From a virus: 42,529 nucleotides of DNA. This document shows, piece by piece, positions 1 through 42,529 of this stretch. The DNA lies in the IMG/VR virus record IMGVR_UViG_3300025872_000106, positions 1 to 42,529 of that record; one strand, given 5' to 3'. The position numbers were made by a program, and so were the translations under genes. The first letter of the stretch is position 1. Each line of letters begins with the position of its first letter. The notes under the pieces are model-generated. The model had not been told where the DNA came from. It did not search any database and worked only from the letters and a program-made list of their open reading frames with translations.

Positions 1-257
1 TTTACGTACCTGTACATCATCACCTTCTTGATGCCGTACACCTTGGATGCGAACTCGTCCGCAGTGAACTTGCCGATGCCTTGCGTCTCACGCTCTGAGG
101 CTGACAGGGCAGAGTACCATTTCCACCCGTCACGGACAATGTGAGCGATTTCAATCGACTTGCGGAACATATCCACAGCCTTAGACTCGACCTGAGAGGT
201 CAACTTTTCGAACTTCTGCACGTTTAGTGCGCTGAACTTTACAAATGCATTTTTCAT
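1..257 (-). CDS. Partial leftward gene, unknown function
   Basis: An open frame starts with ATG at 257 (reverse strand) and runs off the left end of the window without a stop, giving 85 codons. It begins MKNAFVKFSALNVQKFEK and continues with a mixed helical sequence (VESKAVDMFRKSIEIAHIV, then RDGWKWYSAL). Codon use resembles the other genes. I do not recognise a family. It is the only gene left of a roughly 1 kb gene-free stretch and is transcribed away from the virion genes, so it probably belongs to a leftward early or replication operon. No TAnnTTTG element is visible upstream of its start. The start choice rests on the absence of a better upstream ATG and the AT-rich sequence before it. 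Confidence 0.7.
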   Translation of the reverse strand, partial: MKNAFVKFSALNVQKFEKLTSQVESKAVDMFRKSIEIAHIVRDGWKWYSALSASERETQGIGKFTADEFASKVYGIKKVMMYRYV

Positions 258-340
258 TGTGTTGTTGTCGGTGTTTATAGTGCTGACTCCGCACTTCTTT
301 GGGTTTAAAGTTTACTTGAGTGAACCGAACTATTCGGTGA

Positions 341-436
341 GGATAGAGACGGACTCGAACCGCCACCCCGTGAACTTCACAGCTCTCACGGAGCTCTGAG
401 AGCTTCACCGCTCTCAGATGCGCCTTGCTTCCATCC
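341..436 (-). ncRNA. tRNA-like cloverleaf, not a canonical tRNA
   Basis: Read on the minus strand, GGATGGA (436-430) can pair with TCTATCC (347-341) as a 7-bp acceptor-like stem with one G-T pair. Inside it sit a T-arm-like hairpin with the loop TTCGAGT (364-348), a 6-bp stem CCGTGA/TCACGG (391-368) and an 8-bp stem CTGAGAGC/GCTCTCAG with a 6-nt loop (417-396). The GTTCGAGTCC box is typical of tRNAs. Against a working tRNA: no normal D arm, no clear 7-nt anticodon loop with U33, a length near 96 nt and no encoded CCA. It may be a decayed tRNA, an unusual class II tRNA or a tRNA mimic. Confidence 0.35.
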
Positions 437-633
437 TTTTTGCCGTCTGCCGTACCGACAACACGCCCCGAAGGTGAACGCAACCGCTAATGAATGCCCA
501 TACCACACCCGCACCACACCCTCATGCTTCACAGCATTAGTGATATGTTAGCGATATCGGACTTAGCCCACACGGGAGCGAACGTATTGTCAGTATGTCA
601 AAGAACTTGTCCCTCTTACGGGCGGTGAGACCT

Positions 634-675
634 AAAGGTTACACACTATCGAAAAATAGGGGAGGCCACCTATGG
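634..675. repeat. Composite leader repeat, copy 1 (42 bp)
   Basis: This unit starts AAAGGTTACA and ends TAGGGGAGGCCACCTATGG. The same two blocks recur at 944-985 with identical internal spacing. The copy sits in the loop enclosed by the inverted pair 621-628/687-694, so it may form part of a folded RNA or a protein-binding site. The end of the unit looks like a ribosome site followed by ATG, but the frame from that ATG (672) is only 40 codons and does not resemble a protein. Confidence 0.55.
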
Positions 676-894
676 TTACCCTCCAATCACCGCCATCCTT
701 TCAATCAGTAGTGCTTCCGTTGAAACACACCCTTTACACGACACCAACCGACCAAAGGTTGCACCCGTCAGAAAATAATTTTGTAAGTGATTGAATGTCA
801 GTGCGATAAATTGCAATTTAATCGGTCACCGCTTTGAATTGATGCGGAATGGAGGAGGGATTGAACCACCCGTGCCCCCGTGCCCCATAAGGAA

Positions 895-1190
895 ACAGGC
901 GCGTGCGTGACGTGCGTGCGCGCGCGAACGTAGCGAGGGAACGAAAGGTTGCAGTCGGGAGCAAATTAGTGGAGGACACCTATGGATCTGTAATTCATAG
1001 TGGAGGACACCTACTCGGGTCGGCAAAGGAGACGCGGGCGCGGGCGTGCGCGGAAGCGGGAGACGGGCGTGCGTGACGCGCGGGCGCGGGCACGCGGGCA
1101 CGCGGGCGAACGGGAACGGGCGCGGGCGCGGGCAGGCGCGGGCGAAACCCCAAAAACGCGCGGGCGCGGGCGCACACGCGACCCCCACCC
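895..1190. repeat. GC-rich low-complexity tract
   Basis: The stretch is built from short degenerate units such as CGGGCG, GCGCGGG and GTGCGTGCG. By hand count 1021-1140 has 100 G or C out of 120, far above the surrounding genes. The purine-rich strand is G-rich, so strong secondary structure is expected. Several frames are open on both strands simply because stop codons are A/T-rich; the predicted products are Arg/Pro/Ala-rich and are not proteins. It lies just upstream of the first rightward gene. Confidence 0.7.
944..1013. repeat. Composite leader repeat, copy 2 plus half copy
   Basis: Copy 2 (944-985) starts AAAGGTTGCA and ends TAGTGGAGGACACCTATGG, matching copy 1 in both end blocks at the same 23-nt offset. 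A further exact copy of TAGTGGAGGACACCTA lies at 998-1013, 31 nt after the one at 967-982. A third AAAGGTTGCA block without the second half lies at 754-763. The ATG in copy 2 is followed two codons later by TAA, so these are not gene starts. Confidence 0.55.
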
Positions 1191-1283
1191 GCCAAAAAAA
1201 ATCGCGTTTTCGGTCGGGGGGGTGGCAATCGTAAAATGGGGGTATAGCCCAAATACTACTAGCATCTGATACCAATAATTACT

Positions 1284-1291
1284 TATATTTG
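1284..1291 (+). promoter_or_regulatory. Putative Bacteroidota -7 element (TATATTTG)
   Basis: A perfect TAnnTTTG lies 23 nt before the ATG of the first rightward gene. The same motif at a similar distance precedes seven other starts in the window, including one on the minus strand. No good -33 TTTG is seen at the usual spacing. Confidence 0.5.
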
Positions 1292-1314
1292 CTTAGACCA
1301 TAAAACATTAAGCC

Positions 1315-1563
1315 ATGGCAAGACCAAACAGATATGACAAGGCCTATCAGCAGAAGGGATCCGCTCCGGGTCTTACTGTGAAGGACGGGATGTTGATCAA
1401 CAACATGCCTAACGAAAAGAACGGAATCCAAAAGATGGCGGCTATGAACAAGGCTAGTAAGCGTGCAGAAAAGACATCTATGATGGCTGACGCTACATAT
1501 CTTGGTTACAGCCGTGCTGAGAGCATGGAGGACATGAACGGCATGGAGGGTTGTTGCGAATGA
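1315..1563 (+). CDS. Small hypothetical protein (82 aa)
   Basis: This is the first rightward gene. The product begins MARPNRYDKAYQQKGSAPG, is polar and Met-rich (several Met in the last 40 residues, e.g. SMEDMNGMEG) and ends in CCE. No membrane helix or known domain is visible. It has a TATATTTG promoter element 23 nt upstream, and its stop overlaps the next start (ATGA at 1560-1563), so it is probably co-expressed with the putative holin. Its function is not recognisable; a short polar protein beside a holin could be a lysis or virion accessory, but that is only a guess from context. Confidence 0.7.
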   Translation: MARPNRYDKAYQQKGSAPGLTVKDGMLINNMPNEKNGIQKMAAMNKASKRAEKTSMMADATYLGYSRAESMEDMNGMEGCCE

Positions 1564-1763
1564 GTATCTTTACCAAACTAAAAACAAAAGCAGAAAACAT
1601 GAGCAGAGACATCGTACTCGGACTGCTGCGCCACTCACTCACCTTCATTGGTGGTGTACTTGTCACGCGCGGCATTGCAGATGAATCACAGGTTGCCGAC
1701 CTTATCGGTGGCTTGATCACCATGGTTGGAGCCATTTGGTCCATCATGGCCAAGAAGAAATAG
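1560..1763 (+). CDS. Putative phage holin, two membrane helices
   Basis: A 67-aa protein starting MSIFTKLKTKAENM; an in-frame upstream ATG at 1551 would add three residues inside the preceding gene and is less likely. Two hydrophobic segments are separated by a short polar turn: about residues 21-42 (HSLTFIGGVLVTRG) and 48-64 (IGGLITMVGAIWS), with a basic AKKK tail. The pattern GG-x-LV-x-x-G ... G-x-x-WS-x-x-x-K is typical of small phage holin-like proteins, which form lesions in the inner membrane so that an endolysin can reach the wall. The endolysin here is about 8.5 kb away (10346). A terminator follows directly. Holin function is inferred from topology and motif. Confidence 0.65.
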   Translation: MSIFTKLKTKAENMSRDIVLGLLRHSLTFIGGVLVTRGIADESQVADLIGGLITMVGAIWSIMAKKK

Positions 1764-1790
1764 TTTTGTTCGTTTTGATTTGAGGTTCGG

Positions 1791-1817
1791 AGGGAGGCTT
1801 AGGCCTCCTTTCGTTTT
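1791..1817 (+). terminator. Rho-independent terminator
   Basis: GGAGGC (1793-1798), loop TTAG, GCCTCC (1803-1808), with two further flanking pairs, followed by the T-rich tail TTTCGTTTT. It closes the 1315-1763 gene pair. Confidence 0.8.
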
Positions 1818-1826
1818 ATATGCCCA

Positions 1827-2005
1827 TGTCGATTTTTTCCTCTTGTGTCGATTTTCGACATTCTTGTGTCGATTTTATGTCACTTAGTTTGTTGATTATC
1901 AGCTCCATGTCGATTATGTCGATTTTTCTTTTACTTTTTAATAAAAAAAAATAATAATATATATATAGTATATATATATTAGATAGGGAGGTACTAAAAT
2001 CGACA
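1827..2005. repeat. Iteron-like TGTCGATTTT repeats
   Basis: Direct copies of TGTCGATTTT occur at 1827-1836, 1846-1855, 1867-1876 and 1917-1926, with a variant (TGTCGATTA) at 1908-1916 and an inverted copy AAAATCGACA at 1996-2005. The second copy is extended into a perfect palindrome TGTCGA-TTT-TCGACA (1846-1860). They flank an A/T tract (1931-1984). Clustered direct repeats beside an A/T-rich stretch are the arrangement of iteron origins, but also of multi-site operators. The next downstream genes are a tiny membrane protein and groEL. Confidence 0.7.
1931..1984. other. A/T tract, possible DNA-unwinding element
   Basis: Only two of these 54 bases are G or C. The tract contains a run of nine A and long alternating TA, which melts easily. 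It lies between the direct TGTCGATTTT copies and the inverted copy. Together they resemble an origin, or a strongly bendable promoter upstream region. Confidence 0.5.
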
Positions 2006-2017
2006 TAGTTCGAAAAA

Positions 2018-2116
2018 ATGAAAAAAACAAAGCTTTCTGATGACGATTTTACGGCCATAGTTCTTTTGGCTTTTATTGCGTCCGTTTCATTCTTGGTTTA
2101 TATCTTTGCGCTATAA
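2018..2116 (+). CDS. Tiny single-pass membrane protein (32 aa)
   Basis: ATG at 2018 opens a 32-codon frame ending in TAA at 2114-2116. The product starts MKKTKLSDDDFTAIVLLAF and then forms one hydrophobic helix (VLLAFIASVSFLVYIFAL) reaching the C-terminus. A short charged N-terminus followed by one helix suits a small inner-membrane peptide, for example a lysis regulator or superinfection factor, but no function can be assigned. It follows the TGTCGATTTT cluster immediately, and the groEL promoter element lies within its last codons. It could be fortuitous, although the basic start and clean membrane segment argue for a real gene. Confidence 0.5.
   Translation: MKKTKLSDDDFTAIVLLAFIASVSFLVYIFAL
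2101..2108 (+). promoter_or_regulatory. Putative -7 element for groEL (TATCTTTG)
   Basis: A perfect TAnnTTTG lies 20 nt before the groEL ATG. A TTG at 2076-2078 is 22 nt upstream of it and could serve as -33. It overlaps the end of the small membrane gene. Confidence 0.45.
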
Positions 2117-2128
2117 ATCTAAAATCAA

Positions 2129-3754
2129 ATGTTCGACTCAGTAGGATACAACCCCAAGGACTTGGTCTTTGGTGAGAATGGGCGTAAGAAGCTCATCAGT
2201 GGAATCAGCAAGATGGCTCGCGCCGTCAAGAGCACGTTAGGACCCGGAGGAAACACGGTGCTGATTGAATCAGCCACGCATGCGGGTGGTATAACCGTAA
2301 CCAAGGACGGGGTGACCGTGGCAAAGGCCATTGACCTGATGGACCCCTGCGAGAACCTTGCGGTTCGGATGATGAAGGAGGCGGCGGACCGCACGGCGAC
2401 AAGCGCAGGTGACGGGACCACCACGGCCATTGTCCTGACCGAGGCCTTGGTGATGGGTGGACAGGAGCATATCAAGGACCACCACAACCGTACAGAGGTT
2501 TTAAGGCAGATGGTGGACATCAGTGGGAAGGTGGTGGAGAAGGTCAAGAAGAGGAGCAAGAAGCTCTCCAAGGGCATGCTATTGGATGTGGCGACCATTT
2601 CCTCCAACAACGACAAGGACACAGGTAAGATCATTGCCGACGTATACAAGAAGGTGGGCAAGAACGGCATCGTGACGGTTGAGAGGTCTCAGACCACGGA
2701 CACCTACTACGAGACCACCATGGGCTTCAAGGTGGACAAGGGGATGAGCTCTCCATTGTTTGTCAACAACCAAAAGCGTGACGAGTGCATATTCGACGAC
2801 GTGATGGTGTTGGTTGCCGACATGGAGATATCCAACATCCTTCAGATCGAGAGCATCCTTAAGCCCATCATATCGGAGGGTAAGAAGCTGCTCATCATCG
2901 CCCCGTGCTCTGCTAATGTGGTGAACACGCTAGCCGCCAACGTCGTCAAGGGTAACCTGAAGGTATGCGTTGTGCCTCCGCCGAACTTCGGATACAAGCA
3001 ACACGAGCTGATGAAGGACTTGGCCGTAAGCGTGGGTGCCAACTACTTCAGCGACAAGACAGGAGACGACCTGAGCCTTATCAACTACGGCGACTTGGGC
3101 CACGCATCAAAGGTCATCGTAAGCATGGACAGCGCCATCATCATACGCTCTAGCATGCGAGCAGAGCAGAAGAAGATTGACGAGCGGGTGTCCCAACTGT
3201 GGGAGGCTCACGCCTCCTCGACCAAGAAGCCTGAGCGCGACTTTTTGCTTGAGCGCATTGCATCCCTAACGGGTGGTATCGGGGTCATCTATGTGGGTGG
3301 CAACACCGACCTAGAGCAGAAGGAGCTGTACGACCGGGTCGACGACGCGGTATGCGCCGTACGATCGGCCTTGGAGGAGGGCGTAGTGGCAGGCGCAGGC
3401 AAGGCCCTGTATGAGGTCAACGTGCTAGACCTAGTACCGGAGGCGGAGAGTGAGGAACAGATGGCAGCCATGCAAATACTTCAGCATGCCATTGAGGCTC
3501 CACTTACGCAGATATTGGCTAACTCAGGCATGTGCCTGACAAACGTATACAACGGCTCTGAGCCGCTTGGGTATGGGTATAACGTCAAGACGGGTCAGAA
3601 GGGCGACCTCATGGAGATGGGTGTCATTGACCCGTTCAAGGTGACACGCTCGGCCTTAGAGAACGCCGTGAGTGTGGCCGTGACGATTTTGAGCACCAAC
3701 GCCATTGTGACGATGGCAAGAAGTTACGAGGCGACCAATGGCAAGCCTGTTTGA
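2129..3754 (+). CDS. groEL: Phage-encoded chaperonin GroEL (Hsp60)
   Basis: A 541-aa group I chaperonin, close to the usual length of about 545. Diagnostic segments are in order: STLGPGGNTVLI (35-46, nucleotide-binding loop), TKDGVTVAK (58-66), AGDGTTTA (93-100, ATP hydrolysis), LLERIASLTGGIGVIYVGG and RVDDAVCAVRSALEEGVV, where D406 corresponds to the catalytic Asp398 of E. coli GroEL. The apical region is divergent, and the C-terminus ends TNGKPV with no Gly-Met tail, as often seen in phage chaperonins. Such proteins form ATP-driven rings that encapsulate folding clients. It overlaps the next gene by 17 nt, and groES follows closely, so a phage folding machine is likely. A TATCTTTG element lies upstream. 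Confidence 0.96.
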   Translation: MFDSVGYNPKDLVFGENGRKKLISGISKMARAVKSTLGPGGNTVLIESATHAGGITVTKDGVTVAKAIDLMDPCENLAVRMMKEAADRTATSAGDGTTTAIVLTEALVMGGQEHIKDHHNRTEVLRQMVDISGKVVEKVKKRSKKLSKGMLLDVATISSNNDKDTGKIIADVYKKVGKNGIVTVERSQTTDTYYETTMGFKVDKGMSSPLFVNNQKRDECIFDDVMVLVADMEISNILQIESILKPIISEGKKLLIIAPCSANVVNTLAANVVKGNLKVCVVPPPNFGYKQHELMKDLAVSVGANYFSDKTGDDLSLINYGDLGHASKVIVSMDSAIIIRSSMRAEQKKIDERVSQLWEAHASSTKKPERDFLLERIASLTGGIGVIYVGGNTDLEQKELYDRVDDAVCAVRSALEEGVVAGAGKALYEVNVLDLVPEAESEEQMAAMQILQHAIEAPLTQILANSGMCLTNVYNGSEPLGYGYNVKTGQKGDLMEMGVIDPFKVTRSALENAVSVAVTILSTNAIVTMARSYEATNGKPV

Positions 3755-3989
3755 TAGGATACTTGACGCGTACCCTGACCAATGGTTCCTCAGGGCCAAC
3801 GGCTTTGACGAGGCCATCGTCGGGGTCGACGAGACGGGCATGAGGCTTGTGTACTCAGCCAACATCTGTATCGACATACTGATGGATCAGGGGCTAGAGG
3901 AGATGCAGGCGGTGGCATACTTTGAGCAGTACATGTTAAACGCTGAGACGGGTCCTGACGCGCCCGTGTTCATCCAAACCGACTTTTAA
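3738..3989 (+). CDS. Small conserved phage protein between groEL and groES
   Basis: An 83-aa protein starting MASLFDRILDAYPDQW, overlapping the end of groEL by 17 nt and ending 1 nt before groES. Its pattern (FDEAIVGVDETGMRLVYS, ICIDIL, a helix with EEMQAVAYFEQYML, then GPDAPVF) matches a type of small acidic protein I know from many tailed phages, without known function. No catalytic motif is visible. Its place inside the chaperonin operon could mean a folding-related role, but these proteins also occur in phages without GroEL, so co-transcription may be the only link. Confidence 0.75.
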   Translation: MASLFDRILDAYPDQWFLRANGFDEAIVGVDETGMRLVYSANICIDILMDQGLEEMQAVAYFEQYMLNAETGPDAPVFIQTDF

Positions 3990-3990
3990 T

Positions 3991-4248
3991 ATGAAGGCAA
4001 TAGGCAAATACATTGTAATCAAGCCCATCGACGAGGAGGTGAAGACTGACTCAGGGCTTATACTTTCGGGAAAAGACGTTGACGAGTTCCGTTACCGCAG
4101 GGGTCGTGTCATCACCCCCGGCCTTGACGTGGTGGGTATAAACACCGGAGACGAGATATACTACGACAAGGTGCAGAGCTTCACCATGATCATTGGGGAG
4201 GAGCAGTGTACGGTGATACAGGAGCGGGACGTCGTTGTCGTCGTATAG
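3991..4248 (+). CDS. groES: Co-chaperonin GroES (Hsp10)
   Basis: An 85-aa GroES-like barrel. It shows the N-terminal strand KYIVIKPIDEE, a mobile-loop-like VKTDSGLILSG that aligns with the GroEL-binding loop TKSAGGIVLTG of E. coli GroES, then RGRVITPGLDVVGINTGDEI (the G-E/R-V-x-x-x-G ... V-G-D-x-V pattern) and the closing strand CTVIQERDVVVVV. The length is slightly below the usual 95. It would cap the phage GroEL ring, or possibly host GroEL. Its last 59 nt overlap the end of the convergent regulator gene on the other strand. The start at 3991 directly follows the preceding stop. Confidence 0.9.
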   Translation: MKAIGKYIVIKPIDEEVKTDSGLILSGKDVDEFRYRRGRVITPGLDVVGINTGDEIYYDKVQSFTMIIGEEQCTVIQERDVVVVV

Positions 4249-4657
4249 ACTTGTTCATCTCCTTGATCATGTTCCGGTAGACCTTGTCCATGTAGGAGGC
4301 GTCGTGTCTGAACATGGGGTTACGACGTGCTGTCTCGGCTAGCTCCTCTCCGTTCAACTTATCGTACACGCAACGTACAGCCTTCTTGGCCTTGTCTGTG
4401 AGTTGGTACAGTGCGGCATGGTTGCCGACCTTTCTCCTGAAGAGTTCTATCCAACCGTCGCGCCTTAGGTTAGAGAACCGTTCGTAGTCCCAACCGATGA
4501 GGTTATTGAACTCATCGAACTTGTCTTTGCTGAAGTACCCTTCCGAGTAGAGGAACAGGACGAGCTCTAGGTGTGGTTGTGAGATCCCGTACTGCCTCTG
4601 CACGTAGTACCGGATAACCCTCCAATACTTCATGTAGTCACGGTCTTGTTTTTTCAT
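4190..4657 (-). CDS. Winged-helix (MarR-like) regulator, only fully contained leftward gene
   Basis: A 155-aa basic protein starting MKKQDRDYMKYWRVIRYY. Residues of about 25-95 read as a winged helix: a helix with QPHLELVLFLYSEGYFS, a second helix, a recognition-helix candidate with WDYERFSNLRRDGWIE, then a wing with VGNHAALYQLTDKAKKAV. This is the usual MarR/PadR-type order. A second helical part and a basic tail (NKSIRRQRRPAPVSP) follow. It is the only complete gene on the minus strand, suggesting a transcriptional switch protein. It has its own TAGCTTTG element (4680-4687), facing the promoter of 4700-5062. Its 3' end overlaps groES by 59 nt on the opposite strand. DNA binding is inferred. 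Confidence 0.75.
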   Translation of the reverse strand: MKKQDRDYMKYWRVIRYYVQRQYGISQPHLELVLFLYSEGYFSKDKFDEFNNLIGWDYERFSNLRRDGWIELFRRKVGNHAALYQLTDKAKKAVRCVYDKLNGEELAETARRNPMFRHDASYMDKVYRNMIKEMNKSIRRQRRPAPVSPYTAPPQ

Positions 4658-4669
4658 TGTTGATTTTAT

Positions 4670-4677
4670 TACATTTG
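4670..4677 (+). promoter_or_regulatory. Putative rightward -7 element (TACATTTG)
   Basis: TAnnTTTG lies 22 nt before the ATG at 4700, with TTG at 4646-4648 upstream (21-nt spacer) as a possible -33. It overlaps the start region of a leftward promoter (4680-4687). Confidence 0.55.
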
Positions 4678-4679
4678 TG

Positions 4680-4687
4680 CAAAGCTA
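4680..4687 (-). promoter_or_regulatory. Putative leftward -7 element (TAGCTTTG)
   Basis: On the minus strand TAGCTTTG lies 22 nt before the regulator ATG at 4657, the same spacing as for the rightward genes. The leftward start point would fall inside the rightward promoter, so the two probably exclude each other. Confidence 0.5.
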
Positions 4688-4699
4688 GGAAATAACGTC

Positions 4700-5062
4700 A
4701 TGCCAAGAGAAACAAGACAGGCTCGGAAGGAAGCTAGATTAGACAGGAAGGTAAACAAGGAGTTTGAAAAAACTTTTGGCTCTTCCGAAAAATCAAAGCC
4801 TTCTGCTACTAGCAAGGCCTCTGACAATAAAAAATCAGAGACGGTTTCAACCAAGATGGTTGGAAGCAATAAGGGCACCGCTGTGACCTCAGCCTTTGCC
4901 AAGATTGAGGAGGCTGCTAAGAAGAGACGTGAGGCTGCTGCTGAGGACAAGGCTCGTCGTCAGGAGCTCAGGGCTAAGAGGGACGCTAAGAGCGCCAAGG
5001 CAGGTTCTTGGGTTCAAGGCATCGTAGGGCTTCAGGGTTTTGCGGGTTCAAAGAAATCATAA
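4700..5062 (+). CDS. Lys/Ala-rich basic protein (120 aa), unknown
   Basis: The product starts MPRETRQARKEARLDRKVNK and is dominated by Lys, Arg, Ala, Ser and Glu. The N-terminal 35 residues and a middle section (about 75-100, KIEEAAKKRREAAAEDKARR) would be charged helices or a coiled coil, with a disordered Ser/Lys linker between (GSSEKSKPSATSKASDNKKS). The end is less charged (WVQGIVGLQGFAG). No domain is recognised. It opens a run of small basic proteins and has a promoter element 22 nt upstream. Such composition suits a nucleic-acid-binding or scaffold-like virion accessory; that is inference. Confidence 0.7.
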   Translation: MPRETRQARKEARLDRKVNKEFEKTFGSSEKSKPSATSKASDNKKSETVSTKMVGSNKGTAVTSAFAKIEEAAKKRREAAAEDKARRQELRAKRDAKSAKAGSWVQGIVGLQGFAGSKKS

Positions 5063-5089
5063 CTTTCTAACCATATAAAAACAACAACT

Positions 5090-5188
5090 ATGAAAAGCAA
5101 AAAAGCTACACCGAAACTCCCTAAGTCATCTGTCATGAACATGCCTAAGGGTAAGAAGATGGCTATGAAATCCAAGAAGGCCTGCTAA
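5090..5188 (+). CDS. Tiny basic peptide (32 aa)
   Basis: ATG at 5090 opens a 32-codon frame ending TAA at 5186-5188, sharing its final A with the next ATG (TAATG). About one third of the residues are Lys (MKSKKATPKLPKSS, then GKKMAMKSKKAC). The close coupling to the next gene and an A-rich leader (ATATAAAAACAACAACT) suggest it is translated. It belongs to the series of tiny basic proteins in 4.7-10.3 kb. Function unknown; DNA neutralisation is possible. Confidence 0.6.
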   Translation: MKSKKATPKLPKSSVMNMPKGKKMAMKSKKAC

Positions 5189-5478
5189 TGGCTAACAAGT
5201 CCAAGATGTCCTGCAACCGACCCGTCAGCTCTGACAGGCCGGGAAAGAAGATGATGGTCAAGGCCTGTGCTAACGGCAAGGAGAAGCTTATTCACTTTGG
5301 CGCTGAGGGCTATGGCCATAACTATTCTGCGGCTGCTCGCAAGAGCTTCCGTGCAAGGCATGGTTGCGACACGGCTACTGACAAGTTATCCGCTCGGTAT
5401 TGGGCCTGCAAGAAACTGTGGGCGGGTCCGGGCGGATCAACTAAGTCTAGCCCTAAGAACAGGAAAGGGAAGTATTAA
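5188..5478 (+). CDS. Small Cys/His basic phage protein (RHxC...RYWxC motif)
   Basis: A 96-aa basic protein. The core AARKSFRARHGCDTATDKLS followed by ARYWACKKLWAG is a pattern I recognise from small conserved proteins of diverse tailed phages, where a K/R-S-F-x-x-R-H-x-C box is followed by A-R-Y-W-x-C-x-x-W. The spaced Cys and His (with Cys near the N-terminus, SKMSCNRP and KACANGK) could bind zinc. The last 20 residues are Ser/Lys/Gly-rich. It is translationally coupled to the previous peptide. Family function is unknown to me; a virion or DNA-associated role is plausible from charge and context. Confidence 0.75.
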   Translation: MANKSKMSCNRPVSSDRPGKKMMVKACANGKEKLIHFGAEGYGHNYSAAARKSFRARHGCDTATDKLSARYWACKKLWAGPGGSTKSSPKNRKGKY

Positions 5479-5489
5479 AAACTATAAAT

Positions 5490-5828
5490 ATGGCAAAGCA
5501 AAAAAAACAAGGAAGGGATTATCCATTAGCCGAAACTCCCGACTTTGATAGTCAAGGCAAAAAGGTCGTAACAGGATCTCGTCCCGATGGTCGTGTTTTT
5601 AAGACTGAGATGCAAAGAACCACCGTAGGCGGAATAATTGAACCTTATAAATACTCACAGCAGTCTATTGATACGTCAGGGTATTCTAAGGGAAAACCTA
5701 CTTATCAATTAAAGTCAGAAGAGGGAGAAGGTGATAGAACATATCATAAAGCGACAAAAAGCTCATCCAAAACCATATTAAGAAAGGATGTTCCATCAAC
5801 ATTGAAGTCTTTGCAGAATAAAAAATAG
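5490..5828 (+). CDS. Small polar protein with GRDYPLAETP motif
   Basis: A 112-aa protein starting MAKQKKQGRDYPLAETPDF. Residues 8-17 (GRDYPLAETP) recur almost unchanged near the end of 5935-6219 and in 8803-9012. The rest is polar and probably disordered, rich in Lys, Ser, Thr and Tyr (IEPYKYSQQSIDTSGYSKG). No known domain. The coding stretch is more A/T-rich than neighbouring genes. Role unknown; the shared short motif suggests a common binding partner or sorting signal. Confidence 0.7.
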   Translation: MAKQKKQGRDYPLAETPDFDSQGKKVVTGSRPDGRVFKTEMQRTTVGGIIEPYKYSQQSIDTSGYSKGKPTYQLKSEEGEGDRTYHKATKSSSKTILRKDVPSTLKSLQNKK

Positions 5829-5850
5829 CAATAAAAAACTATTGATACTG

Positions 5851-5931
5851 ATGGCAAAGTCCAAGAAGATCCCCATGTACGAGGCTATCTCAGGAAAGCC
5901 CGTCAAGAAAGCTAAAAAGAAAAAGAAGTAA
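5851..5931 (+). CDS. Tiny Lys-rich peptide (26 aa)
   Basis: ATG at 5851 opens a 26-codon frame (MAKSKKIPMYEAISGKPVKK, then a Lys/Ala run) ending TAA at 5929-5931, three bases before the next start. Nearly half the residues are Lys. The sequence ISGKPVKKAKKKKK resembles basic tails that contact nucleic acid. It fits the series of tiny basic proteins, but a frame this short could be spurious; the tight fit between its neighbours favours a real gene. Confidence 0.5.
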   Translation: MAKSKKIPMYEAISGKPVKKAKKKKK

Positions 5932-5934
5932 GCC

Positions 5935-6219
5935 ATGGCAGACTACGAATACTTGTACAGCAAGGCAGGTCGCGTATCCAAGAAGGGCGTCGTTAGGGGA
6001 GAGAAGGAGAAGCCTATCTCTGAGCGCAGGTATGAGAGGATGAAGGAGAGATATGAGAAGCGTGGCGGGGAGACCTACAAAAAGGGTCAGAGCAATATCA
6101 CTGTGAACCCAAGGGGCACAAAGGCTGTCGAGAAGATTGACAGGACCCCTCTATTATATACCGAGAAAAAGAAAAGCAAGGGCAGGGACTTCCCGCTCTC
6201 ACCTACGCCCGGAGCATAA
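5935..6219 (+). CDS. Basic protein ending in GRDFPLSPTP
   Basis: A 94-aa protein, MADYEYLYSKAGRVSKKG, rich in Arg/Lys/Glu with a helical middle (SERRYERMKERYEKRG). The C-terminal ten residues before GA (GRDFPLSPTP) match the motif of 5490-5828 and 8803-9012, where it sits near the start or in the middle. Its stop overlaps the next ATG (TAATG at 6217-6221), coupling it to the fibre module. Function unknown; virion-associated or adaptor role possible. Confidence 0.7.
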   Translation: MADYEYLYSKAGRVSKKGVVRGEKEKPISERRYERMKERYEKRGGETYKKGQSNITVNPRGTKAVEKIDRTPLLYTEKKKSKGRDFPLSPTPGA

Positions 6220-6575
6220 TGAAGCCGAGTCCTAAGATGCCAACTCAGCCCGGAACGGTTACCTCGATCAGTGTTGTTTCGCCACTGATTGGAGGTACGA
6301 TAACGAATTCGGGCAAAATAAGCATTGCGGCGGCCTCAGCCAATAGCAGTGGATACCTGTCGGTAGCTGATTGGTCTAACTTCAATAACAAGCAGGACGC
6401 GTTGACTCTGACAACCATAGGGACGAGCGGTGCTGCCACATTGGTAGGTTCTGTTTTGAATATCCCTCAGTATTCAGGAGGGGGACCTGTTGTGACAAAC
6501 AGCAACGTCCTGATTGATGGCGGATCATTCTTATTGGCCAACCAAAACACACTAATTGACGGAGGAGCATTCTAA
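6219..6575 (+). CDS. Short fibre-repeat protein
   Basis: A 118-aa protein with low charge and many Ser/Thr/Gly/Asn. It contains one copy of the fibre repeat GYLSVADWSNFNNKQDALT (about 45-63), then LTLTTIGTSGAATLVGSVLN and IPQYSGGG. The same two elements occur in the next gene. The end holds a small internal repeat (NVLIDGGSF ... NTLIDGGAF). These are typical of trimeric phage fibres. It overlaps both neighbours by one base (TAATG). It may be a short fibre or a fragment duplicated from, or donating to, the large fibre gene downstream. Confidence 0.7.
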   Translation: MKPSPKMPTQPGTVTSISVVSPLIGGTITNSGKISIAAASANSSGYLSVADWSNFNNKQDALTLTTIGTSGAATLVGSVLNIPQYSGGGPVVTNSNVLIDGGSFLLANQNTLIDGGAF

Positions 6576-8149
6576 TGAGCATAAGGGTCAGGAGGGGTAC
6601 AGACACGCAGAGGCTTTCGGTCATATTGGAGGAAGGCGAAATCGCCTACACGACCGACACCAAGAAGTTCTATGTAGGTGACGGTATCACACTTGGAGGC
6701 ACAGAGGTAGGTGCAGGAACGGTTGCATCCGTAACAGCCTCGAGTCCCTTGTCTTCTAGCGGCGGCGCTAACCCCAACATTACCATTCAGGACGCGCTTG
6801 CAGACGGGTCCACTAAGGGGGCTGCCTCTTTCAATGCCTCTGACTTCAACGCCTCTTCGGGCGTTATTTCAATCGACTACACCAACGGTCAGTCGGCCTC
6901 AGGAATCTCAAAAGGATTCTTGACTTCTGCGGATTGGACCGCCTTCAATAACAAACTAGACCCGTTTCCTGTAGGAAACTTTGCTGAGCTCACCTCGAGT
7001 GTATTGAATATCACGGGTGGGTCAAGCAGTATCATCGGGGCGGGAATCACCGTCGAGGTCAAGCAGTCCTCTGCGACACAGGGCGGATACCTTTCAAGCG
7101 CTGATTGGAGTACGTTCAATGGTAAGCAGAATGCTTTGACGTTTGGAAATTTGACTGAGTCCACAAGCTCTGTTCTTACTATTACGGGTGGTACAGGATC
7201 AGTTATTGGCTCAGGAACAAGTATTCAGGTCAAACAGGCAAATGCAACACAATCAGGATTTTTAAGTTCTACGGATTGGACTACATTCAATGGGAAGCAA
7301 AACGCTTTGACCAATCCCGTAACAGGGACAGGCACTAATAATGAAATTGCGTTTTTTAACACTACAGGAAGCACTATTGGAAGTCTTAGTACTGCTACCT
7401 ATCCATCCCTTACGGAGCTAAGCTATGTGAAGGGTGTTACTAGTGATATTCAGACTCAATTAAATGGAAAACAGGGTGCATTGACACTCACTACTACCGG
7501 AACAAGTGGGGCATCTACGCTTGTTGGTAATACATTGAATATACCTCAATATTCAGGTGGTGGTGGAACAGATTCGGTGAATTGGACGATGACTGAATCA
7601 TTTCCATCACTCGGATCCACCATTAAAGCGGAACCTGCAACATTTTCAATGGCGTATATTCAAAATAGCGCATTCAATATTATATCACAAAGAATTTATT
7701 TACTTGCTATATGGGTTCCGAGAGCAATGACTATTACCGGAGTAAAATATTTCCAATCAACTATAGGAGTATTTACACCATCGAATTTTAATGGCGTTGC
7801 TTTATATACATATAGTAGTGGAACCTTTACAAGAGTCGCAGTATCTACAAATGATGGAACGATGTTGTCGACAGGATCAACTAATTCATTAAAACAAAAA
7901 GCATTTTCTTCGACATATTCCGCAACAGCAGGATTGTACTATGCAGCGATTTTATATTCTTCATCCGCAGTAACAACAAGCCCTTCTTTAATAGTAACAG
8001 CAAACCACACTTTCCAATCATTTACATTAGATACAACAAATAGTCAGTATTGGTTCATGTTTGCAGTAAATCAAACAACTATGCCGACAACATTGACAAT
8101 TCCCGGTCAATTTAGTACAGTAAACACACCTTATTTAGCACTATATTAA
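6575..8149 (+). CDS. Tail fibre / receptor-binding protein with Mtd-like N-terminus
   Basis: A 524-aa protein. Residues 1-45 (MSIRVRRGTDTQRL ... GEIAYTTDTKKFYVGDG) match the small domain found at the start of major tropism determinant-like and other phage fibres. The middle carries repeats of the type GYLSSADWSTFNGKQNALT (three copies at about 112-230) and an LTLTTTGTSGASTLVGNTLN segment shared with the preceding gene. From about residue 330 a Ser/Thr/aromatic-rich beta domain follows, probably the receptor-binding tip. The DNA becomes clearly more A/T-rich from about 7560, suggesting the tip was exchanged separately. It would decide host range. Confidence 0.8.
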   Translation: MSIRVRRGTDTQRLSVILEEGEIAYTTDTKKFYVGDGITLGGTEVGAGTVASVTASSPLSSSGGANPNITIQDALADGSTKGAASFNASDFNASSGVISIDYTNGQSASGISKGFLTSADWTAFNNKLDPFPVGNFAELTSSVLNITGGSSSIIGAGITVEVKQSSATQGGYLSSADWSTFNGKQNALTFGNLTESTSSVLTITGGTGSVIGSGTSIQVKQANATQSGFLSSTDWTTFNGKQNALTNPVTGTGTNNEIAFFNTTGSTIGSLSTATYPSLTELSYVKGVTSDIQTQLNGKQGALTLTTTGTSGASTLVGNTLNIPQYSGGGGTDSVNWTMTESFPSLGSTIKAEPATFSMAYIQNSAFNIISQRIYLLAIWVPRAMTITGVKYFQSTIGVFTPSNFNGVALYTYSSGTFTRVAVSTNDGTMLSTGSTNSLKQKAFSSTYSATAGLYYAAILYSSSAVTTSPSLIVTANHTFQSFTLDTTNSQYWFMFAVNQTTMPTTLTIPGQFSTVNTPYLALY

Positions 8150-8150
8150 A

Positions 8151-8435
8151 ATGAATAATTATATAAAAATACAACCCATTCAATTCGGTGAATTGCAAGA
8201 AAAGACAGCAAATGCTATAATGTGGTATGTACCACAAATACATAGAAATGCAGACTCTGCGATTGCTATGTGTTCATTGATCAATGTTATCGATAGCGAT
8301 AACTCATCTTTTGTAAGTTCATTTCAAGTTGAAATCGACAATGCAACCCTACAGGCATGGGGGGCTGATGATTCTGTCATAGATGATGCAGTACTTGCCT
8401 ATTCTCCTTTATTCATTAAAGACACAACGGCATGA
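8151..8435 (+). CDS. Fibre-linked protein of unknown function (94 aa)
   Basis: The product starts MNNYIKIQPIQFGELQEKTA and is acidic with mixed alpha/beta character (SVIDDAVLAYSPLFIKD). It starts one base after the fibre stop and shares the A/T-rich composition of the fibre tip, so the two were probably acquired together. A small gene straight after a fibre is often a chaperone or accessory of the fibre; nothing in the sequence proves this. Its end overlaps the next start by 4 nt (ATGA). Confidence 0.7.
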   Translation: MNNYIKIQPIQFGELQEKTANAIMWYVPQIHRNADSAIAMCSLINVIDSDNSSFVSSFQVEIDNATLQAWGADDSVIDDAVLAYSPLFIKDTTA

Positions 8436-8767
8436 AGGACGCCTGCTATAAGAAGGTAAAGGCTCAGTATAAGGTGTTCCCGTCGGCTCGTGCCTCTCAA
8501 GCGATTGCCAAGTGTCGCAAGGAGTCGGGCAGCGTCCGTAAGGGCGAGGCGGGAACAAGCCTTAAGCGTTGGGAGAAGGAGAAGTGGGTAGACACCCGCA
8601 CGGGAAAGGCCTGTGGCGCGGGAGGGTCCAACGAGTACTGCCGTCCGTCCAAGAGGGTGTCCTCTGAGACCCCAAAGACCAAGGGCGAGATGAGCCCATC
8701 CCTTTTGGCAAAAAAGAAGGCTGAGAAGTCAAGAGTTGGTATGGGTAGTAGAATATCAAAAGCATAA
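8432..8767 (+). CDS. Basic Cys-containing protein, DUF5872-like
   Basis: A 111-aa basic protein. MKDACYKKVKAQYKVFPSAR and a CRKE element are followed by LKRWEKEKWVDTRTGKACG, then NEYCRPSKRVSSETPKT. The order W-x-x-E-K-W-V-D ... C-G ... C-R-P-S-x-R-V-S-x-x-T-P-K matches, from memory, a family of small proteins (DUF5872) found in tailed phages and some large eukaryotic viruses. The paired Cys residues could bind metal. Composition returns to that of the main phage, unlike the A/T-rich gene before it. Function unknown. Confidence 0.75.
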   Translation: MKDACYKKVKAQYKVFPSARASQAIAKCRKESGSVRKGEAGTSLKRWEKEKWVDTRTGKACGAGGSNEYCRPSKRVSSETPKTKGEMSPSLLAKKKAEKSRVGMGSRISKA

Positions 8768-8770
8768 TAG

Positions 8771-8778
8771 TATATTTG
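8771..8778 (+). promoter_or_regulatory. Putative -7 element (TATATTTG)
   Basis: A perfect TAnnTTTG lies 24 nt before the ATG at 8803, in a short A/T-rich gap. No clear -33 is seen. Confidence 0.5.
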
Positions 8779-8802
8779 TCAAGCATATAAAACAACAAGA
8801 CA

Positions 8803-9012
8803 ATGCCTACCAACGGAAAACCATTCTCTAAGACAGAACAGAAAGAGCAAGAGGCTCGCAAGAAGATGAACGCAGGACGTGACTATCCTTTGGCTACCAC
8901 GCCTGAGCCTGTTCAGTCAAAGGCAAAATCAGAACAGCGTGAGCGTGCATATTCTGCCGACATGGCTAAGTTCGGTTATGTAAAAGACACCACAGCTAAT
9001 CGCTACAAGTAA
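8803..9012 (+). CDS. Small protein with GRDYPLATTP motif (69 aa)
   Basis: The product starts MPTNGKPFSKTEQKEQEARK, a charged helix, followed by NAGRDYPLATTPEP (about residues 25-36), a Gln/Lys/Ser linker and a C-terminal segment with ADMAKFGYVKDTTANRYK. The GRDYPL motif is the third copy in the window. It has its own promoter element and begins a second set of tiny basic genes. Function unknown. Confidence 0.7.
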   Translation: MPTNGKPFSKTEQKEQEARKKMNAGRDYPLATTPEPVQSKAKSEQRERAYSADMAKFGYVKDTTANRYK

Positions 9013-9013
9013 T

Positions 9014-9172
9014 ATGGCAAGTAAGTTCGAGAAGCTCAGCAAGAGTATTCAGAAGAAGCAGGGCATCAGTGCAAAGCGTGCCGACGCCATCACCGCCGCT
9101 ATCGGCCGTGAGAAGTACGGCAAGTCCAAGTTTCAAAAGATGGCTGCGGCCGGAAAAAAGAAAGCGAAATGA
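9014..9172 (+). CDS. Small conserved basic protein (52 aa)
   Basis: ATG at 9014 gives MASKFEKLSKSIQKKQGIS, then AKRADAITAAIGREKYGKSK and FQKMAAAGKKKAK, ending TGA 9170-9172. The pattern K-S-I-x-K-K-x-G-(I)-S ... A-x-x-I-G-R-x-K-Y-G-K-x-K-F-x-x-M-A-A-A-G-K is one I recognise from tiny proteins common in podovirus-like genomes, mostly unannotated. Helical and strongly basic, it could bind nucleic acid. Its end overlaps the next start by 4 nt (ATGA). Confidence 0.7.
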   Translation: MASKFEKLSKSIQKKQGISAKRADAITAAIGREKYGKSKFQKMAAAGKKKAK

Positions 9173-9324
9173 ACAAGATCAAAGGAAAGACCAAGACGAA
9201 GATTGGCAAGTATGTGGCCCCCGGCGACGTGCTTCCTCCAAACGGGGGCAGCGTGATTTATGACGAGGCGATTGCCAACCGAGGAATCAAGTCCAAGATG
9301 AACTCCATCATCGGAAAGAAATGA
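9169..9324 (+). CDS. Small basic protein (51 aa)
   Basis: ATG at 9169 (overlapping the previous stop) gives MNKIKGKTKTKIGKYVAPGD, then VLPPNGGSVIYDEAIANRG and a basic end IKSKMNSIIGKK. It ends TGA 9322-9324, overlapping the next ATG by 4 nt. A Lys-rich start is followed by a Pro/Gly turn and a short helix. No family recognised. The 4-nt overlaps on both sides show translational coupling and support a real gene. Confidence 0.65.
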   Translation: MNKIKGKTKTKIGKYVAPGDVLPPNGGSVIYDEAIANRGIKSKMNSIIGKK

Positions 9325-9539
9325 AGATTACCTACCGCAGTAGAGGGCTTGGAGATACGATTGATAAGGTGACCACGGTCACCGGAATCAAGCCTATCGT
9401 GAAGGCTGTGGCCAAGGCGGTCACAGGCAGCGAGGAGGGATGCGGTTGCGAGAAAAGAAGACAGGCGCTTAACGAGGCGTTCCCATATAATAACAACGAA
9501 ACACAAGATGGCACTTACACTCAAGACAACATACACTAA
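9321..9539 (+). CDS. Small protein with CGC motif (72 aa)
   Basis: MKITYRSRGLGDTIDKVTTV is followed by TGIKPIVKAVAKAVTGSEEG, then CGCEKRRQALNEAFPY. The Gly-Asp-x-Ile-Asp-x-V-T start, a helix with KAVAKAV and a CGC-E-K-R-R box form a pattern I associate with small uncharacterised phage proteins; the two Cys could bind metal or form a disulfide. The C-terminal 12 residues overlap the start of the next gene (9508) by 32 nt. Function unknown. Confidence 0.65.
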   Translation: MKITYRSRGLGDTIDKVTTVTGIKPIVKAVAKAVTGSEEGCGCEKRRQALNEAFPYNNNETQDGTYTQDNIH

Positions 9540-10017
9540 GTCCCTAAGGGTAGCTCAAGTATTAGGTTCAGGAGCAACAAACCTACTCCCAACCCCAAAC
9601 GATATCGTTTCAGGCTCAACGAGCGCAGTGGGATCTAATACATTAGTAGACACTACCAAGAATTTTATCACATTAGGTGTTAAGGTGGGTGATTTGGTTA
9701 TAGCTACCGGTTCGGGAACGATATGTCCGATTATAGGTGTTGCTGCAACAACCCTGACATTGAATGATGGCACATTCAATAGTGCAGGGGTAGCCTATAC
9801 CATATATTCTCAAACTGACCCCGGAACGGTTTCTCCGTACAGAGGTGCCGTGCTTTATAATTGCTTGGGGTCAGCTACAGGTAACGTGACGGTTACCACA
9901 TTGGATGGGTATTCATTGAACGTCATTATACCTGCAGGACAGATATGTCCTATTCAAGTTGTAAACGTAACGGCCGTAGCGGGTGTTACTTGGGGTCAAC
10001 TTATCGCCCTTTGGTAA
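9508..10017 (+). CDS. Beta-rich virion protein, possible head/tail decoration
   Basis: A 169-aa protein, MALTLKTTYTKSLRVAQVLG, with almost no charged residues and a high Thr/Val/Gly/Ile content, so all-beta. Residues about 46-104 (TKNFITLGVKVGDLVI onward, ending YTIYSQ) closely resemble a module in the structural protein 22000-22992 (TKNFVNLGVKVGDFLI ... YRIFSS). The end (VIIPAGQICPIQVVNVT) looks like a spike- or decoration-type strand. It lies between the tiny basic genes and the lysis genes. A virion role is inferred from the shared module. Confidence 0.65.
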   Translation: MALTLKTTYTKSLRVAQVLGSGATNLLPTPNDIVSGSTSAVGSNTLVDTTKNFITLGVKVGDLVIATGSGTICPIIGVAATTLTLNDGTFNSAGVAYTIYSQTDPGTVSPYRGAVLYNCLGSATGNVTVTTLDGYSLNVIIPAGQICPIQVVNVTAVAGVTWGQLIALW

Positions 10018-10030
10018 TCATTTATTAGTC

Positions 10031-10249
10031 ATGTTAGAGGGCACATTACATACTAGCGACGTGAAGGTGATATTGGCAAATGTGATGTGCATGTTGCTGT
10101 TCAACATAGCAGACATCAACCACGTCCTTCAGGCCGTGTTGTTTTTCGCGACCATAATCTATACGATCGTACGGATCATCCACGAAATCAAAAAGATAAA
10201 AGGCAATGGCAAAAGCGAAGGCAGCCAAGGAGGTCAAGAAGAAGCCTAA
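10031..10249 (+). CDS. Two-helix membrane protein, second holin candidate
   Basis: I choose ATG 10031 (MLEGTLHTSDVKVILANVMC, 72 aa) over the in-frame ATG 9983, which lies inside the previous gene. Two hydrophobic segments lie at about 10-30 (VKVILANVMCMLLFNIAD) and 33-52 (VLQAVLFFATIIYTIVRI), followed by a charged tail (EIKKIKGNGKSEG). With the M15 peptidase 100 nt downstream, this is the better positional candidate for the holin that releases that enzyme. Its end overlaps the next gene by 44 nt. Confidence 0.65.
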   Translation: MLEGTLHTSDVKVILANVMCMLLFNIADINHVLQAVLFFATIIYTIVRIIHEIKKIKGNGKSEGSQGGQEEA

Positions 10250-10349
10250 GAAGGTCGTCAACCGTAAGGGTATCGTTGCTAAAACCAAGACGAGCAACCA
10301 CAAGGGCAGTAAGCTCTACAAGAAAAAGTACAGGGGGCAGGGTCGATGA
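10206..10349 (+). CDS. Very basic small protein (47 aa)
   Basis: ATG 10206 gives MAKAKAAKEVKKKPKKVVNR, then KGIVAKTKTSNHKGSKLYKK and KYRGQGR. More than a third of the residues are Lys or Arg, and only one is acidic. It overlaps both neighbours (44 nt upstream; ATGA with the endolysin gene). The S-K-L-Y-x-K-x-Y-R-G-Q-G-R end is one I have seen on short phage proteins next to lysis or fibre genes. It may bind DNA or membranes; function unknown. Confidence 0.65.
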   Translation: MAKAKAAKEVKKKPKKVVNRKGIVAKTKTSNHKGSKLYKKKYRGQGR

Positions 10350-10810
10350 CAACCAAACAGGTCACAGCCAAGTACGGCGAGCCTAACATCACAGGTGATG
10401 GATACCTTGAGACCCTAATCCTGCCGTACCCCATGAGGCTTGCTTGGGATACCGAGCATAAGACAAGCCGTATCCGTTGCCATAAACTGATTGTACCGAA
10501 CATGACCGCCGCGTTAGCTGACGTACTCAGCGCGTACGGCTATGACAGGATTGTAGAGTTGGGTATTGACCTATATGGTGGCGTATTCAATTACAGAAAG
10601 AAGAGGGGCGGCAGCACCATGTCCATGCACGCTTGGGGCTTGGCTATCGACTTGGACCCGTCTCACAATCAACTCAAATGGGGCAGGGACAAGGCTAGGT
10701 TCGCCAAGGACGAGTACAAGCCGCTGCTTGAGGCGTTCTATAAGAACGGGTTCATCAACCTCGGGGTCGAGAAGAATTATGATTGGATGCACTTTGAAAT
10801 AAAATCCTGA
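10346..10810 (+). CDS. Endolysin: M15 family peptidase (D-Ala-D-Ala / L-Ala-D-Glu type)
   Basis: A 154-aa zinc peptidase. The zinc-site motif S-x-H-x-x-G-x-A-x-D is present as SMHAWGLAIDLD (H95, D102) and the last ligand as YDWMHFE (H149). This is the signature of the M15 family, used by phages to cut peptidoglycan cross-links or stem peptides during lysis. No signal peptide or wall-binding domain is present, so it would need a holin; a two-helix membrane protein lies just upstream (10031-10249). The start ATG overlaps the previous stop. It might instead act during entry, but its size and context suit lysis. Confidence 0.88.
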   Translation: MTTKQVTAKYGEPNITGDGYLETLILPYPMRLAWDTEHKTSRIRCHKLIVPNMTAALADVLSAYGYDRIVELGIDLYGGVFNYRKKRGGSTMSMHAWGLAIDLDPSHNQLKWGRDKARFAKDEYKPLLEAFYKNGFINLGVEKNYDWMHFEIKS

Positions 10811-10811
10811 C

Positions 10812-10819
10812 TATATTTG
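10812..10819 (+). promoter_or_regulatory. Putative -7 element (TATATTTG)
   Basis: A perfect TAnnTTTG lies 18 nt before the ATG at 10838 and directly after the endolysin stop. A TTTG at 10793-10796 is 15 nt upstream, shorter than the usual spacing. Confidence 0.5.
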
Positions 10820-10837
10820 TAACAAACACAAACTCAA

Positions 10838-11089
10838 ATGGAAAACAAGTATTTGACACAAGAAGAGCTTGGAAAAATCCAAGAAGCAAACTCAACCTTC
10901 AACAAGGCCAAGATGGCTTTGGGTGGACTTGAGATGGAAAAGAACGACGTACTCAAGCAGATTGACAACCTTAAGAAGGAGTTTGCCGAGTACGAGTTGG
11001 AACTCGTAAAGAAGTACGGCGCCAATGCCGTCATCAACATGCAAACGGGTGAGGTCACCCAAAAGGAAAGCAACCTCCATGTCTCCTAA
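10838..11089 (+). CDS. Small coiled-coil protein (83 aa)
   Basis: MENKYLTQEELGKIQEANST is followed by a long charged helix (about 10-60, with KMALGGLEMEKNDVLKQID and LKKEFAEYELELVKKYG) and a short end NAVINMQTGEVTQKE. The layout (LTQEEL, heptad helix, EKYG-x-x-x-INMQTGE) is one I know from small uncharacterised phage proteins. A prefoldin-like helical hairpin is possible. It has its own promoter element and overlaps the next gene by 11 nt. Confidence 0.7.
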   Translation: MENKYLTQEELGKIQEANSTFNKAKMALGGLEMEKNDVLKQIDNLKKEFAEYELELVKKYGANAVINMQTGEVTQKESNLHVS

Positions 11090-11420
11090 CAAATTCATCG
11101 GACTCTTGTTCCAATCGCGCGACATGATGCACATCGCGCACCTTCAGACCACGTCTTTTGCTGAGCATAAGGCGTTGGGTGGCTACTACGACAACATCCT
11201 CGACCTGACCGACAAGTTCAGCGAGGTGTACTTCGGTCGCTTCAAGCGTGTGGAGATTGTCATCCCTGAGGCCAAGATCATGCCTGCGGCTCAGCACTTG
11301 AAGGAGATGCAGCAGCTTATTGACGGTGAGCGTAACAACTACCCCTCAGAGATTCAGAATATCATGGACGAGATGCTCGCCTTGGTGAACAAGACCCTAT
11401 ACCTGTTGACATTGGTCTAA
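11079..11420 (+). CDS. Helical Dps/ferritin-like small protein
   Basis: I choose ATG 11079 (MSPNKFIGLLFQSRDMMHIA, 113 aa); the longer frame from 11025 would lie inside the previous gene. The sequence HIAHLQTTSFAEHKALGGYY, then DNILDLTDKFSEVYFG, gives H-x(9)-H, D-x-x-x-x-x-E spacing like the first helix pair of Dps/ferritin-like bundles; I recall similar proteins under DUF5856. The second half (AAQHLKEMQQLIDGERNNYP, then a final helix LVNKTLYLL) completes a four-helix pattern. Whether it binds iron or DNA is not shown. It is unusual among the virion genes. Confidence 0.6.
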   Translation: MSPNKFIGLLFQSRDMMHIAHLQTTSFAEHKALGGYYDNILDLTDKFSEVYFGRFKRVEIVIPEAKIMPAAQHLKEMQQLIDGERNNYPSEIQNIMDEMLALVNKTLYLLTLV

Positions 11421-11434
11421 TACTATAAGAAAAG

Positions 11435-12295
11435 ATGGCAAAGATTAGTACATACCCCGCAGACGCTACCCCATCGCTCAGTGACATGGTCATTGGCACG
11501 GACGTTAACGACGCTAACAATACCAAGAACTACAGTATCGGTTCTATTTTGGGGTTGGCTAATCTTGGAAATTATGTACCATACACGGGTGCTACTGCTA
11601 ATGTTGACTTGGGAAGCAATGACCTAACCACCCTTGGTACCCTTTATTCTTTTATTGTAGATGCAAGTGCTTTCATTGTCGGCGGTTATGTTGACTTTAT
11701 AGGAGGCTCTTCTGAGCTTAAGGTTGGAGGCAACGCGGGATTGAGCGGAGAGGTTTTGGCAAGTGGCGGCTCAGGATTTTCTCCATATTGGAGTCCTGTA
11801 AATACACTGATTTCCAATAATCTTTGGAAGGGTTCGTTTTATGATTCAATAACACAGACCCTTACGGGTGGTGCAAACGTGGCGGTACCTATGATACTTA
11901 GGATTACCGATCCTCTCGCCACAAACGGGGTGTCTGTTGTCAGTGACGGGGTCAACCTTACGCGCATTACGTTTGCCAACACGGGCGTATACAACATAAT
12001 GTTTTCTTCTCAGTTTACAAACTCGGGTGGTACGGGTCAGACTGTCGATATTTGGCTTCGCAAGAACGGATCTACTGCTGCCGCCAACATCCCTGACACG
12101 AACGGGAAAGTGAATATGCAGGGTAACCAAACTTATGTGATGGCAATGTGGAATTATTTTATTGCTGTTGATGCGGGTGACTATATTCAATTGATGTGGA
12201 CGGCTACATCTACGAACATCACCATGATTGCAGAGGCTGCTAACGCCGTCCATCCTGCCACGCCTAGCGTTATTGTTACCGTAAACCAAGTATGA
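11435..12295 (+). CDS. Second fibre-like protein with C1q-like beta domain
   Basis: A 286-aa protein. The N-terminal MAKISTYPADATPSLSDMVI and a segment VPYTGATANVDLGSNDLTTL are typical of phage fibre and spike proteins. The C-terminal 140 residues (from about WKGSFYDSITQTL) read as a jelly-roll: FANTGVYNIMFSSQFTNSGG, DIWLRKNGS, YFIAVDAGDYIQLMW, a C1q/TNF-like strand order. It probably forms trimers and binds a receptor or the head surface. It overlaps the next gene by 4 nt. It differs from the fibre at 6575-8149, giving the phage two adhesin candidates. Confidence 0.7.
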   Translation: MAKISTYPADATPSLSDMVIGTDVNDANNTKNYSIGSILGLANLGNYVPYTGATANVDLGSNDLTTLGTLYSFIVDASAFIVGGYVDFIGGSSELKVGGNAGLSGEVLASGGSGFSPYWSPVNTLISNNLWKGSFYDSITQTLTGGANVAVPMILRITDPLATNGVSVVSDGVNLTRITFANTGVYNIMFSSQFTNSGGTGQTVDIWLRKNGSTAAANIPDTNGKVNMQGNQTYVMAMWNYFIAVDAGDYIQLMWTATSTNITMIAEAANAVHPATPSVIVTVNQV

Positions 12296-12519
12296 CGGAT
12301 ATCAGGAAAATATCTGTTGGTGCTGAGTATAAGAATGCCATGCACTATATCGTAGGTCAGAAGGTGCTTGGTGAAACCTATGAGATCTACCATATCAAAC
12401 ACAATCAGGACAGCGATTCCTTATTGGTGTACATTATAAATGAAAAAAACGAGGTACTTTTGTGGAAGGAATTCCGACAATCAGTACCTGTATCAATTGA
12501 ATTCAATATAAATTACTAA
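12292..12519 (+). CDS. Small hypothetical protein (75 aa)
   Basis: The product starts MTDIRKISVGAEYKNAMHYI and alternates short strands (EIYHIKHNQDSDSLLVYIIN, VLLWKEFRQSVPVSIEFNIN), so it is probably a small beta sheet. It overlaps the fibre stop by 4 nt and the next start by 1 nt (TAATG), so it is co-translated. No family is recognised with confidence, but similar short proteins sit between fibre and packaging genes in related phages as I remember them. Confidence 0.65.
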   Translation: MTDIRKISVGAEYKNAMHYIVGQKVLGETYEIYHIKHNQDSDSLLVYIINEKNEVLLWKEFRQSVPVSIEFNINY

Positions 12520-13106
12520 TGCGGTCACCCTTCCATTTCATAGCAAAGCCGCTGAAAGGGAAAAGATACGACAACACAAAGGAAATAGGCGGCATTGAGC
12601 TGATAATCAGCACCTCTGAGGAGGATCATAAGTTTTCAAATAGGTTCGCCGAGGTGGTCAGCACCCCTCTTTGGTATAAGGGACCTATTGAGCCGGGCGA
12701 TATCCTGCTCGTTCACCACAACGTCTTCAAGTTCTATAATGACATGAAGGGCCGCCGTAAGAGCGGAAGGAGCTACCTTAAGGAGGATGAGTTCCTGATA
12801 GACTCCGAACAGTTCTTTATGTACAAGAAGGATGGCAAGTGGAACGCCTACGACAGGTACTGCTTTGTCAGGCCTATCCCCGCCATCGACTACTACGTCA
12901 AGAAGCCGTTCACCTACGAGCCCCTGATGGGGGAGATGGTGTACCCTAACGAGTACCTGACCAATCAAGGCATAAAGTGCGGAGATAAGGTATGCTATAC
13001 TCCGGACTGCGAGTATGAGTTCGTTGTGGACGGGGAGAAGATGTACCGAATATACGACCATCAGATAACAATCAAACTCAACGAAGATGAACTTCCTAGT
13101 ATTTGA
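12519..13106 (+). CDS. Probable tandem GroES-like barrel protein (195 aa)
   Basis: The first half follows the GroES pattern: an initial strand FIAKPLKG, a loop with KEIGGIELIIS resembling the GroEL-binding mobile loop (x-x-GGI-x-L), then AEVVSTP and IEPGDILLVHH (the V-G-D-x-V strand). Residues 100-120 (FMYKKDGKWNAYDRYCFVRP) would close the barrel after a long insert. The second half repeats GEMVYPN, GIKCGDKVCYTP, EYEFVVDGEKMYRIYDHQI, a second G-E-V...G-D-x-V-like set without a mobile loop. With phage GroEL/GroES encoded upstream, it may be an accessory lid. The fold call is by eye; it overlaps the next gene by 20 nt. Confidence 0.5.
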   Translation: MRSPFHFIAKPLKGKRYDNTKEIGGIELIISTSEEDHKFSNRFAEVVSTPLWYKGPIEPGDILLVHHNVFKFYNDMKGRRKSGRSYLKEDEFLIDSEQFFMYKKDGKWNAYDRYCFVRPIPAIDYYVKKPFTYEPLMGEMVYPNEYLTNQGIKCGDKVCYTPDCEYEFVVDGEKMYRIYDHQITIKLNEDELPSI

Positions 13107-13557
13107 CGACGTACTCAAGGACCCCAAGTCCTATGTAGAGCAGGTCCTGAAGGGTGACTTTGACGACGTGCAGGACGGGTCGCAGACCTTTCGAGGCATT
13201 CAGGCTCGTGATGATGATGAATTTTCGGAATTCATTAAAATGTTTTTTCCTGATTATAAAATCAATTTTAATTTTATTCGTAAATCGCCATTAAATCAGC
13301 TTGAGCCGAACTTCATACACAGCGATGAGATGATGGGAGACATCACCGTCATCCTGTATTTGAACGAGGTTCACCCGAATGAGGACGGAACAACCATATA
13401 CGACAGCTCAAACAAGCCTGTATGCAGGGTCTACGCAAAGTTCAACCGTATGCTCGCCTTCGATTCAGATATGCTTCACTCAAGAAACATATTCGAGAAC
13501 TTTGGCGAGGGGGACTCTTCGCGTCTTATACAGGTAATTTTCTTAAAAGAGAAGTGA
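13087..13557 (+). CDS. 2OG-Fe(II) oxygenase (prolyl-4-hydroxylase-like)
   Basis: A 156-aa protein with the complete iron and 2-oxoglutarate site: H78-S-D80 (NFIHSDEMMGD), H131 (DMLHSRN) and R146 (SSRLIQVIF) in the expected order on a double-stranded beta-helix core (ITVILYLN, RMLAFDSDML). Such enzymes hydroxylate proteins or nucleic acids with O2 and 2-oxoglutarate. Phages often carry one next to packaging or structural genes, so a virion protein or DNA base is the likely substrate, but nothing here identifies it. It is translationally coupled to both neighbours (20-nt and 1-nt overlaps). Confidence 0.85.
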   Translation: MNFLVFDDVLKDPKSYVEQVLKGDFDDVQDGSQTFRGIQARDDDEFSEFIKMFFPDYKINFNFIRKSPLNQLEPNFIHSDEMMGDITVILYLNEVHPNEDGTTIYDSSNKPVCRVYAKFNRMLAFDSDMLHSRNIFENFGEGDSSRLIQVIFLKEK

Positions 13558-13838
13558 TGGACAGCAAGGAGATACGCATGAGGATCATCGCCGCGGGCGA
13601 ACTAGCCGTAGAACAGCTCATCAAGGTGGCCAAGGAAGACATCATCAAGCCTGACCCCGAGGATGAGTTGGCTGCTGACAGGCTTAAAAATGCTGCGGCA
13701 ACAAAGAAATTAGCGATATTTGACGCATTGGAGATCCTGAGCCGTATAGAATCGGAGCGGGAGAACCTAGAATCCTCCGAAAGAGGCGAGAGTAAAGTAG
13801 AAACAAAGCAAGGTTTTGCGGAAAGACGTTCAAGATAA
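13557..13838 (+). CDS. Probable small terminase subunit or packaging accessory
   Basis: I choose ATG 13557 (MDSKEIRMRIIAAGELAVEQ, 93 aa), which overlaps the previous stop; the longer frame from 13422 lies inside the oxygenase gene. The protein is helical and charged, with a central AADRLKNAAATKKLAIFDAL and a basic end. It lies directly before and overlaps (23 nt) the large terminase, the usual place of the small subunit, which recognises DNA. No helix-turn-helix is obvious, so the assignment is mainly positional. Confidence 0.5.
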   Translation: MDSKEIRMRIIAAGELAVEQLIKVAKEDIIKPDPEDELAADRLKNAAATKKLAIFDALEILSRIESERENLESSERGESKVETKQGFAERRSR

Positions 13839-16065
13839 CGTACTTTATAGGGAGGTTCCCAACCATATCCCTAACGGAACCATAAAGTCTAGGAACAAGA
13901 GCAAGTCTTGGACCTATGGCTACCACGAAAAGTATGACGTGGTGGTAATCTCTAAGAGCGGGGAGATAGGTGATGTGGTAAACATCTCAGGACTGAACAT
14001 AGCACTGCCTCCTACACCATCAAGCTGCTATAAAAGGGGCAACAAACCTAGCGAGCAGTATTGGGAGAGGCATGATATACCGAAGGAATTGGATAAAATT
14101 CAGTCCATATTCCAATGGAACGAGAAACCTACAGAGTTTAAGGCTAAGTGGGTCGACTACATAGAGCAAGAATTCGACTACAGGGAGCAGGGCTTTTGGT
14201 TTATGAACAACGGAAGGCCCTGTTACATTACAGGGTCCCACTACATGTACCTACAATGGTCGAGTATTGACGTAGGATATCCTGACTATAGGGAGGCAAA
14301 CCGCATCTTCTTCATCTTTTGGGAGGCCTGTAAGGCAGACCCTAGGTCTTTTGGCATGGTCTACCTCAAAATACGTCGATCAGGCTTCTCTTTTATGGCC
14401 TCATCCGAGTGTGTGAACGTGGGAACCCTTGCAAGGGACTCCCGTGTGGGCATATTATCTAAGACGGGGGCCGATGCCAAGAAGATGTTCACCGACAAGG
14501 TGGTGCCAATCAACAACAAGCTACCCTTTTTCTTCAGGCCTATCATGGATGGTATGGATAAACCCAAGACCGAGCTAGCTTTTCGGGTTCCTGCCTCCAA
14601 AATCACCAAGAAAAACATGTACGAGGCCTCGGATGAGTTCATCGAGGGCTTGGATACGACCATCGATTGGAAGAATACCGAGGAAAACTCGTATGACGGA
14701 GAGAAACTACTGCTCTTGGCTCATGACGAGTCAGGAAAGTGGGTCAATCCGAACAATATCCTCAACAGTTGGCGTGTAACCAAGACCTGTCTGAGGTTGG
14801 GTAGCAAGATTATCGGCAAGTGTATGATGGGTTCGACCTCTAACGCCCTGAGCAAGGGTGGTGGTAACTTCAAAAAGCTCTACGAGGACTCTGTCATCAG
14901 GGACCGCAACGCCAATGGTCAGACCAAGAGCGGACTCTACGCACTCTTCATCCCGATGGAGTGGAATATGGAGGGATTCATCGACAGGTATGGGATGCCT
15001 GTGCTTAGGAAGCCCAAGGATCCTATTGCAGGGGTGGACGGGGAGTGGATTTCCAACGGTGCTATCGATTATTGGGAGGCCGAGGTAGATTCCTTGAAGA
15101 ACGACTCGGACGCCTTGAACGAATTCTACCGTCAGTTCCCAAGGACGGAGTCTCATGCGTTCAGGGACGAGAGTAAGCAGGCTCTTTTTAACCTGACCAA
15201 GATATATCAGCAGATAGACTATAACGACTCCATGATAAAGGACCACTACCTGACTAGGGGTTCATTCTCATGGAGGGATGGGATACGGGATAGCCAAGTA
15301 ATTTGGACGCCTGACCCGAGGGGTAGGTTCCTAGTGAGTTGGCTTCCTAGTAAAAACCTTCAGAACAGGGTCTATGAGAGGAATGGAACCAAGCACCCCG
15401 GGAATGATCACATGGGATCCTTTGGTTGCGACTCCTATGACATATCAGCGGTGGTAGGAGGGAGGGGTTCAAACGGATCTTTGCATGGGATGACCAAGTT
15501 CCACATGGAGGAGGGTCCGGTGAATGAGTTCTTCCTAGAGTACATAGCACGACCACAGACGGCTGAGATATTCTTCGAGGAGGTGTTGATGGCCTGCGTG
15601 TTTTACGGAATGCCCATCTTAGTTGAGAACAACAAACCTAGGCTGTTATACCACTTTAAGAACAGGGGGTATAGGAGCTTCTGCCTGAACAGGCCCGACA
15701 AACCCTATGCGAAGCTGTCAAAGACCGAGCGTGAGTTAGGTGGTATACCGAACTCTTCAGAGGACGTCAAGCAGTCTCATGCCTCGGCTATCGAGTCATA
15801 CATAGAGAAGTATGTAGGCTTGGATTTCACGGGGGCCTATCGTGACCCTGACGAGATGGGCACGATGCCTTTCACTAGGACGCTTGAGGATTGGGCTAAG
15901 TTTGATATCTCGGACCGGACCAAGTTCGACGCCTGTATCAGCTCGGGTCTAGCCATCATGGCTAATCAGAAGCATCTGTATCAGCCTGAGAAAAAAGAAT
16001 CCAAAATTAGTATTAACTTCGCAAGATACCGAAATGACGGCACAACTAGCGAACTGATTACATGA
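13816..16065 (+). CDS. terL: Terminase large subunit (packaging ATPase-nuclease)
   Basis: A 749-aa protein opening at TTG 13816; the first in-frame ATG lies well inside the conserved part, so a non-ATG start is likely. The ATPase shows a deviant Walker A, K185-I-R-R-S-G-F-S192, with lysine at the front as in lambda gpA, and a Walker B LLLLAHDE (D304, E305). A ResIII-like coupling region follows. The nuclease domain begins near GCDSYD (D539) and includes PILVENN and a late QSHASAIESYIE segment. It translocates DNA into the prohead and cuts it. It is larger than most terminases because of extra N-terminal sequence. It overlaps the portal gene by 4 nt. Confidence 0.85.
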   Translation: MRKDVQDNVLYREVPNHIPNGTIKSRNKSKSWTYGYHEKYDVVVISKSGEIGDVVNISGLNIALPPTPSSCYKRGNKPSEQYWERHDIPKELDKIQSIFQWNEKPTEFKAKWVDYIEQEFDYREQGFWFMNNGRPCYITGSHYMYLQWSSIDVGYPDYREANRIFFIFWEACKADPRSFGMVYLKIRRSGFSFMASSECVNVGTLARDSRVGILSKTGADAKKMFTDKVVPINNKLPFFFRPIMDGMDKPKTELAFRVPASKITKKNMYEASDEFIEGLDTTIDWKNTEENSYDGEKLLLLAHDESGKWVNPNNILNSWRVTKTCLRLGSKIIGKCMMGSTSNALSKGGGNFKKLYEDSVIRDRNANGQTKSGLYALFIPMEWNMEGFIDRYGMPVLRKPKDPIAGVDGEWISNGAIDYWEAEVDSLKNDSDALNEFYRQFPRTESHAFRDESKQALFNLTKIYQQIDYNDSMIKDHYLTRGSFSWRDGIRDSQVIWTPDPRGRFLVSWLPSKNLQNRVYERNGTKHPGNDHMGSFGCDSYDISAVVGGRGSNGSLHGMTKFHMEEGPVNEFFLEYIARPQTAEIFFEEVLMACVFYGMPILVENNKPRLLYHFKNRGYRSFCLNRPDKPYAKLSKTERELGGIPNSSEDVKQSHASAIESYIEKYVGLDFTGAYRDPDEMGTMPFTRTLEDWAKFDISDRTKFDACISSGLAIMANQKHLYQPEKKESKISINFARYRNDGTTSELIT

Positions 16066-18497
16066 AGGATATAGAAGTAAACATATCTGCCACGGCCTTT
16101 CCAAGCCAAATGGCTTCAGATGCCGAGAAGGCGTCCGAGGAGTTCGGATTAAGGGTCGGTCAGGCCATACAATATGAATGGTTCAGAAGGGACGGTTCGT
16201 CTTGCAGGTACTACACGCAGTGGCGCGACTTCCATAGGCTCAGACTATATGCACGTGGCGAGCAGCCTATTGCAAAATATAAAAATGAGTTAGCTATTGA
16301 CGGTGACCTTTCCTATTTGAACATAGATTGGACTCCTGTTCCTATCCTTCCGAAGTTTGTTGATATTGTTGTCAACGGGATGTCGGATCGTCTCTTCAAA
16401 GTAAAGGCATATGCTCAGGACGCTATGTCGCAGGCTAAGAGGAACAAGTATCAGGATATGATTCAAGGACAGATGGTTGCAAAGCCAATCCTTGAGAAGG
16501 TACAAGAGCTTACGGGTGCGGACCCGTTCATGATGGATCCTGAGAAGCTTCCCGAAACAGATGAGGAGTTGAGCCTATACATGCAACTCAACTATAAGCC
16601 TGCTATCGAGATTGCAGAAGAGGAGGCCATCAATACCATACTTGACGAGAATAAGTACGAGGATATAAGCAGGCGTTTATATTATGATATGACCGTGTTG
16701 GGCATTTCAATCGCCAAGCATGAGTTCCTTTTGGGATCAGGAGTAAAGGTGTCTTACGTGGACCCTGCGAATGTGGTTTATAGCTACACAGAAGATCCCT
16801 ACTTCAAGGATTGTTTCTATTGGGGTGAAATCAAAACAGTTCCGATGACGGAGCTTTTGAAGATTGACCCTACCCTGACAAGGGAAGACTTGGAAGAGAT
16901 TTCAAAGCACAGTCAGTCTTGGTACGACTACTATAACGTGGCTAGGTTCTATGAGAACAGCTTGTTCTATAGGGATACTTGCACATTGATGTATTTCAAT
17001 TACAAGACCACCAAGAAGATAGTATACAAGAAGAAGATCCTTGAAAACGGAGCTACTAGGGTTATTGAAAAGGATGACCGCTTCAATCCTCCTGCCGAGA
17101 TGATGGAGGAGGGTAGTTTCGAGAAGATAGAGAAGACTATCGACGTTTGGTATGAGGGTGTGATGGTTATGGGAACCAACTATCTTCTCAAGTGGCAGAT
17201 GTCAGAGAACATGGTCCGACCTAAGTCTGCATCTCAGCATGCCATACCAAACTACGTGGCCTGTGCGCCTCGTATGTACAAGGGTGTAATCGAGTCATTG
17301 GTCCGTAGGATGATTCCTTTCACCGACCTGATTCAGTTAACGCACTTGAAACTTCAGCAGGTCATCGCTCGTGTCGTACCTGACGGAGTATTCATCGATG
17401 CCGATGGTCTTAACGAGGTAGACCTTGGAACGGGAAGCGCCTACAATCCTGAGGACGCACTCCGACTTTACTTCCAAACAGGTAGCGTCATCGGTCGTAG
17501 TTATACGCAGGACGGAGAGTTCAACAACGCACGTGTTCCAATCACTCAGTTGACGTCCAACTCAGGAGCCGCGAAGACTCAGATGTTGATTGCTAACTAC
17601 AACCACTACATGGACATGCTACGTGCTGTGACAGGACTGAACGAGGCTCGTGACGGATCGACCCCTGACCCTAACTCATTGGTCGGCCTTCAGAAGCTAG
17701 CGGCATTGAATTCAAACACAGCAACGCGTCACATCTTGGAATCAGGCCTATTCATTTATAGGTCACTAGCCGAGGCACTGACATACCGAGTGGCTGACAT
17801 ATTAGAATACTCTGACTTCAAGGATGATTTTGTAAACAAGATTGGTAAGTACAACGTGTCGATTCTCAATGAGATTTCCGACCTGTACATATACGACTTT
17901 GGCATATTCGTGGAGGTGGCCCCTGACGAAGAGCAGAAGGCTCAGCTAGAGGCTAACATTCAGATGGCCCTGTCAAAGGGAGATATCAACCTTGAGGATG
18001 CTATCGACATCCGTGAGATAAAGAACCTTAAGCTAGCCAATCAGCTCCTGAAGTTAAAGCGTGTCAAGAAGATGGAACGCGAGGAGAAGATGGAGATGCA
18101 AAAACAGGCGATGATGTCTCAGCAGCAACTTCAATCCCAACAGCTCGCTGCTCAGGCTGCCGTCCAAAAGATTCAGCTAGAGACTCAGTCGAAAATGCAA
18201 ATCAAGCAGGCGGAGGTCGCCTTTGATATAGAGAGACTTAAAAACGAGGCTCAGTTAAAATCTCAGTTGATGGCTGAGGAGTTCCAATACAATATCCAAC
18301 TCAGTCAGATGGAGGTAGGAGCCTTGAGTGAAAGAGAGATGAAGAAAGAAAAAGAAAAGGCCAAGCGAATAAGCATTCAGAATACTCAGCAGTCTACGCT
18401 CATCAATCAGCGTAAGAACAATCTCCCTCCTATCAATTTTGAATCCAACGAGGACAGTTTGGATGGCTTTGACTTGGCTGAATTCTCACCACGATAA
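16062..18497 (+). CDS. Portal protein
   Basis: An 811-aa protein starting MKDIEVNISATAFPSQMASD directly after the terminase (4-nt overlap). The first 700 residues have the mixed alpha/beta layout of portals: WRDFHRLRLYARGEQPIAKY, a helical stem region, and a core with SRRLYYDMTVLGISIAKHE and VSYVDPANVVYSYTEDPY, a pattern typical of portals that load onto the membrane-facing vertex. The last 110 residues are Gln/Lys-rich (MMSQQQLQSQQLAAQAAVQK), probably a long coiled coil or barrel extension reaching into the capsid. It forms the dodecameric channel for DNA. The identification is by position, length and pattern. Confidence 0.8.
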   Translation: MKDIEVNISATAFPSQMASDAEKASEEFGLRVGQAIQYEWFRRDGSSCRYYTQWRDFHRLRLYARGEQPIAKYKNELAIDGDLSYLNIDWTPVPILPKFVDIVVNGMSDRLFKVKAYAQDAMSQAKRNKYQDMIQGQMVAKPILEKVQELTGADPFMMDPEKLPETDEELSLYMQLNYKPAIEIAEEEAINTILDENKYEDISRRLYYDMTVLGISIAKHEFLLGSGVKVSYVDPANVVYSYTEDPYFKDCFYWGEIKTVPMTELLKIDPTLTREDLEEISKHSQSWYDYYNVARFYENSLFYRDTCTLMYFNYKTTKKIVYKKKILENGATRVIEKDDRFNPPAEMMEEGSFEKIEKTIDVWYEGVMVMGTNYLLKWQMSENMVRPKSASQHAIPNYVACAPRMYKGVIESLVRRMIPFTDLIQLTHLKLQQVIARVVPDGVFIDADGLNEVDLGTGSAYNPEDALRLYFQTGSVIGRSYTQDGEFNNARVPITQLTSNSGAAKTQMLIANYNHYMDMLRAVTGLNEARDGSTPDPNSLVGLQKLAALNSNTATRHILESGLFIYRSLAEALTYRVADILEYSDFKDDFVNKIGKYNVSILNEISDLYIYDFGIFVEVAPDEEQKAQLEANIQMALSKGDINLEDAIDIREIKNLKLANQLLKLKRVKKMEREEKMEMQKQAMMSQQQLQSQQLAAQAAVQKIQLETQSKMQIKQAEVAFDIERLKNEAQLKSQLMAEEFQYNIQLSQMEVGALSEREMKKEKEKAKRISIQNTQQSTLINQRKNNLPPINFESNEDSLDGFDLAEFSPR

Positions 18498-18506
18498 TAA
18501 ATTATA

Positions 18507-18514
18507 TATATTCG
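18507..18514 (+). promoter_or_regulatory. Putative -7 element, one mismatch (TATATTCG)
   Basis: TATATTCG lies 21 nt before the ATG at 18536 in an A/T-rich gap after the portal gene. It differs from TAnnTTTG at one base. It could boost expression of scaffold and capsid. Confidence 0.4.
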
Positions 18515-18535
18515 CACTAATTAAAATATAATGAT

Positions 18536-19636
18536 ATGGAAATTGTAAAGGTTAAATTATTGGATGATGTTGAACCAAAGGGTGTAGCCGAAACGGAAAA
18601 AGCCCTTTTGGAGAAGCATGAATCCGAACAGAAGGCTGCTGAGATAGTTGAAAACAACATTCCTGAGCCTATTACGAATGAAGGGTCCGAGCCTGCAAGG
18701 CCCGAACTCAATGAGGATGACGTTCTTTCATATATCAAAAACAGGTACAACAAAGAGATAAACTCTTTTGATGAACTTATTTCGGAGCGTAATAGGACAG
18801 AAGAACTGCCCGAAGACGTTGCTGAATATCTAAAATACAAGAAGGAGACAGGAAGGGGATTTGACGATTTCCTCAAGTTGAGGGAAGACTACGAGTCGAT
18901 GGAACCTGATAATCTTCTTCGGGAATACCTTTCGGCTACACAGGAAGGACTCGACATGGATGATATCGAGATGATGATGTCGGATTATCAGTACGACGAA
19001 GACCTCGACGACGACAGTCGGATCAAGAAGGTGAAAATCGAAAGGAAAAAGGCGATTGCGGAGGCGAAGAAATACTTCAATTCTCAGAAGGAGAAATACA
19101 AGGTGCCACTTGAGTCAAGTCCGGCGTCTATCTCCAAGGAAGAGAAGGAGGAGATTGAAGCTTATCGTAAGTACCTTAATGAGTCAAAGACTATCGAGGA
19201 GGAGAACAATCGTAAGCGAGGATGGTTCGAAAAGAAGACTGATGAGGTCTTCAACAATGGGTTCAAAGGTTTTGAATTCAATGTCAACGACCGAAAGCTT
19301 ACGTTCAATCCCGGCGATGCCGCTGAATTGAAAAAGGCCCAATCGAATCCTATGAACTTCATTGGTAAGTTCTTGGATGAGAATGGCCTTATCAAGGACG
19401 CAGAAGGCTATCACAAGTCTTTGTCTGTTGCAATGAATCCCGAAAAGTTCGCTAGGTTCTTCTACGAACAAGGGATGGCTGACGCAACCGATGACCTTAT
19501 GCGTAAGACTAAGAATATAAACATGTCAGAGCGTAGGGCACCTGAGGTGGCTAGGCAAACTGACGGCGTTCAGGTTAGGGCGGTGAACCCTGACTCCGGC
19601 AGGAACCTTAAAATCCGCAGTAACAAAAACAGATAA
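18536..19636 (+). CDS. Scaffolding protein candidate
   Basis: A 366-aa very charged protein, strongly acidic in the first half (LNEDDVLSYIKNRYNKEINS, DMDDIEMMMSDYQYDEDLDD) and basic/helical in the second, ending KIRSNKNR. It contains long predicted helices and no catalytic motif. It sits between portal and major capsid, the standard place of the scaffold, which assembles inside the prohead and is then removed. The C-terminal basic helix-turn-like segment would bind the capsid shell. Identification is by composition and position. Confidence 0.72.
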   Translation: MEIVKVKLLDDVEPKGVAETEKALLEKHESEQKAAEIVENNIPEPITNEGSEPARPELNEDDVLSYIKNRYNKEINSFDELISERNRTEELPEDVAEYLKYKKETGRGFDDFLKLREDYESMEPDNLLREYLSATQEGLDMDDIEMMMSDYQYDEDLDDDSRIKKVKIERKKAIAEAKKYFNSQKEKYKVPLESSPASISKEEKEEIEAYRKYLNESKTIEEENNRKRGWFEKKTDEVFNNGFKGFEFNVNDRKLTFNPGDAAELKKAQSNPMNFIGKFLDENGLIKDAEGYHKSLSVAMNPEKFARFFYEQGMADATDDLMRKTKNINMSERRAPEVARQTDGVQVRAVNPDSGRNLKIRSNKNR

Positions 19637-19648
19637 TAATTATTAACA

Positions 19649-21085
19649 ATGGCACTTTTAGGCACACCAACATTTGCGATTACGCCTCAACCTACACAAG
19701 GCGCAGCGCTTCCCGGAAGTTACATCGCTTCCAACCAATTCAACTTCCTTACTCAGTATCTTCCTGATACCTATGAGAAGGAATTCGAGCGTTACGGAAA
19801 CCGTACCGTAGCTTCCTTCCTTCGTATGGTTGGAGCTGAACTTCCTTCAAACTCTGACTCCATCAAGTGGGCAGAACAGGGACGTCTCCACATCAAATAC
19901 ACCAATTGTACCGCAGCCGCTGCTACAACGGGTGGTTTCACACTGAGCATCGGCGATACCGGAGTAACGGGAGCTAACGTAGCTATCCGTGTAGGTCAGA
20001 CCGTTTTGGTTCAGAACAACACTTCAGGTGTAACCAACAAGGGCGTAGTTACGGCTATCACCACCGCTACCCCTCCTGTTGCGACAATCGCATGTTACGA
20101 TGCAGTTGTCATCGCCAACACCAACGTGTGTACCATGTTTGTTTATGGTTCTGAATTCCGCAAGGGCACTCAGAGCATGACCAACACCTTGGAGGCTAAC
20201 GACACCTTCTACAGCAACAACCCAATCATCATCAAGGAAACCTACACCGTAAACGGTTCTGACATGGCTCAGATCGGTTGGGTAGAGGTTACCACCGAGA
20301 ATGGTGCTACGGGTTACCTGTGGTATCTTAAGTCAGAGCATGAGACCCGTCTCCGTTTCGAAGACTACCTCGAGACCGCAATGCTTGAAGCTATCCCTGC
20401 AACCAACGCCAACGCGGGCAGTGCTAGTGCAGCAGGTCTTAACGGTTCTGAGGGTGTATTCCATGCCGTCAACAGCCGTGGTAACGTATGGGGTGGAGCT
20501 ATCCCTGCGACCCTCGCAGAGTGGGATACCATCGTAGCTCGCTTGGACCGTCAGGGTGCAATCGAAGAGAACGCCGTATTCGTAAACCGCGACCTGAGCT
20601 TCGCTATCGACAACATGTTGGCTACCTTGAACGGTTACGTTGCAGCGGGTACCGCATCTCAGTCGGCCTCCTTCGGTCTGTTCGACAACGATGTTCAGAT
20701 GGCCCTCAACCTCGGATTCACAGGCTTCCGTCGTGGCTATGACTTCTACAAGTCTGATTGGAAGTACCTGAACGATCCTAGCTTGCGTGGAGCATTGAAC
20801 ACAACCGCCGCTACCGCTGCGGGTACCATTACGGGCCTGTTGGTTCCTGCGGGTTCTACCACGGTATACGACCAAATCATGGGCAAGAACGCCAAGCGTC
20901 CTTTCCTGCACGTTCGTTACCGCGCTTCTGAGGCTGAAGATCGTCGTTACAAGACATGGATCACAGGTTCTGCAGGTGGAGCTTCCACTTCTGACCTCGA
21001 CGCTATGTCCGTCAACTTCCTCTCCGAGCGTTGTGTCTGCGTCCTTGGCGCTAACAACTTCGTTCTGTTCCGCTACGGAGCGTAA
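19649..21085 (+). CDS. Major capsid protein
   Basis: A 478-aa protein, MALLGTPTFAITPQPTQGAA, with balanced composition and C-biased codons (many AAC, TTC, GGT/C, CGT), as expected for the most highly expressed gene. Segments such as FLTQYLPDTYEKEFERYGNR, EFRKGTQSMTNTLEANDTFY and GGAIPATLAEWDTIVARLDR resemble capsid subunits of podovirus-like and crAss-like phages as I remember them. It follows the scaffold and is followed by a strong terminator, a frequent arrangement for capsid genes. The HK97 fold is presumed, not shown. Confidence 0.8.
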   Translation: MALLGTPTFAITPQPTQGAALPGSYIASNQFNFLTQYLPDTYEKEFERYGNRTVASFLRMVGAELPSNSDSIKWAEQGRLHIKYTNCTAAAATTGGFTLSIGDTGVTGANVAIRVGQTVLVQNNTSGVTNKGVVTAITTATPPVATIACYDAVVIANTNVCTMFVYGSEFRKGTQSMTNTLEANDTFYSNNPIIIKETYTVNGSDMAQIGWVEVTTENGATGYLWYLKSEHETRLRFEDYLETAMLEAIPATNANAGSASAAGLNGSEGVFHAVNSRGNVWGGAIPATLAEWDTIVARLDRQGAIEENAVFVNRDLSFAIDNMLATLNGYVAAGTASQSASFGLFDNDVQMALNLGFTGFRRGYDFYKSDWKYLNDPSLRGALNTTAATAAGTITGLLVPAGSTTVYDQIMGKNAKRPFLHVRYRASEAEDRRYKTWITGSAGGASTSDLDAMSVNFLSERCVCVLGANNFVLFRYGA

Positions 21086-21098
21086 TCAATGACAATAT

Positions 21099-21136
21099 GG
21101 GTGAGGGTGTACTTTCAGTACATCCTCCCCTTATTA
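21099..21136 (+). terminator. Terminator after the major capsid gene
   Basis: A long stem pairs GGTGAGGGTGTACT (from 21100) with AGTACATCCTCCCC (21117-21130) around a 3-nt loop, with one mismatch, followed by TTATTATTAT. It would end or attenuate transcription of the capsid operon. Confidence 0.7.
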
Positions 21137-21165
21137 TTATCTAACAATTCAAATACACTAAAATC

Positions 21166-21912
21166 ATGGTAAAGCTTGCACCAAAAGACCGCACGTATAG
21201 GATGAAGAACGGGAGTCCTCTATCTTATACACTCCAATCTAGGAGTAACCCGAAGTACCCGCTGTTGTGGTACGATGAGACAAACAACAGAAACCGTCCG
21301 CTTCGTTATGCTGTAAATCAGAAGTCCCCATTTGAGGACGAGCAGGATAATAATGCCATCCTAGAGCCTATTGTTTTTGAGGATGGAATGCTTTTCGTCT
21401 CAAAGACAAACCCTGTACTACAGGAGTTCCTCTATCACCATCCTATGAACGGACGCGTATTCGAGGAGGTTGACAATGAGAAAGAGGCAGCGGAAGAGGT
21501 GTCGGACCTCACAATAGAAGTGGACGCCCTTATAGAGGCGAGAAACCTCACAATAGACCAAATGGAAATGCTGACCCGTGTCATGTTCGGCAAGGATCCT
21601 TCACTTGTGACCACTGCCGAGATGAAGCGAGATATCCTCATTTTTGCAAAGAGGTCTCCGAAAGATTTCCTGAATATCGTAAACGACCCTGAGCTGAAGT
21701 TTCAATCAAAAATCCACTTGTTCTTTGATAAGGGCTTATTGAGCCTTAGGAATAACAACAAGGAGATTTGGTTCAGCACTCCGACCAATAGGAAGAAGAT
21801 GTGTTCTATTCCTTATGGGCACGACCCGTACGAGGCGGCTGCGGCCTTCCTTCAGTCGGATGACGGTATCGAGGCATTGAAAATGTTAGAGACCCATCTT
21901 CCCCAAGCCTAA
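21166..21912 (+). CDS. Conserved virion-cluster protein (248 aa), unknown
   Basis: The product starts MVKLAPKDRTYRMKNGSPLS; the first 90 residues are conserved-looking (SNPKYPLLWYDETNNRNRPL, RYAVNQKSPFEDEQDNN, EPIVFEDGMLFV), followed by an acidic helical section (NEKEAAEEVSDLTIEVDALI) and a C-terminal part with KIHLFFDKGLLSLRN and IPYGHDPYEAAAAFLQS. I associate this layout with head or head-tail proteins of Bacteroidota phages, but cannot name a function. It lies between two terminators, so it is a monocistronic unit with no visible TAnnTTTG promoter of its own. Confidence 0.7.
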   Translation: MVKLAPKDRTYRMKNGSPLSYTLQSRSNPKYPLLWYDETNNRNRPLRYAVNQKSPFEDEQDNNAILEPIVFEDGMLFVSKTNPVLQEFLYHHPMNGRVFEEVDNEKEAAEEVSDLTIEVDALIEARNLTIDQMEMLTRVMFGKDPSLVTTAEMKRDILIFAKRSPKDFLNIVNDPELKFQSKIHLFFDKGLLSLRNNNKEIWFSTPTNRKKMCSIPYGHDPYEAAAAFLQSDDGIEALKMLETHLPQA

Positions 21913-21935
21913 TGTTTCGCTTTTGGCAAAAGCAG

Positions 21936-21966
21936 GAGGGTACCGGATGGTACCCTCTTTTTTTTG
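21936..21966 (+). terminator. Strong Rho-independent terminator
   Basis: A perfect 9-bp stem GAGGGTACC (21936-21944) / GGTACCCTC (21949-21957) with loop GGAT is followed by eight T (21958-21965). It separates 21166-21912 from the tail gene operon. Confidence 0.92.
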
Positions 21967-21967
21967 T

Positions 21968-21975
21968 TATATTTG
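21968..21975 (+). promoter_or_regulatory. Putative -7 element of the tail operon (TATATTTG)
   Basis: A perfect TAnnTTTG lies directly after the terminator T-run and 24 nt before the ATG at 22000. A terminator followed at once by a promoter marks a transcription-unit border. Confidence 0.55.
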
Positions 21976-21999
21976 TCAGGATTCCTATAGGCTACCTAG

Positions 22000-22992
22000 A
22001 TGATTAACTCGGTAAGAAATACCGTACTGTCTGTCCTTAACAAGAACAACTACGGGTATATCTCTCCCTCTGACTTCAATTTGTTCGCCAAGCAGGCGCA
22101 GATGGAGCTGTACGAGGAGTATTTCAGCAATTACAATAAGGCCATTACGATGGAGAATACTAGGCAGGTCGGGACCGACTATGCCGATATCTCCAAGCCT
22201 CTTGCCGAGACGTTGGATGTGTTTTTGGTTTATGATTTTCTTCCTCCTGTGATTTCATTAAATGCGGGTCCTATCGATGGAAAATTCCAAACCCCCGAGG
22301 CCTATATGATAAACAGGCTGACCTGTTGGAAGTTGATTACATCGGGATCTGACGGGGCGATTAGCGGATTTCTTAATGATCCAACAAAGAACTTTGTTAA
22401 TTTAGGCGTAAAGGTTGGTGATTTTTTGATTGATGTTGCATCTGAAAAATTCACTACAGCATCAGCAATTATCACTATAACAAACCCGAACGATACCATT
22501 ATACCAAATGATGACATTTTTGGTAACGGAAATCTATACAGGATATTCTCTAGCACAGAAGGATATGATCCTGAGCGGGTTACAAATGGTAACATACGGA
22601 TGCTTAACTCATCCTTGTTAACAAAACCCAACACATTGTTCCCTGCATATACACAGGATGAGTCAAGCATTGGAACCCCCACTATTGGGTATCCATATAA
22701 GGTGATAAATATATACCCCAATACCATATCGGGATACGGGGCATTGTACTGCGCCTACTTCAGGTATCCAAAGGACCCCAAATGGACCTATATCACCTTG
22801 TCAGGTGGCGAACCTGCCTTCAATGCTAGCGCACTTGACTACCAAGACTTTGAGATGCCATTGGAGGACGAGTATAAGCTCGCCATGAAAATCCTGCAGT
22901 ATTGTGGCATCAGCATCCGCGAAGGAGAAGTCGCTCAGTACGCTATGGCTCAGGAGCAACACGAACAGCCATCCTTCAGTGTCCAACAATAA
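22000..22992 (+). CDS. Structural head-tail protein with inserted beta module (330 aa)
   Basis: The product starts MINSVRNTVLSVLNKNNYGY; the N-terminal NKNNYGYISPSDFNLFAKQA, a helix with FAKQAQMELYEEYFSNYNKA, is a pattern found in connector-region proteins of podovirus-like and crAss-like phages as I recall. Residues of about 126-188 (TKNFVNLGVKVGDFLI to YRIFSS) form a beta module almost identical in layout to one in 9508-10017, and the DNA there is more A/T-rich, so it may be a mobile insertion. The C-terminus resumes with ALYCAYFRYPKDPKW and a helix EDEYKLAMKILQYCG. Head completion or adaptor role is inferred. Confidence 0.65.
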   Translation: MINSVRNTVLSVLNKNNYGYISPSDFNLFAKQAQMELYEEYFSNYNKAITMENTRQVGTDYADISKPLAETLDVFLVYDFLPPVISLNAGPIDGKFQTPEAYMINRLTCWKLITSGSDGAISGFLNDPTKNFVNLGVKVGDFLIDVASEKFTTASAIITITNPNDTIIPNDDIFGNGNLYRIFSSTEGYDPERVTNGNIRMLNSSLLTKPNTLFPAYTQDESSIGTPTIGYPYKVINIYPNTISGYGALYCAYFRYPKDPKWTYITLSGGEPAFNASALDYQDFEMPLEDEYKLAMKILQYCGISIREGEVAQYAMAQEQHEQPSFSVQQ

Positions 22993-23007
22993 AGAACTAC
23001 CTAGCAG

Positions 23008-23931
23008 ATGGCATATATATCTCAGTATCAATACTACGACAACTCGGGTAACTCGCCTCAAGATGCCAATTGGGGTAGCTATCAGTATGTGAGCCTGTAC
23101 GACATCGTTAACAACTTCATGCTGATGTATGCGGGTAACCACTCGCTAGTCAACAACGAGGAGCGTTACAAGATCCTCTTCCACGCAAAGCGTGCGATTC
23201 AGGAGTTGAACTATGACGCCTTCAAGGAAATCAAGGTCCTTGAGCTTACCGTTCCTGACACGCTTCGGTACGTCCTCCCTTCTGACTTTGTGAATTGGGT
23301 TCGTATCTCCCTTTATAAGGACGGATGGCTCAGGCCGCTGACCGAGAACATTCAGGTCATGTCCTCCAACGCATACCTTCAGGACAATGCGGGAAATATT
23401 TTGTTCGACATCAACGGGAATATCTTACAGCCTCAGAACTCCAACCTAGACTATGACAGGCTTCACAACCTTCAACAGAGTATATATCTCAATCAAGGTC
23501 ATCAGTTTCATGGTAATATGGGTTGGTTTATTGATGGCAATTGGTATTTTGGATATAACCTTACAGGCCGTACGGGCCTTAACACGGAGACGGCCAACTT
23601 CAACCCGACCTTCAGTATCAATAAAAAGGCAGGCGTAATCAACTTCGACTCATCGATGTCAGAAGAGACCTGTATACTCGAGTATGTGTCTGACGGCATG
23701 GAGAACGGAGATGACTCGATGGTATCAGTCAATAAACTATTCGAGCAATATATATACGCTGCCATCAGGTACGAGGTACTAAACTCCAAGCTAGGCGTTC
23801 AGGAATACATTGTAAACAGGGCTAAGAAGGATAAGTCATCCCTTCTTAGGAACGCAAAAATCAGAATGAGCAACATACATCCCGGAAGGCTTCTCATGAA
23901 CCTTCGTGGAATGGACAAGATGATAAAATAA
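23008..23931 (+). CDS. Tail adaptor/ring protein (gp11-like)
   Basis: A 307-aa protein starting MAYISQYQYYDNSGNSPQDA. The central block RYKILFHAKRAIQELNYDAF, then KVLELTVPDTLRYVLPSDFV and NWVRISLY, is characteristic of the head-tail adaptor (ring) proteins of T7-like and crAss-like phages: a helix ending in E-L-N-Y-D, an L-E-x-x-V-P-D strand and an L-P-x-D-F-V-x-W turn. The end (EQYIYAAIRYEVLNS, RLLMNLRGM) is helical. It would bind the portal and lead to the tail hub. It is followed one base later by the long tail protein. Confidence 0.72.
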   Translation: MAYISQYQYYDNSGNSPQDANWGSYQYVSLYDIVNNFMLMYAGNHSLVNNEERYKILFHAKRAIQELNYDAFKEIKVLELTVPDTLRYVLPSDFVNWVRISLYKDGWLRPLTENIQVMSSNAYLQDNAGNILFDINGNILQPQNSNLDYDRLHNLQQSIYLNQGHQFHGNMGWFIDGNWYFGYNLTGRTGLNTETANFNPTFSINKKAGVINFDSSMSEETCILEYVSDGMENGDDSMVSVNKLFEQYIYAAIRYEVLNSKLGVQEYIVNRAKKDKSSLLRNAKIRMSNIHPGRLLMNLRGMDKMIK

Positions 23932-23932
23932 T

Positions 23933-26900
23933 ATGGCTAAGGTACCAAGGAACTTTGTTGCAGGGAAGATGAACAAGGTCGTTGATGAACGACTGCTTCC
24001 TCCCGGAGAATACGTTGACGCAATGAACGTCCGAATGGGTTCTACCGAGAACTCAGAAATCGGAGTCATCGAGAACACAAAAGGCAACAAAGCCCTTACC
24101 ACCCTGTTATATATAGACGGAACTCCGTTGAGCAGCCTTGCCCGTTGCATAGGCGCGTTGGACGATAGCAAGAACGAGACCATCTATTGGTTTGTCCATG
24201 ATCCTGACTTTACTCCTAATACAAGTCCTGCAGGATCGGGGAAGTTAGACCTTATAGTTTCTTATAATGTTTTTACGGGAATACTTATTTATCACGTAAT
24301 AAGCATAGATGACGGATCAGGTGTTGCTACTACATTGAATTTTGATCCCGCCTATCTTATAACAGGCGTAGACAAGATAGAGGACCTTCTATTTTTCACA
24401 GACGACTATAACGAGCCTAGGTTCATAAACGTAAAGAGAAGCTATGCGGTACCCGTCGGTAACGTAGACTATGGTGGAAACCCTTCTCTGCTCAAGGAGG
24501 CTTTGTTGGTTGTCAAGAAGCCGCCAATGAACCCTGTAGTAGTTTCATTTTCGAACACTGCAGGGCAGGAGAACTTCATGGAGGACAGGTTCATCTGTTT
24601 TGCCTACAGGTACAAGTACGCTGATGGTGAATATAGTGCTACCTCTCAATGGAGTGAGCCTATATTCTTTCCTCAAAGCTTCCAATTCGATTTGTCTAGC
24701 TACCTGAACATAGGCATGGAGAACGCCTATAATACGGCTATCATATCGTACGAGACAGGCGGTCCACTAGTAAAAGGCATTGACCTTTTATACAAGGAGA
24801 TGGACAACAATGTGATAAAGGTTATAGAGAAGTTGGATAAGGCTGATATGGGATTGGCTGACAACTCTACATACACCTATTCATTTACCAACAGTAAGAT
24901 ATATACAGTACTTCCCGAGTCTGAACTGCTTAGGCTTTACGATAACGTACCTCTTTCTGCAAAGGCTCAGACCATCATGGGCAACCGACTTATGTATGGA
25001 AACTATGTAGAGGGGTACGATCTTATAGACAAGTTCGGGACCAATGTCAACATAGACTATAATACCACACTGAATTCGAATGAATCAGGTCTTATAGACC
25101 TTACGACATCATTAAGTTCAGGGACGTACTCAATGTCTATAATAGGAGCCACTCCCGGAAAGGTAATAGCTAATTCTATTGTAAATATAGACTTTACCCC
25201 TATAATTTCTCAGTATGGAAAGATACCAAAGGGGTCTTCTATAAGCGTTGATGTATCGTATATAAGCGATTCCTTTGAAGGGCAGGCTCCTTTTCCTAGC
25301 ACGGGCACCCCTCAGACAAATGTTAACTTTAATTTCTATACAAATGTTGACTATTTATCTGTAACAGATTTAGCTACGAGTTCTGAGTTCATAAATGCTG
25401 TTGGTAGCGCAAGCAATATTCAGGCTGTCCCTTATTGTACTAGCGGAATAACATTCACAGACACATTCAACTGCAGCGTTGTTCAGAACTACTCTGTCGC
25501 TCCTGTAGGAATTGTAGAGAAGTATTATAGTGCAATAAATTCACTTTCTCCTGCTCCCGATCCTGTCCCAACGGGATTCGTATTAGGAACTCCTATAGGG
25601 CTTGCTTATTCGGGAAATACCATATCATTTCAGTTGCTTGCAATGTTGTTCGCTGATAATGTAAACTCAACGACAACCCCTCCCACTCCTCCAACTAAAA
25701 AAATTGTAGAATACTACAAGATAGTATCTCATGCAGCATCTTTCAAGTTACTTTCAAGCACAAAGAGCCTTCATAGTAACAGGGGGTATGAGATAGGTAT
25801 GGTGTACATGGACGAGTTTGCTAGGTCGTCTACCGTCCTTGTCAGCAGGTACAATACAGAGTTTGTTGAATGCGGAAAGTCTGAAAAACAGAACAGCATA
25901 AGCGTCACTATTCCTGTTACTCAGAGGGCTCCTTATTGGGCTAAGAAATACAAGTTTGTCTGTAGGGCCGACAAGGAAGGCTATGAGACTATTTACTGTC
26001 CGTTGTATTTCAACGACCCTGATGACTCTGTAGTCTACTTCTTATTAGAAGGAGAGAATGCTCGCAAGGTCGAGGAAGGCGACAGGCTTATAGTAAAAGC
26101 CGACTCCAATAGTGTACCTCAGGACTGCGTATACGCTACGGTTTTAGAGAAGGAGTCAAAACCTTATAACTTCATAATCAACTCTCCCGACGGAGCTCCT
26201 CCTGCGGGTGTGTATATGAAGATAAGACCTGATAACTTCTCTACGGTAAAGGGTCAGGACTCATATATTGATTTGGGTAAAAAAGAAGCTCAGTCTAGAG
26301 AGGCAGGCGTTTGTGCTTCTTTAGCTAACAATATATTGGCTGATGAAGGAAGTCCTTATTTATGTTCATTGCCGCATCCGACTATTGCGGGAGAATATGT
26401 CGACATAGAAATACCCGCAGGTAGCCTTGTCATCATTCAGATATATTTCAGCCGTATAGGAACAGGTGATGCTTGCGAAAAGAGGATATATAATCTTGAC
26501 CTTGAAATAAGAGCCTCTAATGACTACCCTGACTTCTATTCTTTTTGGATGGGAGAGAATATAGGAGGATTAGTTGATTCAGGATTTAAGGATGTTGGTG
26601 GTGCAAATACATTGAACAACGTATTCATCCCCGGCTTTGTTCCTTGGCCAAATGACCTCAGTGGAATTTGCAGCTCAGGGACAAATAAGTATCAGTTCAA
26701 GGAAGATAACACGGTGCCTGTTACTACACCTGAAAGCGTGTATCCAAAATACCTACAGATATCGGGGACCACAGCATGTTCGGGAATAAGGAGATATAAG
26801 AGATGGTCTAATGTTTCCTGCAGGATTCAGATATACAAGGCCGAAGATGCCTGTGTGTTTGAGACCATGCCGTCTGATACCCTTCCTGATGTGTTCTTCG

Positions 26901-29227
26901 AGAATAACCTGTCTTATGATATTGATGCTGACGGAAATCATTTGGGATTGTCGGGAGATACGGATCAGGATATAACATTAGGCATAGCAGGTGTGATAAA
27001 CACGGGCTTCTTCAACTGCTACTCTTTTGGTAATGGCGTTGAGAGTTATAAGATACGAGACTCCATCGTAGGTAAGACCATGAACTTAGGGAACAGGGTC
27101 AACAGTGTTTCTGCTCAGGATTATAAAAGGGCAGATAGGTTTGCCGATATCACCTATAGTGGAGTATACAACCCCGAGACTAACGTAAACAAGCTCAACG
27201 AATTCAACTTGGGTCTTTTGAATTACAAGAACCTAGAGATTTCATTCGGCAATATTTATATTTTGGACGGACGTCAGACTGATGTGTTGGTCTTACAAGA
27301 AGACAAGATTTCATATGTCCTTGCAGGAAAGAACCTGTTGTCGGATGCCGCTGCGGGCGGAGCCATAACGTCTGTCCCTGAGGTATTGGGAACACAGATA
27401 GCTAGGACCGAGAAGTATGGCATCAGCTTCAACCCTGAGAGTTATGTTCAGTGGGGCTATGACAGGTTCTTTACCGACGCAAAGAGGGGTGCTGTCATTC
27501 AACTACGTGGCGACTCGTATTCCAACGAGCAGTTGAAGGTGGCTTCTGAGATGGGTATGAGGACATGGTTCAGGGATACCTTTATAAGCTCCTTCAATAA
27601 TCAGAAGTTGGGAGGATTTGATCCTTACATGAACGAGTATGTCTTGTCGGGCAACGACATAGACCTCCCCGAACAGGTAGAGTGTTCAGAGTGTGGTATA
27701 CAAAACACATTCACGCTAGAGACGCTTGAATTGAAGGGTGACCTTAAGAAGTACTGTGTTAACCTAGGTCAACCTGTGGGGCCTGTTACCATCACATATA
27801 ATGTCACGGTACTTGATGTACCTCTTTTTGCCGCAGTACTCATAGGTGCCACCTACAATGGAAACACATACTCATCAGGTCCGATAACCTCAGTGGGATC
27901 AGGAACCATTACATTTAACAAAGATGATAACACCGAGAACACGGTTGAGATAGGTATCTCGTACCCTCAGGGTCGTACGATTGTCTCAGTGTTGGTTTCC
28001 TGTCCTGAGGTAGAGTATCTGAAGATAATAGAGGTCGTATATACGGATCCTATAGATGCAGGCCTCACAACCCACGCAGAATTCTATTATTACCACTACA
28101 CACCTTCTACTTACATATCGGCACTTCAGTCCAACCTTGTGGTATTCGAAGGAAACGATTCCAACCCGTTCATATCTAGGTGGAATGAGACAACGGGCGT
28201 AGTTGGTACGGCAGGATTCCCTATTTCAGGAGATACGATGAGGTTAAGAGTTAATCAGATTCCTCCTGATTCGTTCTCTTTCAATCCTTCTAATAACAAG
28301 TTCTTGTATCTAAGGACCGACACTCCTTTTGCAAATGACATCGCAGGGGTAACGGCACTATACGCAGCTGCTAATTCTGCAACGCCTATATCAGGATCTT
28401 CTCCTATTTATTATGCAGACTTCACAGTTCCCGCTGCCGTAGGAACAGGGCTCAATTACCTGTACCTGATTTGGGATTTACGGACTGCTACCCCTGTAGA
28501 TTTATGCTACTCGGATACAAATGAGGTAAACGAGATATGCTGCAACTGTACTAAATGCGAAGATGTATGTACATCTTTGGTAATATCAAACGCATCTAGC
28601 GTTAATCCTGTCGTAGTCGTATTCCCTAGTGGGATGTGCGACAACCAATACCTCGAGGCGGTTGTAGAGATACCGCCCGGTGGTCAGGGAAGTGTATGCG
28701 TTGTAAATGATAACAATTGGTATATAGAAAGCGGCATAGCCTCCATAAGAGTTGACGGGTGTGGACCTTGCACTATTGACTGCGTTTCAGAGTGTGAGAC
28801 ATGGACGATTACAACAGGTCAAGCTCCGGGCAACCTTTCGGAAGTTGAGTATGTAACATGCGATGGAACAAATCAAACGGTAACGGTAGGAGTGACTTCT
28901 CCTAATTGGCTTGACATATGCGTAAAAAAGGGAGAGACCCCTGAGGTAGTAAGTGGAGGAGCTGTGTTATACTTAGGAAATACCTGCGGATGTTGTGTGG
29001 ACCAACCATGTTGGTACGTATACTTTGAGCCTACAGATGGTCAGGCCTCTATATCCTATTGGGATTGCAGTGGAACCTTTCAAAGTCAAATAGTAGACCA
29101 ATACCAACAGATATTCATCTGTATAAACAAGAGTTATCCTACTCCTCAAGTGTACACAGGTCCGGGAGAAAAGTATAACCTTCAGATGATCAATCCTTGT
29201 AATTGCATAAGACAAAGTACAACATAA
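23933..29227 (+). CDS. Large tail stabilization / tube B-like protein, Cys-rich end
   Basis: A 1764-aa protein. The start MAKVPRNFVAGKMNKVVDER with LPPGEYVDAMNVRMGSTENS is the hallmark of tail tubular B/stabilization proteins (beta-propeller domain with LIVSYN, YWFVHD repeats), which form the nozzle of short tails in T7-like and crAss-like phages. The rest is beta-rich. The last 260 residues carry 20-plus cysteines in loosely repeated units, each with C-x(2)-W/Y ... DC-x-G ... ICI/VC (for example ICCNCTKCEDVC, TCGCCVDQPCWYVYF). These probably form small disulfide- or metal-stabilised modules at the outer tip. It is unusually long for the family. Confidence 0.75.
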   Translation: MAKVPRNFVAGKMNKVVDERLLPPGEYVDAMNVRMGSTENSEIGVIENTKGNKALTTLLYIDGTPLSSLARCIGALDDSKNETIYWFVHDPDFTPNTSPAGSGKLDLIVSYNVFTGILIYHVISIDDGSGVATTLNFDPAYLITGVDKIEDLLFFTDDYNEPRFINVKRSYAVPVGNVDYGGNPSLLKEALLVVKKPPMNPVVVSFSNTAGQENFMEDRFICFAYRYKYADGEYSATSQWSEPIFFPQSFQFDLSSYLNIGMENAYNTAIISYETGGPLVKGIDLLYKEMDNNVIKVIEKLDKADMGLADNSTYTYSFTNSKIYTVLPESELLRLYDNVPLSAKAQTIMGNRLMYGNYVEGYDLIDKFGTNVNIDYNTTLNSNESGLIDLTTSLSSGTYSMSIIGATPGKVIANSIVNIDFTPIISQYGKIPKGSSISVDVSYISDSFEGQAPFPSTGTPQTNVNFNFYTNVDYLSVTDLATSSEFINAVGSASNIQAVPYCTSGITFTDTFNCSVVQNYSVAPVGIVEKYYSAINSLSPAPDPVPTGFVLGTPIGLAYSGNTISFQLLAMLFADNVNSTTTPPTPPTKKIVEYYKIVSHAASFKLLSSTKSLHSNRGYEIGMVYMDEFARSSTVLVSRYNTEFVECGKSEKQNSISVTIPVTQRAPYWAKKYKFVCRADKEGYETIYCPLYFNDPDDSVVYFLLEGENARKVEEGDRLIVKADSNSVPQDCVYATVLEKESKPYNFIINSPDGAPPAGVYMKIRPDNFSTVKGQDSYIDLGKKEAQSREAGVCASLANNILADEGSPYLCSLPHPTIAGEYVDIEIPAGSLVIIQIYFSRIGTGDACEKRIYNLDLEIRASNDYPDFYSFWMGENIGGLVDSGFKDVGGANTLNNVFIPGFVPWPNDLSGICSSGTNKYQFKEDNTVPVTTPESVYPKYLQISGTTACSGIRRYKRWSNVSCRIQIYKAEDACVFETMPSDTLPDVFFENNLSYDIDADGNHLGLSGDTDQDITLGIAGVINTGFFNCYSFGNGVESYKIRDSIVGKTMNLGNRVNSVSAQDYKRADRFADITYSGVYNPETNVNKLNEFNLGLLNYKNLEISFGNIYILDGRQTDVLVLQEDKISYVLAGKNLLSDAAAGGAITSVPEVLGTQIARTEKYGISFNPESYVQWGYDRFFTDAKRGAVIQLRGDSYSNEQLKVASEMGMRTWFRDTFISSFNNQKLGGFDPYMNEYVLSGNDIDLPEQVECSECGIQNTFTLETLELKGDLKKYCVNLGQPVGPVTITYNVTVLDVPLFAAVLIGATYNGNTYSSGPITSVGSGTITFNKDDNTENTVEIGISYPQGRTIVSVLVSCPEVEYLKIIEVVYTDPIDAGLTTHAEFYYYHYTPSTYISALQSNLVVFEGNDSNPFISRWNETTGVVGTAGFPISGDTMRLRVNQIPPDSFSFNPSNNKFLYLRTDTPFANDIAGVTALYAAANSATPISGSSPIYYADFTVPAAVGTGLNYLYLIWDLRTATPVDLCYSDTNEVNEICCNCTKCEDVCTSLVISNASSVNPVVVVFPSGMCDNQYLEAVVEIPPGGQGSVCVVNDNNWYIESGIASIRVDGCGPCTIDCVSECETWTITTGQAPGNLSEVEYVTCDGTNQTVTVGVTSPNWLDICVKKGETPEVVSGGAVLYLGNTCGCCVDQPCWYVYFEPTDGQASISYWDCSGTFQSQIVDQYQQIFICINKSYPTPQVYTGPGEKYNLQMINPCNCIRQSTT

Positions 29228-29236
29228 CAAAATAAC

Positions 29237-30259
29237 ATGCCTATATCTTCAAGCGGATATTTCATAAACGGACCTACTCTTCTTACGGCTACGTCGGTAT
29301 TTACAGACAGCGGTATGACCATATACGCTGTTGATGGATTTTATTCTGACGGCACATCAGTAAGGGAGCAACTCGGAGGAGTGCTTCAGTCCCCTACGTC
29401 ATGCCCTTCCTGTCTTGCATGGAACTGTCAAAATCCTGAATTCTCGTTCAATAGCAGCTCCTTGCCGGGTGGCCATATACCGGGTATGTACAAGATGAAG
29501 TTTTCATCAACAAATAGTGGAGCTGTTTACGTGTTGGTAAACACATCAGGAGACACTGCTATAGGAGTAAGGGCTACATACAACGGTCAGGTGTACAATA
29601 GATTGAGCAACAATGGAGGCGCTCCATATGAGGATGGATATTTGGCTCAGCCTGACCCGAATGCTCCTGTTTGGATAGGAAGGACAAATTGTTGCCTTGT
29701 ACCTGAATCGGGGTGTGGTAATCCCGACCCGTATGTTCAGCCATTGACTAAGATATATCAGTATAACCCTGCGCTTAACGTATTTGTCGACACAGGAACG
29801 AATACTGTTATGACTGTGAATTCATCTCAATTGGATTTGCTGACTAGTGGGATAAACAATGCAGTGCTTATTATACCTAAACCTCCTGTACCTAGCGCTC
29901 CTACTGATTTTGAATTGGAGATTTGGACCCTTAACTCACAGCCCGACTGCGGCTTTATCCCTGATTGGTCTGTATATGTATATTGTCCAACACCTCTACT
30001 TTCGGCTAGAAGGACTTCGGTGTCTGCCAATGAAACAATCGCCTGTGGAAAAACCCCAAACATCCCGTATTGGTATGCTAAGGTGTCAGGAGGTGTACCA
30101 ACGGATTTATTTTATAACGATTGGGTCTTTGGTGATGTCAACGGGGTAAACGTCCTTGCCGATGGTTACTATAGGGCCAATAACCTCACCTCTCCCACTG
30201 AAGACCTTTGGTTCAGGGTTGAGAATGGAAGGGTAGTGGAAATAGACGCATGTCCATAA
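29237..30259 (+). CDS. Cys-containing tail-tip protein (340 aa)
   Basis: The product starts MPISSSGYFINGPTLLTATS; a first domain with FTDSGMTIYAVDGFYSDGTS is followed by CPSCLAWNC, CCLVPESGCGNPDPYVQ and repeated Pro/Ser/Thr strands, all beta-rich. It starts 9 nt after the long tail protein and shares its Cys-rich style. The end (GYYRANNLTSPTEDLWFRV) resembles surface-exposed tail domains. No enzyme motif is seen. A role in tail-tip assembly or receptor contact is inferred from context. Confidence 0.65.
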   Translation: MPISSSGYFINGPTLLTATSVFTDSGMTIYAVDGFYSDGTSVREQLGGVLQSPTSCPSCLAWNCQNPEFSFNSSSLPGGHIPGMYKMKFSSTNSGAVYVLVNTSGDTAIGVRATYNGQVYNRLSNNGGAPYEDGYLAQPDPNAPVWIGRTNCCLVPESGCGNPDPYVQPLTKIYQYNPALNVFVDTGTNTVMTVNSSQLDLLTSGINNAVLIIPKPPVPSAPTDFELEIWTLNSQPDCGFIPDWSVYVYCPTPLLSARRTSVSANETIACGKTPNIPYWYAKVSGGVPTDLFYNDWVFGDVNGVNVLADGYYRANNLTSPTEDLWFRVENGRVVEIDACP

Positions 30260-30270
30260 ACAGGTAAGCA

Positions 30271-31080
30271 ATGGTATTCACACTCACATACAGCGATCAG
30301 GCCGATGGTTGGCCTTCCTTTTACTCCTACTACCCCGATTGGATGTTGGGGATGAATAACTATTTCTATACATGGAAGGGTGGGAATCTATATCAGCATA
30401 ACGACTCCCTGTCCCCTAGGAATACATTCTATTCTCCTTGGTGGACGATTATCGGTAACCCTGCGGGAGCCTTCAGTCCTTCGACTATGACTAGCGTATT
30501 CAATCCGTCTGTCCTAGAGAACGTCCTATTCAAAACCATTGACATTCAAGGAGATGACTCTTGGGCTATGCAACTTTCTACCGACATTCAGAACTCGGGA
30601 TATATTGAGAAGGGTTGGTTTGAGAAGAAGGAGGGGACCTACTTTGCCTTTATCAGGAACAACTCATCAGGTGAGCTTTCCTTGAGGAGCATGACGGGTG
30701 TCGGTGTGACATCCAATGCAACAATAGCCGGACCCATCACCACCATGGTATTTGACACTGAGGTAGATTCGGTTGTCAGTATTGGTGACATTGTTTATTG
30801 GGTAGACACATCCCTTCCTGTTTTGACTCCTATTTTGGCAGGAACCCTAACGAATGTCACTAGGACATCCTCTCAAACCACATTTACGGTAAATACATTA
30901 TCTCCTCCGGGTACCACACCGATTCCGTCCCCTGTATTCTATGTACTCTATGTGAAGAACTCGATAGCCGAGTCCCATGGGGTATTAGGTCACTATTGCG
31001 TATTCAATATGCAGAATAACAATGCGGGCAAGGTGGAATTGTTTGCGGTAGAGGCAGATGTTATGAAGAGTTATCCCTAA
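30271..31080 (+). CDS. Tail protein with GWPSFYSYYPDWM motif (269 aa)
   Basis: The N-terminal DGWPSFYSYYPDWMLGMNNY, followed by FYTWKGGNLYQHN, is a conserved motif I know from tail proteins of crAss-like and related Bacteroidota phages. The middle is beta-rich (VLENVLFKTIDIQGDDSWAM, TYFAFIRNNSSGELSLRS), and the C-terminal half holds a small beta barrel with IGDIVYWVD. It is contiguous with the other tail genes (11 nt gap). It is probably part of the tail nozzle or hub. Confidence 0.68.
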   Translation: MVFTLTYSDQADGWPSFYSYYPDWMLGMNNYFYTWKGGNLYQHNDSLSPRNTFYSPWWTIIGNPAGAFSPSTMTSVFNPSVLENVLFKTIDIQGDDSWAMQLSTDIQNSGYIEKGWFEKKEGTYFAFIRNNSSGELSLRSMTGVGVTSNATIAGPITTMVFDTEVDSVVSIGDIVYWVDTSLPVLTPILAGTLTNVTRTSSQTTFTVNTLSPPGTTPIPSPVFYVLYVKNSIAESHGVLGHYCVFNMQNNNAGKVELFAVEADVMKSYP

Positions 31081-31086
31081 AAATCC

Positions 31087-31094
31087 TAAATTTG
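31087..31094 (+). promoter_or_regulatory. Weak -7-like element (TAAATTTG)
   Basis: TAnnTTTG lies only 6 nt before the ATG at 31101, much closer than in the other cases, so any transcript would be nearly leaderless or start within the gene. It may be chance. Confidence 0.25.
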
Positions 31095-31100
31095 TAGGGC

Positions 31101-31514
31101 ATGAAGGCACTCAAAATAAGGGTATTGGAAGAAAATGACTACGAACAGACCCTTGTCGGGTGGTGGAAGGATTGGGGTTGGCAGGCGCCTGATAAGGACT
31201 TTTTGCCTGAGAACGGCAAGGGTGGTTTTATTGTTCTCGATGGCAATACACCTATTTGTGCGGGGTTCCTTTATGTTACGAATTCAAAGGTGGCTTGGGT
31301 GGATTGGATAATCTCCAACAAGAACTACAACCAAAAGACCAAAAGAAACGACGCCTTGAACCTGTTGGTATCTACACTCACCAACGTGGCAAAAAGCTCG
31401 GGTAACAAGTACGCATACGCCCTGATAAAACACCCTAACCTTATCATCAGATATAAGGAACATGGCTACCTTCAAGGCGACTCATACGTGGGGGAGATGA
31501 TAAAAACATTATAA
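31101..31514 (+). CDS. GNAT-like acetyltransferase (137 aa)
   Basis: MKALKIRVLEENDYEQTLVG, then a strand-turn GGFIVLDGNTPICAGFLYVT, WVDWIISNKNYNQKTKRNDA and a helix ALNLLVSTLTNVAKS, then KYAYALIKHPNLIIRYKEHG. This is the strand/helix order of a small GNAT N-acetyltransferase; the usual Q/R-x-x-G-x-G/A loop is replaced by a weaker N-Q-K-T-K-R-N, so the acetyl-CoA site may be altered. Such genes sit among tail genes in several Bacteroidota and podovirus-like phages. Substrate unknown; a virion or host protein is possible. Confidence 0.65.
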   Translation: MKALKIRVLEENDYEQTLVGWWKDWGWQAPDKDFLPENGKGGFIVLDGNTPICAGFLYVTNSKVAWVDWIISNKNYNQKTKRNDALNLLVSTLTNVAKSSGNKYAYALIKHPNLIIRYKEHGYLQGDSYVGEMIKTL

Positions 31515-31515
31515 G

Positions 31516-32418
31516 ATGGCAATAGCAACATCAACAGCAATAGCGGCGGCAGGTCTTGCGATATCGGCAGGGACTACCGCTATGTCATTCGCTCAGGCGG
31601 GCAAGCAGAGAAGACTTCAGCGTGAGGCTGAGTCCGAGGCTGATAAGTTCATGGCGGAGGCTAGGAAAAAACTAGACGTCAACTATATGGAGGCTCTTTC
31701 TATTCAGAAGGAGCCGTATGAGTTGGCCCGTCAGGCGGCTATTTCAGCAGGCGCACAACAGATTGAGGCTGCCCGTGAGAGCGAGCGTGGCGTAGCTGCT
31801 ACCGCAGGACGCCTTCAGATGGCTCAGACCGAGGCTCAGGGACAGATACGATCCGCTATGGGTCAAGAGCTGTCGGCACTTGAGATGGCCACAGCCGAGG
31901 AGGAGTCAAGGCTTCGTGATATACAGACGCAATTAGACTTAGGTGAGGTACAAGGGGCTCAGCAGGCTGCCGCCGATGCACAAGAGGCAGCTGCTCAGGC
32001 TACCGCTGAGGGCTTTCAAGGTCTCACTAGCACCGTTCAACAAGGCCTTGAGATGGTTCCGCTCTATCAGCAGACGCGGGCGGGAAAAGCAATGGCGGGG
32101 GTAGAGGCCTCGTATAATAAGGCGGCTAAAGAAGGAATGCTTGGGCCTAAGTTTATGAAGGAAGGGAAGGCTATTCCATTTCAACAGGCATTTGAAATAA
32201 TGGGAGCAGAGAAGGGTATCAAAGGAGTAGAAGGGGTAGGGTCTTTAACGGGTGAGCAATGGTCAAAAAGAATAGGTGAAATTGGTGCTAAGAATATAAA
32301 GGGACTAGAAGGTATATACGATTGGTCTGCAGGATTAAAAGTTAAACCAAAAACCTATTTTGATTATGGCAAACCAACCCTTTCAGAGTTGGGAAGATTC
32401 CCCGGTATAGGAGGTTAA
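31516..32418 (+). CDS. Internal virion protein, helical, Ala/Glu/Gln-rich
   Basis: A 300-aa protein. MAIATSTAIAAAGLAISAGT gives a hydrophobic N-terminal helix, followed by a long coiled-coil region (about 30-165: KQRRLQREAESEADKFMAEA, AAISAGAQQIEAARESERGV) and a less ordered C-terminus. A hydrophobic start plus a long amphipathic helical body is the layout of the small ejection proteins (T7 gp14-like) that enter the host envelope. It starts one base after the acetyltransferase stop, and the next two genes look like further internal proteins. Confidence 0.65.
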   Translation: MAIATSTAIAAAGLAISAGTTAMSFAQAGKQRRLQREAESEADKFMAEARKKLDVNYMEALSIQKEPYELARQAAISAGAQQIEAARESERGVAATAGRLQMAQTEAQGQIRSAMGQELSALEMATAEEESRLRDIQTQLDLGEVQGAQQAAADAQEAAAQATAEGFQGLTSTVQQGLEMVPLYQQTRAGKAMAGVEASYNKAAKEGMLGPKFMKEGKAIPFQQAFEIMGAEKGIKGVEGVGSLTGEQWSKRIGEIGAKNIKGLEGIYDWSAGLKVKPKTYFDYGKPTLSELGRFPGIGG

Positions 32419-32445
32419 TAATCTATCAATAATATAGCTACATAG

Positions 32446-34299
32446 ATGGCAACAAAATACGGATACGTAGAACGGACAGCGGACAGCTACATAAATTGGG
32501 CTGAGGTCGGCAAGGACATGTCGGACATGCTTGCCGAAACAAGCCGTGTCCGTGAAGAAAAGAAGGCTGAGATTGACAAGGTAAACAAGGAAGTACTTGA
32601 CTACCTAGCCACAAAGGCTCCTCAGGGCGAGAGTAAGACCGTCAGGGGTATGGCTTTGGAGTATAGCGGTAATGCTACTCAGTACATGTTGGACTTGGAC
32701 AGGAAGCTCAAGTCGGGGCAACTAGGCCTCAATGACTTCCTTCAGGCCCGTCAGAATCTTTCCGACGGCACTGAGCGTGCCTTTACGATGATGTCCGAAT
32801 ACCAACAGGCGTATGGCGACCGTATGGAGCGATTTAGGAAAGGCGAAAACATGTTGTTAGAAATAGCCAACATGGAGCAGATTGAAAACTTCGGAGACTT
32901 CTCAAAGTCGGGCCTGTTCATCAACCCATACACGGGTCAGGTGAATTTGGCGATGAAGGAAGAGCGTGACGTTGACGGAAAGAAGGTGTTTGCTATGTCC
33001 GCCAACCCTAGCAAGATCATGTCTGTTGATGCCGCTAGGAACCTTTTGACTACCAAGTACGACAGGTATGATTACGGAGCAGCGACTGACACCTTTGCAA
33101 AGCAGATGGGCAAACAGGTCGAGGTGCTGAACAGGGCAGGGTATTCAGGGACAGTTGAGGATATAACGAGCAGGACCTATAAGGACGAGAAGTCTAAGAA
33201 GCTCATCTTTGATTTTCAGGAGGCAGAGAGGAAGGGGATCAATGCGTTGTTGGCTAATGACTATAACAGGTTGTCTGTACTGACCGACACCGACGCGGTG
33301 TGTTCAGCGAATGGTCTTGAGTATCGAATCACGTTCGACCCCAATGATAAGGCCCCTGAGGCCGTCTATGTGGAGTCTGACGCACAGGGAAAGCAGATTG
33401 TAAAGTTCACCGACACTCAGAAGAAGGACTCGTTCGATTTCATGCGTGACGATGTCAGGAGGAAGTACGACTATGTGGAGACCGCTCAGAGGATTCCATC
33501 AGGCGGCGGAGGCGGAGGAGGCAGAGGTAGTGGTACCTACACCAAGCAGCTAGAGGCTCAGAAGGCGTGGAATCAGATATTTTGGGGTGACGCCTCACAG
33601 AAGCAGTCGGCTGTAAACTCCCTGCTCAGGAACGACTATGTCCGAGACCAAGGCATCATGTCGATAGACGTGAAAGGAAGTGGTATAACATACACAAGAA
33701 AGAACTCCAAGGGTCAGATTGAAAGGGGCACCATCCCATTCAATTCAGGACAGAACAACTTCGGATACTTCGCCCAACAGGGTAGCTTGGTATCAGGACT
33801 GTCATTCTCTCCTGACGAGGCGGTAAGGAAGGGAGGAGACGGAGGGACAGGGCTCAAGGTCGGTGATTTGGCTAAGATTACTGACTTCTCAGGGGCAATG
33901 TCTGAGATAACAACGGAGCTTACACCTGAACAGGCAGCAGCGCAGGAGGAAAATAAAAAGGCAATGGCAAGTGCTAATGTAAATAGAGCGGCTGATGGTA
34001 TAGCAAAATCTGCTATTTCTATTTTCAGGTCAGGCAAGGGCTCTACAGCAGATAAGATAACAACACTTACAAACCTTATAGGATCACTAGGATTCAAGAT
34101 AAGTGCTGACCCTGATGATGAGGATAGGGTATTGGTCGAGGCTCCTAATGGCAAGGGTGTTTACTATGATGTGCAAAGAGCTTTTGATTCGGGAGCAAAA
34201 TCAGATGCAGATGCCCTGAGTGAATTTGTACGACTCAATTCTACAGGGGCTACTACAGGAACGTCAGGAGGAACAGAAGATACATCGGAATTTAACTAA
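32446..34299 (+). CDS. Internal virion protein (617 aa)
   Basis: The product starts MATKYGYVERTADSYINWAE; the N-terminal half is mostly helical and charged (MLAETSRVREEKKAEIDKVN, YMLDLDRKLKSGQLGLNDFL), followed by a Gly-run linker near residue 355 (SGGGGGGGRGSGTY) and a second part with mixed strands and helices. It ends with a Thr/Gly/Ser tail. No enzyme motif. Its place between a gp14-like protein and the giant terminal protein suggests an injected protein, by analogy with the three internal proteins of T7-like phages. Confidence 0.62.
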   Translation: MATKYGYVERTADSYINWAEVGKDMSDMLAETSRVREEKKAEIDKVNKEVLDYLATKAPQGESKTVRGMALEYSGNATQYMLDLDRKLKSGQLGLNDFLQARQNLSDGTERAFTMMSEYQQAYGDRMERFRKGENMLLEIANMEQIENFGDFSKSGLFINPYTGQVNLAMKEERDVDGKKVFAMSANPSKIMSVDAARNLLTTKYDRYDYGAATDTFAKQMGKQVEVLNRAGYSGTVEDITSRTYKDEKSKKLIFDFQEAERKGINALLANDYNRLSVLTDTDAVCSANGLEYRITFDPNDKAPEAVYVESDAQGKQIVKFTDTQKKDSFDFMRDDVRRKYDYVETAQRIPSGGGGGGGRGSGTYTKQLEAQKAWNQIFWGDASQKQSAVNSLLRNDYVRDQGIMSIDVKGSGITYTRKNSKGQIERGTIPFNSGQNNFGYFAQQGSLVSGLSFSPDEAVRKGGDGGTGLKVGDLAKITDFSGAMSEITTELTPEQAAAQEENKKAMASANVNRAADGIAKSAISIFRSGKGSTADKITTLTNLIGSLGFKISADPDDEDRVLVEAPNGKGVYYDVQRAFDSGAKSDADALSEFVRLNSTGATTGTSGGTEDTSEFN

Positions 34300-34307
34300 G
34301 GATAAAT

Positions 34308-37300
34308 ATGAATCAGAAAGCGCTAGAAGCAGCCTATAGTATGTTCTCCAAGGGAGGATACAATGGAAGTATAGAAGACTTTCAGCAGTTGGTATCTACT
34401 AACCCAAAGGCTCTTGAGCAGGCCCATAGGATTTTCTCTAAGGGAGGATACAATCAAGACATAGAACACTTCAAGGAACTCATCGGTGTAAAAAAAAAGA
34501 GGAAGGGCCTCCCGGCTCCAAGTCCAAGCCAACAGCCAACAGCACAGGCCGCTCCGAGCGTCGCTACGGCATCTCCATCGGCCGCTGCTTCATCGGCATC
34601 ATCTACTCAGCTTAGTACTACAAAACCTCTACCACCTGCCCCATCAAACGAGGAGTTGATTCGTATGTATGGGTCTACTGTAAAGCCTATGACGGCTGAG
34701 CAGATCCGTAACGAGGAAAGGTTTGGGTACATGGGAAGGAGTCCTATGTCTGATGAGATAGCAGCATCAGGAGCTGCTAAGATTATAAAACAAGAGGAGA
34801 AGAAGGCGGCGGAAGAACAGGCCAAAGGACAGGCTGATAAGGCATTGACGTCAGGTGTCGACTTTGACAGGTCTATCAATGAGATTACCCCTGACTTCAT
34901 AAACAGGGATGAAGATGCCGTGGCCTCAGAGCTTCAGAGCATGTTCAAGGACTATGGCTTCACCGTGTCCGAGGCTCAACCCGGATTTGAGGCTATTGAA
35001 ATATCAGCACCGAACCCTCTCGACCCTACAAAGACTGACAAGATAGTTGTCGGAGTGGATTCATTTATGGATGCACAAAACAAGGAGTGGTCAAGGGATA
35101 TATCAAAGTGGATAGGCGCACATAAGCCTGCCATAAAAAAGAAAGAGGAGGAGCTGAACGCATACCAACAGCGCATAAGAAACGACAGGGACCTAGACAA
35201 TGCCAACAAGTCGTTCAATGAGCAGGTAACGTCACTCAACAAGGAATACCAACAGCTCATCCTAGACAAGGCGTCACTCGAGCAGGAGATGAAGGACCTT
35301 ACCGCTGTGCCTATGGATCAGCGTCAATCTCCTGAGTATATAGAAAGAGTAAACGCATTCGAAGCAAAAAGAAATGAACTCCTTAGTAGGTCATCAAAGG
35401 CTGAGGAAAAGCAGAAGCATCTAGAGGGATATGAGAGGGACCTGAGGATTTCCGTTGGAAGGTACGCCACAGCAAAGTCTGAGCAGGGTTTTCTTTTTGG
35501 CCTTGTCAGGAACAACCTGATTCAGGGTGTGGCTAGTATGGACATCGGTGTCATCAAGGCGGGACGTTCACTTAAGTTCGGGGTAGAGGACATCATCGAC
35601 TATGCCACAGGTAACGATGAGACGGTGAGCAGGTACAGGAACACAAACGATGTCTCGTACATGAGAGACTTCGTCATGAAGGCCGTCAAGAATGGCATAG
35701 AGGTCCCCGAAGAGCTTTTGGCCATGACAAAGAATCCTCCCGTCATGGAGGCAGGAGCAGAGGGTGCGATGCTGTCTTACGACCAAAAGATGCGGATATA
35801 TTCTGACGCATTCAAGAATTGGAAGTCTTCCATCGGAGACAAGGACGTAGAAAAAATAAACAACTCACTCCTCAATATAGAGCGATCAAAGTCAGACGCA
35901 CTCTCGCAAAGCGTACAAAGAGGGGCGGACGTTTATAAGTCAGCTGAGACCACTAAAGAATACGAGCAGGCAGGCATCATAAAGCAGTCCATATCAGGAT
36001 TGGCATCATCTGTACCTGCCATGCTGATGGGTTCGGGCAGTGTGCCTGCGTTCTTCCTTCAGGGATACGGGTCTAGCATGCAAGAGATGGAGGGTGACTC
36101 CGACTTCAACGAGGTAAACCCTTACATGAAGGCGGGATTAGCATCGTCTATAGGTATCGTCAACGCGGTGCTAGAGAACTATGGTTTCAGGAACGCCCTG
36201 TCAAAGTCGGGTCTCATCAACAACCTTGCTGCGAAGGCACTGACAAGGGCAGGTAAGACAACGACAGCAACGAGCTTCAAGAACCTTGTCGAGAACGAGG
36301 TCGAGAGTGCCATTGCTAGGGGTCTTTTGACTGTTACCGCTGCAGGTCTTGCTGAATCAGAAACGGGTGCCGCTCAGTATGCTGCCGAGACGGGTATCAA
36401 AGAGCTTTACAATATCGCCAACGAAAAGGACATGTTCGACACCCCTGAGACCGCAAAGGATTTCGCAAAGGAGTTCCTTGTGGCGGGCGTACAGGAGGCT
36501 ATCGGCGGTCATATCATGGGCGTGATGCCTGCTATTGCCACTGCATACTCTAAAAACAACTTCAATGGTGTCAGTGACGACGACGTGCTTACGTTCAGAA
36601 ACATTGCAAACGACACTAGGTATTTTGATGTGTATGCCAACAAGCTTAAGAAAAGTGTTTCCAAGGGTATAATCAGTAGTGAACAGGCCAACAAGAGGAT
36701 AAACGACTACCGCAACGCGGTGTCAATCATGAACTCAATACCTGAGAACATGACACCTGCCCAACAGAGGCAGGCACTTGGCCTCATCTTGGAGCGTAGG
36801 AAGTTGGAGGCAGAGAAGAATGGTAAGGAGCCTTCACTAGTAAAGAAGCAGGCTGCCCGTATTGATGAGATAAATGCCGAGTTGGAAAGTATGTCCGAGA
36901 AGGTTCCGACATATTCCATAGATGGCAAGGAGATGACCCGTTCGGAGTTCGTCAATGCCATCGACAAGATGACCCCTGAGCAGGCTCAGTCGTCCAACAT
37001 ACAGATGACCAACCCTGAGCAGAAGATTGCTGACTTGGTTAAAAAGAAATCACTAAAAAAAGAAGAAGATGCCATTCAAGAGCCAAGCACAGAGGAAGGC
37101 GTGTTACGCGCAGAACAACCCCAAGTGGGATTGCAAGAAGTGGGAGAAGGAGACAAAGGACAAGTCGCTGCCCAAGCGGGTGTCGCTCCTACGCAAGAGG
37201 TCGAGCAAATAACAAAAAATGAGTTCGGTATATCGTCAGGAGCAAAACCTGAAAAGATAATATTCTTGGATGTGGACGGGGTAATAGCTCCGATGGGTCA

Positions 37301-40300
37301 AAATGTATCTCAGGATGCTATAAATGAAGTAAACAGGATCATAGAAGACACTGACGCATATGTTGTCATCAGCTCTTCCCACAGGACAGGAGACCTTAAT
37401 GCAACAAGGGAGCTATTAAAAAGTTATGGCTTCAAGTATTCAGATAGGATCATAGGAGAAACAGCCGACAACAAGACTGAGGAGGGAATTGAGAGGGATG
37501 GTCGTCAACGGGGAAATCTCATTGATGAATGGAGGAAGTCATTTGCCCCTGAAGCAAAGGTTGTTGCTTTGGACGATTCTGTCGGTGCGTTCACTGATGC
37601 ACAAAAGAATGAATACCTAGTAGGCCCCGAGGCGCTTGTTGGCATGACCCCTGACTTGGCCAATAAGGCCATTGAGATGTTGGGTAAGAAGGCTCCTGCC
37701 GTTGCCCCTACCGCAGCCCCTACGGCTAAGGGTGTGTCGATGAAGGACACGGCTGCTGCCGATGAGCTGACGGCAAGGACTCCTGACACCACCAAGGCGA
37801 AGATCATCCGTCAGGCTATGAAGGCTGTCAAGACCGTTCAATCGATGTTCCCTGACTTTGACGTAGTATTGCACGAGGATGAGGCTACGTTCAATCAGGC
37901 TATGGAAGAAGGAAAGAACCCGAGCCTCAGAGGCGAAGGTGGTGCCTTGACTAGGGTCAGGACGGCTGATGGCAAGACTATTGTCAAAATACATATAAAC
38001 CTGAACAAGGCGAGTATCAACACGGTCCCTCACGAGGTGGCACACGCCGTGATGCTCAAGGCATTCGGTGACGACCCCAAGCTTTTCAAGGTGTTCAGGG
38101 ACAGGATCTCAAAGGTGCTGTCTGCGGACAGGAACAAGCAGCTAAGGGACTTTGCAGACCAATACGAGGAGTCAGAGTCATACGAGGAGTTCTTGGTAGA
38201 GTTGGCCGCTGTATTGGTCACCAACAAGGACACGCTCAACAAGGTCACCGTAAGCAAAATCCTTGAGCTTATCAACAAGGTGGTATCAAAGATTACCGGA
38301 GGCGCATTTGTTCCGTTCAAGTCCATATCAGAGGCGACGGCTACCAATGACCTTGTCGACTTCTTCAACAGCATGTCAAAGTCTATTGCTGCGGGTGAGG
38401 CTGTAGAGGTTACCGAGAAAGGCAAAGTTAAGATTGCCGAAGGAGTGGTATCGAAGGGCCAAAGAATTTCCGCTAAGGATGTATTGTCAGTAGAGCCTTT
38501 GGGGAAAAAGGAAAAGAAGTCCGTAGTAGAGGTGGCTTCTGCAATGGAAAAGGCGGTAGATATAATTCTGTCACCATCGTCTCCTTCAGAAGAAAGGATT
38601 CAGAGATTCCTGATAAACTCATACAACGACCTAAGGTATTTCTTCAATGATTATAAAGGTGATACGGGATTAGATTGGTATACGAATAAAGTAAAGGAAT
38701 TTGATGCCAAACTGAAAGAGATATCCGATATAGCTATCAAGAACGGAGAGATGTCTGAGGCAAACTCATTGAACGATCCTGAAAATATGGATTTGTTTAG
38801 AGTGGTATTGGCCCTTTCTTCCATAGGTATAAATCCTAGAGAGAATGTAAAGGCTGCCTTTTCTATTTGGAAGACATACAACAGAGAGACGGGTCAATTC
38901 GAAAAATACCAACCGGGTCAGGTGTCTGTAAGGACAAAATTGAAAGACAAAAAAGGAGAGTATTTTGCTCCTTCGGGAACTATCGTAAAAGAGACAAAGG
39001 CCGCTTATGACATAAAGCAGAAAAATGGGAAAATAATAAGAGTCAAAAAGTCAGACCTTACTCCGGGGTACAACGTAACATACGAGGAGGTAAATAGTAA
39101 AGGAAAGAAAGAGGAGAAGACAAAAGAGCTGAAGCTGATAAAGAAAAGCTCTACCAACTACATATTCAAAAAGGGCAATGGTGTTTTGAAAATACCAATT
39201 GCGGATGTCCTTAATATGGAGCAGGTAGATAATGGATTGGTTGGAAAGGGTTGGACCGTAAAAGGGAATGTTATCGCCATAAACCTAGACAGGCTAGAGT
39301 CTTTGATATCGGATCAGGGTGGTGTAAAAAATGCCATCAAGTGGCTTAATAGCAAACACCCTATATCTGAACTCAGAAAATACAATGAAGGTCTTCCTGA
39401 TGCCAATGGAAGCAAAGCAAAAAAGAATCCTGTCGGTGAAAGATTTGGGTCTTATATCATAGGAGAAAAGCTAGGTGCATTCCACCAAAATGTAGCGGGA
39501 ACTCCTACTGAACTTACCATGGACCTTTGGTGGAGCAGGACTTGGAATAGGTATATGGGAACCCTTATGACCATAGATGAGAAAGGGAAACCTGATATTC
39601 AAGAAACCCCTAGAACAGACGCAGAAAGGGCTGTAATGAGAGAGGCGGCTCAGATAGCTGCCAATTCATTGGGTTTAGAGGTTCATGAATTACAGGCGGC
39701 TTTATGGTATTTGGAACAGCAGATGTATAAAAGGATGGGTGCTGCTGTAGAGTCGTATTCTTTTGTAGACGGTGCAAATCAATTACTTTTACAATATGGA
39801 AAATCAGAAGAAGAAATACAACCTGAGCGATATGGAATCAGTAGCTCAGAAGTTGATAGAAGAAGGGCGGATGCCGCAGCCCGAGCAACTTCTATCGTCC
39901 TTGGAGAAGGCGGCGAATTTCGCGAAGAAATCGTTACCAAAGGTAGAAGAAGTGGAGACGGAAGAAGGATCGGAGCGTTACGAAGCCTTGCGCCGCTTGA
40001 AGGTGCGCCAATTGTCAAAGGGGCGACAGGGCCCGACCCCGAAATCGTAGCCATAGCAGAGAAGTATGCCAAGGATAATGGCATAGACCTGAAAAGGCAA
40101 TCTGAGTACGTAAGTGTCGACGAGGACTTTGCTAGAGAATTAGCAAAGGCTTATGAAGAAATGAAACATGACCCTAAGAATCCTAGGGTAAGAGAGGCGT
40201 ACAATGACTTGATATCGCAAACCAAAAAGCAGTATGATGCTTTGGTTGAGGCAGGTTATGAGTTCACCTTCTTTGACTCCAAAACAGATCCGTATGACGG

Positions 40301-42529
40301 AAAACCTTGGAGAGCTATAAGGGATTTACGAAACAATAAAAAGATGGCTGTATACGGAACCTACGATGGTTTCGGTACGGAGGGATTGACAGATAAGGCC
40401 GTAGAGGATAATCCTATGTTGCAAGACACAGGGTTGGTATGGAAGGATCAGAACGGAAAGGATCATGCTGTTACTGCCAACGATTTGTTCAGGGCTGTTC
40501 ATGATGCCTTTGGCCATGGCATGGAAGGTTCAGGATTCAGGGCAAGAGGTGAGGAGAATGCTTGGCAGGCTCACGTAAGATTGTTTACGGGTCCTGCTAT
40601 AGCGGCCATTACCACTGAGACACGAGGCCAAAACTCATGGCTTAACTATGGTCCTTATGGTGATCAGAATCAATCAGCAAAGGTAGAAGACACCGTATTC
40701 GCTCAACAGAAAACAGGTCTTCTTCCTGAATGGGCTTGGACTGAGAACAGGGCGGGCGATCAGGCCGAACCCGAAATCGTAACCAAAGGCAGGAAAGCTG
40801 AGAAGCCGTCAGAGGCTAACATGCCCGGATATGACGCCACCATGCAGAAGGTCGGTGGTATCATAGCCAAGACCGTAGAAAGGGGAGGAACCAAGGAGCA
40901 GGCGTTTGACAACGTCATGAGATACCTTGAAAAGTCAAAGCTGTACACGGACGCTACTGACGTTCAGCGTGAGCAGTTGGTACGTGACATCCGTGACAGG
41001 TTCTATGAAAAGGAAAAGGCTGCACCTAGCGTGAAGAAGATCCTTGGCATCAAGGACACCAAGAAGGTCACCATGTCTGAGAAGGAGGCCCTCAAGAAGA
41101 GGCTGACTGACGAGGCTAGGGGTGCAAGGAACGCTGCCTCCGCAATCAAGAAGTCATACGTTGCCATTGCCGAGGAGCTTAACGAGATGGTTAAGTCGGG
41201 AAAAATCTCCCTGCGTCAGATGAACGCTATAATGAACAGGTTCGCCAAACTGAAGGTACTCGACGAGGCTTCCGTGTCCAACTTCGTCGACTATATGGCC
41301 AACGTGATGGAGGACGCTGAGTACATGGAAACAATCGCATCCATCAAGAAGATGATCCCTACAGCAAAGAAAAACGTAGCCGTCAAGCTAGGGATAGCAG
41401 AAGGCTTGGTTCCTAACCTTCAGAGGATGCTGAACCTGAACCCTGAGTTTATTCCCGCAGAGGTGTTCAACACCTACATGCAACTCGTTCAGATGGTAGG
41501 AAAGCGCGAGAAGGTCCTCACGTTGGATGAGATAAACAAGGTCACCGACATGGCCTCCGAGGTCATGGACGCAGTCGATAAGAAGTTCTCCGTACTCGAC
41601 GACCTGTACGACAGGTTCATCAACACGTCAAACGTGGTGTTCAACAAGGAAGGGAAGTTGGACTACGCTGAAACGCTCAAGGCCATGGAGAGGGCAGGTG
41701 AGATAAGTGCCGACGAGCGTGACATGATGAACGAGAACAAGTCCAAGATATACTCCGAGAAGAGGGGTCCTACGGACCTGATGATAAACTCTATGGTGTC
41801 AAGACTCGTCAATGATGGTCAGAGCATGTCAGAGGCGGTGGCAAACGCCGCGTCCACGCTAGGCATATCAGAGGATGACGTGAATCAGGCCCTTCAGAAC
41901 GTAGAGAACGAGCGTCAGGACCTTATAGGAGTTGTCTATTCGTCATCTGTCGACATAGACCCTGAGGTGTTCCCGACGGAGGATGAGCGTGTGTTGGCTA
42001 GGAAGTTAAAGAAGTTACTATCATCTGATGCGGTCGAGTCCATGAGCCTCAATGACCTTCGCAACATCGTCAAGATGATTGACAACATGAAGAACGGCTA
42101 CATCTCCAACTTCGCGGAGGTCATGGAGAACAGGCTTCAGAAGACGTTCGATGCAATGGACGTTCTGACATCTGCCGTTAAGGCCAATCCGATGGTTGTA
42201 TCAAAGATGATTGCCAAGCTCAAGACGTTCTTCAAGAGGGGAGAGAACTACATCGAAGAGATAACAAAGAGGGGTATCAACTACTACATCGACCAATCTC
42301 TCGGAGATTTCAAGACCAAGCGAGTGTTCAACGCCCTATTCGAAAGGTCCGCTGAGGGATTGGCTCGTTTTGAAAGCGAGTTAAACAGGATCACAAGCAT
42401 CCTAGACAAGGCTCAGGAACGTATCGCAAAATCCCATGGCCTGAACCACAACGCCATCGTAAAGGCCAAGATGAGGATGATGGCGTACATGCTTCAGAAG
42501 GAATACGAAACAAATGAGGGAGCAAATGT
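34308..42529 (+). CDS. Giant polyvalent virion protein, partial (HAD + metallopeptidase)
   Basis: ATG 34308 opens a frame that stays open for 2740 codons to the window end. In order: a twice-repeated FSKGGYN-x-x-I-E-x-F unit (13-29, 43-59); a Pro/Ala/Ser linker; coiled coils; a hydrophobic stretch near 570-640 (SSVPAMLMGSGSVPAFFLQG); a HAD domain with D988-V-D990, SSSHR (1022-1026) and D1089-D1090, like the HAD domain of RNA-repair 'Swiss army knife' proteins; a zinc metallopeptidase domain with HEVAH (1242-1246) and a later EEFLVELAA; a conserved domain (about 1900-2150) with H2065-D-A-F-G-H2070; and long helices to the end. This matches the polyvalent proteins that phages inject. It is probably an ejected protein acting on host targets. 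Confidence 0.82.
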   Translation, partial: MNQKALEAAYSMFSKGGYNGSIEDFQQLVSTNPKALEQAHRIFSKGGYNQDIEHFKELIGVKKKRKGLPAPSPSQQPTAQAAPSVATASPSAAASSASSTQLSTTKPLPPAPSNEELIRMYGSTVKPMTAEQIRNEERFGYMGRSPMSDEIAASGAAKIIKQEEKKAAEEQAKGQADKALTSGVDFDRSINEITPDFINRDEDAVASELQSMFKDYGFTVSEAQPGFEAIEISAPNPLDPTKTDKIVVGVDSFMDAQNKEWSRDISKWIGAHKPAIKKKEEELNAYQQRIRNDRDLDNANKSFNEQVTSLNKEYQQLILDKASLEQEMKDLTAVPMDQRQSPEYIERVNAFEAKRNELLSRSSKAEEKQKHLEGYERDLRISVGRYATAKSEQGFLFGLVRNNLIQGVASMDIGVIKAGRSLKFGVEDIIDYATGNDETVSRYRNTNDVSYMRDFVMKAVKNGIEVPEELLAMTKNPPVMEAGAEGAMLSYDQKMRIYSDAFKNWKSSIGDKDVEKINNSLLNIERSKSDALSQSVQRGADVYKSAETTKEYEQAGIIKQSISGLASSVPAMLMGSGSVPAFFLQGYGSSMQEMEGDSDFNEVNPYMKAGLASSIGIVNAVLENYGFRNALSKSGLINNLAAKALTRAGKTTTATSFKNLVENEVESAIARGLLTVTAAGLAESETGAAQYAAETGIKELYNIANEKDMFDTPETAKDFAKEFLVAGVQEAIGGHIMGVMPAIATAYSKNNFNGVSDDDVLTFRNIANDTRYFDVYANKLKKSVSKGIISSEQANKRINDYRNAVSIMNSIPENMTPAQQRQALGLILERRKLEAEKNGKEPSLVKKQAARIDEINAELESMSEKVPTYSIDGKEMTRSEFVNAIDKMTPEQAQSSNIQMTNPEQKIADLVKKKSLKKEEDAIQEPSTEEGVLRAEQPQVGLQEVGEGDKGQVAAQAGVAPTQEVEQITKNEFGISSGAKPEKIIFLDVDGVIAPMGQNVSQDAINEVNRIIEDTDAYVVISSSHRTGDLNATRELLKSYGFKYSDRIIGETADNKTEEGIERDGRQRGNLIDEWRKSFAPEAKVVALDDSVGAFTDAQKNEYLVGPEALVGMTPDLANKAIEMLGKKAPAVAPTAAPTAKGVSMKDTAAADELTARTPDTTKAKIIRQAMKAVKTVQSMFPDFDVVLHEDEATFNQAMEEGKNPSLRGEGGALTRVRTADGKTIVKIHINLNKASINTVPHEVAHAVMLKAFGDDPKLFKVFRDRISKVLSADRNKQLRDFADQYEESESYEEFLVELAAVLVTNKDTLNKVTVSKILELINKVVSKITGGAFVPFKSISEATATNDLVDFFNSMSKSIAAGEAVEVTEKGKVKIAEGVVSKGQRISAKDVLSVEPLGKKEKKSVVEVASAMEKAVDIILSPSSPSEERIQRFLINSYNDLRYFFNDYKGDTGLDWYTNKVKEFDAKLKEISDIAIKNGEMSEANSLNDPENMDLFRVVLALSSIGINPRENVKAAFSIWKTYNRETGQFEKYQPGQVSVRTKLKDKKGEYFAPSGTIVKETKAAYDIKQKNGKIIRVKKSDLTPGYNVTYEEVNSKGKKEEKTKELKLIKKSSTNYIFKKGNGVLKIPIADVLNMEQVDNGLVGKGWTVKGNVIAINLDRLESLISDQGGVKNAIKWLNSKHPISELRKYNEGLPDANGSKAKKNPVGERFGSYIIGEKLGAFHQNVAGTPTELTMDLWWSRTWNRYMGTLMTIDEKGKPDIQETPRTDAERAVMREAAQIAANSLGLEVHELQAALWYLEQQMYKRMGAAVESYSFVDGANQLLLQYGKSEEEIQPERYGISSSEVDRRRADAAARATSIVLGEGGEFREEIVTKGRRSGDGRRIGALRSLAPLEGAPIVKGATGPDPEIVAIAEKYAKDNGIDLKRQSEYVSVDEDFARELAKAYEEMKHDPKNPRVREAYNDLISQTKKQYDALVEAGYEFTFFDSKTDPYDGKPWRAIRDLRNNKKMAVYGTYDGFGTEGLTDKAVEDNPMLQDTGLVWKDQNGKDHAVTANDLFRAVHDAFGHGMEGSGFRARGEENAWQAHVRLFTGPAIAAITTETRGQNSWLNYGPYGDQNQSAKVEDTVFAQQKTGLLPEWAWTENRAGDQAEPEIVTKGRKAEKPSEANMPGYDATMQKVGGIIAKTVERGGTKEQAFDNVMRYLEKSKLYTDATDVQREQLVRDIRDRFYEKEKAAPSVKKILGIKDTKKVTMSEKEALKKRLTDEARGARNAASAIKKSYVAIAEELNEMVKSGKISLRQMNAIMNRFAKLKVLDEASVSNFVDYMANVMEDAEYMETIASIKKMIPTAKKNVAVKLGIAEGLVPNLQRMLNLNPEFIPAEVFNTYMQLVQMVGKREKVLTLDEINKVTDMASEVMDAVDKKFSVLDDLYDRFINTSNVVFNKEGKLDYAETLKAMERAGEISADERDMMNENKSKIYSEKRGPTDLMINSMVSRLVNDGQSMSEAVANAASTLGISEDDVNQALQNVENERQDLIGVVYSSSVDIDPEVFPTEDERVLARKLKKLLSSDAVESMSLNDLRNIVKMIDNMKNGYISNFAEVMENRLQKTFDAMDVLTSAVKANPMVVSKMIAKLKTFFKRGENYIEEITKRGINYYIDQSLGDFKTKRVFNALFERSAEGLARFESELNRITSILDKAQERIAKSHGLNHNAIVKAKMRMMAYMLQKEYETNEGAN
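39796..40050 (+). CDS. Possible overprinted small gene inside the giant ORF
   Basis: In the +1 frame relative to the giant gene, ATG 39796 opens 84 codons (a GTG at 39772 would add eight). The product, MENQKKKYNLSDMESVAQKL, then IEEGRMPQPEQLLSSLEKAA, looks like an ordinary helical phage protein and uses codons common in this genome (AAG, CAG, GAG, TTG). The main frame here reads as an Arg/Ala-rich interdomain linker (SEVDRRRADAAARATS). Overprinting often arises in such linkers. No promoter or ribosome site is evident, and other chance frames of similar length exist on this strand (for example 29859-30149), so this is tentative. Confidence 0.3.
   Translation: MENQKKKYNLSDMESVAQKLIEEGRMPQPEQLLSSLEKAANFAKKSLPKVEEVETEEGSERYEALRRLKVRQLSKGRQGPTPKS

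Follow-up and report, generated by a model that had tools for sequence, protein, structure and literature searches.

An HDxFGH domain of giant phage proteins with relatives in scattered bacteria is a candidate metal-dependent enzyme of early infection

Our analysis points to a small-molecule enzyme, probably metal-dependent and deployed early in infection, as the function of a conserved domain with the motif HDxFGH in a giant phage protein. We give this reading a probability of roughly 0.5, a figure that leaves the substrate class aside. The protein is encoded in a stretch of 42,529 nucleotides (the window), an IMG/VR virus record whose genes include those for GroEL, terminase, portal, and virion structural proteins. 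Relatives of the domain are found in hundreds of phages and, sparsely, in bacteria.

Results

The phage-encoded GroEL lies at 2129-3754 of the window (phrog_5725, E = 1e-126) and is directly followed by a small ORF (3738-3989), which we take to be a candidate co-chaperonin gene. The giant ORF (34308..42527, plus strand) comes after the portal gene and other virion genes; it is the last reading frame in the window and is cut by the contig end, so that 2740 codons, and thus at least 2740 amino acids, is a minimum length. As is characteristic of polyvalent proteins, it is very large and combines several unrelated domains, i.e., a HAD_SAK_2 domain (PF18143; 37257..37652, plus strand; E = 1.6e-16, 61.3 bits against a cut-off of 27.5), the HDxFGH domain, and a weak match to DUF7178. 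At residue 1242 (38031..38045, plus strand), it has HEVAH, a zincin-like metallopeptidase motif, which is present as a motif only, with no Pfam peptidase match. The HDxFGH domain is bracketed by an identical hexapeptide, IVTKGR, on its left at residue 1875 (39930..39947, plus strand) and on its right at residue 2157 (40776..40793, plus strand); a third linker copy, VVSKGQ, is located at residue 1380 (38445..38462, plus strand), and the linker pattern is [IV]V[TS]KG[RQ]. Other phages have repeated linkers of their own, such as RYSPGR (five copies in phage L239) and RAAVGR (three copies in phage L188). Of 121 giant ORFs, 22 have repeated hexapeptides close to the HDxFGH domain, compared to 8.8 expected under random placement with kinship ignored. 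The repeated linkers are candidate self-processing sites of the giant proteins. Polyvalent proteins are described as transferred multidomain effectors that are probably cut by their own metallopeptidase (PMC5512222), and the HEVAH motif together with the repeated linkers fits this cleavage picture. The giant multidomain architecture, the HEXXH peptidase motif, and the unassigned enzyme-like domains are all reminiscent of the polyvalent proteins and their LPD domains (PMC5512222), but the HDxFGH domain matches no Pfam LPD model at E ≤ 1.

The HDxFGH domain comprises residues 1902-2152 (40011..40763, plus strand), as seen from the profile match, alignment A2, and the AlphaFold2 model. The initial annotation had placed a conserved domain with HDAFGH at about residues 1900 to 2150, and its frame, coordinates, and residues proved exact. 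In an alignment of 111 members with 24 to 75% identity to the window domain, H2065, D2066, and H2070 of the HDAFGH motif (residues 2065-2070; 40500..40517, plus strand) are invariant in 111 of 111 members. Downstream of this motif, the giant ORF has RGEENAWQAH and then AAITTETRGQNSWLNYGP; E2082 of GEEN (40551..40553, plus strand), H2089 of WQAH (40572..40574, plus strand), and Q2108 (40629..40631, plus strand) are likewise invariant (111/111 each), as are an N, an F, an R, a V, and a G. E2104 of TTETRGQ (40617..40619, plus strand), the candidate carboxylate ligand, is Glu in 110 of 111 members, and its distance of 34 residues from the second His (H2070) is the one given in the initial annotation. 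The sole exception at E2104 is a Gly in phage L018 (6037-6858; TGTRGQ instead of TETRGQ), possibly a natural loss of function or a sequencing error. In the T7-like early proteins described below, a Glu is aligned with E2082 and mostly Asp or Glu with E2104, and H2089 is lost. Since the ORF is open over at least 2740 codons, the relatives number in the hundreds, and these residues are invariant, the domain is not a product of chance.

AlphaFold2 modeled the window domain with a pLDDT of 95.5 and a solo relative from Streptomyces with a pLDDT of 94.7 (pTM 0.92 for both). The models run from two long helices through a strand, a helix, a strand, and a hairpin to three helices, and these last three consecutive helices bear HDAFGH, GE...H, and TE..Q, respectively. 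An enzyme would be expected to show such a pattern, in which consecutive helices, three in number, present three unchanging His together with two Glu, one Asp, and one Gln, and we consider the domain likely to be catalytic. The combination of H-x3/4-H with a carboxylate makes a putative metal site, and metal dependence is probable, although less so than catalysis as such.

Foldseek against the PDB gave no match at E ≤ 0.001 for either the window or the Streptomyces model, and VIA-align gave no chain with Z ≥ 2 among the 996 and 35 chains tried with the two models. According to the notes of the tool, a wholly empty VIA-align result is unusual, and we therefore take it to mean that no solved relative turned up, which falls short of proving that the fold is new. 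Judged from the models, the fold of the domain likely lacks a solved structure. Among predicted viral structures, there were 21 matches at E ≤ 0.001, with a small protein of Pseudomonas phage LKA1 and other small phage proteins ranking lower.

Does the motif reflect kinship with the aromatic amino acid hydroxylases (PF00351), as the initial annotation had suggested from the iron site of these enzymes? The likeness is real as far as the motif goes: bacterial hydroxylases have HDVFGH, HDLFGH, HDIFGH, or a similar sequence, and in both families a Glu follows. It ends with the spacing, which is 33 to 35 residues from the second His to the Glu in the domain family but 40 to 43 in the bacterial hydroxylases measured; flanking sequence and fold differ as well. 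PF00351 gave no match to the window domain at E ≤ 1 or to eight bacterial members at E ≤ 5. The domain does not have the full signature PDxxH[DE]xxGHxP: HDxFGH is there, but it is preceded by NDxFRxV in place of the PDxxH lead, and the xP with the proline of GHxP does not come after it. In HHalign against 57 bacterial hydroxylases, a probability of 26 to 34% was carried by the motif and fell to 0.2% when the motif was masked. The fold comparison proposed in the initial annotation likewise came out negative, with no solved-fold match for two models of pLDDT around 95. Human tryptophan hydroxylase 2 was indeed the first of only five weak Foldseek matches to the Streptomyces model, but with an E value of 4.8, a probability of 0.01, and a TM score of 0.15, and the tryptophan hydroxylase chain 9hb7_B aligned with Z under 2 in VIA-align, as did every chain tried. 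A divergent aromatic amino acid hydroxylase, i.e., a pterin-dependent nonheme iron enzyme, would account for the identical HD-x-F-G-H motif, and the order of helices and strands in these hydroxylases is presumably similar to that of the domain model. However, the probable remote relatives among T7-like early proteins have HDxGH with H-x3-H, and together with the spacing, the missing signature elements, and the profile and fold results, this makes such an enzyme highly improbable. Hydroxylase kinship was rejected on the PF00351 scans, HHalign against the 57 hydroxylases, motif masking, and the two fold searches, and we treat the shared HDxFGH as convergence.

A profile scan found relatives of the domain in at least 591 viral contigs (308 in a single-sequence scan). 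A relative is also encoded in 200 of 50,697 phage records, and bacterial or archaeal contigs contain 106 such stretches. Among sampled genomes, the domain occurs in 2 of 246 of the Streptomyces phylum and in 3 of 299 of the Enterovibrio phylum, with seed genomes contained in both samples, and from these counts it is sparse in bacteria and probably encoded by a mobile gene. The initial annotation had described the domain as one of large phage proteins without assigned function, which agrees with a match to phrog_3170 ("unknown function"; E = 1.9e-13) and with the lack of any Pfam or NCBIfam model above cut-off, both for the window domain and for eight relatives from bacteria; a profile search of PDB sequences found no relative either. 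Mycobacterium phage Sebata gp107, a member of phrog_3170, has N-D-x-F-R-A-V-H-D-x-F-G-H, GE, E, and QK all present. Unlike the window domain, which is a cassette in a giant protein, phrog_3170 in mycobacteriophages is a solo gene of 433 amino acids, and a solo form of 188 amino acids is found in Streptomyces phage Dagobah, near the terminal repeat and among small genes. Actinobacterial fusion proteins (L129, L131, L135, and L140; plasmids NC_009453 and NZ_CP064874) combine a separate N-terminal domain with a variant form of the HDxFGH domain, HD..AH (HDALAH or HDAIAH).

The low-ranking matches among the predicted viral structures led to the family of LKA1 ORF7, which is present in 123 phage records, mostly of Pseudomonas phages; those opened are T7-like. 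Sixty of the 123 records were listed, and in about 38 of them the gene is located in the initial 2.6 kb. In Pf-10, it heads the genes that follow the sigma70 promoters, and in phi15 it is the second ORF. An unannotated member was also seen near the genome end of Gordonia phage Yvonnetastic (L337, 939-1292). HHalign of this family against the HDxFGH domain gave 95 to 96% probability (E = 6e-8 to 9e-9). With FRxxHDxxH masked, the probability fell to 5%, and the register remained unchanged over 89 columns (P = 0.008, versus 0.02 to 0.15 for three unrelated alignments). The two families share N..FR..HD.(x)GH, E, and D/E-T-x-x-Q in register but differ in that the LKA1 ORF7 proteins have 150 to 190 amino acids, H-x3-H in place of H-x4-H, and no counterpart of H2089; as far as the sequences tell, they are probably homologous.

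The gene for the SAM lyase of phage T3, gene 0.3 (PMC7877911, PMC8406200), is found in a place comparable to that of the LKA1 ORF7-family gene in T7-like genomes. In this early position, and possibly in its role, the T3 enzyme (PF23780) is like the LKA1 ORF7 family, but sequence similarity is absent (HHalign 0.2 to 0.5%). The early position in T7-like genomes, the location near the terminal repeat in Dagobah, and the occurrence in giant proteins encoded among virion genes would suit action on a host metabolite at the start of infection, and we give early action of the domain in phages slightly better than even odds. The early position would also suit a protein that, like other early T7-like proteins, is directed at a protein of the host such as RNA polymerase or a defense factor. 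However, the solo bacterial relatives are located in apparent small-molecule clusters, and a host protein as the target is quite unlikely.

Following Pfam scans of example loci, these bacterial gene neighborhoods were counted in a single phmmer screen that covered every locus. They fall into about three independent settings, as judged from the clade pattern of a quick tree in which the first and the third are each one clade and the second is nearly so. In the first, the domain gene adjoins a gene for an S-adenosylhomocysteine hydrolase (AHCY)-like NAD-binding protein in 11 loci of Bacteroidota, Gammaproteobacteria, and Alphaproteobacteria, 10 of which also have DUF3293. The AHCY-like protein, the domain gene, and DUF3293 form a conserved trio (L123-L128, L130, L132, and L138). 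The second comprises 14 loci (Actinomycetota, Paraburkholderia, and a gammaproteobacterium) that encode a SufS-like aminotransferase; most of them also have a gene for a Cys/Met PLP enzyme, many have genes for a homocysteine S-methyltransferase and a methyltransferase, and six have a true AHCY and an MFS transporter in addition. L158, L152, L154, L161, L173, and L151, from Actinomycetota and Proteobacteria, have a common cluster of SufS-like, methyltransferase, Cys/Met PLP, homocysteine methyltransferase, AHCY, and MFS genes. In the third, a DNA N6-methylase gene is divergently adjacent in 15 loci of Micromonosporaceae, which count as one observation because they form a single clade. Literature searches on the bacterial gene cluster returned nothing usable.

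All three settings touch S-adenosylmethionine or sulfur amino acids. The occurrence of solo bacterial relatives in clusters of the S-adenosylmethionine/homocysteine type makes an adenosyl- or sulfur-amino-acid metabolite the most likely class of substrate, an assignment that we nevertheless regard as tentative and would not call probable. A direct role of S-adenosylhomocysteine is weakened by the AHCY-like partner of the DUF3293 type, which departs from AHCY at putatively catalytic motifs. Of 48 phage records that carry the domain, only 1 has DUF3293, and therefore, this pairing is not general in phages. SAM-lyase kinship was considered for DUF3293 and for a Microbacterium N-terminal domain on account of weak PF23780 matches (E = 0.002 to 0.005), and was rejected when these failed in HHalign against T3 gene 0.3. 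DUF3293 itself had no profile similarity to the T3 SAM lyase (HHalign 3%), and identity of the Microbacterium N-terminal domain with DUF3293 was not supported (HHalign 12%).

The phage neighborhoods point toward a different chemistry. A DUF7178-like domain is located just upstream of the HDxFGH domain in the giant protein (39387..39710, plus strand; PF23802 at 17.1 bits, below the 27-bit cut-off; phrog_3842, E = 4e-4). Counted only among records carrying the HDxFGH domain, DUF7178 is present in 22 of 48 phage records. It is in the same ORF in 14 giant proteins with measured spacing, in the window (weakly), and in gp205 of Rhodococcus phage E3; in Sebata and Skog it is a neighboring gene, and in Dagobah it is elsewhere in the genome. 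One could imagine that the two domains jointly modify nucleotides or DNA, for example, in DNA hypermodification or nucleotide scavenging. By eye, DUF7178 resembles helix-hairpin-helix DNA glycosylases, and the annotation of Skog calls both genes glycosylase. However, a PDB profile search gave no match for DUF7178, and the glycosylase resemblance was not confirmed; DUF7178 may simply be frequent in giant phage proteins; and in bacteria, DUF7178 is absent from 18 of the 20 genomes that have the HDxFGH domain and present in 2, in one of them within a giant ORF. A nucleotide- or DNA-modifying activity is thus unlikely, if less so than a host-protein target. The literature searched yielded no paper naming DUF3293 or DUF7178.

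Discussion

The broader proposal of the initial annotation, that of a possibly metal-dependent enzyme with a role in infection, is plausible. In our model, the metal would be held by H2065, H2070, and E2104, with E2082, H2089, D2066, and Q2108 around it. Phages have the domain in several forms, i.e., inserted as a movable cassette into giant proteins that are encoded among the virion genes, as solo genes of actinophages, and, as a probable remote form, as an early gene of T7-like phages.

The place of the window gene after the virion genes and the label "structural protein" that the E3 homolog gp205 has in GenBank fit a delivery of the domain into the host. The same two observations would also fit a structural or packaging element of the virion without catalysis. 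However, such an element would hardly explain the invariant His, Glu, Asp, and Gln, the solo relatives in bacterial metabolic clusters, or the solo form of 188 amino acids in Dagobah, and we consider it very unlikely. Literature searches on virion proteomics of E3 or Bxz1 gave nothing usable.

If the enzyme is indeed directed at an adenosyl- or sulfur-containing metabolite, the phage could thereby disturb methylation or methylation-dependent defense. It is imaginable that T7-like early genes, virion-made giant proteins, and bacterial adenosyl-sulfur clusters have in common one superfamily with a new fold, which would alter the S-adenosylmethionine/homocysteine pool at entry as an independent counterpart of the T3 SAM lyase; taken as a whole, this idea is a long shot.

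Hundreds of phages and some scattered bacteria have this domain, which retains about ten invariant residues and is without a Pfam or NCBIfam name. This unnamed, enzyme-like family now has phage and bacterial contexts in which it can be tested, namely, the 160-amino-acid early protein of T7-like Pseudomonas phages (a probable remote homolog), the 188-amino-acid solo form of a Streptomyces phage, and the bacterial clusters, in which the accompanying enzymes give hints about the substrate. Should phages use it as a weapon against the metabolism of the host, this would explain an early gene that is present in more than 100 phage records.
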